Shown here in pieces: positions 1 through 64,000 of a DNA stretch of 64,000 nucleotides. Every line of letters begins with the position of its first letter. Positions within the stretch are counted from its first letter, which is position 1. Under the pieces are notes generated by a model. The model searched no databases. It worked only from the letters and a program-made list of their open reading frames with translations, and was not told the origin of the DNA. Source of the DNA: Terriglobia bacterium. Its GTDB lineage: Bacteria; Acidobacteriota; Terriglobia; Bryobacterales; Bryobacteraceae. The DNA is taken from positions 1 through 64,000 of the forward strand of contig JANYDS010000023.1 in NCBI GenBank assembly GCA_025363475.1, written 5' to 3'. The position numbers were made by a program, and so were the translations under genes.

Positions 1-201
1 AACTGTGCGCTTCAAGGCGGTTTTCTCATCATAGGGGGTTCCTGACCAGCACCAAGCTGCGGAGTCCGAGAACGGGGGACTGTCAACCTTGCACGCCAAA
101 CCGCGTAGCAGTTGGCAGAACACGCCATTGCCGCAGGCTAAACCCTCCGTTTCTGTAATAAAGTATAGATGTCTTAGTAGTATGGTCACCTTGCGTCAGA
201 A

Positions 202-966
202 ATGAGCGACGAATTGCCAATTTTCCCCCTGAATGCTGGGGATCCCGTGGCCGTCCAGCCTTGGTATGTCGCCTATACGCGTCCCCGCATGGAGCAAACA
301 GCCCGGGTGAACCTTGAGCGCCAGGGCTACCAGGTGGAGACAGCGAGCAACGGCGCCCAGGCGCTTGCCAAAATCAAGGAGAGCCGCCCGGATCTCCTCG
401 TTTCGGATGTCATGATGCCGGAAATGGACGGCTTTGAGGTATTGAAGCAACTGCGTGCCAAGTCCAGCGTGCCGGTGCTTATGCTGACGGGATTGGGCGA
501 TGAGGCGGACCGCATTGTCGGCCTTGAGATTGGGGCCGATGACTATCTGCCGAAGACTTTTTCGACGAGAGAATTGCTGGCGCGGCTGCGGGCGGTGATC
601 CGGCGCTCGAAGATTACGGCGAAGCAGCGGGTGGAAGTGTTGCAGGAACCAGTGGTGGTGGGCGGTATCCATATCGACCCGGAAACGCGACTGGTGCTGG
701 TGGATCACCAGCCGGTGACCCTGACGGCTGTTGAGTTTGATTTGCTGATCTCTCTGGCGCGGGCGTGTGGCCGGGTGAAGACACGGGAGCGGCTGCTGCT
801 GGAAGTGGCGGAACGGGATTTCGAGGTATTTGACCGGTCGATTGACGTGCATGTTTCTTCAATCCGGAGGAAGCTGGGTGACGATCCGAAATCGCCGCAA
901 TACATTCAAACGATCCGCGGCGTGGGTTACATGATGCTCAAACCGGGCACACTGGGCACGACATGA
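202..966 (+). CDS. OmpR-type response regulator with a NusG/RfaH-like N-terminal head (chimeric)
   Basis: A 254-residue protein. Residues about 20-43 (P-W-Y-V-A-Y-T-R-P-R-M-E, then N-L-E-R-Q-G-Y) match the start of NusG/RfaH N-terminal domains, not a receiver. From about residue 44 the protein is a receiver that lacks strand 1 and the acidic pair that binds magnesium. The phosphoacceptor Asp69 (S-D-V-M-M-P) and the conserved Lys118 are present, with K-T-F where K-P-F is usual. The C-terminal half is a complete OmpR winged helix ending in the R-G-V-G-Y wing. Its stop overlaps the start of the downstream kinase (ATGA), as in a Cpx-like operon. As written, the receiver should not fold or be phosphorylated normally. 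The fusion could be real or an assembly joint at the L-E-R-Q-G-Y coding segment, which both families share. Confidence 0.85.
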   Translation: MSDELPIFPLNAGDPVAVQPWYVAYTRPRMEQTARVNLERQGYQVETASNGAQALAKIKESRPDLLVSDVMMPEMDGFEVLKQLRAKSSVPVLMLTGLGDEADRIVGLEIGADDYLPKTFSTRELLARLRAVIRRSKITAKQRVEVLQEPVVVGGIHIDPETRLVLVDHQPVTLTAVEFDLLISLARACGRVKTRERLLLEVAERDFEVFDRSIDVHVSSIRRKLGDDPKSPQYIQTIRGVGYMMLKPGTLGTT

Positions 967-2420
967 AACCGCGTATTGCTCTTTCAACGAAAATACTGCT
1001 GCTGGCTTTCGCCAATTTTTTGCTGCTGGGGCTGGTTGGGCTGGGGTTTGCCTGGTTCCAGTTCGGGCTGGAGTTTAATTCGAGGCTGATCGGGCCTGCG
1101 CGGGAGCGAGTGATTTCGACAGCCCGACAAATGGCGCTCGACTTGGGCGACACTCCGGTTGAAGGGCGGGATCAGTTGATGCGGCGCTATGCCGACACCT
1201 ATCGCGTGGCCTTCTACGTCTTTGCCCAGCAAGGAGGGGAACAGGTGGCGGGTCCGGCGATCAAGCTGCCGGAAGCGGTAATTGAGGAAATGCACAAGCC
1301 TCCACCGCCCGCAGAACGGCCACCAGGGCGCAGAGGCCGTGGACGCGGCGATGAACCCGAAGACCGTGGCCCGGGCAGGCGGGCGCTGGGACCAGAGAGG
1401 CCACCCCCTATTTTTGAAGCATCAAGCAGCAACCCGCCGCTCTATTGGGTGGGGGTGGGGATTCCCCTGCGGGAGCCCGGCGGGGAGGGCCAACGCCCTG
1501 GCGTAGTCCTGATGACTGCACCTTCTTTTGTGGGAACGCCGCTGTTTTTCGATTACAAACCCTGGCTCGCAGTGACCGTCGCGCTGGTCGCGGTTTTTCT
1601 CCTGTGCTGGCTGCCTTTCATCCGAAGCCTGACGCGGGCTGTGACAGCGATCAGTAAGGTGACGGAGCATATTGCCGAAGGCCGCTTCGAGCAACATTTG
1701 CCGGAAGTGCGCCGGGACGAACTGGGGCTGCTGGCGGGCAGTATTAACCGCATGGCAGGGCGTCTCGCGGGCTTTGTGACGGGGCAGAAGCGGTTTCTCG
1801 GCGACATCGCCCACGAACTGTGTGCGCCAATTGCGCGGATTCAGTTTGCGCTGGGCATTCTGGAACACAAAACAGAACCGGGCACGGTGGACGATTTGCA
1901 GGATGAAGTCAACCATATGTCGGGCCTTGTAGCTGAACTGCTCTCGTTTTCGAAAGCTGGTATGCAACAGGCTGGCAAGCCATTGAAGGCGGTGGACGCT
2001 GCCGAGGTTGTGAGCCAGGCGGTGGCGCGGGAAGCGGCGGCTGTTGAGGTCAGCACTGAACAGGGGCTGAGAGTAATGGCAGATCAGGAATCGCTGGTTC
2101 GTGCGGTATCGAATCTGATCCGGAATGCGGTCCGGTACGCGGGGGATGCGGGTCCTATTTCGATCACTGTGCGCCGCGAAAAAGACGAAGTAGTGATTGC
2201 GGTTTCAGACGCGGGTCCGGGGTTGCCGGAAGAGGAAATTGACCGGGTGTTTACGCCGTTTTACCGGCTGGAAAATTCGCGGAACCGGACGTCGGGCGGA
2301 GTGGGACTGGGGCTGGCGATTGTGCGGAACAGCATAGAGGCATGTAAAGGTACCGTGCGCTGCCGCAACCGTGTACCTTCAGGTTTGGAAGTGGAAATCC
2401 GGCTTCAGGCGGCATATTGA
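963..2420 (+). CDS. Membrane sensor histidine kinase, CpxA-like
   Basis: A 485-residue kinase, partner of the upstream regulator. It has an N-terminal membrane segment (about residues 8-32), a periplasmic sensor with a proline/arginine-rich stretch at about 110-150, a second membrane segment (about 200-220), HAMP, then a HisKA box (I-A-H-E-L-C-A-P-I-A-R-I) with the phosphoacceptor His. The ATPase domain shows the N box (N-L-I-R-N-A-V-R-Y), the G1 box (D-A-G-P-G-L) and the G2 box (G-V-G-L-G-L). It is full length and unbroken, unlike its regulator. The low-complexity Pro/Arg stretch in the sensor recalls CpxA-type kinases of Acidobacteriota, but the signal cannot be inferred. Confidence 0.93.
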   Translation: MKPRIALSTKILLLAFANFLLLGLVGLGFAWFQFGLEFNSRLIGPARERVISTARQMALDLGDTPVEGRDQLMRRYADTYRVAFYVFAQQGGEQVAGPAIKLPEAVIEEMHKPPPPAERPPGRRGRGRGDEPEDRGPGRRALGPERPPPIFEASSSNPPLYWVGVGIPLREPGGEGQRPGVVLMTAPSFVGTPLFFDYKPWLAVTVALVAVFLLCWLPFIRSLTRAVTAISKVTEHIAEGRFEQHLPEVRRDELGLLAGSINRMAGRLAGFVTGQKRFLGDIAHELCAPIARIQFALGILEHKTEPGTVDDLQDEVNHMSGLVAELLSFSKAGMQQAGKPLKAVDAAEVVSQAVAREAAAVEVSTEQGLRVMADQESLVRAVSNLIRNAVRYAGDAGPISITVRREKDEVVIAVSDAGPGLPEEEIDRVFTPFYRLENSRNRTSGGVGLGLAIVRNSIEACKGTVRCRNRVPSGLEVEIRLQAAY

Positions 2421-2463
2421 GGGAAGGCTGTTCAAGCCCCCCCTCAACGTGCCAGATCTGAAA

Positions 2464-3723
2464 TTAACGGCCGCCGCCAAAACCACCGCGACGGGGCTTG
2501 AACGACTGGGTCTTGCTGGCAAAGCGCCTTTCCTGGGTGGGCATCATGATGACTGCCGCGCCGCGCTCTTCACGACCGAGGCCATCAGGAGTCTGCTTCA
2601 CTTCGAGGCGAACTTTCAGGACACGCTCAATCTGCTGCACGTCGCGGCGTTCGCCACGGGTGCCGAAGGTTGAAGCGGTACCGCGGGCTCCGGCGCGACC
2701 GGTACGGCCAACGCGGTGGATGAAATCTTCCGCCTGCTGGGGCAGATCGTAATTCACCACGTGGGAGATATTGTCGACATGGATGCCGCGGGCTGCGACG
2801 TCAGTTGCGACAAGGACGCGATACTGGCCGTCCTGGAAGCCCTTGAGTGCCATGTTGCGCTGGTTCTGTGAACGGTCGCCATGAATGGCTGTGGATTTGA
2901 TGCCGGCGCCGTGGAGTTTCTTCGCCAGCTTCTCGCAACCATGCTTGGTGCGGGCAAAGACCAGGAAGGACCCGCCTTCACCGGTTTCGAGCAGGTGATG
3001 AAGAAGGGCCAGTTTGCGGTCCTGCTCCACTTCGTAAATATGCATGTCGATCTGATCGGCAGGCCGTGTAATGGAACCGACAGCGATTCTGACGGGTTCA
3101 TGACAATGCCGGTCGATGAGGCGCGCAACCGAGCTTTCAAATGTGGCTGAGAAGAACATCGTTTGGCGATTCGCCATGGTCTTCTTGAGAATGTCTTCGA
3201 CGGAGGGCAGGAAGCCCATGTCAAGCATGCGATCTGCTTCGTCGAGAACAACGATGCGGACGGCAGCGAGGTTGACCAGTTTGCGGTCAAGGAAATCGCT
3301 GAGACGGCCGGGGGTGGCGATGACAACCTGAGCACCCGCACGGAGTGATTTCAGTTGGCCGTTTTCGCTCATGCCGCCAACGACAACTGCGGAGCGGATG
3401 CCCGTGCCTTTGGACATAAGAGCAAACGTTTCGTGAATTTGCATCGCGAGTTCGCGGGTGGGGCTCAACACGAGAGCCTGAGGGCCTGCGGTCAACGGCT
3501 TGCTCAGCAGCGATTCGAGAATCGGGAGAGCAAATGCGAGCGTCTTGCCGGTGCCGGTTTGGGCAGTGGCAACTACGTCATGGCCGAGAATGGCGGGCGG
3601 GATCGCCTGTGCCTGGATAGGCGTGGGCGTAACGAATTTGTGCCCTGCAAGGTTCTTGCGGAGTACAGGTGTAGCGACTAAGTCGGTAAAAGTGATCATT
3701 AATTGTTTTTTTGGGTAAGGCAA
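2464..3723 (-). CDS. rhlE: DEAD-box ATP-dependent RNA helicase, RhlE-like
   Basis: A complete DEAD-box core: Q motif around P-T-P-I-Q, motif I A-Q-T-G-T-G-K-T, Ia P-T-R-E-L, II D-E-A-D, III S-A-T, and motif VI H-R-V-G-R-T-G-R. A short basic, glycine-rich tail (P-R-R-G-G-F-G-G-G-R) is typical of RhlE-type helicases that act in ribosome assembly, RNA decay or cold adaptation. The first ATG gives 419 residues; an internal ATG eight codons later (3699) begins M-I-T-F-T-D-L, which is where family members usually start, so either is possible. It converges with the histidine kinase across about 40 nt. Confidence 0.95.
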   Translation of the reverse strand: MPYPKKQLMITFTDLVATPVLRKNLAGHKFVTPTPIQAQAIPPAILGHDVVATAQTGTGKTLAFALPILESLLSKPLTAGPQALVLSPTRELAMQIHETFALMSKGTGIRSAVVVGGMSENGQLKSLRAGAQVVIATPGRLSDFLDRKLVNLAAVRIVVLDEADRMLDMGFLPSVEDILKKTMANRQTMFFSATFESSVARLIDRHCHEPVRIAVGSITRPADQIDMHIYEVEQDRKLALLHHLLETGEGGSFLVFARTKHGCEKLAKKLHGAGIKSTAIHGDRSQNQRNMALKGFQDGQYRVLVATDVAARGIHVDNISHVVNYDLPQQAEDFIHRVGRTGRAGARGTASTFGTRGERRDVQQIERVLKVRLEVKQTPDGLGREERGAAVIMMPTQERRFASKTQSFKPRRGGFGGGR

Positions 3724-3799
3724 CCAGCGAGGCCGAACGGTACAGAGGGAGGGCGGAGCGGGTTTAACTTCTACTTACATTCGCCAGTATAGCACGTAT

Positions 3800-4531
3800 T
3801 CAGGAAGCGCAGGCTGCCTGATTGAGAACGGCTGGGGCGCTGGTACCGCAGCAACGCTTGTATTTGGTGCCGGAACCGCAGGGGCAGAGGGCGTTGCGGG
3901 GCGTTTGCGGGTTTGGTTTAGCCGGATTTGCTGGATTTGCGAGATTTGCAGAACGAAGCCAATTGGGGTCTGAGGCGGCTCGTTTGAGGGCGTCGAAGGC
4001 GATGATTTCGCGCTGGACGGGGTCTACTCTGGTGATCTTTTGTAAGGCCGGGATGATTTCGCGGACGGAGGCGAGGCCGAGGTCGGACTGGTCCATGTTT
4101 TCGGGGAAGTATTCGTCGCGGAACTGGCGTTCGGTTTGGTGGCGTTTGAGTTCGGCGAGGTTGCGGTGGAAGTGGCGCTGGGCCGTGGTGCGGGCCCGGT
4201 CAATGGCGTTTTGTTGGGTTTCATTATCGGTGCCTTCGGGATCGAGACTGGATTCGATGATGTTGCAACGCCGGAGTCTCCAGGCTGCGCTGGTGATTTC
4301 GGCGGCGAGGGCGATTTCTACTGGGCCTTCGGGGGCGAGGTGGTCGTCGAAGGAGATGATGAAGTTGCTCCAGATTTTGGTTTCTTCGGGGCGGATGCTG
4401 TTGGATAGGGTGGCGAAGAGGCCGGTTTTGGTGGCGTTTTGGGCGGCGCGATGTTTGCCGGATTCGGTGCGGGGGCCGGTGGAAGCTTCGGCGTTTTGCT
4501 GATTGGCTGCGATTTGGGCTGGGGTGGTCAT
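3800..4531 (-). CDS. SEC-C motif protein of an Acidobacteriota-type family
   Basis: About 243 residues from the ATG at 4531. The N-terminus contains A-N-Q-Q-N-A-E-A-S-T-G-P-R-T-E-S-G-K, a signature seen in many uncharacterised acidobacterial proteins. The C-terminus carries a zinc-binding SEC-C motif (C-P-C-G-S-G-T-K-Y-K-R-C-C-G) like that at the end of SecA. The middle is helical and rich in Arg and Glu. An ATG lies 40 codons upstream, but the extension shows no family features. Function unknown; SEC-C tails often bind zinc and may contact ribosomes or proteins. It sits between a helicase and an insertion-sequence remnant. Confidence 0.75.
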   Translation of the reverse strand: MTTPAQIAANQQNAEASTGPRTESGKHRAAQNATKTGLFATLSNSIRPEETKIWSNFIISFDDHLAPEGPVEIALAAEITSAAWRLRRCNIIESSLDPEGTDNETQQNAIDRARTTAQRHFHRNLAELKRHQTERQFRDEYFPENMDQSDLGLASVREIIPALQKITRVDPVQREIIAFDALKRAASDPNWLRSANLANPANPAKPNPQTPRNALCPCGSGTKYKRCCGTSAPAVLNQAACAS

Positions 4532-4688
4532 GTCGGGGCTGACGGTAGCATGGTTGTCAAGGATTTGGCGGGGAAATTGTCTGTAAGTTGATGAAAATAT
4601 TGCGAAATATGTTGTGTGACTGATAAGGTTGCTTCGGCTGGCGGGGCACAATGCTGATGTGCAGGACGGCGTTCAGCCCGCCAGTTGA

Positions 4689-5329
4689 TGCAACCGACTG
4701 AATTGGGAAGGAGTCAAGGGCGTCTATCACATCAATGCGGTGGACACCGTGACGCAGTGGGAGGTGGCCGGGGGTGCGTGGAGAAGATCAGCGAGCATTA
4801 TCTGTTGCCGGTTCTCGAAGCGATTCTGCATCAGTTTCCCTTCCGGATACTGGGATTTCATTTCGACAATGGCTCGGAGTTCGTGAATCACAAGGTGGCG
4901 GAGATGCTGGAAGGGCTGCTGATCGAGTTTATGAAATCACGGGCCAGCCGCAGCCAGGACAATGCTTTGGTGGAAGGCAAGAACGGAGCGGTGATCCGCA
5001 AGCACGTCGGATACGGCCATATCGCGGCGGCGCATGCCGAGGCGGTGCAGAAGTTCTACACAGCGCACTTCAATCCTTATCTGAACTATCACCGGCCGTG
5101 CGGGTTCGCGACAACCAGTTTCAATGCGCGAGGGAAACGAACTCCTTACGAGAAACTGGCGTCGCTGCCGGAAGCCGGACAGTACCTGAAACCGGGAGAG
5201 ACCTTCGCGAAGCTGGAACGGATGGCGGTGAAAATGAGCGATACGGAATGCGCCCGGAAAATGGGAGAGGCCAAGGCGAAACTGTTGCGGCAGTTCAAGC
5301 TGGAATCGCCGTTCCCGCCGGCGCGCTGA
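4689..5329 (+). pseudogene. Truncated, frameshifted DDE transposase (integrase core)
   Basis: The catalytic half of an IS481/IS3-like transposase. It begins in one frame at N-W-E-G-V-K-G-V-Y-H-I-N-A-V-D (from about 4701) just after a stop codon, so the DNA-binding half is gone. At about 4761-4775 the run GGGGG seems to hold two extra bases. After it the reading continues in another frame as C-V-E-K-I-S-E-H-Y-L through F-D-N-G-S-E-F and E-G-K-N-G-A-V-I-R-K-H to a natural end at 5329. The D, D-N-G-S-E-F and downstream E positions of the DDE triad are recognisable, but the protein cannot be made in one piece. Confidence 0.85.
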
Positions 5330-5638
5330 AACCGACAAAACCAGCACAGGGGAAACAAACCCGGAGAACCGTGGAAATGACCCACCGTTCCGGCGACGGG
5401 TCTCCCTGTCTCAAACTTCAAACCAAAGACCGGCTGCCTGACGGCAGCCCCAAACCAACACCAAAGGAAAAATCAGCCGCAGAACATCCTCTCCGGATGT
5501 CCATCCTTCAGGATCACCCTGTGCTGGAAACGATTTCGGGGTTCAGGATCATCCTACGATTGGAAAATGCTCAGGCACCGCGCGATAGGGCCGTCACGCT
5601 GCGCAGTCGTCATAGCAATCGGCGATAGAGAGGGTGCT
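5330..5638 (+). mobile_element. Probable 3' tail of the same insertion sequence
   Basis: About 300 nt with no convincing gene between the transposase remnant and the acyltransferase. It is read as the downstream part of the degraded element by position only. I could not find a matching terminal inverted repeat or target duplication, so the right boundary is a guess. Confidence 0.35.
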
Positions 5639-6403
5639 CTATTTTGGAGCCTCTCCAGGAGTCTGGGTGCGGGTTTTTTTTCGGTCGAGGTTCCGGAAGA
5701 GCACCTCCGCCGGGTTGCCCATGGCAAGTGAATATGGAGGGATATCTCCAATTACAACACTGTTGGCACCAATGATTGCGCCTTCCCCGATCGTTGTTCC
5801 TTTCATAATGTGAGAGCCGTTGCCAATCCATGCGTAACGGCAAATGCGCACCCGAGCAATATCGTTCAGATCCGGAGGAAGACGTGCGGCGCGTTTCAAA
5901 GCGTCCCGAGGGTGTCCGTCACTGTCCGAAATCCTGCAATCATAGGAAATGATTACATCTTCTTCAATCACCACTTCCCGATTGACCGTTAAGGTCGTGT
6001 TCCATCCGATTGCCGTTCGGTCCCCGACAATGAGAGCCGGTCGGTCCAGGAAGTGCCCGGAGTGAATAGAGACATTCCCACCGAGTGACACATTGTCGCC
6101 GAAGTGCAGTTCTACATGGCCATTTACGTAGGGCATGCCTTCGATCCGGAGCCCCTTGCCTACGGTGGTGCAACGAGACTGAAACAGCGGATGTCTGTAA
6201 AACAGGCTGACCAAGGACCGGGAGAGAGTAATCAACACAAAGTGCGCTTCATATAGCAGCCTGCAGACCGGCCTGAAAGCAGCCGGTACTCTTGGACCTG
6301 GCGGGTTGAGCACAAACCTGACGATGTTCTTCAGTGCCCTGTAGCTCGGGGATTCAGCCCGTTTTATCTTTAGAATTAATCGATCAAGTATTTTCAAAGG
6401 CAC
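5639..6403 (-). CDS. Left-handed beta-helix (hexapeptide) acyltransferase
   Basis: A 254-residue protein of the WbbJ/maltose-acetyltransferase type. The second half has hexapeptide repeats such as I-G-W-N-T-T-L, W-I-G-N-G-S-H-I-M-K-G-T-T-I-G-E-G and I-I-G-A-N-S-V-V-I-G-D, ending in P-Y-S-L-A-M-G-N-P-A-E, the usual close of serine/sugar O-acetyltransferases. The first about 90 residues are not recognised and contain a hydrophobic, possibly membrane-associated stretch. It probably transfers an acyl group from CoA or ACP to a sugar. The neighbouring ACP and ketoacyl synthase suggest the acyl donor could be made locally. It is divergent from the SDR gene across about 150 nt. Confidence 0.85.
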   Translation of the reverse strand: MPLKILDRLILKIKRAESPSYRALKNIVRFVLNPPGPRVPAAFRPVCRLLYEAHFVLITLSRSLVSLFYRHPLFQSRCTTVGKGLRIEGMPYVNGHVELHFGDNVSLGGNVSIHSGHFLDRPALIVGDRTAIGWNTTLTVNREVVIEEDVIISYDCRISDSDGHPRDALKRAARLPPDLNDIARVRICRYAWIGNGSHIMKGTTIGEGAIIGANSVVIGDIPPYSLAMGNPAEVLFRNLDRKKTRTQTPGEAPK

Positions 6404-6556
6404 TCCCGGGCTTCCGGGATTCGCGAAGCGGCTCTCGACATTTACCTACATGTTAACCGAGTGAGGGATTTCCGGACGGGGTGAGATACTGTGAATGCGA
6501 TTTCCCTCACGGAGAGCCGGGACGATGAAACCCGCAGCAGGCCACAGGAGTGTGTG

Positions 6557-7321
6557 ATGTCCAATTTTAATCCAATGAATCTGGGCGGTCGCGTTGTGCT
6601 GGTGACCGGCGCTTCGTCAGGTATCGGCAGGGCCACGTCGGTACTTCTGAGCCGGTTGGGAGCGCGACTCGCGATCTGTGCCCGGGATGAGGGTCGTCTC
6701 ACCGAAACTCTGGGGATGCTGGAAGGTACAGGACACCTGACATTTCCATTCGATCTCATGCGCACCGATGACATCCCTGGGTGGGTTAGAAGCGTAGTTG
6801 AGGAAATTGGATGCCTCGACGGACTGGTCCACTGCGCGGGTATCCACGGAATCCTGACGATTCGAGCAGCGAACGCGGAGAAGATCGAAACCATGATGCG
6901 CGTTAATGTGCTCAGCGCTCTTCTGCTTGCGCGAGGTATTTGCGAGCCCGGTTGCAGAGGAACCAAGGCGAGCATAGTATTTGTTTCCTCAGTTGCGGCG
7001 ATTAGCGGATCCCCTGCCCTCTCAGTTTATGCGTCCAGCAAGGCTGCTTTGCTGGGCATAACAAAGTCGCTCGCCGCAGAATTGGCGCGTGACGGGATCC
7101 GGGTCAATTGCGTGACGTCGGGTATGGTTCGATCTGAACTCACCAATCGTCTGGAAGAGCAGCTTCTACCGTCACAGTTTGAGGCGATCGAGAGCCGTCA
7201 TCCTCTGGGGATCGGCTCGCCCGACGATGTTGCTAACGCGATTGCCTTTCTGGTCGCGGACACAGGTCGCTGGATCACGGGTACAAGTCTGGTGGTTGAC
7301 GGGGGCTACACATCGGTATGA
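6557..7321 (+). CDS. SDR-family oxidoreductase (FabG-like)
   Basis: A classical short-chain dehydrogenase of about 254 residues. It has the Rossmann motif G-A-S-S-G-I-G-R near the N-terminus, the catalytic Ser in V-S-S-V-A-A-I-S-G-S, and Y-A-S-S-K-A-A for Tyr and Lys. It ends with the common C-terminal D-G-G-Y segment. The start at 6557 is chosen because AGGAG lies seven bases upstream; an ATG 22 codons earlier lacks a site. Its place beside KAS III and ACP suggests reduction of a 3-ketoacyl-ACP, though a sugar or alcohol substrate cannot be excluded. It converges with the KAS III gene, leaving about 9 nt. Confidence 0.9.
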   Translation: MSNFNPMNLGGRVVLVTGASSGIGRATSVLLSRLGARLAICARDEGRLTETLGMLEGTGHLTFPFDLMRTDDIPGWVRSVVEEIGCLDGLVHCAGIHGILTIRAANAEKIETMMRVNVLSALLLARGICEPGCRGTKASIVFVSSVAAISGSPALSVYASSKAALLGITKSLAAELARDGIRVNCVTSGMVRSELTNRLEEQLLPSQFEAIESRHPLGIGSPDDVANAIAFLVADTGRWITGTSLVVDGGYTSV

Positions 7322-7330
7322 AAGATCTGT

Positions 7331-8350
7331 TCACGATGGCCACCGGACTATAGTTCCACCCCACGAGTACCCAACCCCGAACCCTGCGAGCAGAAGCCGA
7401 GAACCGGGTTTCACCCTCCCTTCGTCAACCGCATGCTTCAGGGCAATTGGTATCGTAGAAGATACTGTGTTGCCGCAGTCGGCGAATGACAGGAAAAATT
7501 TTCCCTCGGGAATCTGCAGCGTTTTGCGTAGGTGCTGGAGCATGTAAAGGTTCGCCTGGTGGAAGATCACCAAATCGATATCTTCCAGACTGAGGCCAGC
7601 CTTCTCTAATAGGTCTGCGACCAGTTGCGGAACAATCTTCATGGTGAAGGCGAAGATCTCCGGGCCATTCATATAGATATGGTCAGCAGCACGGATATTT
7701 CCACTCGCATCGACATTTTCTACGGACGAATCCGCCGACCGGGGCTGTCGCATCGCGCCGGCCGGGACAATCAGGTTGGGCCCGCCAGACCCGTCCGTTC
7801 CATATACGAACGGGCCGAGGAAGCAGTGGTCTTCCGACGCGGTTGAGATCAATGTGGCGGCGGCGGCATCGCCGAAGATGGTTCGAACGCTTCTATCATT
7901 CGGATGAATAAACTTACTGTACGTGTCCGCCGTGACCAAAAGTACCTGTCCCGCCTGCCCGGTGGAAATCAGGCCCTGCGCCAAGCCGAGGCCATAAATG
8001 TATCCGGAACAGCCAAGGTTAAAATCCAGGGCTCCCATCGACTTTCGAAGCCCCAACCGATCCTGCAAGAGACAGGCCGTAGTAGGCAGGAAATAATCGG
8101 GAGACTGAGTACACAGCAAAAGGAAATCGATCGAATCCGGAGTACAGACTCTGTCCTCAAAGAGCCTCTCGACTGCGCATACGGCGAGGTCGGAGGCGCA
8201 CTGGTCGACACCTGCAATGTGCCTCGCCTGAATACCGGTCTTCCGGTCAATCTTTTCTACCGACCAGTCAGGAAACTGGTCCGCCAGTTCGGCTGTCGTT
8301 AGCACTTGCTCCGGCAGGTAGTAGCGAACGGCACGAATCGCGGCGGTCAT
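7331..8350 (-). CDS. 3-oxoacyl-ACP synthase III family protein (FabH-like)
   Basis: A 339-residue thiolase-fold condensing enzyme. The catalytic Cys lies in N-L-G-C-S-G-Y-I-Y, the His in I-F-H-Q-A-N, and the Asn in C-G-N-T-V-S-S-T-I-P, giving an intact Cys-His-Asn triad. Family members join an acyl-CoA starter to malonyl-ACP. Its start overlaps the stop of the upstream ACP gene by 4 nt, so the two are translationally coupled and probably partners. A separate KAS III with its own ACP, away from other fatty-acid genes, suggests a special short acyl product, for example to decorate a polysaccharide, rather than housekeeping FabH. Confidence 0.92.
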   Translation of the reverse strand: MTAAIRAVRYYLPEQVLTTAELADQFPDWSVEKIDRKTGIQARHIAGVDQCASDLAVCAVERLFEDRVCTPDSIDFLLLCTQSPDYFLPTTACLLQDRLGLRKSMGALDFNLGCSGYIYGLGLAQGLISTGQAGQVLLVTADTYSKFIHPNDRSVRTIFGDAAAATLISTASEDHCFLGPFVYGTDGSGGPNLIVPAGAMRQPRSADSSVENVDASGNIRAADHIYMNGPEIFAFTMKIVPQLVADLLEKAGLSLEDIDLVIFHQANLYMLQHLRKTLQIPEGKFFLSFADCGNTVSSTIPIALKHAVDEGRVKPGSRLLLAGFGVGYSWGGTIVRWPS

Positions 8351-8571
8351 GCTGGCTGCGTGAGGCGGAACAGTTCGTCGACAGTACTACACCGCGCGAT
8401 ACTTCGGGGAGAAAGCTGAACTCCCCCATTCTCAGCCACTACGCCCATCAAGGTGACCATACCAACCGAATCCCACCCGTCCAGATCCTCGAGCGCTTCG
8501 GAGCCCTTGAGGCTGGAGTGGGGAACGTCGACGATGTCCTCAAAGGCTCGGATAAATTGGTCGTGAGTCAT
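8347..8571 (-). CDS. Acyl carrier protein
   Basis: A 74-residue acidic helical protein. The phosphopantetheine site is the Ser in G-W-D-S-V-G-M, placed as in ACPs of the D-S-(L/V/M) type. A ribosome site (AGGG) lies just upstream of the ATG at 8571. It is the first gene of the ACP-KAS III pair and likely carries the acyl intermediate for it. The sequence differs enough from housekeeping AcpP to suggest a specialised carrier. Confidence 0.85.
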   Translation of the reverse strand: MTHDQFIRAFEDIVDVPHSSLKGSEALEDLDGWDSVGMVTLMGVVAENGGVQLSPRSIARCSTVDELFRLTQPA

Positions 8572-9392
8572 TGATCCCTACTATATCGTGTCGTCGGACG
8601 AAAATACCGGGTGGAGCGTCACGATCAGCACCTGCCACGCCGCCGGCGGGCGCGGCTAAGCTTCCCGTTTTCTTGGTTTTAGCCGACATCTGGTAAACAC
8701 ATTGGCCCCTGGTGCCGCATCATGAGTACGGGAGTCTCTTTGCGATTGAGCGGCGGCAATATGCAGGCTGCTCATGCAAGACTTCGGGCAGACTCCCATG
8801 AGAATTCTAATCTATTAGAAACAGGAGTGTTCCCGGAGAGTTTTTGTTGCTTCGGCTGGGCTGGCCGAAACCACCCTTGAAGGGTCAGATTGGCGTGACG
8901 CCAGCCGAAGCAGCCGCGAGGTGAACCAAACCACAATGAGACGGTGTGTGTTGAGCGTTGCCAGCGATTTGGTTGCGCCTTGCGCCTGGACTGGCCGCCG
9001 GCCTATTGACCCAGGTGGCTATGGATTTTGAATGCCGAGCCGTCAAGGGACATCAGCTGGCAGAAGCGTCTTTGCGTCTCGCATTTTGATCTATCGCCTG
9101 AGGACCGCCGTCGAGTATGGCGGCGGCGATTCCGTTCGTTGTGTGGCAGGTGCGGCCCCGTTCGGCTGGCGGGGCAAACCTCGACGCCCCGATGCCGCGA
9201 GGGCAACGCGCGGGTCCGGACTAATCTAATGCAATTCGTCAGAAGGTGTCGGTCGGTCTTTCCGGCAATCGGTAAGCGGCCACGAATCCGAGGCGGCCAA
9301 CTGTCCGGTCTGGCCCTTCGGGCGATGCTCTCGCGACGGAAGCGTCAGGACGATGAGAGCCCGGCATTGTTCTGTTTCCGGCAGCAGTTCGG
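8572..9392. other. Gene-poor spacer with short repeats
   Basis: No convincing gene. It should include the promoter of the minus-strand ACP operon at its left end. It holds a perfect 12-bp inverted repeat (8848-8859 with 8901-8912) and a 16-base word at 9161-9176 that also occurs at 4633-4648 beside the transposase remnant. The rest looks like decayed coding DNA, but I recognise no family. Confidence 0.5.
8848..8912. repeat. 12-bp perfect inverted repeat
   Basis: TGCTTCGGCTGG at 8848-8859 is matched by its exact reverse complement at 8901-8912, with a 41-nt loop. The same 12-mer occurs a third time at 4630-4641, next to the transposase remnant. It may be a leftover insertion-sequence end or a small palindromic repeat. 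Confidence 0.6.
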
Positions 9393-9547
9393 CCATGCTG
9401 TCAGGGCACCGGGTTTTAAAGGTGACGCTGCACCGAACACACGCGCCGGAGCGGGTGCGTTGAACAGCGGATCACTCGAACGGAGACCGCTGAAGTGTTC
9501 TGCCGGTGCTTTGCCAGAAGGCTGGTTCCGCTTCGTTTGATTTCCAT
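9393..9547 (-). pseudogene. Remnant of a cupin-domain protein
   Basis: Begins at ATG 9547 as M-E-I-K-R-S-G-T and, after a frame change of one base near A-K, continues as A-P-A-E-H-F-S-G then D-P-L-F-N-A-P-A-P-A-R-V up to K-P-G-A-L-T-A-W. This matches the first third of small cupins that usually read G-K-G-P-A-E..F-T-G...D-P-L-F and then A-R-T-A-W-H-T-H-P. The metal-binding half is missing. It lies 34 nt after the aldo/keto reductase remnant, the order in which these two genes often occur together. Confidence 0.7.
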
Positions 9548-9581
9548 TGATTTGGAACCTCTTCTTCTCGTGTTTGAAACT

Positions 9582-9970
<389 letters not shown>

Positions 9971-10303
9971 AACATTGACCGATCCGAGGTAACGTGCTAA
10001 CGGTAATGGTTTTTGCGCTATCTTACAAATAGAAAAGGTAATTCTGTTATCGGTTAGTTAGAACTGAATTGCTTGTTTTGGGGGATATTACAGGAAGGGA
10101 TGTTGCCGACAACTTCAATGGGAAATGAATTTGGCTCTGCGAAGGCTAGGTTTCCAGAGAAAGCAACGACCCACTAACTAAACGGAGAGGCTTCCAGGCC
10201 ATCACCTACCCCGGTTGACCTGTCCACTGGCCCGCCCGGAAGTAAACCAGTGAGTCTTTCGGCATCAAACCTTCACTTCAAACCCGTACGCCTCGCCTGG
10301 AAA
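9971..10303. other. Non-coding, AT-richer spacer
   Basis: About 330 nt between the AKR remnant and the end of the glycosyltransferase gene. It is visibly richer in A and T than its surroundings. I see no gene, tRNA or clear terminator in it. Confidence 0.5.
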
Positions 10304-11524
10304 TCACAAAATCCGGCGGTCGTGGACGCCCTGGAGCCCATACAGGGAAACATGCTCGCAGATGTTGCGCTGCAGGGTGAGTCGCTGCACGACGTCTGCG
10401 GCACCAGCCTCGCCCATTCGCCGGCGAAGTGCGGCATCTGTAACCAGACAGACCAGGCTGGCCGCGAGCCTGTCGGTATCGCGAACAGGCACCAGAAATC
10501 CGGACACACCCTCGGAGACTACCTCCGGAAGGGCGCCGGTCCGCGTGGCCACCACAGGCTTGCCGAAGGCCATTGCTTCCGCGACAACCCAACAAAACGC
10601 CTCCTGCCAGCGGGATGGCTGGCAGACGATATCGCTTGCAGTAAAAACTCCGTCCATAAAAACATCGGAGAGTTCACCAGCGAAGAGGAAGCTTGCCTGA
10701 ATACCTGCCGCGACCACAGCCCGGTTGCATTTATCTTTATCGGGACCGTCACCGACTACCAGGAAATAGGCTGAAGGGCACGCGCGCAGCACAATCTTCG
10801 CCGCAGCGATTAGATCGATCACACCCTTTTCGGGGATGAGCCAGCACACTTGGGTAATCAATACGCGGTCTGGCGGGATTCCCAGAAGGAGACGGAGGTC
10901 CCGTGCTTCCACGAGAGACGTGGCCACTCTTCCCATATCGATGCCATTCAGGACCACGTGCAACCGGCTGAGCGGAAGGCTGCGAAGTCCCAGCAGAGCA
11001 GACTGGGTATAGCGGCTAACGGAGATGACCCGATCAATAGGGTGGATGATCAGGCGTGCGAGAAGACGCTTCAGGGCCGGCTGGAGGGCAACCAGCACAT
11101 TTTCGGGCCGGGAAGCATGGTCGGTAAACAGGATGCGCTTGACGCCGAACCGTTTGGCCAGCCACGGAATCGGGGAGATGAGGCCCATGAAGTGCATATG
11201 CACCACGGACGGTCTGTGACGCCGCAACAGCCGACATACTGCCGGGACAGATTTCGTGTAGCGGGCACCGAAAACAGCGGGGTCAGCCTCCACCGAGAGG
11301 CCGGGAGTGTTCAGAAAGTTCTGGACAAGGGGAACCGGGTCGGAGGGGAAGCAGGCAACACTTCGCATGCCCAGTTGGTTCAGTTCGGTTGCGAGCGCTT
11401 TGACGAACATTGCGGTTCCATCGATTCGCTTCGGGTTAATATCAAAAAGCGAAAGGACCGTTTCCGGCACAACTGCTTTGGGGCCTTCCGCAGGGGGAGA
11501 ACACCCCGACGGTTCGGCGATCAA
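10304..11524 (-). CDS. Glycosyltransferase family 4 (GT-B fold)
   Basis: About 406 residues. The N-terminal half has the donor/acceptor cleft pattern (D-G-T-A-M-F-V, V-V-H-M-H-F-M-G-L) and the C-terminal Glycos_transf_1 domain has L-I-P-E-K-G-V, V-G-D-G-P-D, and E-A-F-C-W-V-V-A-E-A-M-A-F-G-K-P-V-V-A, the E-x7-E motif. It probably adds a sugar in a polysaccharide or glycolipid pathway at the cytoplasmic membrane. The start is a TTG overlapping the TGA of the upstream radical SAM gene (TTGA), which suggests translational coupling; no ATG is available before residue 39. Confidence 0.88.
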   Translation of the reverse strand: MIAEPSGCSPPAEGPKAVVPETVLSLFDINPKRIDGTAMFVKALATELNQLGMRSVACFPSDPVPLVQNFLNTPGLSVEADPAVFGARYTKSVPAVCRLLRRHRPSVVHMHFMGLISPIPWLAKRFGVKRILFTDHASRPENVLVALQPALKRLLARLIIHPIDRVISVSRYTQSALLGLRSLPLSRLHVVLNGIDMGRVATSLVEARDLRLLLGIPPDRVLITQVCWLIPEKGVIDLIAAAKIVLRACPSAYFLVVGDGPDKDKCNRAVVAAGIQASFLFAGELSDVFMDGVFTASDIVCQPSRWQEAFCWVVAEAMAFGKPVVATRTGALPEVVSEGVSGFLVPVRDTDRLAASLVCLVTDAALRRRMGEAGAADVVQRLTLQRNICEHVSLYGLQGVHDRRIL

Positions 11525-12618
11525 TTAAGAACCCTCAGCCGCGCTTCTTTCTTCTCCACCTCTGAAAACCGCCGCTCCATACAGCAGTCGCTTCTCCACC
11601 ACTCGGGGCGCGCATTCCAGATTTCCCGAATGGACTGACTTTTGATATTGCCGACGGGCGGGCTGGAGGCGCAAGGGGAAACGTCGCCATTCGATTGGAC
11701 CTGAATGGTAGTGAGAGCGCCGCAAAAGGGGCGCTCCTCATGTCCAGCGTGGCCCTGAACCCGAACGCGCAGCCCGTCCGGATCTTCAAAATAGCTGATC
11801 ATCGTGGTTAGCTGCGCCATGCTGTTGGCGATCGGGCTGCCAGCCTGTTTCAGGCGAATCAATTCCCGCACCTGTCGCACGGCTTTGGCGGTGTCGCGCG
11901 GCCATGTTGGCGAGTGATCGAACCAACGCGGATCCTCGACGGTGTTGTAGTTCTGCTCCACAGGCTGATAGAAGACGTCCATTCCATGCTGCGCCGCGAA
12001 GGCGGCAATGGCGGGGAGTTCATCCAGATTCTGGTCCATCACAACGGTCTTCAGGCGAATCGTGTAGGACAGGTTTTCTTCTTTGCGAAGTCTTACCAGG
12101 GATTGAAGGCTCGTCTCCGTGTATTCCCAGAACCGTTCACGTCCCCGGATTCTGTTGTGGGTCGCCCCGATGCCATCGACGGAAACTGTAACGCGACCCG
12201 GTTTGGCCCGCGCCATCTGCTGGATTCGGCTCTGTTCCATCCAGTAGCCGTGGGTCAGCACTTCGATATAGAGGCCAATGGACGATCCGTAGGCAACGAG
12301 TTCCGGGGTCCAGGGGCGCAACAGGGCTTCTCCTCCACTGAGTACAACATGCGCGGGACCCAGCCATTGGCGAAATTCCAGCAGCAGCCTCTTCCACTGT
12401 TCCACCGTCGGTGAGTCTTCCTGCCCGCGGTTCTTCCAGATGTCGCAGTGAACGCATTTCGCGTTGCAACGTTCGCTGATCAGGAGACCAATGGAAACGG
12501 GCCTGCAGAAAGATGCCAGACGCCCGCCCGCGGCACCCCTCAGCCGATAACTCAACCCATTTTGAACGCGACGAATGAGTGGAGCCAGTGTGGGGAGCAT
12601 ATTTGTGCCTCTAATCAT
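11521..12618 (-). CDS. Radical SAM protein with SPASM-like C-terminus
   Basis: A 365-residue enzyme from the ATG at 12618 (or 12600). The cluster-binding motif is C-N-A-K-C-V-H-C (CxxxCxxC). The SAM-binding glycine motif V-L-S-G-G-E follows. The C-terminal part has spaced Cys (F-C-G-A-L, S-P-C-A-S-S, D-C-C-M-E-R) and the G-N-I...S-I-R-E-I-W signature of SPASM/twitch radical SAM enzymes. A longer reading frame extends about 125 codons upstream but lacks family features and overlaps the kinase fragment on the other strand, so it is rejected. Coupled to the glycosyltransferase; substrate unknown, perhaps a sugar or peptide modification. Confidence 0.85.
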   Translation of the reverse strand: MIRGTNMLPTLAPLIRRVQNGLSYRLRGAAGGRLASFCRPVSIGLLISERCNAKCVHCDIWKNRGQEDSPTVEQWKRLLLEFRQWLGPAHVVLSGGEALLRPWTPELVAYGSSIGLYIEVLTHGYWMEQSRIQQMARAKPGRVTVSVDGIGATHNRIRGRERFWEYTETSLQSLVRLRKEENLSYTIRLKTVVMDQNLDELPAIAAFAAQHGMDVFYQPVEQNYNTVEDPRWFDHSPTWPRDTAKAVRQVRELIRLKQAGSPIANSMAQLTTMISYFEDPDGLRVRVQGHAGHEERPFCGALTTIQVQSNGDVSPCASSPPVGNIKSQSIREIWNARPEWWRSDCCMERRFSEVEKKEARLRVLN

Positions 12619-12735
12619 TATAAGAAGAGTTGCACCTTTTCTGTAGGTTCCGTCACTCCCCAACGGGTCCCATAGGTACTCCCGTGGCATTCCGGATGAT
12701 GCAGGCACGGTCGCGCCAGCTCTCCAGGGATTTCT

Positions 12736-14070
12736 TTGCACATCTGTTTCGCATCTCCCGAATATCCACCCGCACCGCACGAGTCCGGCGGCGAAATGGT
12801 GGGGGTTGTCAGCGTCCGGAGCACGGAAGAAGTCGGCCGTTTCACTGAAGCTGACCAGCGCCTGCTTTCCACCATCGCTACATCGATTGGCGTGGCCGTC
12901 CACAACGCACACTTGTTTGAAGAAGCGCGGGTAGCGCGCGAGTTTGCCGAACAGGCCGACGAAGCCAAGACAACGTTCCTTTCCACCGTGAGCCACGAAC
13001 TGCGCAGGCCGCTCACTTCCGTGCTGGGCTTCGCCAAAATCATCCGCCGGCGCCTGGACGAGGTGCTGTTCCCTCTCATTCCGGAAGACGACAAGAAAGT
13101 CGCCCGTACCAAAATCCAGGTATCCCAGAATCTGGACGTCGTAGTCAGCGAAGGCGAACGCCTGACCAAGCTCATCAACGACGTGCTCGATCTGGCCAAG
13201 ATCAACGCCGGGAAACTCACCTGGAACATGGCCCAGGTCTCCATCGCCGAAGTGATCGAGCGCGCCATCGCCGCTACCTCATCTCTGGTGGATGCCAAAA
13301 AGCTGGAGCTCACGCGCAACGTTGACGCGGAGTTGCCCCTGATCACGGGCGACAGCGATCGGTTGATTCAGGTGGTGATCAACCTGATCTCCAACGCCGT
13401 AAAGTTTACCGAGGCGGGTACCGTGACCTGCGCCGCTGCAAAGCGCGACGGCGAACTCGTCGTCAGCATCACGGACTCGGGCATCGGCATCCGGCCCGAT
13501 GACCAGCCGAAAGTCTTCGAAAAGTTCAAGCAGGTGGGCGACACCCTGACCGACAAGCCACAAGGCACCGGCCTCGGTCTGCCCATCTCCCGCGAAATTG
13601 TGGAACACCACGGCGGTCGCATGTGGCTTGAAAGCGAGATCGGCAAGGGGAGCACATTCTATTTCTCGCTGCCCATACCCGGCGAGATCGGCGCGCCGCG
13701 AACCCTGGATTTCAATGCCCTGGTGCGCCAGCTGCGGGACAATGTCGCGAGCCGTCAGCCGCGACCGCAGTCGGTCCTGGTGGTGGATGACGATCCCAAC
13801 ATCCGCGGCGTGCTCCAGCAGGAATTCGTCGAAGCCGGATATGCGGTGCGCCTGGCTGAAAACGGACGTCAGGCCCTGGCCATGATCCGCGAAGAAAGTC
13901 CCGGCCTGGTCATTCTCGACGTGATGATGCCCGAGATGAACGGCTTCGACGTGGCTGCGGTCTTAAAGAACGACCCGGCCAACATGGACATCCCGATCAT
14001 CATTCTCTCCATCGTGGAAGACAAAGAACGCGGCTTCCGCCTGGGGGTGGATCGCTACCTCACCATGTAG
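12736..14070 (+). pseudogene. Internal fragment of a GAF hybrid histidine kinase, fused to a glycosyltransferase-like head
   Basis: An open frame of 444 codons from a TTG. Residues 2-19 (H-I-C-F-A-S-P-E-Y-P-P-A-P-H) look like the start of a family 4 glycosyltransferase. From residue 20 it is the last third of a GAF domain (R-L-L-S-T-I-A-T-S-I-G-V-A), then coiled linker, HisKA (S-H-E-L-R-R-P-L-T-S), HATPase with N and G boxes (N-L-I-S-N-A-V-K-F; G-T-G-L-G-L-P), and a receiver with D-D-D-P and L-D-V-M-M-P-E-M. The receiver stops at D-R-Y-L-T, exactly where Lys-Pro should follow. Both ends are therefore cut. It may still be translated, but it is not a natural full gene. Confidence 0.75.
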
Positions 14071-14412
14071 TGCGTCACTCGCCCGGAGGACGCCGCCCTT
14101 AACGTTGACAGCACCGAGCAAACGGCTTTCCGTTGACCGGTAGACTTCGGTAGTCAGGCTGACCCGCTGAAAGACGCCACGGGCGATATCGGCCAGCAAT
14201 TTGCCGTGGATTTCCTTCGCCCCTTCGCTCGTCAAGATACCCTCGCTGCGGAGTCTGCAAAGGGAAGATGCGACTTCTGTGGCACACAAGTCGGAGAGGA
14301 ACAAATTATCTCCCCGCCATAGCATCTCGTTCAGAGGTTCACTGAACTGGTCCGGAACGTACACGCGAACCAAAGCACTGGAATCGACGTACCAGGCATC
14401 AGATGCGATCAT
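13963..14412 (-). pseudogene. PIN-domain toxin (VapC-like), C-terminus lost
   Basis: The first about 116 residues (14412 down to about 14064) are a PIN RNase: Y-V-D-S-S-A-L-V with the first Asp, A-T-E-V-A-S-S-L with the conserved Glu, and A-S-D-A-L-H with the third acidic residue. After D-A-L-H the normal L-A...T-x-D end is missing, and the frame runs into the antisense of the kinase fragment to a stop at 13963. The fourth acidic residue is lost, so activity is doubtful. Its start overlaps the antitoxin gene by 14 nt. Confidence 0.75.
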
Positions 14413-14644
14413 CCCGGTCCTCGGAAATGATCGCGGAAAGACGGCTGCCTGTGTCTGGGGGGAGGTTCAGACTGGCGCGGAATTCGGAGAGATCCGGGAA
14501 TCGCGGCCTTGGGGTTTTGGGAGGGGCTGAGAGCACGGCCACAGCTTTTCCCCGGTCGGTAATCGTAACTTCTTCGCCTGCCTTCACCAGTTCGATGAGG
14601 GTGGAGAGGTTTTGCCGGGCTTCGCGAATGCCAGCGGTTCTCAT
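14399..14644 (-). CDS. Phd/YefM-type antitoxin
   Basis: An 81-residue antitoxin from the ATG at 14644. The N-terminal fold is recognisable: R-E-A-R-Q-N-L-S-T-L-I-E-L-V-K-A-G-E-E-V, then I-T-D-R-G-K-A-V-A-V-L. The C-terminal tail would neutralise the PIN toxin encoded directly downstream, with which it overlaps. Such antitoxins bind their own promoter, here upstream toward the M16 peptidase gene. The antitoxin looks intact although its toxin is truncated. Confidence 0.85.
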   Translation of the reverse strand: MRTAGIREARQNLSTLIELVKAGEEVTITDRGKAVAVLSAPPKTPRPRFPDLSEFRASLNLPPDTGSRLSAIISEDRDDRI

Positions 14645-14729
14645 GGCTCTATGTGCTACATGTAGCACAGAGCGTCAAAACGCGCCCAGGCAGCCCGCTC
14701 CGGCAGCCCGGTGTAGTAACGTAATCTTC

Positions 14730-17468
14730 ATGCGCTTCAGAGTGATTGCTGCCGCCCTGGCATTGACTGTTTCAGCCTTTTCCCAGACCTTGCCGAAGGG
14801 CGTGGAGAAGAAAGCTTCGATGGGTGGAATTACTGAATATTCCTACCCCAACGGTTTACGGGTGCTGCTGTTTCCTGACCCGTCCAGCCCGAAGGTGACG
14901 GTGAACATGAACTATATGGTGGGTTCACGTCATGAGGGTTATGGCGAGAGTGGCATGGCGCACCTGCTTGAGCACATGAACTTCATCATGTCGACGAACG
15001 GGCGGGATATCAAACGGGAGCTGGCTGACCATGGCGGGCAATTTAACGGGACCACCAGTTTCGACCGCACCAATTATTTCGAAACCGTGACAGCAACTGA
15101 TGACAACCTGAAGTGGGCGCTGGGTCTGGAGGCCGAGCGCATGGTGAACATGCGGATCGAGAAGCAGTTGCTCGACACGGAGATGACCGTGGTGCGCAAC
15201 GAGTTTGAGCGCGGCGAGAACAGTCCGGAACGAGTTTTGATGGAGCGCGTGTTTTCTACAGCGTACCTGTGGCATAACTACGGAAAGTCTACAATCGGTT
15301 CACGGGCGGACATTGAAAAGGTCCCGATCGACCGGCTGGCAGCTTTTTATCGCAAGTATTACCAGCCGGACAATGCCATTCTGATCATTGCCGGTAAGTT
15401 CGACGAAGCCAGGGCGCTGGCTATGGTGGCGGAAACATCGGGAGCGATTCCGCGTCCCGCGCGGGTACTCGAAAAGACCTACACGACGGAGCCGGTACAG
15501 GATGGCGAGCGTTCCGTGGAACTGCGACGCGTGGGAAATAATCAGGCGCTGATGATTGCGTGGCATGCGCCCGCTTTCGCGCACCCCGATTCCGCCGCCC
15601 TCGAAGTGCTGAGCGGCGTTCTGGCGACCGGCGGTGGACGTGGCGGCGGGGGTACAGGGCGCCTCTATAAAGCGCTGGTCGATAACAAGAAGGCGCTCTC
15701 GGTGAGCATGGGATACGAAGAGCTCCATGATCCTGGTATTGTGATCGCAGAGGCGACGCTCAACAAAGACCAGTCGCTTGAAGAAGCACGTAAAACCATT
15801 CTTGAGACGATTGCCGGCGTGGCTACTGAGCCGCCAACGAAAGATGAAGTGGAAAAGGTAAAGTCGCGCATTCTGCAAAGCATGGAAATGATCATGGCGA
15901 ATTCACAGCAGGCTGCGATGGTGCTGACAGATTCCATTTCGAGCGGTGACTGGCGGTTATTCTTCCTCAACTATGAGGAATTGAAAACGGTGACGCCGGA
16001 AGACGTTGTGCGCGTCGCGAAGACTTACTTCAAGGCTTCCAACCGGACGGTGGGGGAATTCATCCCCACCGATGCGCCTGATCGCACGGAAGTGCCGGAA
16101 GCACCGTCTCTTGAATCGCAATTCAAGGATTTCAAAGGTGGGATGGTCGTGGCGGCAGGAGAGGTGTTTGACCCGACTCCGGCGAATATCGAAAAGCATT
16201 TAACGCGGGTTGTTCTGCCCGGCGGCCTGCACCTGGTGATGCTGCCGAAGAGTACGCGCGGCGGAGTGGTCTCGGCATCGATTGATTTGAACTTTGGCGA
16301 TGAAAAATCGCTGGTGGGCAAGCGACCTGCGGCTGGCATGGCTGGTTCACTGCTGATGCGCGGCACGCAGCACCACACGCGGCAGCAAATTCAGGACGAG
16401 ATGGTGAGACTGAATGCGCGGATCAATGTGAATGGCGGAACGAGCGGGGCCAGTGCCAGCATTCAGACAACTGAAGCAAATCTGATTCCGGCACTTCAGC
16501 TTGTGGCGGAAATCCTGCGGGAACCTTCGTTCCCGGAGTCGGAGTTCGATCAGGTGAAGAAGCAGCGGCTTGCCGGTTTGGAGAATGGCAAGACTGACCC
16601 GGGGAGCCTGGCGCAGTTGGCTCTGACACGGGCGCTGAATCCTTATCCGCGGCAGGATGTTCGTTATGTGGGTACGCTCGATGAGAACATCGCCGAGATC
16701 AATGCCGTAACGCTGGATGACGCGAAGAAGTTCCATTCGCAATTTTATGGTGCTTCGAACGGAGCCCTGATTGTTAGCGGGCAGTTTGATCCTGCTATTT
16801 TGCGCAAGACGGCGGAAGAACTTTTTGGAGCGTGGAGAAGCCCTGTAGCCTACCAGCGCATTACCGCCCGGTACCAGAAACTGGAACCGGTCAACGTGAA
16901 GATTGAAGCTCCCGACAAGCAGAATGCCACATTTGAGGCGGGGCTCAACCTGGCGCTGACGGATACGGATCCGGATTATCCGGCGATGGTACTGGCGAAT
17001 TACATGTTTGGTAGTTCAACAGGGTCACGGCTATTTGAACGGATTCGCAACCGGGAAGGGTTGACCTATGGAGTGAATTCGCGGTTCGCCGTGCCGAGCG
17101 AAGGGGACGCGGCAAGTTTCGGGGGAACCGCCAGCGCCAAGGCGGAGAACACGCCGAGGGTGGAAGCAAGCTTTATCGATGAACTGCGCAAGACGGTGGA
17201 CAAGGGATTCACTGCTGCGGAAGTGGATGCGGCAAAAAAAGCACTGCGGGATGAACGCAGCGTGGGCCGGTCTCAGGATGGGCAACTGCTGCGGATTCTC
17301 GCGATCCGGGAGGACACCGGGCGAACCATGAAGTGGGATGAAGATATGGATGCGAAACTGGCGGCGCTGACTGCGGAGCAGGTGAGTGCGGCGTTCAAAC
17401 GCCATATTGACCCTTCGGCGTTATCGATTGTGAAGGCCGGGGATTTCAAGACGGCGAAGGTTTACTGA
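14730..17468 (+). CDS. Secreted zinc metalloprotease, fused double M16 domain
   Basis: 912 residues from the ATG at 14730. The signal peptide is M-R-F-R-V-I-A-A-A-L-A-L followed by V-S-A-F-S. The first M16 half has the inverted zinc motif H-L-L-E-H about 70 residues into the mature protein and a downstream E-x6-E region (N-E-F-E-R-G-E). The second half (from about residue 480) keeps the M16 fold but lacks HxxEH, which is normal for the inactive partner domain. Together they form one clam-shell peptidase in a single chain, probably periplasmic. It converges with dinB, overlapping by 7 nt. A reading frame extending upstream to 14403 only overlaps the antitoxin and is not used. Confidence 0.93.
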   Translation: MRFRVIAAALALTVSAFSQTLPKGVEKKASMGGITEYSYPNGLRVLLFPDPSSPKVTVNMNYMVGSRHEGYGESGMAHLLEHMNFIMSTNGRDIKRELADHGGQFNGTTSFDRTNYFETVTATDDNLKWALGLEAERMVNMRIEKQLLDTEMTVVRNEFERGENSPERVLMERVFSTAYLWHNYGKSTIGSRADIEKVPIDRLAAFYRKYYQPDNAILIIAGKFDEARALAMVAETSGAIPRPARVLEKTYTTEPVQDGERSVELRRVGNNQALMIAWHAPAFAHPDSAALEVLSGVLATGGGRGGGGTGRLYKALVDNKKALSVSMGYEELHDPGIVIAEATLNKDQSLEEARKTILETIAGVATEPPTKDEVEKVKSRILQSMEMIMANSQQAAMVLTDSISSGDWRLFFLNYEELKTVTPEDVVRVAKTYFKASNRTVGEFIPTDAPDRTEVPEAPSLESQFKDFKGGMVVAAGEVFDPTPANIEKHLTRVVLPGGLHLVMLPKSTRGGVVSASIDLNFGDEKSLVGKRPAAGMAGSLLMRGTQHHTRQQIQDEMVRLNARINVNGGTSGASASIQTTEANLIPALQLVAEILREPSFPESEFDQVKKQRLAGLENGKTDPGSLAQLALTRALNPYPRQDVRYVGTLDENIAEINAVTLDDAKKFHSQFYGASNGALIVSGQFDPAILRKTAEELFGAWRSPVAYQRITARYQKLEPVNVKIEAPDKQNATFEAGLNLALTDTDPDYPAMVLANYMFGSSTGSRLFERIRNREGLTYGVNSRFAVPSEGDAASFGGTASAKAENTPRVEASFIDELRKTVDKGFTAAEVDAAKKALRDERSVGRSQDGQLLRILAIREDTGRTMKWDEDMDAKLAALTAEQVSAAFKRHIDPSALSIVKAGDFKTAKVY

Positions 17469-18715
17469 CCGGTTTTTTTTGGTTTGGCCGGTTCTTTACC
17501 CGGGAGCGCGGCGGGGTTATCCTGCACGCGCTCTTTGTAGCGTCCGCGCATTCCTGAACCGAGGGCGACGGCGGATTCACCAAAGCGGTCGCGCAGGGCG
17601 TCGGCAGCTTCGAGGGCTTTGCGCCAGCGTTCGGTGCGTCCACCGTCCATGAGATCGAGTTGGCCCTGGTCATGTTCAAAGCTGGATGTATTTACGCCGA
17701 GCAGGCGGATGGTCCGGCGGGGATCCCAATTGTCATTGAGCAGTTTGCGAGTATGTTCAATGAGGTCAATATCCAGTTGCGTGGGTGATGAGAAGGTGTG
17801 CGCCCGGGTGATGGTAGTGAAGTCGGAATAGCGCAGTTTCAGGTGCATGGTCCGGGCGAAAAGATGGTGTTCGCGCAGACGCCGGGCGACTTTTTCTGAC
17901 AGGTGGGCGAGGGTGGCTTCGAGCTGGCCGCAGTCTTTGGTATCGACTCCGAAGGTATGTTCATGGCTGATGGATTTGGGGTCGCCGCGTTCGCCGATTT
18001 CCGAATCAAACCACCCACCTGAATCAAGCCCCTGTGCCTTGCCTGCCAGAGCGAGGCCCCACTTGCCGAAGCGGGCTTCGAGGGTTTTTTCTTCGAGAAT
18101 TGCGAGGTCACCGATGAGGCGGATACCCACTTCGTGCAGGTTCTTTTCCATTACTTTGCCGACACCGGGAATGCGGCGGACTTCGAGCGGGGCAAGGAAG
18201 CGGGATTCCACGCCGGGGAGCACATGAAGAATGCCGTTGGGCTTGGCCTGATCGGACGCGATCTTGGCGACCAGACGAGATGTTGCAATGCCGATGGAGC
18301 AGTTCAGCTGCGTTTCGGCTTTCATCATTTCGTGCAGGGTATGAGCGGCTCGCAGCGTGGGGCCGTGCAGGCGTTCGGTACCGGACATATCGAGGTAGGC
18401 TTCGTCGACGGACGCCATTTCGACCAAAGGCGAAAAGCGTCGCAGGATTTCATAAACGCGGCCTGAATAGTCGCGATAGCGTTCCGGATGACCTTCAACA
18501 AAGATGGCGTGAGGACAGAGTTTGTAGGCGGTGCGGAGGGGCAGGGCGGAATGTACGCCGAATTTACGGGCTTCGTAGGATGCGGCGCTGACTACGCCGC
18601 GTTCATCGGGCTTGCCGCCAACGACGACGGCCTTGCCTTTAAGCGAGGGATCGAAGAGTTCTTCCACGGAAACGAAGAACGCGTCCATATCGACATGGAA
18701 GACTACCCGGTTCAC
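17462..18715 (-). CDS. dinB: DNA polymerase IV (Y-family)
   Basis: 417 residues, typical of DinB plus a longer basic tail. Catalytic carboxylates are visible in H-V-D-M-D-A-F-F at the N-terminus and S-V-D-E-A-Y-L-D at about 105. A helix-hairpin-helix region follows (R-I-P-G-V-G-K-V). The little-finger domain occupies the last about 120 residues. It performs translesion synthesis. It overlaps prmC by 4 nt, forming the end of a prfA-prmC-dinB operon; no SOS box was identified. Confidence 0.95.
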   Translation of the reverse strand: MNRVVFHVDMDAFFVSVEELFDPSLKGKAVVVGGKPDERGVVSAASYEARKFGVHSALPLRTAYKLCPHAIFVEGHPERYRDYSGRVYEILRRFSPLVEMASVDEAYLDMSGTERLHGPTLRAAHTLHEMMKAETQLNCSIGIATSRLVAKIASDQAKPNGILHVLPGVESRFLAPLEVRRIPGVGKVMEKNLHEVGIRLIGDLAILEEKTLEARFGKWGLALAGKAQGLDSGGWFDSEIGERGDPKSISHEHTFGVDTKDCGQLEATLAHLSEKVARRLREHHLFARTMHLKLRYSDFTTITRAHTFSSPTQLDIDLIEHTRKLLNDNWDPRRTIRLLGVNTSSFEHDQGQLDLMDGGRTERWRKALEAADALRDRFGESAVALGSGMRGRYKERVQDNPAALPGKEPAKPKKTGQ

Positions 18716-19518
18716 GGCTTGTTGCAGACTAACACGCGGGGGATTCCGGCCAGGTCGTCGAGGAAGCGCACCTGGTTCCAGCCTTTGATGAGCGCAGACA
18801 GGGCTTCCTTTTGGCCAAAACCGAGTTCGAGGGCGAGGATGCCGCCGGATTTCAGAATGCTGCGGGCCTGGGGGATGAGGCGTTTATAAATGTCAGTACC
18901 GCCGGGACCGGCGAACAGGGCGAGCGATGGCTCCCAGTCACGAACTTCGGGCTGGAGTGTGGCACGGTCGGTTTCTGCTATGTAGGGCGGGTTGGAGACG
19001 ATGATGTCGGCGCTGTTGGGGGAGAAGGACTGGAGTAGATCGGCCTCGACGAAGGAGAGCGCCGCGCTGAGGTTTTGTGCGTTGGCGGCGGCGACCGTGA
19101 GTGCTGCACTGGAAATATCAGTGGCGATGATGCGGGCTCTCGATTCGAGCGCCAGGGTGATGCCAATTGCGCCGGAGCCAGTACAAGCGTCGATGATCAG
19201 GGCAGCGTCAGGCGCGGCTTTTAGCACCGTTTCGACCAGCAATTCGCTCTCAGGACGCGGAATCAGGACATCAGGCGTGACGCGGAAATCGCGGCCAAAA
19301 AATTCCTGTTTGTGAGTGATGTACTGGGTCGGCTTGCCCTTGAGCCGTTCGTGCAGATAGCGGCCATAGTGCAGCCATTCCACTTCGCGCAGTTCCTGTT
19401 CGGGGTGCGCGTAAAACCAGACGCGGTCGTGGTGCATGGCATGGCCCAGCAAAACCTCAGCGGTGAGGCGGGAACCGGTGAGTTCCGTGCCTTGCGCGAT
19501 AGCAGTCTTAACGTTCAA
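18712..19518 (-). CDS. prmC: Release factor glutamine N5-methyltransferase
   Basis: 268 residues. The SAM-binding motif is I-D-A-C-T-G-S-G-A-I-G-I and the catalytic motif is S-N-P-P-Y-I, as in PrmC/HemK. The N-terminal helical domain recognises the release factor. The enzyme methylates Gln of the GGQ motif of release factors, and its substrate PrfA is encoded 4 nt upstream, so context agrees with sequence. It overlaps the dinB start by 4 nt. Confidence 0.95.
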   Translation of the reverse strand: MNVKTAIAQGTELTGSRLTAEVLLGHAMHHDRVWFYAHPEQELREVEWLHYGRYLHERLKGKPTQYITHKQEFFGRDFRVTPDVLIPRPESELLVETVLKAAPDAALIIDACTGSGAIGITLALESRARIIATDISSAALTVAAANAQNLSAALSFVEADLLQSFSPNSADIIVSNPPYIAETDRATLQPEVRDWEPSLALFAGPGGTDIYKRLIPQARSILKSGGILALELGFGQKEALSALIKGWNQVRFLDDLAGIPRVLVCNKP

Positions 19519-19522
19519 GTTT

Positions 19523-20614
19523 TTAGGCGGCTACGCCGTCTGCACCGCTGTCGCGCTGCATTTTTTCGGACTGGTAATGCTGGGTGAGGGCGTCGAAAAT
19601 GATATCGAGTTTGCCTTCCATCACGAGGTCGAGCTGATGAAGAGTCAGGCCAATGCGATGGTCAGTCAGGCGGTTTTGCGGAAAGTTGTAGGTGCGAATT
19701 TTCTCACTGCGGTCACCGGTGCCGACCATGGTGCGGCGTTCGGCACCGATGGCATCCTGCTGCTTTTGCAGTTCAATTTCGTAGAGGCGCGAACGCAGCA
19801 CGCGCATGGCTTTGGCGCGGTTCTTAATCTGCGATTTTTCATCCTGGCAGGAGACGATGGTACCCGTTGACAGGTGGGTGATGCGGACTGCCGAGTAGGT
19901 GGTATTAACCGACTGACCGCCGGGGCCGGAGGAGCAAAAAGTATCGATGCGGATATCTTTTTCTTCGACCTTGATTTCGACTTCGTCCGCTTCCGGCAAT
20001 ACGGCCACCGTGATGGCTGAGGTGTGGACGCGGCCCTGCTGTTCCGTTGCCGGCACGCGCTGCACGCGGTGGACACCGCTCTCATATTTCAGGCGGCTGT
20101 AGACTTTATTACCACTGACGAGGGCCAGAACTTCCTTGAGTCCGCCGACCGCGGAATCACTGCTGGAGGTGACTTCCACGCGCCAGTGCTGGGTTTCGGC
20201 ATAGCGGACGTACATGCGGAAGACTTCGGCGGCAAACAGGCTGGCTTCGTCGCCCCCGGTACCGGCTCGAATTTCGAGGACGACATCTTTTTCGTCGAGC
20301 GGATCTTTCGGAAGCATGAGCACGCGCAAGTCGTTTTCGATTTGCACGATCTCGGGCTGGACGCTGTCGATTTCCATTTGCGCCATTTCGCGAAGGTCGG
20401 CATCGGAATCGTGAAGCATGCCCTGAGCCTGCTGCAGCTGACTGAAGGCCCGCTTATATTGCTGGTACTTAACGACGATCTCTTCCAGATCGGCTCGGGC
20501 TTTGGAGATTTTTCGGTACTCCGCGCCATCGCTGATGACGGCAGGGTCTGCCATCTGGGCGGTCATTTCGTCAAAACGAATTTCGAGTTTGTCGAGCTTG
20601 TCGGCGTATTGCAT
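19523..20614 (-). CDS. prfA: Peptide chain release factor 1
   Basis: 363 residues, the standard length. The peptide anticodon P-A-T (V-P-A-T-E-Q-Q-G) marks RF1, reading UAA and UAG. The catalytic G-G-Q lies in S-G-P-G-G-Q-S-V-N-T. In an organism using selenocysteine, UGA is read by RF2 or by SelB, so RF1 would not compete at the UGA discussed below. Start overlaps the end of the DUF1385 gene by 1 nt (TGATG). Confidence 0.97.
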   Translation of the reverse strand: MQYADKLDKLEIRFDEMTAQMADPAVISDGAEYRKISKARADLEEIVVKYQQYKRAFSQLQQAQGMLHDSDADLREMAQMEIDSVQPEIVQIENDLRVLMLPKDPLDEKDVVLEIRAGTGGDEASLFAAEVFRMYVRYAETQHWRVEVTSSSDSAVGGLKEVLALVSGNKVYSRLKYESGVHRVQRVPATEQQGRVHTSAITVAVLPEADEVEIKVEEKDIRIDTFCSSGPGGQSVNTTYSAVRITHLSTGTIVSCQDEKSQIKNRAKAMRVLRSRLYEIELQKQQDAIGAERRTMVGTGDRSEKIRTYNFPQNRLTDHRIGLTLHQLDLVMEGKLDIIFDALTQHYQSEKMQRDSGADGVAA

Positions 20615-21594
20615 CAGGCGATTACGAGTTCCCCGCCCTGGCGGGCTTCAAGCGCCATGGCGCCTTCCAGCGCGCGAACGGCGACTGCGGCCTGTTCATC
20701 GGAGGGAGGCTTGGTGGTGATGCGCTGAGTCCAGAGACCGGGGGCGGTTAGCAGCGCCAGGAAGGAACCACGCTGTTTGGCGGCGAAACGAATCAGTTCG
20801 TAGCTGAGGCCAGTGATGACGGGCAGCAGGATGACGCGTTCGGCGAGTTTGGCCAGGAAGGTGGGTGGCGTGGGGATGATGATGTAGACCAAGGTCGAAA
20901 TCAGCATGATCACGAACATAAAACTGGTACCGCAGCGGGGGTGCCAGGTAACGAATTTCTGGGCGTTTTCGACGCTAACCGGAGTGCCGGACTCGAAGTT
21001 GAAAACGACCTTGTGCTCAGCGCCGTGGTATTCAAAAACCCTTTTGATGTCTTTAGTTTGCGACAGGATGAGCAGAAAGCCGACGAAGATGATCAGGCGG
21101 ATGACGCCATCGACGCTATTGAACAAAATCTGGCCTTTAAAGACTGGCAGCCAGTCACTAAGCCAGCCTGCCAGTTTCAGCGGAACCAGCTTGTACATGA
21201 AGATAAAAAACGCGATGGAGAAGGCGACTTGCAGGGCCATCATCCAGCCGGGAATTTCGGTTGGCTTTTCGCCTTTACCTTCGTCAAGCGCTGCGGTGGC
21301 GGAAAACTTGAGCGCCCGCATGCCGAGCGACATAGCCTGCCCTAAAGTTCCTAAACCACGCAAAAGCGGCCACTTAAGCCATGCGTGTTTTTCCGACATG
21401 CGCTCCACGGGCAATTCCTCGGTAACAACTTCACCGGAGGGTTTGCGAACGGCGACGAAATAACTGTGCGGGGCGCGCATCATCACGCCTTCCATGACAG
21501 CCTGACCGCCCACCAGAGTTTCTTCTCCGCTTTCGAGGATGGGCAGCATCTGAACGTGCAGGAACAGACGTATGAATGAACGGATGGACGGCAT
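20614..21594 (-). CDS. DUF1385 family membrane protein
   Basis: 326 residues from the ATG at 21594, preceded by GAGG; a GTG 14 codons upstream is an alternative. The family signature G-G-Q-A-V-M-E-G-V-M-M-R-A-P lies near the N-terminus. Several hydrophobic segments follow (A-F-S-I-A-F-F-I-F-M, L-I-I-F-V-G-F-L-L-I-L-S, F-M-F-V-I-M-L-I-S-T-L-V). The motif Y-H-G-A-E-H-K-V, with two His, is conserved in the family. The biochemical role is unknown. It commonly lies next to prfA, as it does here, as first gene of the operon. Confidence 0.92.
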   Translation of the reverse strand: MPSIRSFIRLFLHVQMLPILESGEETLVGGQAVMEGVMMRAPHSYFVAVRKPSGEVVTEELPVERMSEKHAWLKWPLLRGLGTLGQAMSLGMRALKFSATAALDEGKGEKPTEIPGWMMALQVAFSIAFFIFMYKLVPLKLAGWLSDWLPVFKGQILFNSVDGVIRLIIFVGFLLILSQTKDIKRVFEYHGAEHKVVFNFESGTPVSVENAQKFVTWHPRCGTSFMFVIMLISTLVYIIIPTPPTFLAKLAERVILLPVITGLSYELIRFAAKQRGSFLALLTAPGLWTQRITTKPPSDEQAAVAVRALEGAMALEARQGGELVIA

Positions 21595-21705
21595 TTGACC
21601 TCGGATAAGTCCATTATACCGGTAAAGCTTTTTCACCCACCGGTAACCGGAAGCAGCGGAACAGCGCCAAACAGTAACGACATGCGTTCGGGAACCCGAT
21701 TTTAG

Positions 21706-24700
21706 ATGTGGATTGTAAGGCTGGCATTAAGCCGCCCCTATACTTTTGTAATTATGGCGCTGCTGATCACCCTGCTGGGTGGGGTGGCTGCGTTCACGAT
21801 GCCGATCGATATATTCCCGGCGATCGATATCCCGGTGCTTAGCGTTGTTTTCAACTACAGCGGACTTCCGGCTGAAGAAATGGCGAGTCGCGTAGTGACC
21901 GTTTTTGAACGCGGCATAACCTCGGCGGTCAACGATATTGAGCATATTGAATCGCAGGCTTACAACGGTGTTGCGGTCATCAGAATCTACTTCCAGCCCG
22001 GTGCACATATTGAGGCGGCGCAGGCGCAGGTGGCTTCCAACGGACAGAGCACGTTGCGGGCAATGCCGCCGGGAATTTTTCCGCCCAACATTTTGAAGTA
22101 TGACGCTTCGAGCGTGCCGGTTCTTCAGCTGGGGCTGGGCAGTAAAACGCTCAGTGAGCAGGATCTGAACGATCTGGGCAGCAACTTCATTCGGACGCAG
22201 CTGGCGACGATTCAGGGCACTTCAATTCCTTCGCCATACGGGGGCAAAGGGCGCAACATCATTGTCGATCTGGATCCGCAGGCGATGTATGCCAAGCAGA
22301 TTTCGGCAACCGATGTTTCTACGGCGATGAATTTGCAGAGTATTGTTTTGCCGGCAGGTACGGCGAAATTCGGCGAGCGCGAGTACTTCATCAAACTGAA
22401 CAGCAGCCCGCGTACGGTGGCGGAGCTGAACATGCTGCCGGTGAAGATGTTTAACGGCGCACCGATTTATATGCGTGATATCGGGCAGGTGCGGGATGGT
22501 GCCTCAGTGCAGAGCAGTGTAGTCCGTGTGAACGGGACCCGCGGGGCACTTATGACCATTACGCGCAATGGCCGCGCATCAACACTTTCGATTGTGAATG
22601 CGGTGAAAGCCGCCCTGCCGAAAATCATTGCGCAGATGCCGCCGGAACTGGAAGTGCGGCAACTCGCCGACCAGTCGGTGTTTGTGCGCGCATCAATTGA
22701 AGGTGTGCTTCGGGAAGCTTTGATTGCTGCGGTGCTGACAGGATTGATGATTCTACTGTTCCTGGGCAGCTGGCGCAGCACGATTATTGTCTGCGTGTCG
22801 ATCCCGCTGGCGATTCTGGCTTCGCTGGCATTGCTGTGGATGTGGGGAGAAACCATCAATGTAATGACGCTCGGCGGGCTTTCGCTGGCGGTGGGCATTC
22901 TGGTTGACGATGCCACGGTGACGATTGAAAACACCCACCGCAATATGGCGATGAAGAAGCCGCTGGTGAGGGCAGTGCTGGATGGTTCTCAGCAGATCTC
23001 GGTGCCGGCGCTGGTTTCTACGCTTTGTATTTGTGTGGTGTTTGTTCCGGTGCTGCTGCTGACAGGCGCGGCGCGGTTTTTGTTCGTTCCGCTAGCCATG
23101 GCGGTTGTCTTCGCGATGCTGGCTTCCTACCTGCTGGCACGGACGCTGGTACCCAACATGATTCATGCGATGCTGCGCCCCGAGATGAAGCTGTACATGC
23201 TGGGGCATGACGGCGAATCGGCGGGCGGCAGCGGCCTGATCTGGCAGGCGCACAATGTGTTCAATAAGCAGTTTGAGCGCCTGCGGGATTTTTATGTCTC
23301 ATTGCTGGACTGGGCGCTGGGACACCGGAAAATAATTCTGGCGGGCTTTGCCGTGTTCACGCTGGGTTCAATGGGTCTGGCCGGGTTTATCGGCAGTGAT
23401 TTTTTTCCGACGGTGGATTCCGGCCAGTTGCGCCTTCATGCACGCGCACCATCGGGAACCCGGATTGAAGAGACGGAAATGGTTTTCGCCCGGATTGAGG
23501 CGGAGATCCGCAACGTTATTCCCGGCAACCAGATCGACACCATTATCGATAACATCGGAATTCCTGGCGGTGGTTTTAACCTCGCATTTGGCGATACCCC
23601 CACGATTGGTTCGGGCGATGGCGAGATTTTGATTTCGCTGAAAGGTGAGCGGAAAGTCCCGACTGAGGTCTATCAGAAGCGGCTCAGAAGGCGACTCAAT
23701 GACGAATTTCCCGATGTGGTTTTCTTTTTTGAATCAGCTAACATCACCAATCAGATTCTGAATTTCGGCCTGCCCGCCCCGATTGATGTTCAGATCGCGG
23801 GGCGCAATTCAGACGCCAACTATGCGCTGGCAAAACAGATCGCGAAACAGATGAGCCGTATTCCGGGCGCGGCCGATGTTCACATCCACCAGGTGATGGA
23901 TTATCCCGAGATACGCCTCAACGTGGACCGGAACAAAGCGGGCCAGGCGGGGCTCACGCAGCGTGATGTATCGAACAGTATGCTCATCTCACTGAGCGGC
24001 AGCGGCCAGACAGCGCCGAACCAGTGGCTGAACTGGGCCAATGGCGTGAGCTATGGCGTGACGGTGCAAACGCCGCAACCGAAGATGAATTCACTGGACG
24101 CGCTGCTGAATACACCGATCGCACCGCTCTCGCCGAGTTTTTCGACCAGTGCGGCGGTGGGTGTGCTGGGGAACGGACCTGCACAATCTTCTCTGGCCTA
24201 TGGGAACCCTGGTGCCGCCACGCAGGCTACGCAAGTTCTGGCGAATCTGGTCACTTCTTCGAGCAGGGGTATCGCGCCACAGATCATTAACCACTACAAC
24301 GTTCAGCCGGTGTTCGATGTTTACGCCAATGTGGAAGGCCAGGATTTGGGCCGAGTCGGCGCGGGTGTGGACAAGATTGTGGCGGAAGCGGAGAAGAACC
24401 TGGCACGGGGCTCGTCGATCGATGTGCGTGGTCAGGTGGCGACGATGAAGACATCTTTCAACCGGCTCGGTATCGGCCTAATCTTTGCGATCGTGCTGGT
24501 CTACCTTTTGATGGCACTCAATTTTCAATCGTGGCTTGACCCGTTCATCATTCTGATGGCGTTGCCTGGTGCGCTGGCTGGAATTTTGTGGATATTGTTT
24601 GTTACCCAGACGACTTTCAGCGTTCCTTCGCTGATGGGTTCGATCATGTGTATCGGGGTGGCGACAGCAAACAGTATTCTGCTGGTGGTGTTTGCGAACG

Positions 24701-25011
24701 ACCAGCGACTGGAGGGCATGGACGCCAGGGCGGCTGCGCTTTCAGCGGGACACGCGCGTATTCGTCCGGTGCTGATGACGGCATCCGCGATGATCATCGG
24801 AATGGCTCCGATGGCACTGGGTTTGGGCGAAGGCGGAGAGCAAAATGCTCCGCTGGGCCGCGCTGTTATTGGTGGTCTGGTGCTGGCGACGGTTACCACT
24901 CTAATAATTGTGCCGCTGGTTTACAGCATGCTGCGCAAGAAGGCGCCTGTGGATTTTGATACAAAACTGGCGGAAGAAGAGCAGGAAGATGTCAGCCTGT
25001 ATCTGGCTTAA
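21706..25011 (+). CDS. RND-family efflux transporter, inner-membrane pump (AcrB-like)
   Basis: 1101 residues with the AcrB/MexF layout: an N-terminal membrane helix (about 12-30), two large periplasmic loops, and two bundles of membrane helices (about 330-490 and 880-1060). The proton relay acidic residues are in the first bundle (L-A-V-G-I-L-V-D-D-A-T-V). The glycine-rich F-G-L-P-A-P-I-D-V-Q segment is typical of HAE1 pumps in Acidobacteriota. It drives export of hydrophobic compounds using the proton gradient. The adaptor gene follows 36 nt downstream; no outer-membrane channel or regulator is in the immediate cluster. Confidence 0.95.
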   Translation: MWIVRLALSRPYTFVIMALLITLLGGVAAFTMPIDIFPAIDIPVLSVVFNYSGLPAEEMASRVVTVFERGITSAVNDIEHIESQAYNGVAVIRIYFQPGAHIEAAQAQVASNGQSTLRAMPPGIFPPNILKYDASSVPVLQLGLGSKTLSEQDLNDLGSNFIRTQLATIQGTSIPSPYGGKGRNIIVDLDPQAMYAKQISATDVSTAMNLQSIVLPAGTAKFGEREYFIKLNSSPRTVAELNMLPVKMFNGAPIYMRDIGQVRDGASVQSSVVRVNGTRGALMTITRNGRASTLSIVNAVKAALPKIIAQMPPELEVRQLADQSVFVRASIEGVLREALIAAVLTGLMILLFLGSWRSTIIVCVSIPLAILASLALLWMWGETINVMTLGGLSLAVGILVDDATVTIENTHRNMAMKKPLVRAVLDGSQQISVPALVSTLCICVVFVPVLLLTGAARFLFVPLAMAVVFAMLASYLLARTLVPNMIHAMLRPEMKLYMLGHDGESAGGSGLIWQAHNVFNKQFERLRDFYVSLLDWALGHRKIILAGFAVFTLGSMGLAGFIGSDFFPTVDSGQLRLHARAPSGTRIEETEMVFARIEAEIRNVIPGNQIDTIIDNIGIPGGGFNLAFGDTPTIGSGDGEILISLKGERKVPTEVYQKRLRRRLNDEFPDVVFFFESANITNQILNFGLPAPIDVQIAGRNSDANYALAKQIAKQMSRIPGAADVHIHQVMDYPEIRLNVDRNKAGQAGLTQRDVSNSMLISLSGSGQTAPNQWLNWANGVSYGVTVQTPQPKMNSLDALLNTPIAPLSPSFSTSAAVGVLGNGPAQSSLAYGNPGAATQATQVLANLVTSSSRGIAPQIINHYNVQPVFDVYANVEGQDLGRVGAGVDKIVAEAEKNLARGSSIDVRGQVATMKTSFNRLGIGLIFAIVLVYLLMALNFQSWLDPFIILMALPGALAGILWILFVTQTTFSVPSLMGSIMCIGVATANSILLVVFANDQRLEGMDARAAALSAGHARIRPVLMTASAMIIGMAPMALGLGEGGEQNAPLGRAVIGGLVLATVTTLIIVPLVYSMLRKKAPVDFDTKLAEEEQEDVSLYLA

Positions 25012-25047
25012 CGTGTACCGGCTTGAAAAAATGAATATGGACCGAAT

Positions 25048-26409
25048 ATGGCTGTGATCGGGAATTCTGAAGAACAAATGCGCGCGGAGATCGAAGACCT
25101 GAAGCGCCAGCTGGGTGACCGGCATGACGGTCACGGTGCGCCTCGCGGAATTACTCCCCTGGGCAGCAGGCCGCATCCCTCGAAATCTGTGCTGACGCGC
25201 CTTGCCATCGGGCTGGTACTGCTTGTCGTGCTCGCTTTTTTCGGTGGTTATCTGCCAATGGCCGGTCGTCAGACTGCTCTTGCGAAAGAGGCTAAGGAAG
25301 ATGGTCTGGCGATCCCGGTGGTTAACGTAACGCCGGCGGAGCGCTCGCCCGGGAAGTCAGAACTGGTGCTGCCAGGTAACCTTCAGGCCGAAACGGAAGC
25401 ACCGGTGGTGGCGCATCAGGCGGGCTACATCGTCAAGCGTTATGCCGATATTGGTGACCGTGTCAAAGAGGGCCAGGTCCTGGCGGAAATCAGAGCGGTG
25501 GAACTGGATGAACAGGTGCGACAGGCAGCGGCCACCCGCGAACAGGCGGCGGCAACTCTAGAGCAGGCAAACGCCAGTTTGAGGCAGGGCAGGAGCACCT
25601 CTGACATGGCGAACACAACTGCCTCCCGGTATAAGACCTTGCTGGCGCAGGACGCAGTTAACAGGCAGGACGCGGAAGTGTTTCAATCCCAGGCTGATTC
25701 GCTGCGTGCGAGCGTAACGGCACTTGAGAATGCAGTGACCGCGGCGCGCAGCAGTCTGACTGCGTCGGAAGCCAATCTAAACCGGCTCACACAGGTTCAG
25801 GGTTATCTGAAGGTCAAGGCTCCCTTCACCGGTGTGATTACGCAACGCAATGTGGACACAGGGGCGCTGGTGGCTGATGGCAGCACGCTGCTTTTCAGAA
25901 TCGCCCAGGTGGACCGGCTTCGAGCTTTTGTCAACGCTCCGCAGGGCGATGCGACTTCGATTCGGGTGGGCCAAACGGCGGAGGTTCTGATCCCTAATTT
26001 GCCGTCGAAGAAGTTCATGGGGAAAGTTGCACGCACTGCTAATGCGCTCGATACCGTGACGCGCACGATGCTTACGGAGATCGAACTTTCGAACAGCGAA
26101 GGTCTGCTGCTGCCCGGCATGTACGCGCAGGTCAATTTCATGACGCCGAGGGCTGATCCGCCCATGGTCATCAAAGGCGACACGCTGGTCGTGAGGGCTG
26201 ATGGTCCACAGGTGGCAGTGGTAGGCACCGATGATGTGGTGCATTACCGGCATGTGGCGCTCGGGCGCGACTATGGCGACCGCGTCGAGGTGATTTCCGG
26301 GCTCAATGAGGGAGAACGTCTGGTGATCAACCCGGGCGACAGCGTGCAGGATGGCGTGAAAGTTAAGCCGGTTTTGCTGGCCAGGCCAGGCGCTAAACCA
26401 GTTCGGTAA
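25048..26409 (+). CDS. RND efflux periplasmic adaptor (membrane fusion protein)
   Basis: 453 residues. A single membrane helix lies at about 50-72, then a lipoyl-like domain (A-D-I-G-D-R-V-K-E-G-Q-V-L-A-E-I), an alpha-helical hairpin rich in Ala and Gln (about 150-240), and beta-barrel and membrane-proximal domains. K-V-K-A-P-F-T-G-V-I-T-Q-R marks the second lipoyl half. It links the upstream pump to an outer-membrane channel. The first about 45 residues form a charged cytoplasmic stretch. Gene order pump-then-adaptor is the reverse of acrAB. Confidence 0.94.
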   Translation: MAVIGNSEEQMRAEIEDLKRQLGDRHDGHGAPRGITPLGSRPHPSKSVLTRLAIGLVLLVVLAFFGGYLPMAGRQTALAKEAKEDGLAIPVVNVTPAERSPGKSELVLPGNLQAETEAPVVAHQAGYIVKRYADIGDRVKEGQVLAEIRAVELDEQVRQAAATREQAAATLEQANASLRQGRSTSDMANTTASRYKTLLAQDAVNRQDAEVFQSQADSLRASVTALENAVTAARSSLTASEANLNRLTQVQGYLKVKAPFTGVITQRNVDTGALVADGSTLLFRIAQVDRLRAFVNAPQGDATSIRVGQTAEVLIPNLPSKKFMGKVARTANALDTVTRTMLTEIELSNSEGLLLPGMYAQVNFMTPRADPPMVIKGDTLVVRADGPQVAVVGTDDVVHYRHVALGRDYGDRVEVISGLNEGERLVINPGDSVQDGVKVKPVLLARPGAKPVR

Positions 26410-26427
26410 ACAGGTTAAACTGAGCGC

Positions 26428-26853
26428 ATGCAAAGAATTGCGCACGCAAAATGGCAGGGCGACCTTAAAACTGGTACAGGTTCATTGACAACCGCAAGTG
26501 GCGTCCTTTCGGACACGGCTTACTCATTCCACAGCCGGTTTGAACAAGGCGCGGGGACGAATCCGGAAGAGCTTCTGGCGGCGGCCCACGCGGGGTGCTT
26601 CACGATGGCACTTTCGGCACAGCTGGCACAGGCCGGGCTGAAGGCTGACAGCCTGGAAACGCAGTGTACGATTACCGTCGAGCAGAAGGACGGGGGCTTT
26701 ACGGTGACTTCGAGCGCACTGGTTTTGAAGGCGAAAATTCCGGCGGCCAGCCAGGAAGCGTTTGAAAAAGCTACTCAGGCGGCGAAAGCCGGATGCCCGG
26801 TTTCCAAGCTTTACAACACCACGATCACGCTCGACGCGCAACTGGAAGCCTAG
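26428..26853 (+). CDS. OsmC-family peroxiredoxin
   Basis: 141 residues. Both redox cysteines are present: A-A-H-A-G-C-F-T-M-A at about 53 and A-G-C-P-V-S-K-L at about 118. Family members reduce organic hydroperoxides. It follows the efflux adaptor by 18 nt and may be cotranscribed with it. It overlaps the convergent cytochrome gene by 4 nt. Confidence 0.93.
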   Translation: MQRIAHAKWQGDLKTGTGSLTTASGVLSDTAYSFHSRFEQGAGTNPEELLAAAHAGCFTMALSAQLAQAGLKADSLETQCTITVEQKDGGFTVTSSALVLKAKIPAASQEAFEKATQAAKAGCPVSKLYNTTITLDAQLEA

Positions 26854-29072
26854 CGGCGGTTGAGAGATTCCAGTATCTTGCGGGCTTCGGCGCTGGCGTC
26901 GCGGTCCGCACTTTCTGCTGCTTTGCGCAGGTAGGGTAAAGCCTCGTCAGACTTTCCTGTGCCAGCCAGTACCTGACCTGCGCTGAGGTTGGCCCGGGCG
27001 AACTCCGGCCTGAGCCTGGCCGCTTCTTTATAGTGCTGGAGTGCCAGGTCTGGCTGCCCCTGATTCGCGAGTACGACGCCCAGCACCTGATGGCTGTCGG
27101 CCGCGGCGGGATCGTTTCGCAGAACCGTCTCCAACTGCGTCTGCGCTTCAGTGAGACGCCCCGCGCGGGCTAAAGCGACACCGTAGTTGTAGCGGGCGAA
27201 ATTGTAATCGGGCTTGTACCGTAGTGCTGCTTCGTAGTGAAACTGCGCTTCGCTGAAACGATTTGTCCGGGAAAAAAGAGTACCCAGGTTGTTGTGCGCC
27301 TCCGCGTAATTGGGCTGAAAACGGACTGCACTACGGAGCGCACGTTCAGCTTCCGCAGCCGGACCGGTTTCGATCAGAACGCCTCCCAGACTGTTCCAGG
27401 CTTCGGGCAGTTCCGGGTCAAGCTCGATTGCTTTTTGAAATGCGGCAACGGCGTCTTTTGTGCTGGAAAGATTGAGGAGCACCAGACCCAGTTGAACCCA
27501 AGCGGGGGCGTCTGAACCGTGGATGCTTAGAGCTTCGCGCAAGACTGCGGCGGCACGGGGTCGCTGTGCTGTTGATTGCAGGCACAGAGCCGTTTTTTGC
27601 GCGACCGGCAGGGAGTTCGGATCGCGTTTGCGGGCTTCTTCATAGACAGGCAATGCTTCATTGCAGCGATCCGCGTTTCTCAGGGCATCGGCCAGTTGCA
27701 GGTAATGTTCTGGTGCCGCAGGCGTGTATTTTTCGATTGCGGCCGAGAGACGAGCGATGCCTGCCGTCAGGTTGGAACTCTCAATCACCTGCGCGGTAGC
27801 GAGATAGAGTTCGTCTTCCGGTTTCGGCAGCGCAGCGGGGTAGTAGAGATTGACTGCACCGCGGTAAGCGCCTGTGATGCCGGCGGGTCGCTCGGAAATT
27901 TCCGCGAGCAGGTCTCCAGAGGTATGCGGACGCTGGATGTGATGGTCTGTCATCACGACATGGATCGCATCTTCGGTTCGCGTCTTTGGCATGTGGCAGC
28001 TGGTGCAATCGGGCGATGCAGTATGTTTGCCAGCAAAGGCGAGTTGGGCGACGGGTGCGGCATGGCAGTCCCGGCAGATTTGGGAATAGCGCTGCGTTGC
28101 CGCGGCACCATGTTTCACGTCGTGCGGGTTGTGACAGGTGGCGCAGGTGAGTTTGTCGCCGCTCTTCAGAACACAGGCTGACTGGTTGAGCTGGAAGGCT
28201 GCGCTGGCGATTTCGAGGCGGGGAACAGAAGGTTTTGCTTCGGCTTTATCGAAGAATAGTTTGAAATCCGCGATGGGTTCGCCGGGGCGGAAGGAGAAAG
28301 GTCCGCGTTCGTAGCGCACGATGGAATTCGGCAGCGGAAAACTGGTGGTTTCAAGGTGACATTGCATGCAGACCTCAGCCTGTCTCTGCGGGGTAAGGCG
28401 AGCCGGATTGACTACTGCCGCACGTATTTCCGCCGTGGCGGTTCCGGCATGGCGCGCGAGGTCGATGTGTTTCTGGCCGGGCCCGTGGCAACGCTGGCAA
28501 TCGATGGCTTCGGGTGCAATATCATTGCGGGGGTATGCGCTGTGGCAGAACATGCAATCGGGCTGAATTTGTCGCCGAAAGCCCTGGTGATCCGGACGGT
28601 CATAGCCTGGATTCATGGCATAATATCCACCCTTCTCTGAGTACCAGGCGAGGGGCAGTTCGATCAGATGGCTGTCAGCGTTGCGGTGCAGATAGGTGCG
28701 CGAGTGGTTGCCGGACCCGACGACGTAGTCAATCTCTTTTTCCAGAACGCTGGTTTCATTGCCGTCGAAACCGATCTGGTGCTGCTTCTGGAAATAGCGG
28801 CCGTCGCGAACGATTACGGAATACCAGGTTGCAGACGCTGCGTGGTAGTAGGTTCCGGCAGTGACTGTTTCAGTGGTTGGCTTGTAGAACGACCGTCCCA
28901 TTCCGGTCTGCCTGTAAGTGGCAGCCAGAGAAGCGTGACATGTGGCGCATGCCGCCGGATCAGCATATGCGCTGGCAACAGGCGTGACGCGAACTGATTG
29001 AGCCCGAGCGAGAAAGAGTGTCGTGAGGAGCAGGGCCCCGCAGGCCAGGACCCTGCTTTTGGACATGGACAA
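26850..29072 (-). CDS. Secreted heptaheme c-type cytochrome with C-terminal TPR array
   Basis: 740 residues with a signal peptide (C-G-A-L-L-L-T-T-L-F-L-A-R-A). I count seven CxxCH heme sites: C-A-T-C-H, C-M-F-C-H, C-Q-R-C-H, C-M-Q-C-H, C-A-T-C-H, C-R-D-C-H and C-T-S-C-H, all in the first about 360 residues. The rest (about 430-735) is a run of TPR repeats such as P-E-L-P-E-A-W-N-S-L-G and P-N-Y-A-E-A-H-N-N-L-G-T-L. It resembles cytochrome c554/NrfA-like multiheme proteins combined with a protein-docking scaffold, periplasmic or exported. Electron partner and substrate are unknown. Confidence 0.92.
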   Translation of the reverse strand: MSMSKSRVLACGALLLTTLFLARAQSVRVTPVASAYADPAACATCHASLAATYRQTGMGRSFYKPTTETVTAGTYYHAASATWYSVIVRDGRYFQKQHQIGFDGNETSVLEKEIDYVVGSGNHSRTYLHRNADSHLIELPLAWYSEKGGYYAMNPGYDRPDHQGFRRQIQPDCMFCHSAYPRNDIAPEAIDCQRCHGPGQKHIDLARHAGTATAEIRAAVVNPARLTPQRQAEVCMQCHLETTSFPLPNSIVRYERGPFSFRPGEPIADFKLFFDKAEAKPSVPRLEIASAAFQLNQSACVLKSGDKLTCATCHNPHDVKHGAAATQRYSQICRDCHAAPVAQLAFAGKHTASPDCTSCHMPKTRTEDAIHVVMTDHHIQRPHTSGDLLAEISERPAGITGAYRGAVNLYYPAALPKPEDELYLATAQVIESSNLTAGIARLSAAIEKYTPAAPEHYLQLADALRNADRCNEALPVYEEARKRDPNSLPVAQKTALCLQSTAQRPRAAAVLREALSIHGSDAPAWVQLGLVLLNLSSTKDAVAAFQKAIELDPELPEAWNSLGGVLIETGPAAEAERALRSAVRFQPNYAEAHNNLGTLFSRTNRFSEAQFHYEAALRYKPDYNFARYNYGVALARAGRLTEAQTQLETVLRNDPAAADSHQVLGVVLANQGQPDLALQHYKEAARLRPEFARANLSAGQVLAGTGKSDEALPYLRKAAESADRDASAEARKILESLNRR

Positions 29073-29083
29073 ATTCTATAAGA

Positions 29084-29482
29084 CTACGGAGCAGGCGTGG
29101 TGAGCGGCTTGCCTTTTTCCACCGGGAAGACGGCAACGATCTTCATGACACCAGTACCAGTATTGTGCGCCTCGTGCTTCGCACCATTAGGAACGATGAA
29201 GCCCACTCCGGGGGCCAGCTTTTTCATGGGCTGCCCTTCAATCATCAGTTCACCCTCACCTTCGATCACATAGCTGATTTCCTCACCGAAGTGCGTGTGG
29301 CGACCCGTGGTGGCGCCTACCGGAAACTCAACTTTGACGATGACGGCCTCACGGCCTGGTACGGAAATATCGGCACGTTCCACCACCGTGCGAATCACGC
29401 CGGGGGCCTGTGCAAAAAGGGCGCCGGCAGCAAGCAGCCCGCAGACCAGGGCAAAGCCCGAAACTCTTTGAAGTTTTTTCAT
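29084..29482 (-). CDS. Secreted single-domain cupin
   Basis: 132 residues with a signal peptide (F-A-L-V-C-G-L-L-A-A-G-A-L-F-A). The metal-site motifs are G-R-H-T-H-F-G-E-E-I (His, His, Glu) and, in the second motif, H-E-A-H-N-T-G-T-G. This is a small periplasmic beta-barrel that likely binds a divalent metal; substrate unknown. It is followed by the cytochrome gene after about 11 nt and preceded by the RidA-like gene, all on the minus strand. Confidence 0.88.
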   Translation of the reverse strand: MKKLQRVSGFALVCGLLAAGALFAQAPGVIRTVVERADISVPGREAVIVKVEFPVGATTGRHTHFGEEISYVIEGEGELMIEGQPMKKLAPGVGFIVPNGAKHEAHNTGTGVMKIVAVFPVEKGKPLTTPAP

Positions 29483-29498
29483 AATGTTCCTGTCCAGT

Positions 29499-29954
29499 CT
29501 ACTTCTTTGCTGTAACGGAAATTTCCAGGTGCCCTTTGGGTGAACCGAGGCGGGATACTCCCACTGTGGTTCGGGCCGGGCGCGGTGCCGGGAATCGTGC
29601 TGTATAGACGGCGTTCATGCGGCCGAACAATTCCATATCGGTGAGGAATATGGTTACGGAGACGACGTCCGCATAGGTCATACCAGCTTCTTTCAAAACG
29701 ATACCGACGCTGTCGAGCGCGGCGCTCACTTCGTCTTCGAAGCGATCCGGAATCTGGCGGGTGTTGAGGTCGGTACCCAACATACCTGAGATGTAGAGGG
29801 TTCCATCCACCAGCACGGCGGGGCTGTAAACCGCTGCCGGTGCTCCCGGTTTGGGAGCAAGTTCAGCGGGAACAATGAATTTCTTTTCGCCTGCGGCGGG
29901 GAGCGAAAAGCAGCATATCGCGAGCAGAGCAGCAGCACAGAGCTTCATAGGCAT
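29499..29954 (-). CDS. Secreted RidA/YjgF-family protein
   Basis: 151 residues from the ATG at 29954. A signal peptide (L-C-A-A-A-L-L-A-I-C-C-F) precedes a RidA fold: Y-I-S-G-M-L-G-T-D near the middle, and near the end P-A-P-R-P-A-R-T-T-V-G-V-S-R-L. The Arg of P-x-R-x-x-x matches the residue that binds 2-imino acid intermediates in cytosolic RidA. Export of a RidA protein is a feature of several soil bacteria and its role there is unclear. An upstream extension overlapping the divergent redoxin gene is rejected. Confidence 0.87.
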   Translation of the reverse strand: MPMKLCAAALLAICCFSLPAAGEKKFIVPAELAPKPGAPAAVYSPAVLVDGTLYISGMLGTDLNTRQIPDRFEDEVSAALDSVGIVLKEAGMTYADVVSVTIFLTDMELFGRMNAVYTARFPAPRPARTTVGVSRLGSPKGHLEISVTAKK

Positions 29955-29991
29955 TCCACATATTAAACCGGCGTCGTAAAATGAGCAAACC

Positions 29992-30546
29992 ATGTCAACG
30001 CCAGGGACCACAAACAAGACGGGCCAGCCGGTGCCGGATTTTGCCTTGCCACTACTGGGTGGCGAAGGTGTGCAGAGCCCGGCGAGTCTGCTTGAGGGCA
30101 AGCGCGGAGCGGTGATCATTTTCTGGTCTGGCGTGTGCTCCCACTGCCTGCGGTATGACGAATATCTAAACCGTTTTGCAGCGTCGCACGCGGAACTGGG
30201 CTTTGCAACTATCGCGTCGCGAGTGAGCGAAACGAAGGAACAAATGGTCTCTTCCGTGCGTGACCGGAAACTGACTTTCCCCATATTGCTGGACGAGGGC
30301 GCGAAGGTTGCACGGCTCTGGTTTTCACAGCAGACGCCGCGCTGTTATCTGATCGGGCCAGACAAGACAGTTCAATACCGCGGCGCAATTGATAATTTCC
30401 GCATGCCCGCAGACACCGAATATCAGGCCTGGCTTGAGCCCGCAGTCGTTTCATTCCTTGCCGGAGAACCGATTGCGCGACCCGAGACGGCAAGCTTCGG
30501 TTGCGCGATTGAGACTGTCTACTACCAGCTTCCCCGCCAGCTTTAA
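29992..30546 (+). CDS. Thioredoxin-fold redoxin (AhpC/TSA-like)
   Basis: 184 residues, no signal peptide visible. The active site is F-W-S-G-V-C-S-H-C-L-R-Y, a CxxC pair in the normal place after strand 1. It probably reduces peroxides or disulfides in the cytoplasm. It is divergent from the RidA-like gene across about 37 nt, which must hold both promoters. Compare the related minus-strand redoxin at 32968-34017, in which the first Cys codon is replaced by UGA. Confidence 0.88.
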   Translation: MSTPGTTNKTGQPVPDFALPLLGGEGVQSPASLLEGKRGAVIIFWSGVCSHCLRYDEYLNRFAASHAELGFATIASRVSETKEQMVSSVRDRKLTFPILLDEGAKVARLWFSQQTPRCYLIGPDKTVQYRGAIDNFRMPADTEYQAWLEPAVVSFLAGEPIARPETASFGCAIETVYYQLPRQL

Positions 30547-30563
30547 GAGACCGAATAAAATTC

Positions 30564-32888
30564 ATGAGCCTAGCCGAAACGTTTACGAAACTGGCCGTGA
30601 GTGCCGCACAAGCGGGCATCAGTGCCACGGGCGCCGTGATGAAATCCGCACAATCCGCCATTGAAAGCGCGGTGGAAGCGGTGACGGGTACGCCCGCGCC
30701 GGATACGACCCAGGCTCCACTTGACGGGCCACCGGATCTGGATCACGCGCTTTCTGATTTCGCAAATCGCGCGGCACGCATTTTCTATTTCATGCCGCCC
30801 AGTGCGTCGGCGGTTCCAGCTGCGTTTGAAAGCCTCGCGAATGCCGTAAGTGCCTCATTTCGACATGTAGATCTGCGCAACCCGGCGAATTTCACGCGAC
30901 TGCCGCTGGCGTTGGGTACGATGCTGACGGACGCGGGGTCGCGTGCGCTCGAAGGCATCGATGCGATTGGCGCGCCGCGTTATGCCGAGTTCATTCGCTA
31001 TGCGGTGCAGATTTTTTCAGAGTTTCCGGTTTACGTTACGCTGGAATACCGCGAGTTGATTGAGCGCCAGCAGCGGTGGCTGGTGGACCACCCGGATGAC
31101 TCCATCACACGCAAGGAACTGGGGCGTGCGTTCGTTAAGACGGGACGGTATGCAGAGGCTGCGGAGCAGTTGACGCGAGCGGCCGCGGGCGATGTATCCA
31201 TCCGCTCGGCGGCGCTGCATGAGGCCGGTGTCGCTTACTATTTTTGCGGCAGTTATAGCGAGGCCATAGCTGCGGAGTGCGGCGCACTTGATGCTGACAG
31301 CGAGAATGCCCCGGCGCGTTTCTGGCTCTGGCTGGCGGCGCAGAGAGTGGGCGGCTATCCGTTCGATGTGCCTGAACAGCACCGTATGGATATCAAGACC
31401 GGCTGGGGCGAAACCAGCCTGCGCTATGAAAATATCGCGGAGCACGCGGGGCTGGACAAGACCAGTGGCGGCCGCGGTATTGCGGTTTTCGACTACGATA
31501 ACGACGGCTGGCTGGATGTTGCAATTGCCTGTGCGCACGGCGGGACCAGTCTTTATCGCAACAACCGTGACGGCACATTTACGGACGTCAGTATTGAGAG
31601 CGGAATTTATCACGGCGTCAATGGTTTCGGCATGGCGGCAGGGGACTACAACAACAGCGGCTATCCGAGTCTGGCTATTTGCCGGATGGGCTTTTATGGC
31701 GGATTGATTGAACTGTGGCGCAACAACGGCGACGGCACCTTTACGGATGTGAGTGCGGAGAGCGGTGTTTCCGTTTGGGCTGCGGCTTTCAGTTGTTCGT
31801 GGGTTGATTACGACTGTGACGGCAGGCTCGACTTGTTCGTTTGCACCAATCTGGGCGGGCTGTTCGACCGCAAAGTGCAACACAAGCTGTTCCACAACAA
31901 TGGCGACGGCACGTTTACTGATGTGGCGGATAAAGCAGGAATTATTTCCGGCTGGCCGGCGATTGGCCACGCGTGGGGCGATTACAACAACGACGGGTAT
32001 CCGGACCTGTTTCTTTCGAACGCCGTGGGACGACCCCAGTTGTTCCGCAATAACGGTGATGGCACGTTTACGGAAGTGACGGCTGAGGCGGGTCTGGATT
32101 CGCCAACACTGGCGTTCAATGCGCAATTCTGCGACATCGATGACGACGGCTGGCTCGACATCATTCAGTACACCTGGGCAATTCACGAAGATGTGATTTA
32201 TTCCATGCGAAACGGCGAAGCGCCGCCGTACGGCCATGCGACCCGTGTCTTTCGCAATAATCGCGATGGGACGTTCTCGCTGATTAGCAGCGAGATTGGG
32301 ATTACCGAGTGTTGGGGCAGCATGAGCGGCAATGCGGCTGACCTTAATAACGACGGCTATCCCGATATCGTACTGGGCAACGGTGGCCCGCTGGTTGACC
32401 GGACCGAACCGATGGTGGTGTTGCAAAACGATCATGGGCAATTCCGCAATGTGACGTTCTCAGCCGGGTTGCCTTTGACCGGGAAGGGACACGGCATTAA
32501 CTGCGCGGATTTGTTTCAGGACGGTCGGTTGATCGTGCTCTGTGCGACGGGTGGTGCTTATCCGGGGGACCTTTCGACAACAGCGGCGTTCGCGCCTTCA
32601 GAGCGGCCGGGGAATTATCTGGCCGTCACTTTAGAGGGGACAACGAGCAATCGCGGGGCGATTGGCGCGAGGTTGAAACTGGTGGCGGGCGGGCGGGAAC
32701 AGCACCGCGTGGTGAACGGCGGGAGTAATTTTGGCTGCATGCCTCCTCAACAGCATTTTGGGCTGGGAACGCTGGAAGCAGTGGATTCTCTGGAAGTCTG
32801 GTGGCCCGGCGGAAAGATTGAACGTTTCATGAATTTGCCTGTGAATACCAAAGTGGTGATCACAGAGGGCTCCGATTCATTTCACTGA
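30564..32888 (+). CDS. CRTAC1-type FG-GAP/VCBS repeat protein with ASPIC/UnbV C-terminus
   Basis: 774 residues. The first about 290 residues include helical, TPR-like segments (A-E-A-A-E-Q-L-T-R-A-A-A). Then come repeated calcium-loop blades such as F-D-Y-D-N-D-G-W-L-D, N-N-D-G-Y-P-D-L-F and D-L-N-N-D-G-Y-P-D-I, with the linker F-R-N-N-G-D-G-T-F-T-x-V, forming a beta-propeller. The end is an ASPIC/UnbV domain (G-A-I-G-A-R-L-K-L...H-F-G-L-G...V-W-W-P-G-G). No clear signal peptide is seen, which is unusual for this mostly extracytoplasmic family. The repeated DNA here is coding and explains the local direct repeats. Confidence 0.9.
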   Translation: MSLAETFTKLAVSAAQAGISATGAVMKSAQSAIESAVEAVTGTPAPDTTQAPLDGPPDLDHALSDFANRAARIFYFMPPSASAVPAAFESLANAVSASFRHVDLRNPANFTRLPLALGTMLTDAGSRALEGIDAIGAPRYAEFIRYAVQIFSEFPVYVTLEYRELIERQQRWLVDHPDDSITRKELGRAFVKTGRYAEAAEQLTRAAAGDVSIRSAALHEAGVAYYFCGSYSEAIAAECGALDADSENAPARFWLWLAAQRVGGYPFDVPEQHRMDIKTGWGETSLRYENIAEHAGLDKTSGGRGIAVFDYDNDGWLDVAIACAHGGTSLYRNNRDGTFTDVSIESGIYHGVNGFGMAAGDYNNSGYPSLAICRMGFYGGLIELWRNNGDGTFTDVSAESGVSVWAAAFSCSWVDYDCDGRLDLFVCTNLGGLFDRKVQHKLFHNNGDGTFTDVADKAGIISGWPAIGHAWGDYNNDGYPDLFLSNAVGRPQLFRNNGDGTFTEVTAEAGLDSPTLAFNAQFCDIDDDGWLDIIQYTWAIHEDVIYSMRNGEAPPYGHATRVFRNNRDGTFSLISSEIGITECWGSMSGNAADLNNDGYPDIVLGNGGPLVDRTEPMVVLQNDHGQFRNVTFSAGLPLTGKGHGINCADLFQDGRLIVLCATGGAYPGDLSTTAAFAPSERPGNYLAVTLEGTTSNRGAIGARLKLVAGGREQHRVVNGGSNFGCMPPQQHFGLGTLEAVDSLEVWWPGGKIERFMNLPVNTKVVITEGSDSFH

Positions 32889-32967
32889 ATCATCCGGTTA
32901 TCGGGCTGAAGCCAGAGGCTGTGGAAGCCAATTCATTTCGCCGGATGAACTACATGGTTTGTGATGT

Positions 32968-34017
32968 TCATGGCGTCTGGCGTTGCATGTCAGCGGGAAC
33001 GCGGGTTTGGTCGAACGGCGAGACTTTGACTACCCAGCGCAGCGGCACGGTTTCCGGAATAAAACATTCGCGGTGGTCGCAGGCCTGATAAAGAAACTCT
33101 CCTTCGATCACCAGTTGCCTTTCTTTATCGAGCAGCGGCTTAACCTGTTGCGCATTGCCCAGCGTTACAGTTTGCAGGACGCGAAAGCGGCCTTCATAGG
33201 CTGGCACAGTCTCGTGAATCGCAGCCAGCCTGATGGTCTTCGAGTTCGGGAATACCGGAGCATCAGGGCGGTAGCCGGGAGAATCATTTATCTTCAGCGC
33301 CACCGCTTTGTAGCCCTGAACGCCGGGTGCGTAAACATGAATCCGCTTCGGCAGAGTCACGTCCAGGCTTAGCGTGACGCGCTGCCCGGGCCGCAAGTCA
33401 GCCCCGCTTACCTGAGTCACCAGGGCCGCGTGCTTTGCCGTGATTGCCTGCTCCGCAGCCGACTGTGTCTGGATCGATTTCAGCCCGAACTGGCGCAACA
33501 AGATGGATGCCGAGGTGTCGCGGACGCGATAGTCTTCCTGAAAGAATTTCGCGGTGACGGTCCCGTTGCGGTCGAGGATATAAGTACCGGGGTGGGGGAT
33601 GCCGAAGAAGGCGTTGTTCCGGGCCACGGTCTCATTCAGAATTCCGTATTTGCGGATCACCGCTGAATCCGGATCGGACAGCAGCGAAAAACTGATGTGA
33701 GCGCGGTCCGCGAACTTCTTCAAAACCGCAGGAGAGTCATAGCTGACCGTTATTAAACCCAATCCCAAGGCTCGAATCCGCGCGGCATTTTGTTCCAGCT
33801 CGACCAGCTGGGCTTTGCAGTAGGGTCACCAGTCCGCTGAGCGGAAAAATACCAGCAGCGCGCCCTTTGAACCGAGGTTGGAACGCAGCGTTTGCACGTT
33901 GCCGTTCTGGTCCTTGAGACTGAAATCCGGCACTGACTCACCGATCGCCGGGCCGGTGGGGGTCGCTGCTGTGGCGGCGAAACCTGCAAGCAGAGCGATT
34001 AGAATTGAAGCGCGCAC
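32968..34017 (-). CDS. Candidate selenoprotein: redoxin with Sec-x-x-Cys site and DsbD-like C-terminal domain
   Basis: One frame of 349 codons is interrupted only by TGA at 33826-33828 (codon 64). The start has a signal peptide (A-S-I-L-I-A-L-L-A-G-F-A-A-T-A), then G-E-S-V-P-D-F-S-L-K-D. The site reads F-F-R-S-A-D-W-[TGA]-P-Y-C-K-A-Q-L, where relatives have W-C-P-Y-C, so TGA stands at the first Cys of CxxC. The fold continues unbroken (I-T-V-S-Y-D-S-P-A-V-L-K, P-H-P-G-T-Y-I-L-D). Residues about 215-349 resemble the DsbD N-terminal domain, with Q-A-C-D-H-R-E-C-F. A hairpin lies directly after the UGA. Alternative: a point mutation Cys to stop, or a sequencing error. Confidence 0.8.
33795..33811 (-). 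promoter_or_regulatory. SECIS-like hairpin after in-frame UGA
   Basis: In the mRNA, CCAGCU (33811-33806) pairs perfectly with AGCUGG (33800-33795) around the loop GGUCG (33805-33801). The loop begins 20 nt after the UGA. Bacterial SECIS elements lie within the coding region just after UGA, with a short stem and an apical loop carrying a G early and often GGU; this candidate fits both distance and loop. It is a short stem, so a chance palindrome cannot be excluded from the sequence alone. Confidence 0.65.
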
Positions 34018-34126
34018 GTTTTGATTTTCTCATTTTTGCGAACGAAAGAATAGATCGGAACGACAAACCTGTTCATCCCTCCTACAGCGCCGGAATTGAT
34101 TTAACACCCGGCCTGGAGACCTCCCT

Positions 34127-34588
34127 ATGAAACGTTTTGCATTCCTTCTCGCGTCCTTTACGATGTTCGCGTTTGCCGCTTCGGCCGCCGACATTGTTGA
34201 CACCGCTGTTGCAGCCGGCAGCTTCAAGACCCTGGTTACTGCCGTCAAAGCGGCCGGCCTGGTTGACACACTCAAGAGTGCTGGGCCGTTCACGGTATTT
34301 GCACCCACCGATGAAGCCTTTGCCAAGTTGCCCGCAGGCACCGTAGAAGCCCTGCTGAAAGATCCCCAGAAGCTGAAGGCAATTCTGACCTATCATGTGG
34401 TTGCAGGTAAGGTCATGGCGGCTGATGTTGTTAAACTTACGAGCGCGAAGACAGTTCAGGGCACTAACGTTAAAATTATGGCTATGGGTGGCAAGGTGAT
34501 GGTCAATGACGCTACTGTCGTGAAGACCGACATTGCCTGCGACAACGGCGTGATCCACGTAATCGACACCGTACTGCTGCCTAAATAA
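34127..34588 (+). CDS. Secreted fasciclin-domain protein
   Basis: 153 residues with a clear signal peptide ([17 protein letters not shown]). A single FAS1 domain follows: motif H1 [11 protein letters not shown] and motif H2 around [11 protein letters not shown], ending in [11 protein letters not shown]. The family mediates adhesion or surface association. It is followed after 1 nt by the TTG start of the next gene, suggesting cotranscription. Confidence 0.94.
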
Positions 34589-34589
34589 G

Positions 34590-36080
34590 TTGGAAAACCT
34601 GCACCAGGAACCTCTCATTGCGATTGCCGGAGCCACCGGGTACATCGGTGGACGCCTGGCATCGCGTCTGACAAGCGAAGGTTACCGGGTTCGGTGCCTG
34701 GTCCGGTCTCCCGAGAAACTGGCGGGCCGGACTTGGGCGGATGGTCACAATGTGGAAATCCAGCAGAGTGACATGGAAGACAAAGCTGGCCTCGCAGAGA
34801 ATTTGAAAGGCTGCGGGGCCGCTTTCTATTTGGTTCATTCGATGGTTTCAGCTGGCGCGGAATATGCAGACCGTGACCGCCAACTGGCACTTCAATTCGC
34901 CGAAGCCGCGAGGGATGCCGGGGTGGGCCGGATCATTTACCTGGGTGGGCTGGGCGAAACAGGGCCCGATTTGAGTGAACACCTCGCATCGAGACGTGAA
35001 GTGGAAGATGCCTTGGCATCCACGGGTGTGCCGGTCACGGTGCTGCGCGCAGCGATGATCATTGGGTCCGGTTCCGCATCGTTTGAAATTCTGCGTTATC
35101 TGGTTGAGCGCCTGCCGGTGATGATTACACCGAAGTGGGTAAGCACTCCTTGTCAGCCGGTTGCGGTGAGAAATGTGATTGGTTATCTGGCAGGAACGCT
35201 TGCAGCAGCCGCGACAACCGGCGGCACTTTCGATATCGGCGGACCGGAAGTACTCTGCTACCGCGACATCATGCGGATTATGGCGGAAGAACTGGGCGTG
35301 AGACGCCGATGGATCATTCCAGTGCCGGTGCTGACGCCGCGCCTGAGTTCGTACTGGATCCATCTGATCACGCCTCTGAGCAGCGACATCGCAAAGCCTC
35401 TGGCGGAGGGCCTTAAGAATCCGGTGGTATGCCGCGAGAACCGGATCACAAAACTGATACCTCAGGAATTATTGACCGTGCGTGAATCGATCGCGGCGGC
35501 GCTTTTCAAGGTGGCCGGGCATCAGGTGGAGACGAACTGGTCGATGGCAGGGCCGATCCCTGGCGACCCCGACTGGGCTGGCGGTACCGTATTCCGGGAC
35601 TCGCGTGAACTTAATGTCGGCGCGCCTGCCTCAGCGGTCTTCCGCGCCGTGTGCCGTGTGGGCGGCGGTCACGGCTGGTATGCGGCGGACTGGCTGTGGC
35701 GAATTCGCGGCTGGTTGGATCATCTGCTGGGCGGGCCAGGATTGCGCCGCGGACGCCGCGACCCGGAAATGGTGGGATATGGCGAGGCGCTCGATTTCTG
35801 GCGCGTGGTTGGTTATGAACGGGACCAGCGACTGGCGCTGCGGGCGGAAATGAAACTGCCGGGAGAAGCGATGCTGGAATTTGTTGTCACACCCGGGGCG
35901 GCGGGACAATGCACTCTGCGGCAGACAGCCTTGTTCCGTCCGCGGGGTTTGTTTGGCTTGATGTACTGGTACGCCGTTGTCCCTTTCCATTACATTGTTT
36001 TTCGGGGCATGCTGCTCGGCATTCAAAGAGAAGCGTTGCAAATTGCTGCGAAGGATTTCGCCGTACCGCGAGCGGTGTAA
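34590..36080 (+). CDS. NAD(P)-binding SDR-like protein with DUF2867 domain
   Basis: 496 residues from a TTG start. The N-terminal half is an atypical (YbjT/complex I NDUFA9-like) Rossmann protein: I-A-I-A-G-A-T-G-Y-I-G-G-R-L with the NAD(P) loop. The C-terminal half (from about 330) matches the DUF2867 type, with W-Y-A-A-D-W-L-W-R-I-R-G and H-Y-I-V-F-R-G-M-L. Such fused proteins are widespread and their reaction is unknown; a role in quinone or lipid metabolism is sometimes suspected. No transmembrane signal is clear except near the C-terminus. Confidence 0.88.
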   Translation: MENLHQEPLIAIAGATGYIGGRLASRLTSEGYRVRCLVRSPEKLAGRTWADGHNVEIQQSDMEDKAGLAENLKGCGAAFYLVHSMVSAGAEYADRDRQLALQFAEAARDAGVGRIIYLGGLGETGPDLSEHLASRREVEDALASTGVPVTVLRAAMIIGSGSASFEILRYLVERLPVMITPKWVSTPCQPVAVRNVIGYLAGTLAAAATTGGTFDIGGPEVLCYRDIMRIMAEELGVRRRWIIPVPVLTPRLSSYWIHLITPLSSDIAKPLAEGLKNPVVCRENRITKLIPQELLTVRESIAAALFKVAGHQVETNWSMAGPIPGDPDWAGGTVFRDSRELNVGAPASAVFRAVCRVGGGHGWYAADWLWRIRGWLDHLLGGPGLRRGRRDPEMVGYGEALDFWRVVGYERDQRLALRAEMKLPGEAMLEFVVTPGAAGQCTLRQTALFRPRGLFGLMYWYAVVPFHYIVFRGMLLGIQREALQIAAKDFAVPRAV

Positions 36081-36203
36081 CCCACACGGAGCCTGGAATC
36101 CGGGCCTCCTGGCGCAGAAACTGCTGGGTGCCTGGCGGGGAATTCACCAATCACGAAATGGCCGTTTGCGTGCTCTTGTGAATGCGCCAACGAGGTGAAT
36201 GCC

Positions 36204-37298
36204 ATGCTCCCGGAACTTGAGGAACGAAAGGCGAAGCAGCTGCCGCGCGGCTTCATGCGGGCTAATGTATTTCACGCTCCGGGCAAGTTTGGCATTGAAG
36301 AGAAGGCCATTCCCCGCGCTGGCAACGGTCAAGCGGTGGTTCAGGTTCGGCTTACTACCATCTGCGGGACGGATATCCACATAATTCGGGGTGAATATCC
36401 GGTTCACGAAGGCCTGACCATCGGCCACGAAGCGACCGGAATCATCCACGAACTGGGCGCGGGGATGGAAGGTTACAGCGTGGGCCAGCGCGTGATGACG
36501 GGGGCGATAACGCCCTGTGGTCAGTGCGAGGCGTGTCTGGCAGGAGACCGGTCGCAATGTGGCGGGCCGCTGGGCGGCTGGCAACTGGGGAACACGATTG
36601 ACGGCACACAGGCGGAATACGTGCTGATACCGCATGCGCAAGCCAATCTTGCGCTCATTCCCGACGCCTTGTCGGATGAGCAGGTTCTGCTGCTGACCGA
36701 TATCGCGTCTACTGGATTCTCTGCTGCGGAAAGCGGCAACATCCGACTTGGCGATACCGTGGCTGTCTTCGCGCAGGGACCGATTGGCTTGTGCGCCACG
36801 CTGGGTGCGCGGTTGCGCGGGGCCTCAGAAATCATTGCGGTGGATCCGGACCCGCACCGGCTGGAAATAGCGGCAAAATTCGGGGCCACAGTTACCTTGA
36901 TGGCAGGCCCGGAGGTTGCGGGACGCATTCGGACGCTGACGAAAGGCCGTGGCGTGGATGTCGCGATCGAAGCACTGGGTACGCAGGAGACTTTTGAAAA
37001 CGCGCTGCGTGTACTGCGGCCTGGCGGCACTTTGTCCAGCGTCGGCGTCTATTCGGGCCACCTCAAAGTGCCTCTGGATGCGTTTGGTTCCGGTCTGGAA
37101 GACATCAAAATCGTCACAACACTTTGCCCTGGAGGCAAAGAGCGTATGCGCAGGCTGATGCGGCTGGTGGAATCGCAGCGTATTGACCTCTCGCCGCTGC
37201 TGACTCATGTTTTCGAACTGGAAGACATTGCAAAAGCGTACGAACTTTTCGGATCGCATGGACAGGGTGTCCTGAAAATAGCGATCCGCGTTTCCTGA
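36204..37298 (+). CDS. Zinc-dependent alcohol dehydrogenase (MDR family)
   Basis: About 364 residues. Catalytic zinc ligands are visible in T-I-C-G-T-D-I-H (Cys) and I-G-H-E-A-T-G (His-Glu). The structural zinc site is partly kept: P-C-G-Q-C-E-A-C-L-A-G-D-R-S-Q-C. The coenzyme site is around V-F-A-Q-G-P-I-G-L-C. It resembles isopropanol/secondary alcohol and threonine-type dehydrogenases; the substrate cannot be named. The ATG at 36204 is preceded by GAGG; a GTG at 36195 or an ATG at 36255 are alternatives. Confidence 0.9.
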   Translation: MLPELEERKAKQLPRGFMRANVFHAPGKFGIEEKAIPRAGNGQAVVQVRLTTICGTDIHIIRGEYPVHEGLTIGHEATGIIHELGAGMEGYSVGQRVMTGAITPCGQCEACLAGDRSQCGGPLGGWQLGNTIDGTQAEYVLIPHAQANLALIPDALSDEQVLLLTDIASTGFSAAESGNIRLGDTVAVFAQGPIGLCATLGARLRGASEIIAVDPDPHRLEIAAKFGATVTLMAGPEVAGRIRTLTKGRGVDVAIEALGTQETFENALRVLRPGGTLSSVGVYSGHLKVPLDAFGSGLEDIKIVTTLCPGGKERMRRLMRLVESQRIDLSPLLTHVFELEDIAKAYELFGSHGQGVLKIAIRVS

Positions 37299-37322
37299 AA
37301 CGAGTAAGAGGAGTTATCAATT

Positions 37323-37640
37323 ATGCCGAAGACTACTATTCACAAAGCAGAGAACGAACATAGCGTTGTTGCCCATGCTGCTCTGCAGCAGGCGCAGGAA
37401 ACTCTTGATTGTATACGGGCACGAGCGTTTGTGCTGTTTCTGGAACGCGACGGCGGACCGGGGAACGACAAGGACGACTGGCTTCAGGCCGAGCGGGAAC
37501 TGTTGGCCGCGCCGATTGACGCAGCCAAGGTGAAGGCAACGCTTCACAGCGATATTCTCACCATCGACACTCCGAAGAAACCAGTCCGCCGCGAATTTGT
37601 TCGCGCCGCAGTCGCGTCAGCTATTTCGCAGGCAGGCTGA
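37323..37640 (+). CDS. DUF2934 domain protein
   Basis: 105 residues. The DUF2934 core is seen in I-R-A-R-A-F-V-L-F-L-E-R-D-G-G-P-G followed by N-D-K-D-D-W-L-Q-A-E-R-E-L. The family is small, soluble, common in Acidobacteriota and Proteobacteria, and of unknown function. The first about 30 residues are not conserved. It overlaps the convergent TPR-like gene by 20 nt. Confidence 0.85.
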   Translation: MPKTTIHKAENEHSVVAHAALQQAQETLDCIRARAFVLFLERDGGPGNDKDDWLQAERELLAAPIDAAKVKATLHSDILTIDTPKKPVRREFVRAAVASAISQAG

Positions 37641-38445
37641 TTCGGTTGAGTTCCAGCAGGTAGAGAGGGTTATTCGGAAACCGGTTGTGTAATTCGGCCA
37701 GAAGACTTCGTGCGCCCGTACGGTTGTTATCGCGGAGTGCGGCCACTGCCAGCAGCAGTTTGGCGAAGGGTTCCAGATAGTGGCCCTGCTGGGCTGTGAG
37801 GCGAAGCTGTTCAAGGCCCTTGTCGTGATCGACGTGCGAACCGGTAATCCAGAGAAACGCGCGCAGCGGGGCGGGCTTCAGGCTGAGCAGGTAATTCTCA
37901 ACGCCCAAGCCCAGGTACGCGTCGTAGTTCTTTGGGTTCGCCAGAGTCAGGCGATCTGCATAGGTGCGGCCCTGTTTCGTGTATTTCAGCGCGGTGAGAT
38001 CCTGCTTTTCGATGAGCGATGCGAAGTCTGCGCGGAGTCCGAATGTGAGTGATTTGGCGAACAGCGCGTTGGCGTCGTTGGGCTCTGTTCTCAGAGTGGC
38101 ATCAGCGGTGCGTTCCGCGACTGCTATTTCACGCTGGAACAGGGTCTTCATCTTCGGGTCCGGATGGGGCTTTTCGCGATTGAGGAAACGCGAATCATCA
38201 GTGAAGAGTTCGGATTCCAGTACTCCCAGGCGGGCGAGCTCGGAAAATAAACACGCGGCGGCGTTGGACGTCGGGCCCAGCGAATCGGTCGGGTGACTCT
38301 GTTTCCATTCGCTGAAAACCACGTGAGCTTCGTCGAACTGCAGATCGTACATCTTCATCCAGCCGCGGTAGAGATCAGCGGAGGGGATTTCCGCGCCGGA
38401 TGCCAGCGCTGACGAAAACAAGAAAGCGAAAACGGCGGAACGCAT
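37621..38445 (-). CDS. Secreted helical (TPR-like) protein, unknown function
   Basis: 274 residues with a signal peptide (A-V-F-A-F-L-F-S-S-A-L-A-S-G-A). The mature part is helical and resembles tetratricopeptide solenoids (M-K-M-Y-D-L-Q-F-D-E-A-H-V-V-F, then Y-D-A-Y-L-G-L-G-V-E-N-Y-L-L). No catalytic motif was recognised. Last gene of the six-gene minus-strand operon. Confidence 0.8.
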   Translation of the reverse strand: MRSAVFAFLFSSALASGAEIPSADLYRGWMKMYDLQFDEAHVVFSEWKQSHPTDSLGPTSNAAACLFSELARLGVLESELFTDDSRFLNREKPHPDPKMKTLFQREIAVAERTADATLRTEPNDANALFAKSLTFGLRADFASLIEKQDLTALKYTKQGRTYADRLTLANPKNYDAYLGLGVENYLLSLKPAPLRAFLWITGSHVDHDKGLEQLRLTAQQGHYLEPFAKLLLAVAALRDNNRTGARSLLAELHNRFPNNPLYLLELNRISLPAK

Positions 38446-38449
38446 CGGT

Positions 38450-39028
38450 TCAGGCAGTGCGCGGATAGATTTGGAAATCGATTTCCACTTCGTTTTTTAC
38501 CTTGATCATGCCGCCGGCGACACTCACGGGTTTGATGCCAAAATCCGTTTGTTTGAGAACGGTGTGCGCGGCGTAGAAATCGCCTGTGCGCCTCACTGTT
38601 AGGTGGACGTTTCGCGTCACGCCATGGAGGGAGAGATCGCCGTCAACTTTCCACTGCCCGTCCGGCTGTTTTTCGATGTGGGTGGAGCGGAATGAAATGG
38701 CAGGAAACTTACTGGTTTCGAGCGTCATGTCTTCCATATCTTTCTGGATGGCGGCCTGAGTTTTGGCGTCCACTTTGGGGTCAGCCTTTACTGTCATTTT
38801 GGCAGAGTCCACATTGAAAGCTACATGCGCGGCAGGAATTTCGCCCAGCGTGCCTGACGTGATGGGCGCACTAATCCAATGATCGTGCGCGGCCACAGAA
38901 AGCAGGCCGGCTTTGCTCACTTTGATGATGATGGTGCTGCGCTGAACATCGATCGCGGCATCCTGTGCAGTGGCTGCGGCGGCCAACACAAACAACGCCA
39001 CTCCCAGTTTCAAAATGTTAAGACTCAT
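38450..39028 (-). CDS. YceI-family lipocalin-like protein
   Basis: 192 residues with a signal peptide. The YceI fold shows in I-K-V-S-K-A-G-L-L-S-V-A-A-H-D-H-W, the repeated V-N-V-D-S-A-K-M-T-V strand region and L-H-G-V-T-R-N-V-H-L-T-V. YceI proteins are periplasmic beta-barrels that bind isoprenoid-like lipids. Its start overlaps the FAD monooxygenase end by 11 nt. Confidence 0.92.
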   Translation of the reverse strand: MSLNILKLGVALFVLAAAATAQDAAIDVQRSTIIIKVSKAGLLSVAAHDHWISAPITSGTLGEIPAAHVAFNVDSAKMTVKADPKVDAKTQAAIQKDMEDMTLETSKFPAISFRSTHIEKQPDGQWKVDGDLSLHGVTRNVHLTVRRTGDFYAAHTVLKQTDFGIKPVSVAGGMIKVKNEVEIDFQIYPRTA

Positions 39029-40193
39029 AGGAATAGACTCTTCTGAAATTATGTTCGAACAGGGCCGCAGGCAAGAGGCTGGTGACTACGCGGCGCCCGG
39101 CGACCACGACGGGGTTCTGCCATTGCCCGATATGGCCCATCATGAGCGACCGCTGCTGGATATGTCGGGTCCGGTGCCGCCGCAGCGAATCGTATTGCTG
39201 CAGGGCTGCATCGAGAGAGCTTGCGCCAGCGACGCATTTGGCGAACACCAGGGCATCTTCAAGCGCCATGCCGCCGCCCTGACCGAGGTTGGGCGTACAC
39301 GGGTGGGCCGCATCGCCGAGCAGGGTCACGCGGCCTGCAGTCCATTGCGGCAGGGGTGGAAGGTCGAAGGCGCCATTCTCCATGATGAACTCCGCCGACT
39401 CGATGAGAGCGGGAATCGGTTCATGCCATCCCGTGAGCCGCTGAATCAGTTCTTCTTTTCGCTGCTGTAAAGATGGCGGGTCTCGCCGGGGCATATTGGC
39501 CGTGGCGTACCAGGTAAACCACCCGTGTCCCATGCCAAGAATGCCGAAGCGACTGCCGCGCCCCCAGGTTTCACTGCTATAGCCCTCGCGGATGGCACTG
39601 CCGGCATATGTTACAACTCCGCGCCAGACGGTGTAACCGCGATAAACCGGTTCGCAAATGCCAAGAACGTGTTCGCGCACGCGGGAGCGGATACCATCGG
39701 CACCAATCACTGCGTCATGCTCTTCTGTGGAGCCATTGGCAAAATGCACCTGAACCTTTGAGCTGGTTTGCTCCAGATGCGTGAATTCGTGCCCCAAACG
39801 GATGCGGTCGGGGGGGACGGCTGTTAACAGCGCAGCCAGCAGATCTGACCTGCGGACACAGAGCGCGGGGACGTCGAAATCCCCCAGCGCAATGTTCATG
39901 AGGATTTTGCCGCAGTTGGCGCGCACCAGGAAATGAGTATTGGCCCCGGCGGGAAACTGCACCTGTTCCAGCAGACCGAGCGACTGGAGCACGCGGGTGG
40001 CATTGGGCCACAGCATCAGACCTGCTCCCACTTCCTTCAATTCCGCAGCGCGCTCATAGACGGTAGCGGCGATACCCAGTTTGTGGAGAGATGCCGCGGC
40101 TGCCACTCCACCGATGCCGCCGCCGATTATTCCTACGCTTTTCATTTGCAAGCTGGGCTTTTCGACGCGCAACGGGGCTGGCCGGTTCCACAT
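39018..40193 (-). CDS. FAD-dependent aromatic monooxygenase (salicylate hydroxylase-like)
   Basis: About 391 residues. The FAD motifs are G-I-I-G-G-G-I-G-G-V at the N-terminus and, downstream, G-A-D-G-I-R-S-R-V-R (DG motif) and L-L-G-D-A-A-H-P (GD motif), as in class A flavoprotein hydroxylases. It likely hydroxylates an aromatic substrate with NAD(P)H and oxygen. The ATG at 40193 overlaps the upstream stop (TGATG), indicating coupling; the next ATG at 40145 is right before the FAD fold and is an alternative. Confidence 0.92.
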   Translation of the reverse strand: MWNRPAPLRVEKPSLQMKSVGIIGGGIGGVAAAASLHKLGIAATVYERAAELKEVGAGLMLWPNATRVLQSLGLLEQVQFPAGANTHFLVRANCGKILMNIALGDFDVPALCVRRSDLLAALLTAVPPDRIRLGHEFTHLEQTSSKVQVHFANGSTEEHDAVIGADGIRSRVREHVLGICEPVYRGYTVWRGVVTYAGSAIREGYSSETWGRGSRFGILGMGHGWFTWYATANMPRRDPPSLQQRKEELIQRLTGWHEPIPALIESAEFIMENGAFDLPPLPQWTAGRVTLLGDAAHPCTPNLGQGGGMALEDALVFAKCVAGASSLDAALQQYDSLRRHRTRHIQQRSLMMGHIGQWQNPVVVAGRRVVTSLLPAALFEHNFRRVYSYES

Positions 40194-41221
40194 CAGCGTT
40201 TGCCGACCACTGCCGCCAGTGCTTCATACTGGTCACTGGCGATCAGATTGACACCGGCTTCAAGGGCCGCTCGCCAACGTATCTCTGCGGCTTTGAGTGA
40301 GCCGAAATTGTAGGATTTGTCCCACCCCTGGCTTTCGTCGGCTGTAAATCCGTCGAGAGTGTAGAAGCGAATCCAGAACCCCAGGCGATGGGCGTGATCT
40401 ACTAAAGCTTTCAGCCGGGCGGCGTCTGCAGTCGTCCAGTCACCGGCGTGAGGCGCTCCGCCTTCTTCCACTTCGAACCAGGAATTGTTCCACCACCTTC
40501 GATACGTGGTGGGCTTTTCACTGAGGAGCTTTTGCGGCGACAGGGTGGCGGCCAGATGAGAACGTTCGTCGCGATTTTTTGTGTTCAGCCCCGTTGTGTG
40601 TGCGGAGCCAAACAGCCGCAACATTCCGCCCTTCGGCACGTCTTTGAAAAACACTTGTTCCTGCGCATCGTTGTCTTCAGTCAGCACAAGAATTGGCCTC
40701 ATTTTTAGCGCTGTGAGGTCGGCGGGGTTACCCGTTTTAGTAGCGGTGGCGAGCCAGGGTTCGTATTCGTCGAGTAGCTTCCACACGGCATGAAGCAGGG
40801 CCGGCTGATTGTCCTTGAAATCGAAATGCAGCACGATGAGCGGCCAGCGTGCCGGGTCGCCGCTCTTCAATTCGCGTTCAACAAGGGGCCGCACTTTCTC
40901 GAAAAAGTGGTCGCGCAGCGTTGGCTCTTCGCCTGTGGTTTCAGCTTTGTGGGAGAGCACAATTTTGCCGCCATCGGGAACGGCTGCCGGGTACCAGGCC
41001 AGATCCTGCTCGATGGCGACGGGGAAACCGGACGCGAGCGCGCGGTTTATACGATTCGCCCACTGGCCCTCATAGGGATAGCAGTTATGGGCGTCGGGAA
41101 TCGGGCGTTTTGCATTGGGGAAATTGAAGGCAGGGGCCTGTGCGAATGCGGGCAGGGCGAGCGCGACGACGGCCCATTGCAAAACTTTCACACACCGCGT
41201 CACGGCCACGGCTTTATGCAC
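40193..41221 (-). CDS. Secreted PLC-like (PI-PLC/GDPD-type) phosphodiesterase
   Basis: 342 residues with a signal peptide (V-A-L-A-L-P-A-F-A). The barrel starts P-I-P-D-A-H-N-C-Y-P-Y-E-G, then F-P-V-A-I-E-Q-D-L-A-W-Y, and later G-F-W-I-R-F-Y-T-L-D-G with an acidic end around L-I-A-S-D-Q-Y. This agrees with PLC-like phosphodiesterase TIM barrels. Substrate unknown; a membrane phosphodiester is a reasonable guess. Coupled to the downstream monooxygenase gene. Confidence 0.8.
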   Translation of the reverse strand: MHKAVAVTRCVKVLQWAVVALALPAFAQAPAFNFPNAKRPIPDAHNCYPYEGQWANRINRALASGFPVAIEQDLAWYPAAVPDGGKIVLSHKAETTGEEPTLRDHFFEKVRPLVERELKSGDPARWPLIVLHFDFKDNQPALLHAVWKLLDEYEPWLATATKTGNPADLTALKMRPILVLTEDNDAQEQVFFKDVPKGGMLRLFGSAHTTGLNTKNRDERSHLAATLSPQKLLSEKPTTYRRWWNNSWFEVEEGGAPHAGDWTTADAARLKALVDHAHRLGFWIRFYTLDGFTADESQGWDKSYNFGSLKAAEIRWRAALEAGVNLIASDQYEALAAVVGKR

Positions 41222-41618
41222 CCAGCAGGCGCTCGATGCGGACCTGCAGAATCACAACATCCGGCGATTCCTGGATGGCGTTGTAGTAGCGGACGGCAAA
41301 ATCGGAGCCTTGCTCCCGGGGACACATGATGTCGCGAGCCTGTGCTTTGAGCGCATTGGCTTCAGGTTGCCCGGCTTTGCTGCGGCGGGAGAGGGCTTCG
41401 TCAATTTCCACGACCATGGTGGAGATGTGCTTCAGCCAGGCGAAGTGCGGATCACCGAGGACGAGGGCCAGAAACGGACCCGGGCCAGCGATGGGGCCAT
41501 TGGTTTTTTCGTATTCCCCGCGTTCGCGATCCAGCAGAAGCTTGTGCTGTTCGAGGAGCAGATTGCGGAGGTTGCCGAGGAGTTCTCTGCTTTCGGGTTC
41601 TATGGGTTGGAGGGACAT
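41214..41618 (-). CDS. Conserved hypothetical protein
   Basis: 134 residues from the ATG at 41618 (another ATG lies 4 codons upstream). Helical, charged, with H-K-L-L-L-D-R-E-R near the start and P-D-V-V-I-L-Q-V-R-I-E-R-L near the end. I recognise no family with certainty. It overlaps the phosphodiesterase start by 8 nt and follows the M28 peptidase closely, so it is part of the same operon. Confidence 0.75.
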   Translation of the reverse strand: MSLQPIEPESRELLGNLRNLLLEQHKLLLDRERGEYEKTNGPIAGPGPFLALVLGDPHFAWLKHISTMVVEIDEALSRRSKAGQPEANALKAQARDIMCPREQGSDFAVRYYNAIQESPDVVILQVRIERLLGA

Positions 41619-41632
41619 ATCTAAGCCCAAAA

Positions 41633-43117
41633 TTATTTCTTCGTCCGCAGACCGGCCAGCGGAATATTGTCTGTGTCGGCAATGATCTTCGCGTAGGCTC
41701 GTGTCACGGCGGCCATGCCCGGAATCGAGATGCTCTCGTCGTTCTCTTTATCCGAGTGCCATACGTAGCCCGTATTGATGATCTGCACCGATGGTGCCAG
41801 GAAATAATAACGCGTTGTCTCGCCGCTCGGCGTGGGCAGCGAATCCGGGAACGTGGGAACGCCGAAGGCATCCAAAGCGTGGATCGCCACCTTCAGCAGG
41901 GCGGGACTGTCGCCCGCATACCAGCGATATGTTGAAGGAGCATTCGAGTACGCGCTCAACCCGAGCCCGGTGTCCTTCAGCCCCGTGTGTTCGCTATTAA
42001 ACAGCAGCGCGGTTTTCGCAAAAAATTCCGGATGATCAAGGAACCATACGCCGCTCTCTGCGCCATTATCGTGGTGTCCGTCGGTGCCGGCAAAAATAAT
42101 GGTCCGCTTGCGCTGCGACTTCGGAACCTTCGCGAAATATTCGGCAAGCCCGAGGAACGTCGCTACGCCCGTGCCGTTATCGTTCGCGCCTTCGAACCAC
42201 CCATCCCGATGCGCCACCACAACCACGTTCTCATCGGTGGTGCCTTTCAGCGTGCCCCACACCGTGCCCGACTTCAGGCCGGGCCGCATCTTCACATCGA
42301 GGTTCAATTGCAGATGAACCGGCGCATTCTCGGTGCCAACCTTCGCCGCACCGCCAATCATGTCGCGAACAGCCAGCCCTTCCTTCGTTCCCAGTGAGAA
42401 CGCAGGCACCGGCGCATTCACCGGATAGAACTGCGTCTTCTCATCGAGCGGCACTCCGAGGATTACGAAGATCGCAGCCGCGCCGCGATCAGACAAACGC
42501 TTGATCGCGTTGTCGGAAATCCCCACATGGCGCGACCCCGTGTCGTTGCTGTAAAAGAAGACCGCCTTGCCCTTCACATCAGGACCCGGCTTGATCTCCG
42601 CTTCGCTCGCCATCCCGACATAGACGGCTTCCATATCCACTGTGCCGTTTGTACCTTTCGAAAGAAATGCCGGCTGCGCCGAGGTCAGCGGAATCGATTT
42701 GCCATTGAGCGACACTACCGCTTTCCACGCTTGCGGCACCCACTGCGGCTGCAGGTCAAACATCTGCTCGTGTACGTCTTCGAGCCCGATGGCCTTGAGC
42801 TTCTTCATCATCCATTCCGCGTTCTCCGCGTCGGCATCTGTGCCCGTGATGCGGCCCCAGTACTGCGGATGGCCGTTATCGCGGTAGTGCCGGGACATGG
42901 CGGTCTGATCTTTCACAAACTCCATGAGGTGATTGCCGTCAATCGCGGCGTACTTCTGGTCTTCCGGCGCGAGATTCCAGCCGAGCTCGTTTGGGCGGTG
43001 ATGGGGCGGGGATTGCGGGAGGCGCTGGCGAGTGGGTTCCTGCGCGAACGTCAGGGTCGCTGCGAAGAGCGTGAGCGCGGCGGAAATCGTGAGCATGTTG
43101 ATGCGGGGGCACGGCAT
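41633..43117 (-). CDS. Secreted M28-family zinc peptidase with PA-like insert
   Basis: 494 residues with a signal peptide (M-L-T-I-S-A-A-L-T-L-F-A-A-T-L). Zinc-site motifs: V-V-V-A-H-R-D-G-W-F-E-G-A-N-D-N-G-T-G (His and Asp), then A-G-T-D-G-H-H-D-N-G-A-E-S-G (Glu). A PA-like domain lies between (about 130-230). It resembles glutamate carboxypeptidase II-like aminopeptidases, periplasmic. First gene of the six-gene operon. ATG at 43117 or 43096. Confidence 0.9.
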   Translation of the reverse strand: MPCPRINMLTISAALTLFAATLTFAQEPTRQRLPQSPPHHRPNELGWNLAPEDQKYAAIDGNHLMEFVKDQTAMSRHYRDNGHPQYWGRITGTDADAENAEWMMKKLKAIGLEDVHEQMFDLQPQWVPQAWKAVVSLNGKSIPLTSAQPAFLSKGTNGTVDMEAVYVGMASEAEIKPGPDVKGKAVFFYSNDTGSRHVGISDNAIKRLSDRGAAAIFVILGVPLDEKTQFYPVNAPVPAFSLGTKEGLAVRDMIGGAAKVGTENAPVHLQLNLDVKMRPGLKSGTVWGTLKGTTDENVVVVAHRDGWFEGANDNGTGVATFLGLAEYFAKVPKSQRKRTIIFAGTDGHHDNGAESGVWFLDHPEFFAKTALLFNSEHTGLKDTGLGLSAYSNAPSTYRWYAGDSPALLKVAIHALDAFGVPTFPDSLPTPSGETTRYYFLAPSVQIINTGYVWHSDKENDESISIPGMAAVTRAYAKIIADTDNIPLAGLRTKK

Positions 43118-43188
43118 GTTACTGCATCTTATCGCGATCCTGGTGCGGCGTGACCCGCTCCGCGCTTCCCACGTCTTGAAACTTGAAA

Positions 43189-44184
43189 TTACTGCGCGGC
43201 CCGCTGTTGGGCTTCTTCGGCGCGTGCCCCGGCAAGAATACCGGTTAGCGCCACGTTACCTTCATGACACGCGTATTCGTAAATCGGCTTCGAAGTCCGA
43301 TGCAGCGGGATCATCAGAGTCCATGGCTTCGCCCAGGTATCCGGATCGTTCACGGCGATTTCGTAGTTCAACGTGTTCGCGTCGTGGAGGGTGAAGCGTT
43401 CGGTGATATGAAGCTTCGCGCTCGACATGTTCTCAAACGCGCGGGGACGGTAGTTTGCGGTATCTACCACCAGGGTATCGCCTTCCCAACGGCCGCGTGA
43501 ATCGCCCAACCATTGCTGAACGGCGGCGAGCGGGTGGGGGCGGCTATCCATGTTGACCACACGCGCGTCGTGGAACATCTCAGTCAGGATCATGACTGCA
43601 TTCGGCGTTTCGACGATCTGGTAAAAGCTTTGATATCCGGCCGTCAATTGGGGCGAACCGTACGTGATGCACCGGTCACCCAGAGGCCGGTCTTCGGGTC
43701 CCGCGGAACGACGCGCCGCAATCATGGACTCGGCGCGCGCATTGATCGCCCTCTGCGTCAAGGCCGGCATACGTCCGTCGGCCGGATCGGTGATCAGGGA
43801 AGTCCGGTTTTCCCAGGTGCGCTCGTCATTCCATTCAGAACCGTAGTCGCCGGTTTCGCCGTCAGCGCTTTTGAAACCCTGCCTGAGTCCGAGGACGTTG
43901 GCCAGGACGGCCGGATAGAAACCGTCGAAAAACACCGCGTCTGCCTTGCCGGTAAACAGTTCCAAGCCCTTCTCCCGCATCTTCTCAACTTCGGCGTTGG
44001 TGAGGAGAGGCCGGTCGGCGATCTCTTTGGGGCGCTGAAGCGGAGTCGCGATATTGTTTTCCCAGTTACCCTGAAAATCGGGATGTCCGTCCGGGGTTCG
44101 CGGGGCCTTGTATCGTTGCTGTCCAAAGGCTGAGACGGTCAGCGCCAGAGCGCATGTTGCCAACGCGAAAAGTCGTACGTTCAT
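43189..44184 (-). CDS. Secreted hypothetical protein of a large Acidobacteriota paralogue family
   Basis: 331 residues from the ATG at 44184. Signal peptide (F-A-L-A-T-C-A-L-A-L-T-V-S-A-F-G). Then P-R-T-P-D-G-H-P-D-F-Q-G-N-W and near the end D-P-D-T-W-A-K-P-W, with Y-E-Y-A-C-H-E-G-N. Proteins with this opening and ending occur in many copies in Acidobacteriota genomes; function unknown. A frame extension upstream to 44310 would run into the tRNA fragment and is not used. Confidence 0.85.
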   Translation of the reverse strand: MNVRLFALATCALALTVSAFGQQRYKAPRTPDGHPDFQGNWENNIATPLQRPKEIADRPLLTNAEVEKMREKGLELFTGKADAVFFDGFYPAVLANVLGLRQGFKSADGETGDYGSEWNDERTWENRTSLITDPADGRMPALTQRAINARAESMIAARRSAGPEDRPLGDRCITYGSPQLTAGYQSFYQIVETPNAVMILTEMFHDARVVNMDSRPHPLAAVQQWLGDSRGRWEGDTLVVDTANYRPRAFENMSSAKLHITERFTLHDANTLNYEIAVNDPDTWAKPWTLMIPLHRTSKPIYEYACHEGNVALTGILAGARAEEAQQRAAQ

Positions 44185-44284
44185 TTTGTTTGTTCCAGGC
44201 AAGTTCTTTGATTCTAGATGAAAACTCAGGCGGTGGTGGGATTTCGCCTTCAGGACTCCAGGACAGGAAGTGTGTTTGAAAATA

Positions 44285-44333
44285 TGGTGGGCTCGAGATG
44301 ACTCGAACATCCGACCTCTTCCGTGTCAAGGAA
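44285..44333 (-). tRNA. tRNA-Val(GAC) 3' half, 5' half missing
   Basis: On the minus strand the sequence contains an anticodon loop TTGACAC (44329-44323) with anticodon GAC, a four-pair anticodon stem, a T arm (GGATG / TTCGAGT / CATCT), the acceptor strand CGAGCCC, discriminator A and an encoded CCA. Before position 44333 (tRNA 5' side) the sequence stops matching a tRNA: no D arm or 5' acceptor strand. It is the fragment left at one end of an element that integrated into a tRNA gene. Confidence 0.75.
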
Positions 44334-44475
44334 CATTGACAAACACGCCATCCGTACACTCATCCTAATACACTTACGCGAATTTTTCTCGCTTATTTTT
44401 GACCGAGAGAAGCGCTCTAAAACGGTCGTACTATTGTCATGTTTCCGCGTAGCTGATAGCATCTCGTGCGATGAA
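44334..44475. other. AT-richer scar between tRNA half and HsdM remnant
   Basis: About 140 nt, richer in A/T than its neighbours, with no recognised gene. Likely leftover of an integrated element (attachment region or integrase end). Nothing else identified. Confidence 0.4.
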
Positions 44476-45321
44476 ATGGGCACGCGCCGCCTCTGCCTGA
44501 TGAACATGTTCCTCCACAACATCGGCGAGATCGATGGCGATGTCATGATTTCCCCGAATGACGCGCTGGTCGCCGCGAGCGCACAGAGCTTCGATTACGT
44601 GCTGTCCAACCCTCCATTCGGCACGGAAAGCTCGATGAGCTTCACCAATGAGGAAGGTGAGCAGGAAAAGGACGACCTCACCTATAACCGGCAGGATTTC
44701 TGGGCCACCACCTCAAACAAACAACTCAATTTCGTGCAGCATATCCATACCATACTCAAGACCACGGGCCGCGCTGCGGTCGTGGTCCCCGATAATGTCT
44801 TGTTCGAAGGCGAGGCCGGTGAGACCGTGCGCCAAAACCTTCTCAAAACCACCGAACTCCACACCATCCTCCGCCTGCCCACGGGCATCTTCTATGCCAA
44901 GGGCGTGAAGGCGAACGTGATCTTTTTTGACAACAGAGAAGCCAGCAAGACTCCGTGGACGAAGGAAGTCTGGTTTTATGACTACCGCACCAACATCCAT
45001 CACACGCTGAAAAAGAAGCCGCGGCGCTTTGACGATCTCACTGACTTTGTAGCTTGCTACAACCCCAAAAACCGGCACAAACGCAAGCCCACATGGGATG
45101 CGGGGAGCAACCCTGAGGGTCGCTGGCGCAAGTACACTTATGCGGAACTGGCTGCGCGCGATAAAACGAGCCTCGATGTCTTCTGGCTGAAGGACAAGAG
45201 CCTCACAGACCTTGATAACCTGCCCGAACCCGACCAGTTGGCGGAAGAAATCATCGAAAACCTTGAAGCGGGCCTGCTCAGTTTTCGCGCGGTTCTGGCG
45301 AGTTTGAACAAAGCTACTTAG
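44476..45321 (+). pseudogene. hsdM: Type I restriction-modification methylase HsdM, 5'-truncated
   Basis: From about R-R-L-C-L-M-N-M-F-L-H-N-I-G the frame matches HsdM: catalytic motif L-S-N-P-P-F-G, then N-E-E-G-E-Q-E-K-D-D-L-T-Y-N-R-Q and T-S-N-K-Q-L-N-F-V-Q-H, on to a natural C-terminus (E-E-I-I-E-N-L-E-A-G-L). The first about 200 residues with the helical domain and the SAM-binding motif D-P-A-C-G-T-G are absent; upstream codons are unrelated. HsdS and HsdR are not in the window, so it cannot modify DNA. Confidence 0.85.
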
Positions 45322-45552
45322 CGGCCTGCGCCACCAGTGGTGCTGGTGATTCGTCAGTCTGAAAATCCGCCGCCGACGCCTGCTTCGCCGCCTGCAGGCT
45401 ACAGAGGCACTACAGCATGAATCGCGGGAAAATATGCGGTAAAATCGGAGGCAGGTGGATTCTGAACTCTCAAGACTGGCGGAGCCAATGAGCAGGGTAC
45501 AGAATGAGGGCGGCGTGAGTTCCAAGTCTTGCTATTTCAGGAAACAACAACA
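45322..45552. other. Spacer after HsdM remnant
   Basis: About 230 nt with no recognisable gene. It presumably holds the promoter or leader of the following small coiled-coil gene; I could not place -35/-10 boxes with confidence. Confidence 0.35.
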
Positions 45553-45807
45553 ATGACCATAGACGAAAGACTGGAACGACTGACTGACAGACACGAAGCG
45601 CTGGCTCAGTCCGTTGAAATGCTGCGGGACACGGTGCATGAAACGTCCGCTAACATCGCTGAAGTTTCAGCGAACGTCGCGCAGACAGACCGCACGGTCG
45701 CAGCCCTCAGCGGCCTGATCGAAAAAACGCTCGATGCCGTTGGCATCCTCGCTGAATCGGTGAAAAGCCACGAGCGCCGCCTTGAATTGATTGAGGGTAA
45801 CGCTTAA
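45553..45807 (+). CDS. Small coiled-coil protein
   Basis: 84 residues from the ATG at 45553, preceded by AGGAAA. Continuous heptad-like helix: E-R-L-E-R-L-T-D-R-H-E-A-L-A-Q-S-V-E, then N-I-A-E-V-S-A-N-V-A-Q-T. Similar small proteins start M-T-I-D-E-R and are scattered next to restriction-modification and mobile regions. Function unknown; it may be part of the island cargo. Confidence 0.7.
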   Translation: MTIDERLERLTDRHEALAQSVEMLRDTVHETSANIAEVSANVAQTDRTVAALSGLIEKTLDAVGILAESVKSHERRLELIEGNA

Positions 45808-45864
45808 AAACACGGCGGCCGGGGCAACTGATTCGAACCCTCACACCGCGCTACTCTGGTAGAA

Positions 45865-46686
45865 GTGGATATCGAGAAAACACTACTGCGGAAAGTAGGC
45901 GAAGCAATCCATCGCTTCAACATGATCCGCGACGGAGACAGCATCGCCGTAGCCGTGTCCGGTGGTAAGGATTCCGTCACCCTGCTCGAAGCCCTGCTCC
46001 TGCTGCAAAAACGCGCTCCGATAAACTTTTCCCTCTGCGCCTTCACGGTCGAACAAGGCAAATTCCTCCGCCCGGTCGAGCCCGTCGGCGAATACATCCA
46101 AAGCCGGGGCGTTGCCTGGAAATACTACACCGACAACCCCTCCCTGCGCCTGCTCGAGGAACAGCCCGACCACGGCTGCGACATGTGCAGCCGCTTCCGC
46201 CGCCGCGCCGTCTACCAGATCGGCCGCGAACTGGGTGCCAACGTCATCGCTTTCGGCCACACAGCCGACGATTTCTGCGAATCCCTCTTCCGCAACATCA
46301 TGTACACGGGCCGCCTCAGTGCGCTTCCCGCCGTCACGTACTCGCGCAAGAACGACTTCCGGCTGATCCGCCCGCTGGTCTACGTCAACGAAGAAATCAC
46401 CCGCGCTTACTGCGAAAGTAAAGGCGTCCCCGTCGTGCCATGTGGTTGTTCCCTGCGCACTGGCACGGTCCGCCGCGGCATCCGCGAAACGCTTGCGGAC
46501 TGGGAGAAAGAACATCCGCATTTGCGCGAAAATATCCTGTCGGCCATGGGCAACATCGACCACGGCCGCCTGCTCGACACACGGTACCTCAACCTCAACA
46601 ACGACGACGAACCTGAGCCTGAACCAGAATTTCTGGTGACAGGCTCCGAACTCCTGCCTGTACTCAACGACGCGGTACTCAACTAA
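45865..46686 (+). CDS. ttcA: TtcA-like PP-loop ATPase, probable tRNA thiolation enzyme
   Basis: 273 residues from a GTG start. The PP-loop is S-G-G-K-D-S. The iron-sulfur ligands fit C-D-M-C-S-R-F (CxxC) and a third Cys in V-P-C-G-C-S. These are TtcA-type features for 2-thiocytidine at position 32 of tRNA, though related sulfur enzymes share them. It is followed by the ABC-F gene 9 nt downstream. Codons end mostly in C, unlike genes left of 41 kb. Confidence 0.85.
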   Translation: MDIEKTLLRKVGEAIHRFNMIRDGDSIAVAVSGGKDSVTLLEALLLLQKRAPINFSLCAFTVEQGKFLRPVEPVGEYIQSRGVAWKYYTDNPSLRLLEEQPDHGCDMCSRFRRRAVYQIGRELGANVIAFGHTADDFCESLFRNIMYTGRLSALPAVTYSRKNDFRLIRPLVYVNEEITRAYCESKGVPVVPCGCSLRTGTVRRGIRETLADWEKEHPHLRENILSAMGNIDHGRLLDTRYLNLNNDDEPEPEPEFLVTGSELLPVLNDAVLN

Positions 46687-46694
46687 TCCTAAAA

Positions 46695-48473
46695 ATGGCC
46701 GTATTATTAACCTGCGACGCGATTGAAAAATCGTTTGGCTCGCGCACAGTTTTCTCTGACATCTCGCTCAGCCTGCACGACGGCGAGCGCCTCGGCATCA
46801 TCGGGCCCAACGGTGCGGGCAAGTCCACCTTCCTGAGCATCCTCGGTGGCGAAATGTCGTCCGACTCCGGCAGCGTTTCCACCCGCAAGGGCGTTACCCT
46901 GGCGATGGTGGTACAAGACCCTCGCTTCGACCCGGAAATGACCGTTCGCGAGGTGATCGCAGCCTCCGCACGCGGTGAAAATCAGGAGGTCGAAGTCTCC
47001 AAAATAATCAGCCGCGTCGGTTTTGAAGACCCTGCGGCCAAAGCCGGCACTCTCTCCGGAGGCTGGCGCAAACGTCTGGCCATCGCCGCCGCTCTGGCCA
47101 CCCAGCCCGACGTTCTGCTGCTCGATGAACCCACCAACCACCTTGACGTGGAAGGTATCCTGTGGCTGGAAAAGCTGGTGGTGTCGTCCACCTTTGCTTC
47201 CGTCTTCGTCACGCACGATCGTTACTTCCTTGAAAACAGCGCCACCCGCGTTGCGGAGATCAACCGGGCCTATCCGCTGGGCCTGTTCTCCGCACCGGGA
47301 AACTACAGCCGGTTCCTGGAAAAGCGTTCGGAATTCCTGCGCGCCCAATCGAAAGAACAGCAGGCTCTTGAAAATCTGGTACAGCGCGAAATCGAATGGC
47401 TGCGTCGCGGAGCCAAGGCCCGAACCACGAAATCAAAGGCGCGTATTCAGGATGCCGGCGAATTGCAGGAGCAGTTGTCAGACGTTAGTTCGCGCAACCG
47501 CAAAGGCACCGCCGCCATTGATTTCACCGCCACAGGCCGCATGTCGAAGCGCCTCATCGCGGGTGAAAATCTATCGAAGAGTATGGGCGGCCGGCTGCTC
47601 TTCAAGGACCTTGATCTCGTCATCCCTCCGGGCATCAAACTCGGTGTTCTGGGTTCCAATGGCAGTGGCAAATCCACGTTGCTGCGTATCCTCGCCGGTG
47701 AGATTGAATCCGATTCCGGTGAAGTCCGCCGCGCTGAAGGATTGCGCATTGCCTGGTTCGATCAGAACCGCGATAAGCTCGACCCCAACCAGACGCTGAA
47801 ACGCGCACTGGCCCCGGAAGGCGACACGGTCATGTTCCGTGACCGTCCGCAACACGTCGCTGGCTGGGCCGCACGCTTTCTGTTCCGCCAGGAGCAACTG
47901 GAACTGCCGTTGAACCGCTTGTCTGGCGGAGAGCGTGCCCGTGTTCACATTGCGCGCCTCATGCTGCAGCCTGCTGACATTCTGCTGCTGGATGAACCGA
48001 CTAACGATCTCGATATCCCTACGCTGGAAGTCCTCGAAAGCAACCTTATCGATTTCCCCGGTGCGATTGTGCTGGTCACTCATGACCGGTTCCTGCTTGA
48101 TCGTTTATCGACGCTGCTGCTCTCCATGGATGGCGAAGGCGGCACTGAATACTTCGCCGAACTGGCGCAATGGGAACAGGCCAGTGCCGCTAAGAAAGCG
48201 CCGGTCAAATCCACTGCGAAGAAAGACACACGCGAACCTCAGGGCAAGAAGAAACTCTCTTATCTTGAAGCCCGCGAATACGAAGAGATTGAGCACCATG
48301 TGGCGCAGGCTGAAGACATCCTCGAAAGCAAACGTCAGCAGCTGGAATTGCCCGATGTCGTCTCAGATCCCGCCCGCCTTATTGATGCTGTAGCGGAACT
48401 CGATACCGCCCAGGATATTGTGGACAAACTCTACGCCAGATGGGCGGAACTGGAGGCGAAACAATCAGCATGA
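46695..48473 (+). CDS. ABC-F ATPase (Uup/EttA-like)
   Basis: 592 residues, two ATPase domains in one chain and no membrane segments. Walker A: G-P-N-G-A-G-K-S-T and G-S-N-G-S-G-K-S-T; signatures L-S-G-G-W-R-K-R and L-S-G-G-E-R-A-R; Walker B L-L-L-D-E-P-T-N-H and L-L-L-D-E-P-T-N-D. A linker with the R-E-I-E-W-L-R-R-G motif and a C-terminal coiled coil (about 520-590) place it near Uup. Such proteins act on ribosomes. Its stop overlaps the next start (ATGA). Confidence 0.95.
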   Translation: MAVLLTCDAIEKSFGSRTVFSDISLSLHDGERLGIIGPNGAGKSTFLSILGGEMSSDSGSVSTRKGVTLAMVVQDPRFDPEMTVREVIAASARGENQEVEVSKIISRVGFEDPAAKAGTLSGGWRKRLAIAAALATQPDVLLLDEPTNHLDVEGILWLEKLVVSSTFASVFVTHDRYFLENSATRVAEINRAYPLGLFSAPGNYSRFLEKRSEFLRAQSKEQQALENLVQREIEWLRRGAKARTTKSKARIQDAGELQEQLSDVSSRNRKGTAAIDFTATGRMSKRLIAGENLSKSMGGRLLFKDLDLVIPPGIKLGVLGSNGSGKSTLLRILAGEIESDSGEVRRAEGLRIAWFDQNRDKLDPNQTLKRALAPEGDTVMFRDRPQHVAGWAARFLFRQEQLELPLNRLSGGERARVHIARLMLQPADILLLDEPTNDLDIPTLEVLESNLIDFPGAIVLVTHDRFLLDRLSTLLLSMDGEGGTEYFAELAQWEQASAAKKAPVKSTAKKDTREPQGKKKLSYLEAREYEEIEHHVAQAEDILESKRQQLELPDVVSDPARLIDAVAELDTAQDIVDKLYARWAELEAKQSA

Positions 48474-49285
48474 TCGATCAAAAAGGCAAAGCCGAACAGT
48501 TTCGTAAACTCCACTACGGCCCCGATCTGCTTGTCCTCCCTAATGCCTGGGATGCCATCAGCGCCCGCATCGTGGAAGCGGAAGGTTTCTCCGCCGTTGC
48601 ATCATCCAGCGCAGGCGTTGCGGCCGTACTCGGTTATCCCGATGGCCAAAAGATCCCGCGCACAGAGATGATGTTCCTGGTCTCTAAGATTGCCGCAGCG
48701 GTTAACGTCCCGGTCTCCGCTGATATCGAAGCAGGCTACGGCGATGCTGTCCAAACCGCTCACGATGTCATCGCATCTGGCGTGGTCGGCATGAACCTCG
48801 AAGACATGGCGGACGATGAACTTATTCCGCTGCCCGCTCACCTCGCAGCAATACGAGCCGTCCGCGCCGCCGCTGATGCGGCCGGGGTGCCGATCGTCAT
48901 CAACGCCCGCACCGATATTTTCCTCGCCCGGCACGGTGACGCAGCAACCCGCGTGGACCGCGCCGTCGAGCGTCTCAATGCCTTTCACGAAGCGGGTGCA
49001 GATTGCCTCTTTGCCCCTGGTGTTGTTGATGCCGAAACCATCGGGCGACTCGTCACCGCCGTTAAGGGTCCGCTTAACATTCTCGCCACCGTCGGGTCTC
49101 CCACTCTTGCGGAAATGAAAACCCTGGGTGTGAGACGCGTGAGCCTCGGCTCGGGCACGTCCCGCGTCGCCCTCGGAGCGTTGCGTAAATTCGTTCGCAG
49201 TCTGCTCGACGAAGGTACTTTCACCGCGCTCGAAACGGACGCTATTTCCTACGCTGAAGTGCAACGACTGCTCTCCCGTGTCTAA
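48470..49285 (+). CDS. Isocitrate lyase/PEP mutase superfamily protein
   Basis: 271 residues from the ATG at 48470, overlapping the ABC-F stop. TIM-barrel signature: L-P-N-A-W-D-A-I-S-A, V-S-A-D-I-E-A-G-Y-G, and G-M-N-L-E-D, then I-N-A-R-T-D-I-F-L. It lacks the active-site Cys motif K-K-C-G-H of isocitrate lyase and matches the oxaloacetate decarboxylase/PEP-mutase-like branch often annotated as carboxyvinyl-carboxyphosphonate phosphorylmutase. The reaction is unassigned. Cotranscribed with queA. Confidence 0.88.
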   Translation: MIDQKGKAEQFRKLHYGPDLLVLPNAWDAISARIVEAEGFSAVASSSAGVAAVLGYPDGQKIPRTEMMFLVSKIAAAVNVPVSADIEAGYGDAVQTAHDVIASGVVGMNLEDMADDELIPLPAHLAAIRAVRAAADAAGVPIVINARTDIFLARHGDAATRVDRAVERLNAFHEAGADCLFAPGVVDAETIGRLVTAVKGPLNILATVGSPTLAEMKTLGVRRVSLGSGTSRVALGALRKFVRSLLDEGTFTALETDAISYAEVQRLLSRV

Positions 49286-50296
49286 ATGCCGCTGTCTGAT
49301 TTTGATTACGAACTTCCGGAAGACCTGATCGCGCAGCAGCCGCCGCCCGAGCGTGACGGAGCACGTATGCTGGTCCTCCACCGAACGGAGCAGCGCCTTG
49401 AAGACCGCATGTTCCGCGACCTGCCCGACTACCTCCACCCCGGCGACTGCCTGGTTTTGAACGATTCCAAAGTTCTGCCCTCACGCCTTTTCGGGCATCG
49501 CGAAAACGGCGGCGGGGCTATCGAAGCGATGCTGCTCGAACCGGTCTCCGCCGACGCGCAGGATTGGCGCGCCCTCGTCCGTCCCGGCCGCAAGATGCTG
49601 GTGGGAGCTGAAGTCCGTTTCGATGCCGACACTACTGCAACAGTCATCGAACACGGCGAACGCGGAGAGAGAATCGTGCGCTTCCCTGAAGGCGTCGACG
49701 TTTATGCCGCGCTGGAACGACTTGGCCACCTGCCCCTGCCGCCGTACATCAAGCGGGAAGACAGCACCCAGGATCGCGACCGTTACCAGACCGTTTTCGC
49801 CCGTGAACGCGGGTCCGTCGCCGCCCCCACCGCGGGTCTGCACTTCACTGCGGAGACTCTGGCGCGCGCAGAAGCCGCCGGCGCAACCACCGCCCGTGTA
49901 ACACTTCACGTGGGTCTCGGAACATTTCAACCCATAGATCGCGAAGACTACGAAAAGCACCACCTGCACTACGAGCGCTACTCGATCACTCCCGACGCCC
50001 GCGCTGCAATCGACCGGGCCGAACGTGTAGTAGCAGTGGGCACCACCAGTGTCCGCACACTGGAAGCCGCAGCCCGCCTCGGCGTTGACGCGGGGATCAC
50101 GAACCTCTTCCTCTACCCCGGAGCCGAATTCAAAAAGGTCGGAGCGATGTTAACCAACTTCCACCTGCCCCGTACCAGCCTGCTGCTCCTGATCGCAGCG
50201 TTCGCCGGAACCGATTTCGCGCTGGCCGCGTACCATCATGCTGTGGAACAAAAATATCGCTTCTTCTCCTACGGCGACTGCATGTTGATCCTGTAG
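49286..50296 (+). CDS. queA: S-adenosylmethionine:tRNA ribosyltransferase-isomerase
   Basis: 336 residues, typical length. Starts immediately after the previous stop. Motifs F-D-Y-E-L-P-E-D-L-I-A-Q at the start, V-L-N-D-S-K-V-L-P-S-R-L, and A-A-P-T-A-G-L-H-F-T. It makes epoxyqueuosine in tRNA from SAM. Position as the last gene of a ttcA/ABC-F/queA run fits a tRNA/translation theme. Confidence 0.96.
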   Translation: MPLSDFDYELPEDLIAQQPPPERDGARMLVLHRTEQRLEDRMFRDLPDYLHPGDCLVLNDSKVLPSRLFGHRENGGGAIEAMLLEPVSADAQDWRALVRPGRKMLVGAEVRFDADTTATVIEHGERGERIVRFPEGVDVYAALERLGHLPLPPYIKREDSTQDRDRYQTVFARERGSVAAPTAGLHFTAETLARAEAAGATTARVTLHVGLGTFQPIDREDYEKHHLHYERYSITPDARAAIDRAERVVAVGTTSVRTLEAAARLGVDAGITNLFLYPGAEFKKVGAMLTNFHLPRTSLLLLIAAFAGTDFALAAYHHAVEQKYRFFSYGDCMLIL

Positions 50297-50549
50297 TGAT
50301 CTGCCGGCGGCCAAGCTGGGCACGCGGCTACCAGCGTCTGTTCAATCGAATGAAAACACGAGTGGCAGTCGCGTCTCCGGTTGCGGCAACTATCTCACAG
50401 GCAATTCCTGCATGGAAGATATCAGGCATTCTGCTTGACGCATGTGATCGCGGGCGGTGCCGCATTTCAGCGTACGAGCTCCCGTTGCACTTAAAGACTT
50501 CCGGTGCCGTGGGCCAAATCGCCCGCTACAATTGACACGGGGTAAACAT

Positions 50550-51398
50550 ATGTCGGGAATCAGCAGACCATGGGTTGGCGGCGCGGCGGTATCATTTCGC
50601 TGCCTCGTTCTTTTCGCATTGGTGCTTGCAGTTCCGCAGCTAAGAGCGCAGATAAACTACAGCGTGTTGTCAGACCCCAGCGGAATCGCGTTCGACGGTA
50701 CCAACGTCTGGGTGACGTGTTCTGGAGTCAATTTCGTGATTAGGCTCAACGCCTCGACTGGAATATCGTCGGAATTTGGCGTCGCTCATAGACCCACAGG
50801 CATCGCCTTCGATGGTACTAACGTCTGGGTGACGAATCAGGGCAGCAACGACGTTGCGAAGATACTGGCTTCCACAGGGGCCACCCTCGGCACGTACCCC
50901 GTGGGCTTAGCCCCCATTGCCAGCATCTTCGACGGAACTAACATCTGGGTGGCGAATAACAAGAGCAATGCCGTCACGAAGTTGCTCGCTTCCACAAGTG
51001 CCAACGTGGGAACATACCCCGCTGGTACAACCCTGTTTGGCATCGCCTTCGACGGTACTAACATCTGGGTCACGAATAACCAAAAGCAACACCGTGACCA
51101 AACTGCTAGCCTCGACTGGTGCCATCGTGAGTAGCTACGCGGTCGGACTTTACCCTTTCGGCATCGCCTTCGACGGCACCAACATCTGGGTGGCCAGTCA
51201 GGGCAGTGGCTTGACGAAGCTGCTGGCATCGACGGGAACAACGGTGGGAACATTTCCCATTGGAGGGTTGCCCTACGGTGTGGCCTTCGATGGCACTAAA
51301 TCTGGGTGACGAATCAGTTCAGCAACGTGACGAAGCTGCTCGCCTCCACCGGAGCTAAGAGTCATGGGCGACGGAGCCAATGTAGTGGCTATGGTTGA
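50550..51398 (+). pseudogene. Secreted beta-propeller-like repeat protein with two compensating single-base shifts
   Basis: Signal peptide from M-S-G-I-S-R-P. Six copies of about 40 residues share I-A-F-D-G-T-N-(V/I)-W-V-(T/A). Near 51080 one C seems inserted (A-A-C-C-A-A-A-A-G), shifting frame, so the first frame stops at 51134. Near 51298 one C is missing (ACTAA-ATC), which restores it, with T-N-Q-F-S-N-V-T-K-L-L and a stop at 51398. Read across both, the protein would be about 282 residues. Sequencing error, drift or a phase-variable gene are all possible. Confidence 0.7.
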
Positions 51399-51936
51399 AA
51401 AGGAGAAGAGCTATTTTCTCTTTTCGCAGATAGATCCTCCTGAACCTTGGGTTTGATTTCAAACTGACCCACTGCCAAATTACCCGGTGGTCCTTATAAT
51501 ACGGTTGCCCCATGACGAAATCAGTACCGGTCTTGGTTTTCCTCTGCGTGACTAACTTCACCGCAAACGTATTGATCGACGCTGAGATCAATACGGGAGC
51601 AATGCCTGACATTCTCTCCGGAGCGTTTGAGAATCCGGCCGAGGAGTCGACTGCCTTGATCCGGGAAAACGAACTGGCATTTAGCCAAGAGAACAGGACG
51701 ATGTGGTTCAACAATGGTGCTGATGGTTATCGGTTCGTCATGAATAAGCCCACTAATCGGTTCGAGGCAACGTCGCTAAAGATCAATCCAGCCACAGGCA
51801 AGAAAGGATTTTCTTAGCAGGGATCGACCGCACCGAAATCTCCTCGACGGCGACCGGAACAGGAGTTGCGTGCGCGAGTTCCCGACCCGCTGGACGACGC
51901 CCACGTCGGCCTCCCCCTTGCTACCCTTGTAAAATA
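51399..51936. other. Spacer with possible small ORF
   Basis: About 540 nt. An ATG at 51512 could start a 101-residue protein (M-T-K-S-V-P-V-L-V-F) with weak signal-peptide character ending at 51817, but it matches no family I know and codon use is unconvincing, so it is not called as a gene. Confidence 0.4.
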
Positions 51937-52593
51937 ATGCGAATCGCTGCCCTAATTTTTGCCGTTTCAACCTTGGCGGCCCAGACCCCTGAGAATGCCG
52001 CCGATTTCAAGGTGATGGCCGGGACTCGCATTCTGCTCCGCCTGACCAACGCCGTCAATACCAAACACACGGCAGCCGGAGACAAACTCTACCTGCAAAC
52101 TGCCGCCCCCGTCTTCATTGGCAAGCGTCTCGTAATCCCGGTGGGCAGCTACGTAAACGGCACCGTCGTGGAATCAACCCGCGCAGGACGTGTGAAAGGG
52201 AAGTCGGGTCTGAACCTGCGCTTCGAATCCCTCATTCTGCCCAATGGCACAAAACGTGACTTCATTTCACGCGCGGGCAGTGTCGATACGAAAGGCAATG
52301 TGGATCGCGCCGAAGGCCGCATAGAAGGTGAAAGTAATAAGGGTGGTGACGCCAAAACCATCGGTCAAACCACATCCGCGGGAGCAGGCGTCGGATCGCT
52401 CGGTGGAGCTATCTCAGGCCATACCGGAGCCGGCCTCGGCATCGGTGCCGCAGCCGGCGCAGTCGCCGGCCTCGTAGGGATACTGGCTTCGCGCGGACCC
52501 GATGTTATCCTGCCCGCTGGAACCACTATGGAACTGGTCCTCGACCGTGACCTCGCTTATACTGCCGAAGAACTTCGTCCGGCCGTTCAGTAA
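51937..52593 (+). CDS. Secreted protein with glycine-zipper-like segment, unknown function
   Basis: 218 residues, short signal peptide (R-I-A-A-L-I-F-A-V-S-T-L-A-A). The middle is a beta-rich domain (G-D-K-L-Y-L-Q-T-A-A-P-V-F-I) similar in layout to TrbI/secreted stress proteins. Residues about 150-190 are Gly/Ala-rich (S-G-H-T-G-A-G-L-G-I-G-A-A-A-G-A) and could insert in or span a membrane. Function unknown. Confidence 0.75.
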   Translation: MRIAALIFAVSTLAAQTPENAADFKVMAGTRILLRLTNAVNTKHTAAGDKLYLQTAAPVFIGKRLVIPVGSYVNGTVVESTRAGRVKGKSGLNLRFESLILPNGTKRDFISRAGSVDTKGNVDRAEGRIEGESNKGGDAKTIGQTTSAGAGVGSLGGAISGHTGAGLGIGAAAGAVAGLVGILASRGPDVILPAGTTMELVLDRDLAYTAEELRPAVQ

Positions 52594-52600
52594 TGCGGGT

Positions 52601-53758
52601 TCAATAACGCGCGAGTTCAGCCACCAGCGCCGCCAAACCCTTCTTCGCATAAAGATCGCCCAACCGCTGCTCTTCAGACGAAGGAGCCATGATCCGCAAC
52701 AGCGGAGAAGAACTTAATTCTTTACGCGATGGCACCCAAACCTGGCCGTCAGAAAACTCCACCTGGCTCACAAATCCGGTCATGCCTTCAATCTCAACCG
52801 GCTTGCCCGCATGTGAAAACTTCAGCGCCGTATCTTCCAGCAGATGTGCCCGCTTGCCCGCCGCCAGCAGCATCGTTGTCTGCGATGCCGGCACGGACCC
52901 GGCCATATACTCGCGCCCGTCCTTATCCTTCACCAGCCAGCCAATCTCGACATAGCGAACCGTCTTGCCCGATTGATTCACCACTTCCACTTGTGGCGAA
53001 CGGGCTTCATTACCAGAGATTGCGGCCCAGCCCTCTACAGGCTGCACGGGCGCATTCGGCAAACTCAGAAACGCAAACTGCGCCACATGATCTTTCGAAG
53101 GCACTGCATTCCCCGCTGCACGCCCGTTGCGTGTCAACGAAACATCCAGTTGCGGATGGTCACTCTGCCGCGCCAGACTGGCCTGCATTTCCTGGCGCAA
53201 CCCGTTCTCACCGCGAGCCTGCAACGCCTGTTTCAGATAAGCCCGGTCACGCTGCGCTTCCACTTCCCAAAACGTCATCGCGCGCTGTGAACTCAGCCGG
53301 TTAGGGCCGTAAAAACTCAGGTCTTCAAACAGCACGCCATCCAGCTGAACCCGCACCAGCGGCCCCGCCGCCTGCTGCACCGGACGCACCAGCCGGATAT
53401 CAATTGGCACTGTGAAATTCTGATTCGGCGGAACGTCAATACAAGGCCGCGCCACGGACCCCTTGCCGCCCGGCGCAAACTCCTGCGCGGTAATCAGCAG
53501 CACCACGCCCCGCACTCGCTTGAACCCCGCGTTGCGCAGCGTCAGGCTCATGTGAAGATCCAGCACGATAGCGCCGCCGCGCGAAGTGGCCCGCGATTCG
53601 CCCATACTGGTCGAAATCAAAGCCACCGGAGAATCCGTCGGCAGATCAATTTTGACCGAACTCGCAGGGTCAAGCACTGCCTCCTGCGCTATCAGAGGCA
53701 GCGCTACAAGAGGCAGAGCCAGAAAAACCAGCGCCGCAAGCTTATTCGAGATAAACAT
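52601..53758 (-). CDS. Secreted hypothetical protein (ECF operon effector)
   Basis: 385 residues, signal peptide (L-A-A-L-V-F-L-A-L-P-L-V-A-L-P-L). Beta-rich; no catalytic motif recognised. It overlaps the upstream anti-sigma gene by 17 nt, so it belongs to the sigma/anti-sigma operon and is likely one of its outputs or a cofactor of signalling. Confidence 0.75.
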   Translation of the reverse strand: MFISNKLAALVFLALPLVALPLIAQEAVLDPASSVKIDLPTDSPVALISTSMGESRATSRGGAIVLDLHMSLTLRNAGFKRVRGVVLLITAQEFAPGGKGSVARPCIDVPPNQNFTVPIDIRLVRPVQQAAGPLVRVQLDGVLFEDLSFYGPNRLSSQRAMTFWEVEAQRDRAYLKQALQARGENGLRQEMQASLARQSDHPQLDVSLTRNGRAAGNAVPSKDHVAQFAFLSLPNAPVQPVEGWAAISGNEARSPQVEVVNQSGKTVRYVEIGWLVKDKDGREYMAGSVPASQTTMLLAAGKRAHLLEDTALKFSHAGKPVEIEGMTGFVSQVEFSDGQVWVPSRKELSSSPLLRIMAPSSEEQRLGDLYAKKGLAALVAELARY

Positions 53759-54299
53759 TATTGATCGTCACCGAACCCGTATCGCCATCAATGTTCCGCG
53801 CCCGAATCGCCCCCTGCGCACTTACTGTCTGGCTCACCGCCGCCCCTTCATGGTTCAGCAACGTGAGGCTGTTATTCAAACCCGTACGGAATTCCAGCCC
53901 CGCACGCGTAGATTCGAGGCGCGGCGCTTCATAAACCCGCGCTGCCGTTACCGTCGGAATCGGACGCCCCGGACGCAGCCAGAAACTCGCCCCCACCAGC
54001 ATGGCCAAACACGCAAACGCGACAGCCAGCCGTGGATTCCACTTGCTCGCCGTCTGAATCTCCCGGACGCAAGCGCCGGCTTCCAAACCCAAATGGATAT
54101 TGGCGCGCATCTCTGCCGCCAGTTCATCCCAGTTCAGATCGGGCAAACAAATACGCTCTTCGCGCAGCGCCTCATACACCGCCACTTCGTCCTTGCATTC
54201 CGCGCACCCGCGCAAATGCCGCTGCAACGCAACACGCTGGAACCACCCCGTATCGCCCCCGGCCATTAGCGCCAGTTCGGTTTCAGTCAGGTGTTTCAT
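53742..54299 (-). CDS. Anti-sigma factor with zinc-finger (HC2-like) and one membrane helix
   Basis: 185 residues from the ATG at 54299, which overlaps the sigma-factor stop. The N-terminal anti-sigma domain has H-L-R-G-C-A-E-C (HxxxCxxC) as in zinc-binding ASDs. A membrane helix at about 91-110 (L-A-V-A-F-A-C-L-A-M-L-V) is followed by a periplasmic tail. It should hold the ECF sigma factor inactive until an envelope signal. Confidence 0.85.
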   Translation of the reverse strand: MKHLTETELALMAGGDTGWFQRVALQRHLRGCAECKDEVAVYEALREERICLPDLNWDELAAEMRANIHLGLEAGACVREIQTASKWNPRLAVAFACLAMLVGASFWLRPGRPIPTVTAARVYEAPRLESTRAGLEFRTGLNNSLTLLNHEGAAVSQTVSAQGAIRARNIDGDTGSVTINNVYLE

Positions 54300-54853
54300 C
54301 GCTGCCTTTTCTCCGCGAATTTCTTCAGCTTCACACGCGCATTGGCGATATGCGAACGGACCGTCGCACGAGAACAATTCAGCCGGCGTGCCACTTCTTC
54401 CGCAGGCAGATCTTCCATATCGCGCAGCACCAGAGCCGCCCGTTCCCGCGCCGTCAGTTTTTCCAACCCTGCCGCCAGCCAGTTGCGGTTTTCATTTCGC
54501 AGCAGCGCCGCTTCCGGAGTCTCCGAATGGCTGTCAAACATGGTGCCGTGCGCCGCGCTTAGCTCAGCAAAGGAAACCCGCCCGTGCCTGCGCAGAAAAT
54601 CGAGCGCCGTATTCGTCGCAATCCGCGACAGCCAGTGCGCTGCCTTCTGCTCGTCCCTGATCTGATCCTGCCGCTGCAAAGCTTTGATAAACGCTTCCTG
54701 GGTCAAATCCTGCGCATCATGGACATTGCCCACAATGCGGTAGATCTGGCGGAAAATGCGCTGCATGTTCTCCGCAACGAACCTCTCCTGTAACTCAGGC
54801 GATGCGGTGCCGGTTTCCAGAAGGTTCATGCGTACCTGTATCGCAGTTGGCAT
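54296..54853 (-). CDS. ECF-type RNA polymerase sigma factor
   Basis: 185 residues. Region 2 shows I-V-G-N-V-H-D-A-Q-D-L-T-Q-E-A-F-I-K-A (the D-A-x-D-L-x-Q-E signature) and region 4 L-T-A-R-E-R-A-A-L-V-L with V-A-R-R-L-N-C-S-R-A-T-V-R-S-H. It lacks further domains. First gene of the three-gene operon with the anti-sigma and the secreted protein. Confidence 0.94.
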   Translation of the reverse strand: MPTAIQVRMNLLETGTASPELQERFVAENMQRIFRQIYRIVGNVHDAQDLTQEAFIKALQRQDQIRDEQKAAHWLSRIATNTALDFLRRHGRVSFAELSAAHGTMFDSHSETPEAALLRNENRNWLAAGLEKLTARERAALVLRDMEDLPAEEVARRLNCSRATVRSHIANARVKLKKFAEKRQR

Positions 54854-54940
54854 TCCCTGTCACATTGACGTTTCAAAACCGCCATGCGTGGATGGTGAAA
54901 ATCCAGAGAGAAATGAACTTGCGCGCTATTCTCTTTAATT

Positions 54941-56101
54941 ATGCGACAGGTTGCAGTGATTGGGGCAGGCAAGACGCCCTTCGGGGCCTTCCCCGACAAA
55001 GACTTACGAACTCTGGCTGTCGAAGCCGCCCACAAATCTCTCGCGAACGCACAGGTAGACACTGGCACCATAGAAGCCTTTTACCTGGGCAATTTCGCTG
55101 GCCCCGGCTTCACCGGCCAGAACCACCTGGCCCCTTATATCTCAACCGCACTCGGCATGATCGGCATTCCCTCCACCCGTTATGAGGCCGCTTGTGCCTC
55201 CAGCGGCGCAGCTTTCTTTGAGGCTTGCCTCGGCATCGCCAGCGGCATGTACGACATGGTTATGGTGGCCGGTGTCGAGAAAATGACCTGCCAGCCCACT
55301 CCGCGCGTCACTGAAATTCTGGCCGGAGCGGGGGATTGTTCCACCGAGGTTAGAGCGGGCTCCACCTTCCCATCACTCTTCGCCATGGTCGCCCGCCGTC
55401 ACATGTATCAGTACGGGACGACCCGCGCGCACCTCTCATCCGTGGCTGTTAAGAACCATGAAAACGGCGTCCTGAATCCCGACGCTCAGATGCGCAAGGT
55501 CATCACGCTGGAACAGGCCATGAACGCGCGCCCCATCGCCGAACCCCTCAATCTTTACGATTGTTCGCTGATCAGCGATGGCGCAGCCGCGGTGATCCTG
55601 TGTGCGGCCGACCGCGCGCATGAATTCAGCGCCAAGCCGGTGAAAGTCCTCGGCGTCGGCCAGTCCTCTGACTACATGGCGCTTGATCAGAAGCCCGACA
55701 TCACCACTTTTTCCGCGGTTAAAGGTGCGGCCCAGAAGGCCTATGCCATGGCCGGACTCGGCCCCAAAGATATCCAGTTCGCCGAACTTCACGACTGCTT
55801 CACCATCGCTGAAATCGTCGCGATGGAAGACCTCGGCTTCGTCGAACGCGGACGCGGCGGCTTCTTCAGCGCGGAAGGCGGCACGCGGCGTGTTGGACCT
55901 ATGCCGATCAATGCCAGCGGCGGTTTGAAGTCCAAAGGGCATCCGGTAGGTGCGACCGGTGTGGCGCAGATCTGCGATATCGTGCAGCAGTTGAGGGGCG
56001 AAGCTGGTGAGCGCCAGCTGGAGCGGCATTCCATTGGCCTGGCACAGAACCTTGGCGGCAGCGGTGCCAGTTGTGTCGTTACGATTTTAGGAAGAGACTA
56101 A
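54941..56101 (+). CDS. Thiolase-domain protein (acetyl-CoA acetyltransferase-like)
   Basis: 386 residues. Catalytic Cys in Y-E-A-A-C-A-S-S-G-A-A, with H-D-C-F-T-I-A-E and G-H-P-V-G-A-T-G for His and the C-terminal Cys/His region (L-G-G-S-G-A-S-C-V-V). It matches the thiolase class that pairs with an OB-fold partner (SCP-x/archaeal acetoacetyl-CoA thiolase type). The partner gene follows 2 nt downstream. Confidence 0.9.
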   Translation: MRQVAVIGAGKTPFGAFPDKDLRTLAVEAAHKSLANAQVDTGTIEAFYLGNFAGPGFTGQNHLAPYISTALGMIGIPSTRYEAACASSGAAFFEACLGIASGMYDMVMVAGVEKMTCQPTPRVTEILAGAGDCSTEVRAGSTFPSLFAMVARRHMYQYGTTRAHLSSVAVKNHENGVLNPDAQMRKVITLEQAMNARPIAEPLNLYDCSLISDGAAAVILCAADRAHEFSAKPVKVLGVGQSSDYMALDQKPDITTFSAVKGAAQKAYAMAGLGPKDIQFAELHDCFTIAEIVAMEDLGFVERGRGGFFSAEGGTRRVGPMPINASGGLKSKGHPVGATGVAQICDIVQQLRGEAGERQLERHSIGLAQNLGGSGASCVVTILGRD

Positions 56102-56103
56102 CC

Positions 56104-56319
56104 ATGCGGACCGGAATCATTTACACTGACACAATCGTTCATCTCGCTCCGGAGAAATTCGCTGCCGACGTGCCATATCAGGTGGTCATCGTCTCACTTG
56201 ATGGAGAGGGCGCGGGCAGACTCACAGCGCGCATCGCCGGGGATAACGTCGTAATCGGCGACCGGGTCAGAGAAGTGGAAGGCCGCGATGGCATTCCGGT
56301 ATTTCAGAAGAGCGCTTAG
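56104..56319 (+). CDS. Short OB-fold (DUF35-like) partner protein of the thiolase
   Basis: 71 residues from the ATG at 56104. Matches the OB-fold half of DUF35 proteins: P-Y-Q-V-V-I-V-S-L-D-G-E-G-A-G-R and G-D-R-V-R-E-V-E. The usual N-terminal zinc ribbon (four Cys) is absent. DUF35 proteins bridge thiolase and HMG-CoA synthase in archaea, where they carry substrate between active sites. Confidence 0.8.
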   Translation: MRTGIIYTDTIVHLAPEKFAADVPYQVVIVSLDGEGAGRLTARIAGDNVVIGDRVREVEGRDGIPVFQKSA

Positions 56320-56330
56320 GCCGACGAGGG

Positions 56331-57587
56331 TCAGACTACCAGCGTGGACAGATCTACTGGTGAGCGGTTGCCTTCTACTACTACGATTCCTGATTCCGTG
56401 ACCTGATACAACTTGCGGTCTTGCAGCAGATCGTAACCGATGGTGGCATTGGCCGGAATCTTGACGTTTTTGTCAAGAATTGCCCGGCGGACTTTAGCGC
56501 GGCGACCGATGTCGCAGTTATCCAGAATCACGCAATCTTCCACATCTGCGCCAGCATGAACACGCACGCCGCGGCCCAGAATGGAGTTCTTGACGCGGCC
56601 GCCGGAAAGAATGCAGCCGCCAGAGACGATGGAATCAATCGCTTCTCCACGGCGGTTATCGTCGTTGAACGTGAATTTTGCCGGGGGGTCAGGGTAGGTG
56701 CTGGTGCGCAGCGGCCACTGGCGGTTGTAAAGGTTCAGCGAAGGGTTGACGGCACGGAGGTCCATGTTCGCCTCCCAATAGGCGTCAATGGTCCCGACGT
56801 CGCGCCAGTAGGGCTCTGCACCGGCAGGTTCGCCGGGGATTTTGTTCGTTTCGAAATCGTAGGCGTAGATGGCCTGCTGGTCCGCCACCAGCTTGGGCAG
56901 AATGTCGCGGCCAAAATCGTGGGTGCTGTCCGGGTCTGCGGCATCATCACGCAAGGCCTGTAGCAATTCACGGGTGGAAAACAGGTAGTTGCCCATGGAA
57001 GCGAACACGTGGTCGTTCGATTCCGGAATCAGCGGCGAGTCGGGATTTTTCTCGTGAAAACCAATAATGCGGTTGTTGTGATCCACTTCAATCACGCCGA
57101 ATTCGTGGGCGTGGCGCTTGTGGACCGGAATGGCAGCCACCGTACAGGCGGCTTTGTTGTTCTCATGCGCTTCGATCATATGCGCGATGTTCATGCGGTA
57201 AATGTGATCGGCACCAAAGATCGCCACCACGTGCGGCTCAGCTTGTTCGATGAGGTTGATGTTCTGGAAGATGGCGTCGGCTGTGCCCTGATACCAGGTT
57301 TCCTCGGCGGAACGCATCTGGGCAGGCACGGGAATGATGAACTGGTTCTTGAGAATGCCGCCGATCTGCCAGCCTTCGCTCAGGTGCTGCAGCAGGCTCT
57401 GGCTGCGGAACTGCGTCAGGACGTAGATGGAGTGCAGGCCGGAGTTGATGAAATTACTGAGGACGAAATCAATAATTCGGTACTCACCGCCAAAAGGCAC
57501 GGCGGGTTTGGCGCGCTCTTTGGTGAGCGGATAGAGGCGGCTTCCTCTGCCGCCAGCGAGGATAATTCCGAGTACCCTGAGTCGCAT
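56331..57587 (-). CDS. glgC: Glucose-1-phosphate adenylyltransferase
   Basis: 418 residues. The nucleotidyltransferase domain has G-G-R-G-S-R-L-Y-P-L-T-K and the family substrate motif I-F-G-A-D-H-I-Y-R-M-N, followed by a left-handed helix tail (N-C-D-I-G-R-R-A-K-V). It makes ADP-glucose for glycogen or starch-like polymers. No other glycogen gene is nearby. Confidence 0.95.
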   Translation of the reverse strand: MRLRVLGIILAGGRGSRLYPLTKERAKPAVPFGGEYRIIDFVLSNFINSGLHSIYVLTQFRSQSLLQHLSEGWQIGGILKNQFIIPVPAQMRSAEETWYQGTADAIFQNINLIEQAEPHVVAIFGADHIYRMNIAHMIEAHENNKAACTVAAIPVHKRHAHEFGVIEVDHNNRIIGFHEKNPDSPLIPESNDHVFASMGNYLFSTRELLQALRDDAADPDSTHDFGRDILPKLVADQQAIYAYDFETNKIPGEPAGAEPYWRDVGTIDAYWEANMDLRAVNPSLNLYNRQWPLRTSTYPDPPAKFTFNDDNRRGEAIDSIVSGGCILSGGRVKNSILGRGVRVHAGADVEDCVILDNCDIGRRAKVRRAILDKNVKIPANATIGYDLLQDRKLYQVTESGIVVVEGNRSPVDLSTLVV

Positions 57588-57635
57588 GGAAACGTTATTG
57601 TTGCAAGTACCGGGCCAGTACGCAAGCGCAAGTAT

Positions 57636-58139
57636 TTAACGGTAAATATTGCGCAGAATGCGGTAGTGGTGGCGCTCATGGCCAGCCAGTGTAAATGCGA
57701 TGCCGCGGGGGGTTACGCTGAAGCCCGCAACCGATCCGCGCTTTAGCCATGCATCTGGCGGCAGGTTACGAACCAGTGAAATAGACGAGTCGCGAATGAG
57801 GCGGAATTCGTCGAGAAGGTCTGGCAGTGCGCGGTTGTTGAAGTTCGCGCCCGCCATGTAGTCATCCTGTTCGAAGCCGGGGAATGGGGTCTGGTCGCCG
57901 CGTCCGACGCAGAGCAGACGATAGGCAAAGATGCGTTCGGCGTCGTTGATGTGACCGATGACTTCGTTGACTGTCCACTTGCCGGACTGGTAGCGGTACA
58001 GGCCGTCGAGCTGGGTAGTGAGGTCCAGTAAGTCGTCCCGCTGGGACGTGAGCATCTGAACCAGGTCAGTGCCTTCGACGTTATCGACGTAGCCTTTAGC
58101 GAAGGGAACGAATTCGGATTCTTCCGGTCTGCCGTGCAT
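57636..58139 (-). CDS. DinB-like metal-binding four-helix protein
   Basis: 167 residues. Metal ligands appear as I-G-H-I-N-D-A-E-R and, at the end, A-G-H-E-R-H-H-Y-R (His triad). The family contains DNA-damage-inducible and thiol-transferase proteins; nothing more specific can be assigned. Follows glgC in the minus-strand direction but the intervening region is normal. Confidence 0.88.
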   Translation of the reverse strand: MHGRPEESEFVPFAKGYVDNVEGTDLVQMLTSQRDDLLDLTTQLDGLYRYQSGKWTVNEVIGHINDAERIFAYRLLCVGRGDQTPFPGFEQDDYMAGANFNNRALPDLLDEFRLIRDSSISLVRNLPPDAWLKRGSVAGFSVTPRGIAFTLAGHERHHYRILRNIYR

Positions 58140-58153
58140 GTTTATTTCCAGCC

Positions 58154-59629
58154 CTATTTCCAGTTCATCGCAAGATTGACGAACGTACCGAGGGGAATGC
58201 CGGTGGGACCCTTGGCCATCCAGGGTTTCGCCTCGTCAAGCCAGGCGGTGCCAGCGACATCGACATGCACCCAGGGCGTGTCTCCCACAAACTCTTTGAT
58301 AAACATGGCGGCGGAACAAGCGCCACCGTAGCGGCCACCGATGTTGCCGATATCCGCGTAGGCGGTCTTCAGCAGTTCGCGGTAATCATCGTCGAGCGGC
58401 ATGTGCCACATCTTTTCGCCGGCATCTTTGGAAGCATCCATCCACCGGGTGAGCAGGGCATCATTATTGGTAAACGCGCCGGAACTTATGTGACCCAGGG
58501 CGACGACAATTGCGCCAGTGAGTGTGGCTGCATCGATAATGTGGGTGCAGCCGAGTTGTTTTGCGTACGTGATGGCGTCGGCCAGGATCAGGCGGCCTTC
58601 GGCATCGGTGTTGAGAACTTCAATGGTCTTGCCGGAAAGCGATGTGACGATGTCGCCCGGGCGCTGGGCTTTGCTGCCCGGCATGTTTTCAACGGTGGGG
58701 ATAAGGGCGGTGATGGCGACACTCGGCTTGAGGAGTGCCAGCGCCTGCATGACTCCGATCACGGCGGCGGCTCCGCACATGTCGTATTTCATTTTCTCCA
58801 TGCCGTCAGACGGTTTTATGGAGATGCCACCGGTGTCAAACGTAACGCCTTTACCGACGAAGCCGAGGTGGTCAGCCGAGGGGCTAGCCGGGGTGTAGTG
58901 AATCACGATCAAGGCAGGAGGTTCGGCGCTGCCCTGCGCCACTCCCAAAAGTGCGCCCATACCGAGCTGGCGCATACGGTCCTGATCGAGAACATCGATG
59001 GAAAGCCCGGCTGCCTGTGCCATGGTCCGGGCACGTTCAGCCAAGGCCCGCGGGGTGAGCAGATTCGGTGGTTCCACGGAGATATCGCGCGAAAGGTTGG
59101 CCGCTTTGCCGATGGTGATGCCGCGTTCGAGGGCGGCGTCAAACTGGCCTTCGAGCGACGGGGCCACGGACCCTGCCACAAGGACGGCAGACGAAATCTG
59201 TTTGTTGTTTTTTTTGTCAGTCTTAAGTTCGTCCGGCTCCCAGTTGCCGAGCAGCAGCCCTTCGGCGGCCGCGGCCACGTAGGCTGGGACAGTAAGGCCG
59301 TCCTCATCAAGTGCCAGGGCGATGCTTTGAATACCTTTGCCCTTGAGCAGACGGAGTGCGGCACCGGCGACTTTTCGCATCGCTGAGGCATCGAACTTTT
59401 CGCGCTCACCCGCACCGACTATCACGACGCGGCGCGCCTTGTAGCCTTCCACGCCATGCATCAAGGTGAGTTCCAGCATCTTACCGGTGATCTCGCCCGA
59501 CTCGTAAAACGCAGCCAGCGGCACGGAAATGCCGGAGTGCTTTCCGCCTTTTTCGATGTTCCAGTCGAGGACGATCAGAGCATCGGTTTCGATGGCGGCG
59601 GCGCGTGAACGAACGAGTGTTATTTCCAA
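58154..59629 (-). CDS. pepA: Leucyl aminopeptidase (M17)
   Basis: 491 residues. Active-site motifs: V-T-F-D-T-G-G-I-S-I-K-P, and N-T-D-A-E-G-R-L-I-L-A-D, the PepA signature with metal-binding Asp and Glu. The N-terminal non-catalytic domain is present. Cytoplasmic dinuclear zinc/manganese aminopeptidase. Confidence 0.95.
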   Translation of the reverse strand: MEITLVRSRAAAIETDALIVLDWNIEKGGKHSGISVPLAAFYESGEITGKMLELTLMHGVEGYKARRVVIVGAGEREKFDASAMRKVAGAALRLLKGKGIQSIALALDEDGLTVPAYVAAAAEGLLLGNWEPDELKTDKKNNKQISSAVLVAGSVAPSLEGQFDAALERGITIGKAANLSRDISVEPPNLLTPRALAERARTMAQAAGLSIDVLDQDRMRQLGMGALLGVAQGSAEPPALIVIHYTPASPSADHLGFVGKGVTFDTGGISIKPSDGMEKMKYDMCGAAAVIGVMQALALLKPSVAITALIPTVENMPGSKAQRPGDIVTSLSGKTIEVLNTDAEGRLILADAITYAKQLGCTHIIDAATLTGAIVVALGHISSGAFTNNDALLTRWMDASKDAGEKMWHMPLDDDYRELLKTAYADIGNIGGRYGGACSAAMFIKEFVGDTPWVHVDVAGTAWLDEAKPWMAKGPTGIPLGTFVNLAMNWK

Positions 59630-59654
59630 AATCAGAATCTCCCTGGCGGTTGAA

Positions 59655-60137
59655 TCAGTAGTCGTTTCGCGCCTTACTGGCGCGCACGGCTTCTCTTGCT
59701 TCCGCTATATCGCCTTTGGCGCGTTCCGATTCGCGCTTGTCGTGAAACTTCTTACCCTTGGCGAGAGCGATTTCGCATTTGATCTTGCCGTTTTTCAAGT
59801 ATAACCGGGTGGGAACGACCGACAGGCCTTTCTCTTTGGTGGCCTCCAGGAGCTTATCGATTTCGCGGCGGTGCAGCAGCAACTTGCGTGGCCGCGTGGG
59901 GGTGTGGTTTTCGCGGTTGCCGTGGCTGTATTCGGAAATGTGGGCGTTGAAGAGCCACGCTTCATTGTTCTCGACACTGGCGTAGGCATCGCGGAGCTGG
60001 ATTTTGCCGGATTTGGCGGCCTTGACCTCGGTTCCGGTGAGCACCATGCCTGCCTCAAACCGGTCCTGCAGGAAGTAGTTGAAGCTGGCCTGGCGGTTGT
60101 CGTTCAGGGTCTTGGCGGGGTCAAATGTTGCTGCCAC
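59655..60137 (-). CDS. smpB: SsrA-binding protein
   Basis: 160 residues, standard SmpB. Core: [19 protein letters not shown] and [18 protein letters not shown], with the basic C-terminal tail that enters the ribosomal decoding centre. The tmRNA gene (ssrA) was not found in the window. Confidence 0.95.
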
Positions 60138-60228
60138 TGGGTTTAATCACTCTTTCGGTGTGCTTTGCGGTCAGTCCGGATACGGGTTTCCCTGCACGCG
60201 GAGGTTCTGCCATACGTCAGACAGTTTG

Positions 60229-62715
60229 ATGATAGTTCAGGCACTCCAACGGCTGACCGCTTCCCTGCTTGCGGTGCTGCTGCTTCTACCGCCCGTTCCT
60301 CTGCTGGCCCGCACCCGGAAGGGCGATAAGCTGCGGAACCAGGCGCGCACCGAAGAGGTGAAAGGCAATTACGATCAGGCCATGGTGCTGGCGCAGCAGG
60401 CTGTGGAACAGGATCCGGCTGATCCCGCATATCTGTTGGAACTGCGCCGCGTGCGTTTCGAAGCCGGGGTGTCCCACATCGGGGCCGGTCAGAAGTTGCG
60501 TAATTCCGGCAGACTGGATGACGCGCTGGCCGAATTTGAAAAAGCACGGCAGCTTGATCCCAGTTCCGATATGGCGGCGCAGGAGATTGGCCGTACCAGG
60601 GAAATGATGGAGCGGTACAAGAATGGCGGGAAGAATCCGGCTGCTTCTCTGTCCCGTGAGGATGAGAAGACGCTCACGCCGATCCAGCTGGCACGCAAGC
60701 GGATTGACATGCGGTCTGAATCGCTGCTGGCGGTGCCGGATCTGCGGCCTCTGAATAACGATCTGATCGATTTGAAAATGACGAACCGGCCGCGGGTTCT
60801 CTTTGAAACGGTTTGCAAGGTGGCGGGCGTTAATGTTCTTTTTGATCCGGAATATGATCAGAACCAGACGATTCGCACGGTGCAGATTGATCTTTCGCGG
60901 ACCACTTTGGACCAGGCACTGGATCAGTTGGGCGTGATCACGAAGTCATTCTGGAAACCGCTTTCTCCCAATACGATTTTCATTACAGTTGATAACCCGA
61001 CCAAGCGCCGCGAGTATGCCGAGCAGGTAGTGAAGGTTTTTTATCTTTCGAACCTGTCGAGTCCTCAAGAAATGCAGGAAATGCTGACGGTGTTGCGGAC
61101 TGTAGTTGATGTGCAGAAGGTGTTTAGTTACTCGGGCCAGAATGCGATGATTGTGCGCGCCGAAGCGGATACTATGGCGCTGGTGGAGAAGCTGATTGCC
61201 GATCTGGATAAGCCACGGGCTGAGGTTGTGATTGATGTGATGGTGATGGAAGTCAGCAGTACTTATGTGCGCAATCTGGCGGCGGCGTTTGCTGGTACGG
61301 GGATCAATACGAGTGCGGTGTTTGCTCCGCGGCCTGGTATTACAACTCCTGGTATTCAGGCAGCTGCTGCCGCAGCGGCAACGGGTGCGGCGGCGACGAC
61401 TGTGGCTGCAACGCCGACCAGTGTTACGTCCATTCCGCTGTCTGCTTTGGGCCGGATTGCGAGTTCTGATTATTCGCTGACTACCCTGCCGGGTGCGACG
61501 TTTGAGGCTGTTCTGAATGACACCAGTACACGCGTATTGCAGGCTCCGCAGATTCGTGCAATCAGCAATGCCAAGGCGGAGTTGAAGATTGGTACCAAGG
61601 TGCCTGTGGCGAGCGGCAGCTTTCAGCCCGGTATTGGTGCGGTGGGGGGCGTGAGTCCTTTGGTGAACACGCAGTTTACGTATTTGGATGTGGGTGTAAA
61701 TGTGAATATCACGCCTCAGGTGATGGATAACAATGAGGTTGCCTTGCACCTGGACCTTGATATTTCCCAGGTGAATCAGTATCAGAATCTGGGCGGCATT
61801 TCGCAGCCCATTATTGGTCAGAACAAGCTGACTACGGATATCCGTTTGCGTGAGGGCGAGGTGAATTTGATTGGCGGGATCATTCAGCAGACGGATAGCA
61901 AGTCGATGACCGGGATTCCGGGTTTGGCCAGTATCCCGCTGATTGGGCATTTGTTTAGCAACCAGACCACGCAGAAGGATCGTACGGAACTGGTGGTGGT
62001 GCTGGTGCCGCATATTGTTCGCGGGCAGGATGTTTCTGAATCGAATATGAAGGGCGTGGCTGCTGGTAATGCTACGCAGATTAAGGTGGGGTATGCGCCG
62101 CGTGCGGCTGCTGCTTCGGAGCCGGCTGCGGTGATTGGTGCTCCTCCGGTTACTGCTCCGCCTGTGACTGCACCGGTTACAGTTCCGGTTACTGCTCCAC
62201 CGGCTACCGCGCCGCCGATCTTCTTCCCGCCGCCTGGGGTTGCTGTTCCGGGCTCTCCGCCCGCCACTGCGCCGCCTCTTGGCCGGTCTGCGAACGGGCC
62301 GGGTCGTCTGGCATTCCAACCGGGTTCGATTGTTACCCAGCTGAGTTCCGCGTTCGCCGTAACGATTTATGGCGATAACATGACGGATCTGGTTTCCGCC
62401 TCTGCGCAATTGCGGTTCGATCCTGCAATTTTGCGGATTACCAACATTGCGGCGGGTGAGCTTTCGGTGCGGAATGCGCCGGGTTTGCAGGCTTCGCGCA
62501 ATGTCCTGAACGATTCCGGCCAGGCCGATATGAGTTTGGCGCGATCTCCCCAGCAGGGTGGCGTGTCGGGCGGCGGTGGGTTGTTTGTGGTCTATTTCCA
62601 GACCATCAGCCGGGGGAATACTACCGTTTCCCTCGTTACCGGCTCAGCGATGTCGGCTGGGGGGCAGGCGATGGATGTCATCACGCCTCCGCCGCTGATC
62701 GTCAGCGTAAACTAA
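60229..62715 (+). CDS. TPR-secretin with C-terminal cohesin domain (GspD/PilQ-like)
   Basis: 828 residues from the ATG at 60229. Signal peptide (A-S-L-L-A-V-L-L-L-L-P-P-V-P-L-L-A). Residues about 30-150 are TPR-like. N-domains follow (L-I-A-D-L-D-K-P-R-A-E-V). The secretin core ends with V-P-L-D/V-P-H-I-V-R and contains G-S-F-Q-P-G-I-G-A-V. A Pro/Thr-rich linker (A-P-P-V-T-A-P and similar) leads to a cohesin domain (V-T-I-Y-G-D-N-M...L-R-F-D-P-A-I-L-R). It should form an outer-membrane channel with an extra scaffold domain. Confidence 0.88.
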   Translation: MIVQALQRLTASLLAVLLLLPPVPLLARTRKGDKLRNQARTEEVKGNYDQAMVLAQQAVEQDPADPAYLLELRRVRFEAGVSHIGAGQKLRNSGRLDDALAEFEKARQLDPSSDMAAQEIGRTREMMERYKNGGKNPAASLSREDEKTLTPIQLARKRIDMRSESLLAVPDLRPLNNDLIDLKMTNRPRVLFETVCKVAGVNVLFDPEYDQNQTIRTVQIDLSRTTLDQALDQLGVITKSFWKPLSPNTIFITVDNPTKRREYAEQVVKVFYLSNLSSPQEMQEMLTVLRTVVDVQKVFSYSGQNAMIVRAEADTMALVEKLIADLDKPRAEVVIDVMVMEVSSTYVRNLAAAFAGTGINTSAVFAPRPGITTPGIQAAAAAAATGAAATTVAATPTSVTSIPLSALGRIASSDYSLTTLPGATFEAVLNDTSTRVLQAPQIRAISNAKAELKIGTKVPVASGSFQPGIGAVGGVSPLVNTQFTYLDVGVNVNITPQVMDNNEVALHLDLDISQVNQYQNLGGISQPIIGQNKLTTDIRLREGEVNLIGGIIQQTDSKSMTGIPGLASIPLIGHLFSNQTTQKDRTELVVVLVPHIVRGQDVSESNMKGVAAGNATQIKVGYAPRAAAASEPAAVIGAPPVTAPPVTAPVTVPVTAPPATAPPIFFPPPGVAVPGSPPATAPPLGRSANGPGRLAFQPGSIVTQLSSAFAVTIYGDNMTDLVSASAQLRFDPAILRITNIAAGELSVRNAPGLQASRNVLNDSGQADMSLARSPQQGGVSGGGGLFVVYFQTISRGNTTVSLVTGSAMSAGGQAMDVITPPPLIVSVN

Positions 62716-62727
62716 CGGATTGTTTTG

Positions 62728-63198
62728 ATGCCGGGACCGAACCCACGCCAGGGAATGACGCTGGTCGAGCTGATCGTTGCATTTACGATCCTGCTGGTCC
62801 TGACGTCTATGGCTGTGCCGCTGGCGCGGTCTAACGTGCGGCGCATGAAGGAACGGCAGTTGCGGGATGCGCTGCATGAGATGCGCTCTGCAATTGACAA
62901 ATATAAAGATATGGCCGATGGCGGCAAGCTGGGAATTCAGAAGCTGGATAGTTATGGGTATCCGGAAAAGCTGGATGCGCTGGTGGATGGCGTGAAGGGT
63001 TCCGGCCAGGCGGCTGATACGAAGCTCAAGTTTTTGCGGCGGGTGCCACTTGACCCTATGACGAATTCCCGCGAATGGGGCGTGCGCAGTATGCAGGATG
63101 AGCCGAAGAGTGCGTCATGGGGCGGCCAGAATGTGTTTGATGTGTATTCGAAGAGTACTGATAAGGGGTCGGATGGGGTGCCTTATGCGGAGTGGTAG
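62728..63198 (+). CDS. Type II secretion/pilus major pseudopilin (GspG-like)
   Basis: 156 residues. The prepilin cleavage site G-M-T-L-V-E-L-I-V precedes a long hydrophobic helix. The remainder is the globular pseudopilin domain ending V-P-Y-A-E-W. Follows the secretin by 12 nt; overlaps the second pseudopilin. Peptidase processing by PilD is expected. Confidence 0.9.
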   Translation: MPGPNPRQGMTLVELIVAFTILLVLTSMAVPLARSNVRRMKERQLRDALHEMRSAIDKYKDMADGGKLGIQKLDSYGYPEKLDALVDGVKGSGQAADTKLKFLRRVPLDPMTNSREWGVRSMQDEPKSASWGGQNVFDVYSKSTDKGSDGVPYAEW

Positions 63199-63595
63199 GC
63201 TGGCGGGGCGCCTGCGCTGCGGCTTTACGCTGATTGAGATGATGATCGTGATGGCGATCATTGTGATCCTCATTGGCGTGGCGGTTCCGTATTATCAGAA
63301 GGCGATTACACGGGCTAAAGAGACTGTGCTGCATAACAATTTGTTTGCTATGCGGTCGGCGATTGATGAGTATGCGTTTGATAAGCAGAAAGCCCCGCAT
63401 AGCTTGCAGGATTTGGTTTCGGATGGTTATTTGCGGGATGTGCCGAAGGATCCGCTTACTCAGCGTAGTGACAGCTGGAAGCTGGTTATGGAGGATGCCG
63501 GGCAGGCGGTTAGTTCGTCTGAGCCTGGGGTATTTGATGTGCGGAGTGGCTCGGCGCTGAAGAGTTTGGACGGTACGTCTTATTCGGAATGGTGA
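63185..63595 (+). CDS. Second pseudopilin, paralogue of the preceding one
   Basis: 136 residues from the ATG at 63185, overlapping the previous stop. Prepilin motif G-F-T-L-I-E-M-M-I-V. C-terminus S-Y-S-E-W mirrors the V-P-Y-A-E-W end of the first, so the pair likely arose by tandem duplication. Both end in a calcium-like W motif common in GspG. Confidence 0.9.
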   Translation: MRSGRLAGRLRCGFTLIEMMIVMAIIVILIGVAVPYYQKAITRAKETVLHNNLFAMRSAIDEYAFDKQKAPHSLQDLVSDGYLRDVPKDPLTQRSDSWKLVMEDAGQAVSSSEPGVFDVRSGSALKSLDGTSYSEW

Positions 63596-63608
63596 AGTCC
63601 GGAGCGCT

Positions 63609-64000
63609 TTATTGTACGTCGGGATAGTGAATCGGAAGGGCGATAATCTGGCCCATCGGTAATATCCGGAGTGTGACCTGACCGGGTCGTTCACTGCTGC
63701 CTGTGAACGTTATAATTGCCACGGTAGATTCGTCAGCGCCAAGATCGGGCTTAGCGATCTCAATTGTGAGAGCTGGTGGGCTATTGATAGATTGTACCGT
63801 GACGGGACCCGGCAGGAAGTTCTTGAGCTTAATGATCTGCACCGCCGGTGGTTTCGCCAGATCTAACTCAATGATCATCGGGTCAGCGTGCACACCATCC
63901 ATGAGGCCGGCAGTGGATATTCTCTCTTTTAGTGTCGCCAAGTCCTGGGTTGCCCCGCTTCCTTTTTCCTTCACTCTGCCGAAGGGAGTATCGAGTAATT
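63609..64000 (-). CDS. Hypothetical protein, 5' end beyond the window
   Basis: The frame is open from the stop at 63609 to the window edge (a GTG at 63974 exists, but codons before it, e.g. L-D-T-P-F-G-R, look coding). Beta-rich, with N-F-L-P-G-P-V-T-V-Q-S-I and E-S-T-V-A-I-I-T-F-T-G. No family recognised; probably the C-terminal part of a secreted protein. Convergent with the pseudopilins. Confidence 0.6.
   Translation of the reverse strand, partial: LLDTPFGRVKEKGSGATQDLATLKERISTAGLMDGVHADPMIIELDLAKPPAVQIIKLKNFLPGPVTVQSINSPPALTIEIAKPDLGADESTVAIITFTGSSERPGQVTLRILPMGQIIALPIHYPDVQ

Follow-up and report, generated by a model that had tools for sequence, protein, structure and literature searches.

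The minus strand of the window (the whole 64,000-nucleotide stretch of Terriglobia DNA that was analyzed) carries a redoxin gene whose reading frame is interrupted by a single TGA at its redox site, which raises the questions of how this TGA is read and what kind of enzyme results. The frame spans 32968–34017 (−), from a GTG start at 34017 to a TGA stop at 32968–32970, and encodes 349 residues when the internal TGA (33826–33828) is read as selenocysteine (Sec, U). That TGA is codon 64, follows W63 within RSADW-TGA-PYCK, and precedes 285 open codons. Under translation table 11, the frame is split into a 63-residue piece (33826–34017) and a 266-residue piece starting at a TTG (32968–33768). The full product comprises a hydrophobic N-terminus, a redoxin domain, and a DsbD-like domain, and both ORF translation and domain searches bore out the original prediction in its coordinates, reading frame, residue numbering, and order of domains. 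By hydropathy, the N-terminal segment (residues 1 to ~18; 33964–34017) is a probable signal peptide with a putative cleavage site at its end. A 13-residue segment with a mean hydropathy of at least 1.6 was present in 50 of the 56 TGA-containing genes described below (2.39 in the window gene), and the protein is probably exported, judging from this hydrophobic N-terminus.

Residues 21–181 (33475–33957) form the redoxin domain, which has an AhpC/TSA-like thioredoxin fold. PF00578 (AhpC-TSA) matched residues 25–156 with 105.2 bits (cut-off 26; E 2.9e-30), and in an AlphaFold2 model of the whole protein (mean pLDDT 87.5), residues 21–180 of the predicted structure matched AhpE and other peroxiredoxins with a Z-score of ~20 and an rmsd of 2.2 over 149 aligned residues. 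AhpE and Bcp (PrxQ) share this fold, and identity to AhpE is ~30%. When the two were aligned, Cys67 (33817–33819), the second position of the UxxC motif, fell on the cysteine of the AhpE TxxC motif (the peroxidatic cysteine of AhpE is Cys45). Sec64 fell on the threonine of that motif, and Pro143 (33589–33591) on residue 116, which is Arg in the native AhpE chain and Ala in the R116A entry. Both Cys67 and Pro143 are invariant in the nine-row family alignment. With the peroxiredoxin Thr and Arg replaced, the signature by which peroxiredoxins are recognized (TxxC or TxxU plus a conserved Arg) is absent from the window protein, which has instead a UxxC of the thioredoxin kind together with Pro. 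The Sec-x-x-Cys redox site that had been proposed for this redoxin therefore stands, and its description is refined to a thioredoxin-like UxxC set in a scaffold that resembles peroxiredoxins, as distinct from their own TxxU site.

Residues 185–349 (32971–33465) make up the C-terminal domain, which profile matches and the predicted fold assign to the DsbD N-terminal (alpha) type. In the window protein alone, PF11412 (DsbD_N) scored 21.9 bits over residues 207–323, under its gathering cut-off of 25, but all nine members of the family alignment matched it with E-values no higher than 0.01 (lowest 1.2e-9). When the domain was modeled alone (mean pLDDT 88.6), a fold search returned the ScsB N-terminal domain first, with ScsB and DsbD N-terminal entries (1jpe, 1vrs, and 6c29 among them) occupying ranks 1–11 at Z-scores of 12.6–10.1, followed by 4kh9 at 9.8. 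A PDB sequence search with the same domain found nothing up to E 1, although the fold search matched. The DsbD-like assignment of the original prediction is thus supported by the family members and the predicted fold. The domain contains a CxxxxC pair, Cys313 (33079–33081) and Cys318 (33064–33066), both invariant in the nine-row alignment; the motif was found in 55/56 TGA genes and in 35/36 genes of the cysteine fusion form, the exceptions (L154 and L071) diverging or ending before it. One DsbD-TM protein, of 766 residues, was found in the host genome, and its N-terminal domain aligns with the C-terminal domain of the window protein (profile match, E 5e-8) and shares the CxxxxC pair. The two proteins differ in arrangement: in the host DsbD, the alpha domain is followed by membrane and thioredoxin-like domains, whereas in the window protein, which has no membrane domain by Pfam, it lies C-terminal of the redoxin. 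The host DsbD gene (388–2688 (−) of locus L158) encodes four parts, DsbD_N, DsbD_TM, Thioredoxin_7, and a TlpA-like AhpC-TSA domain.

These domains suggest two kinds of selenoenzyme. The first would be a selenoperoxidase in which Sec64 or Cys67 attacks peroxides as in Prx-like enzymes and the DsbD-like domain recycles the site; it draws on the fact that the redoxin domain best matches the peroxiredoxins AhpE and Bcp/PrxQ, both in sequence and in structure, and that the best NCBIfam match of the window protein is the thiol peroxidase model PRK09437 (66.4 bits against a cut-off of 140, with no NCBIfam model reaching its cut-off). The placement of Sec64 in the peroxiredoxin Thr column and of Pro143 in the Arg116 column speaks against it, as does the observation that the Sec peroxiredoxins recorded in Table 1 of PMC13188914 carry TxxU, not UxxC, and we regard a selenoperoxidase as unlikely. 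The second, which we prefer because the peroxiredoxin Thr and Arg are replaced, would be an oxidoreductase rather than a classical peroxidase, with the Sec64/Cys67 pair acting on thiol/disulfide (selenenylsulfide) bonds at a thioredoxin-type active site of a peroxiredoxin-like fold.

Both kinds presuppose that the TGA encodes selenocysteine, a question on which relatives of the gene are informative. A first homology search, covering 61 genomes (the host and 60 relatives), yielded long matches with a single internal TGA in many genera, spread over the family, order, and class. A second search, on a draw of 396 genomes from the phylum with four candidates scored per genome, gave matches at E 1e-30 or better in 61 of them. 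The redox site was then read in the fetched loci with the expression [WYF]-[UC]-[PQ]-x-C, which partly fixes in advance the layout of the rows it matched; of the 60 loci from the two homology searches, all but L130 matched (59/60), and eight loci without a match were left unread (L061, L083, L109, L113, L118, L121, L124, and L130). This reading gave 57 TGA rows, made up of the window gene twice (L001 and L128) and 55 relatives, among them a second copy in the host genome, together with 80 rows with TGC or TGT at the site (36 fusions and 44 single-domain proteins). A further collection scan, of which the best 80 of 167 matches were kept, was built on a cysteine codon pattern; it finds cysteine forms only and is unfit for estimating Sec/Cys frequencies. 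After identical downstream stretches were removed, the 56 TGA genes (window gene included) were reduced to 52, the 36 cysteine fusions to 29 (some contigs had been fetched twice), and the 44 single-domain cysteine genes to 43. The recurrence of this TGA in 55 relatives, where the frame continues open before and after it, confirmed that a single frame is interrupted only at 33826–33828 and ruled out a broken gene or a sequencing error. The codon also stands where relatives carry cysteine, as had been anticipated: TGC or TGT occupies it in all 36 cysteine fusions (29 distinct).

Downstream of the TGA lies a SECIS-like hairpin (33795–33811, −) with a 6-bp stem, a 5-nt apical loop GGUCG (33801–33805), and 20 nt between the UGA and the loop. 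The bacterial SECIS model printed in PMC13188914 calls for a stem of 4–16 bp, a loop of 3–9 nt with a G in the first two positions, a distance of 16–37 nt from the UGA, and an energy of −7.5 kcal/mol or lower; the hairpin agrees with it, having G at the second as well as the first loop position, then U, and a folding energy of −8.8 kcal/mol for the 17 nt alone and −10.3 kcal/mol with flanks. The pattern occurs once in the 64-kb window, where 0.14 occurrences are expected, and the window has no Rfam match at gathering score. The GGUCG loop resembles that of the E. coli fdhF SECIS.

Among the 52 distinct TGA genes, the six pairs of the stem were formed in 51, 52, 52, 52, 52, and 52, compared with 16, 18, 29, 19, 11, and 29 of the 29 distinct cysteine fusions. 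When each gene was recoded synonymously with its own codon use, the complete hairpin was expected in 9.0 TGA genes and observed in 51/52; the corresponding figures were 1.4 expected and 1/29 observed for the cysteine fusions and 0.2 and 0/43 for the single-domain cysteine genes. In the fourth pair, the last base of a Gln codon meets the opening base of a Leu codon, and these two codons covary in the TGA genes (CAG/CTG in 37, CAA/TTG in 14, CAG/TTG in one, and CAA/CTG in none; Fisher p 8e-12 with rows treated as independent). The outer pair varies likewise (C-G in 24, G-C in 26, T-A in one, and G-G in one). On the tree, the state of the Gln/Leu pair changed at least 10 times and that of the outer pair at least seven times; in independent pairs on supported branches, the changes were compensating in four to five of five (Gln/Leu) and in two of three (outer), the remainder being unchanged and never opposed, numbers too few for significance. 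The hairpin found in the minus-strand check that the original prediction had proposed thus also covaries. Folding energy of the +3 to +48 stretch was a weak signal, with a mean z of −1.05 in the 56 TGA genes and −0.35 in the 36 cysteine fusions, against mean values between 0.03 and −0.56 in other stretches. Val72, the V of QLV, is the residue whose codon contains the GU of the apical loop: the loop reads xGUxx in 52/52 distinct TGA genes, and the Val codon (GTN) that supplies the GU is present in 52/52 of these, in 6/29 cysteine fusions, and in 7/43 single-domain cysteine genes.

Absence of selA, selB, selC, or selD from the genome had been named as a reason to abandon the original prediction. 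Profile searches found all four in the host: selA (477.5 bits, cut-off 267.9), selB (350.7 bits, cut-off 242.25), selD (351.8 bits, cut-off 125), and the gene for tRNA-Sec (70.7 bits, cut-off 47), whose anticodon is tca by ARAGORN, i.e., tRNA-Sec(UCA). Nothing else that the prediction listed as contrary to it, and that sequence can reveal, was encountered. SelB was searched for in 47 genomes chosen from the 61 that matched in the second homology search, and tRNA-Sec at E 1e-9 in 11 chosen genomes. In the genomes where the TGA form was read by motif, which are the only ones tallied (30 from the first search and 23 from the second), SelB exceeded its cut-off in 50/53 (29/30 and 21/23, respectively). 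The three others (G005, G337, and G377, with assembly completeness of 88%, 97%, and 93%) had tRNA-Sec at E 1e-11 or better (61.7–69.4 bits). By comparison, SelB and tRNA-Sec were both absent from five of eight genomes with only the cysteine fusion (G349, G121, G148, G353, and G329), where "only" means a fusion-type cysteine form and no TGA form among the candidates scored (four per genome in the second search); G135 and G111, with shorter matches lacking a stop and with SelB, were left out of this set. In G453 and G444, which have only the cysteine fusion form, SelB and tRNA-Sec are nevertheless both present. The association between TGA form and Sec machinery has a Fisher p of 9e-6, uncorrected for relatedness. 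Among 14 control genomes, two (E. coli and M. jannaschii) reached the SelB cut-off. The tRNA-Sec model has limited specificity: hits over its gathering score include other long tRNAs and occur in five of the 14 controls, and at E 1e-9 it matches three of the 14, Thermus composti among them. The eighth genome with only the cysteine form, G036, has a tRNA-Sec (76.8 bits) and no SelB over the cut-off, which would reflect either a gap in its assembly or a Sec system in decay.

We conclude that the gene almost certainly encodes a selenoprotein. That the TGA is an ordinary stop, leaving a broken gene or two separate products, would suit the table 11 split and a second ORF beginning at the TTG at 33768, but such a start would fall after the active site, the frame is open on both sides of the same TGA in 55 relatives, the TGA goes with the Sec machinery, and the hairpin that follows it does not exceed chance in cysteine relatives; we consider this reading very improbable. 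Insertion of another amino acid without selenium (by near-cognate Trp or Cys decoding, or by a suppressor tRNA) has nothing direct in its favor beyond the cysteine at the homologous position elsewhere, which would make Cys insertion workable, and it is hardly credible given that SelB or tRNA-Sec is found in 53/53 motif-read TGA genomes, that the five genomes lacking both carry cysteine codons, and that the hairpin conforms to the bacterial SECIS model.

The alignment of relatives proposed earlier to look for Cys/Sec exchange showed such exchange at this codon. At least 12 Sec/Cys changes were counted on the best 97-row tree, which took only every fourth single-domain cysteine row; 10 of these, which are counted irrespective of direction, are forced by supported branches. 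An 85-row tree without the outgroup and one long row gave 11. The host genome itself contains a second copy of the fusion gene on another contig (L041, G000:C23:47418-48434, −), which has RSADWUPYC and shares the hairpin pattern, and whose linker is longer. Two other redoxins, L162 (G021:C299) and L161 (G059:C28), have an in-frame TGA (RGYWUPYC and RGHWUPFC, respectively), and the frame as read includes no DsbD-like domain in either; the same CAGCTCGTCGAGCTG hairpin recurs in L162, and the two probably constitute a separate selenoprotein group. A contig of a MAG labeled Bifidobacterium breve (L075) encodes an acidobacterial-type cysteine fusion that is sister to L066 in the tree, and this contig is probably misbinned or mislabeled.

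Taken as a whole, the gene product reads as a selenium-containing thiol/disulfide oxidoreductase that carries a DsbD-type relay of its own as a fusion partner, an interpretation that we favor with moderate confidence. SelB and tRNA-Sec(UCA) would decode UGA codon 64 as Sec under the direction of the hairpin that follows at 20 nt within the coding region, and the protein would be exported by virtue of its hydrophobic N-terminus. Electrons would then pass from the DsbD membrane relay to Cys313/Cys318, on to Sec64-Cys67, and finally to an oxidized substrate. With enzyme and reductant joined in one chain, both would travel together. DsbD-alpha is a donor to thioredoxin-fold clients (e.g., in the DsbC complex 1jzd), which makes a fused chain of client and hub plausible. 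Whether the DsbD-like domain would reduce Sec64-Cys67 of the same chain, a tethered relay argued from domain content, we judge to be evenly balanced. Our broadest proposal is tentative and combines three parts that we hold jointly, at somewhat less than even confidence: that the protein may be a self-contained exported selenoenzyme, in which a selenium redoxin and the DsbD-alpha domain that supplies it with electrons form one covalent chain, along which electrons from the membrane pass from the Cys pair to the Sec-Cys bond; that the SECIS may also constrain the protein through the loop GU in the codon of Val72; and that the lineage may switch repeatedly between Sec and Cys.

The surroundings of the gene were compared over flanks of 1.5–3 kb for most loci. 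No operon partner emerged, as neighboring ORFs of the window each match at most one relative locus besides its own L001 and L128. Among the relatives themselves, neighbor families recur at as many as 11 loci, most of them in the closely related set L008–L024. A sigma-factor-like ORF family occurs in the flanks of 10 loci (L006, L041 (the second host copy), L052, L066–L070, L072, and L134), and its proximity may reflect chance or regulation. A role as a defense protein was also considered, and PADLOC gave no match up to E 0.001. Elsewhere in the window, at 29992–30546 (+), is another AhpC/TSA redoxin, in the cysteine form FWSGVCSHC, directly upstream of an FG-GAP/ASPIC-UnbV protein (30564–32888).

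Prx-like selenoproteins with UxxC are established (PMC1794560, PMC1088965, and Table 1 of PMC13188914). The Prx-like thiol:disulfide oxidoreductases among them, which have PF00578 with UxxC or UxxU (e.g., in Geobacter; PMC1794560, PMC13188914), share PF00578 with the window protein and likewise have UxxC in place of TxxU; the window protein thus carries both marks of membership, the domain and the motif (WUPYC). It adds a C-terminal DsbD-alpha domain with CxxxxC, of which there is no mention for these oxidoreductases in the relevant part of PMC1794560 or in Table 1 of PMC13188914. The selenoprotein listed as "Redoxin family protein" (PMC9312934, PMC13188914; MBA3499694.1, HEU0032618.1) resembles it in its redoxin-type name and UxxC, a comparison of name and motif only, and the present family may or may not be the UxxC "Redoxin family protein" of the 119-family inventory of PMC13188914. 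Table 1 of that inventory does not mention a redoxin/DsbD-alpha fusion. It does include TsoB, a rhodanese/DsbD fusion-like selenoprotein (NF045694), which also has a DsbD-type fusion and differs, by its description there, in its rhodanese partner and UxxxxU motif. SelL-related redox proteins (NF040769) gave a weak profile match to the window protein (53.2 bits), far under the cut-off of 120 and outside that family. Fusions of Prx-like 2 and 3 with other domains have been reported in PMC2398784, whose supplementary figure gives the partner domains. We found no earlier description of a redoxin/DsbD-alpha selenoprotein fusion in the open-access literature.

Because annotation with table 11 breaks the gene in two, the enzyme can easily go unnoticed; the survey places it in many families of Acidobacteriota, the phylum being judged from named relatives. 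The natural Sec/Cys switches in the family, together with its covarying SECIS, make up a large body of data that bears on the protein cost of an RNA structure and on why Sec is kept or lost. The DsbD-alpha fusion, for its part, suggests a specific source of electrons for an exported selenoprotein.
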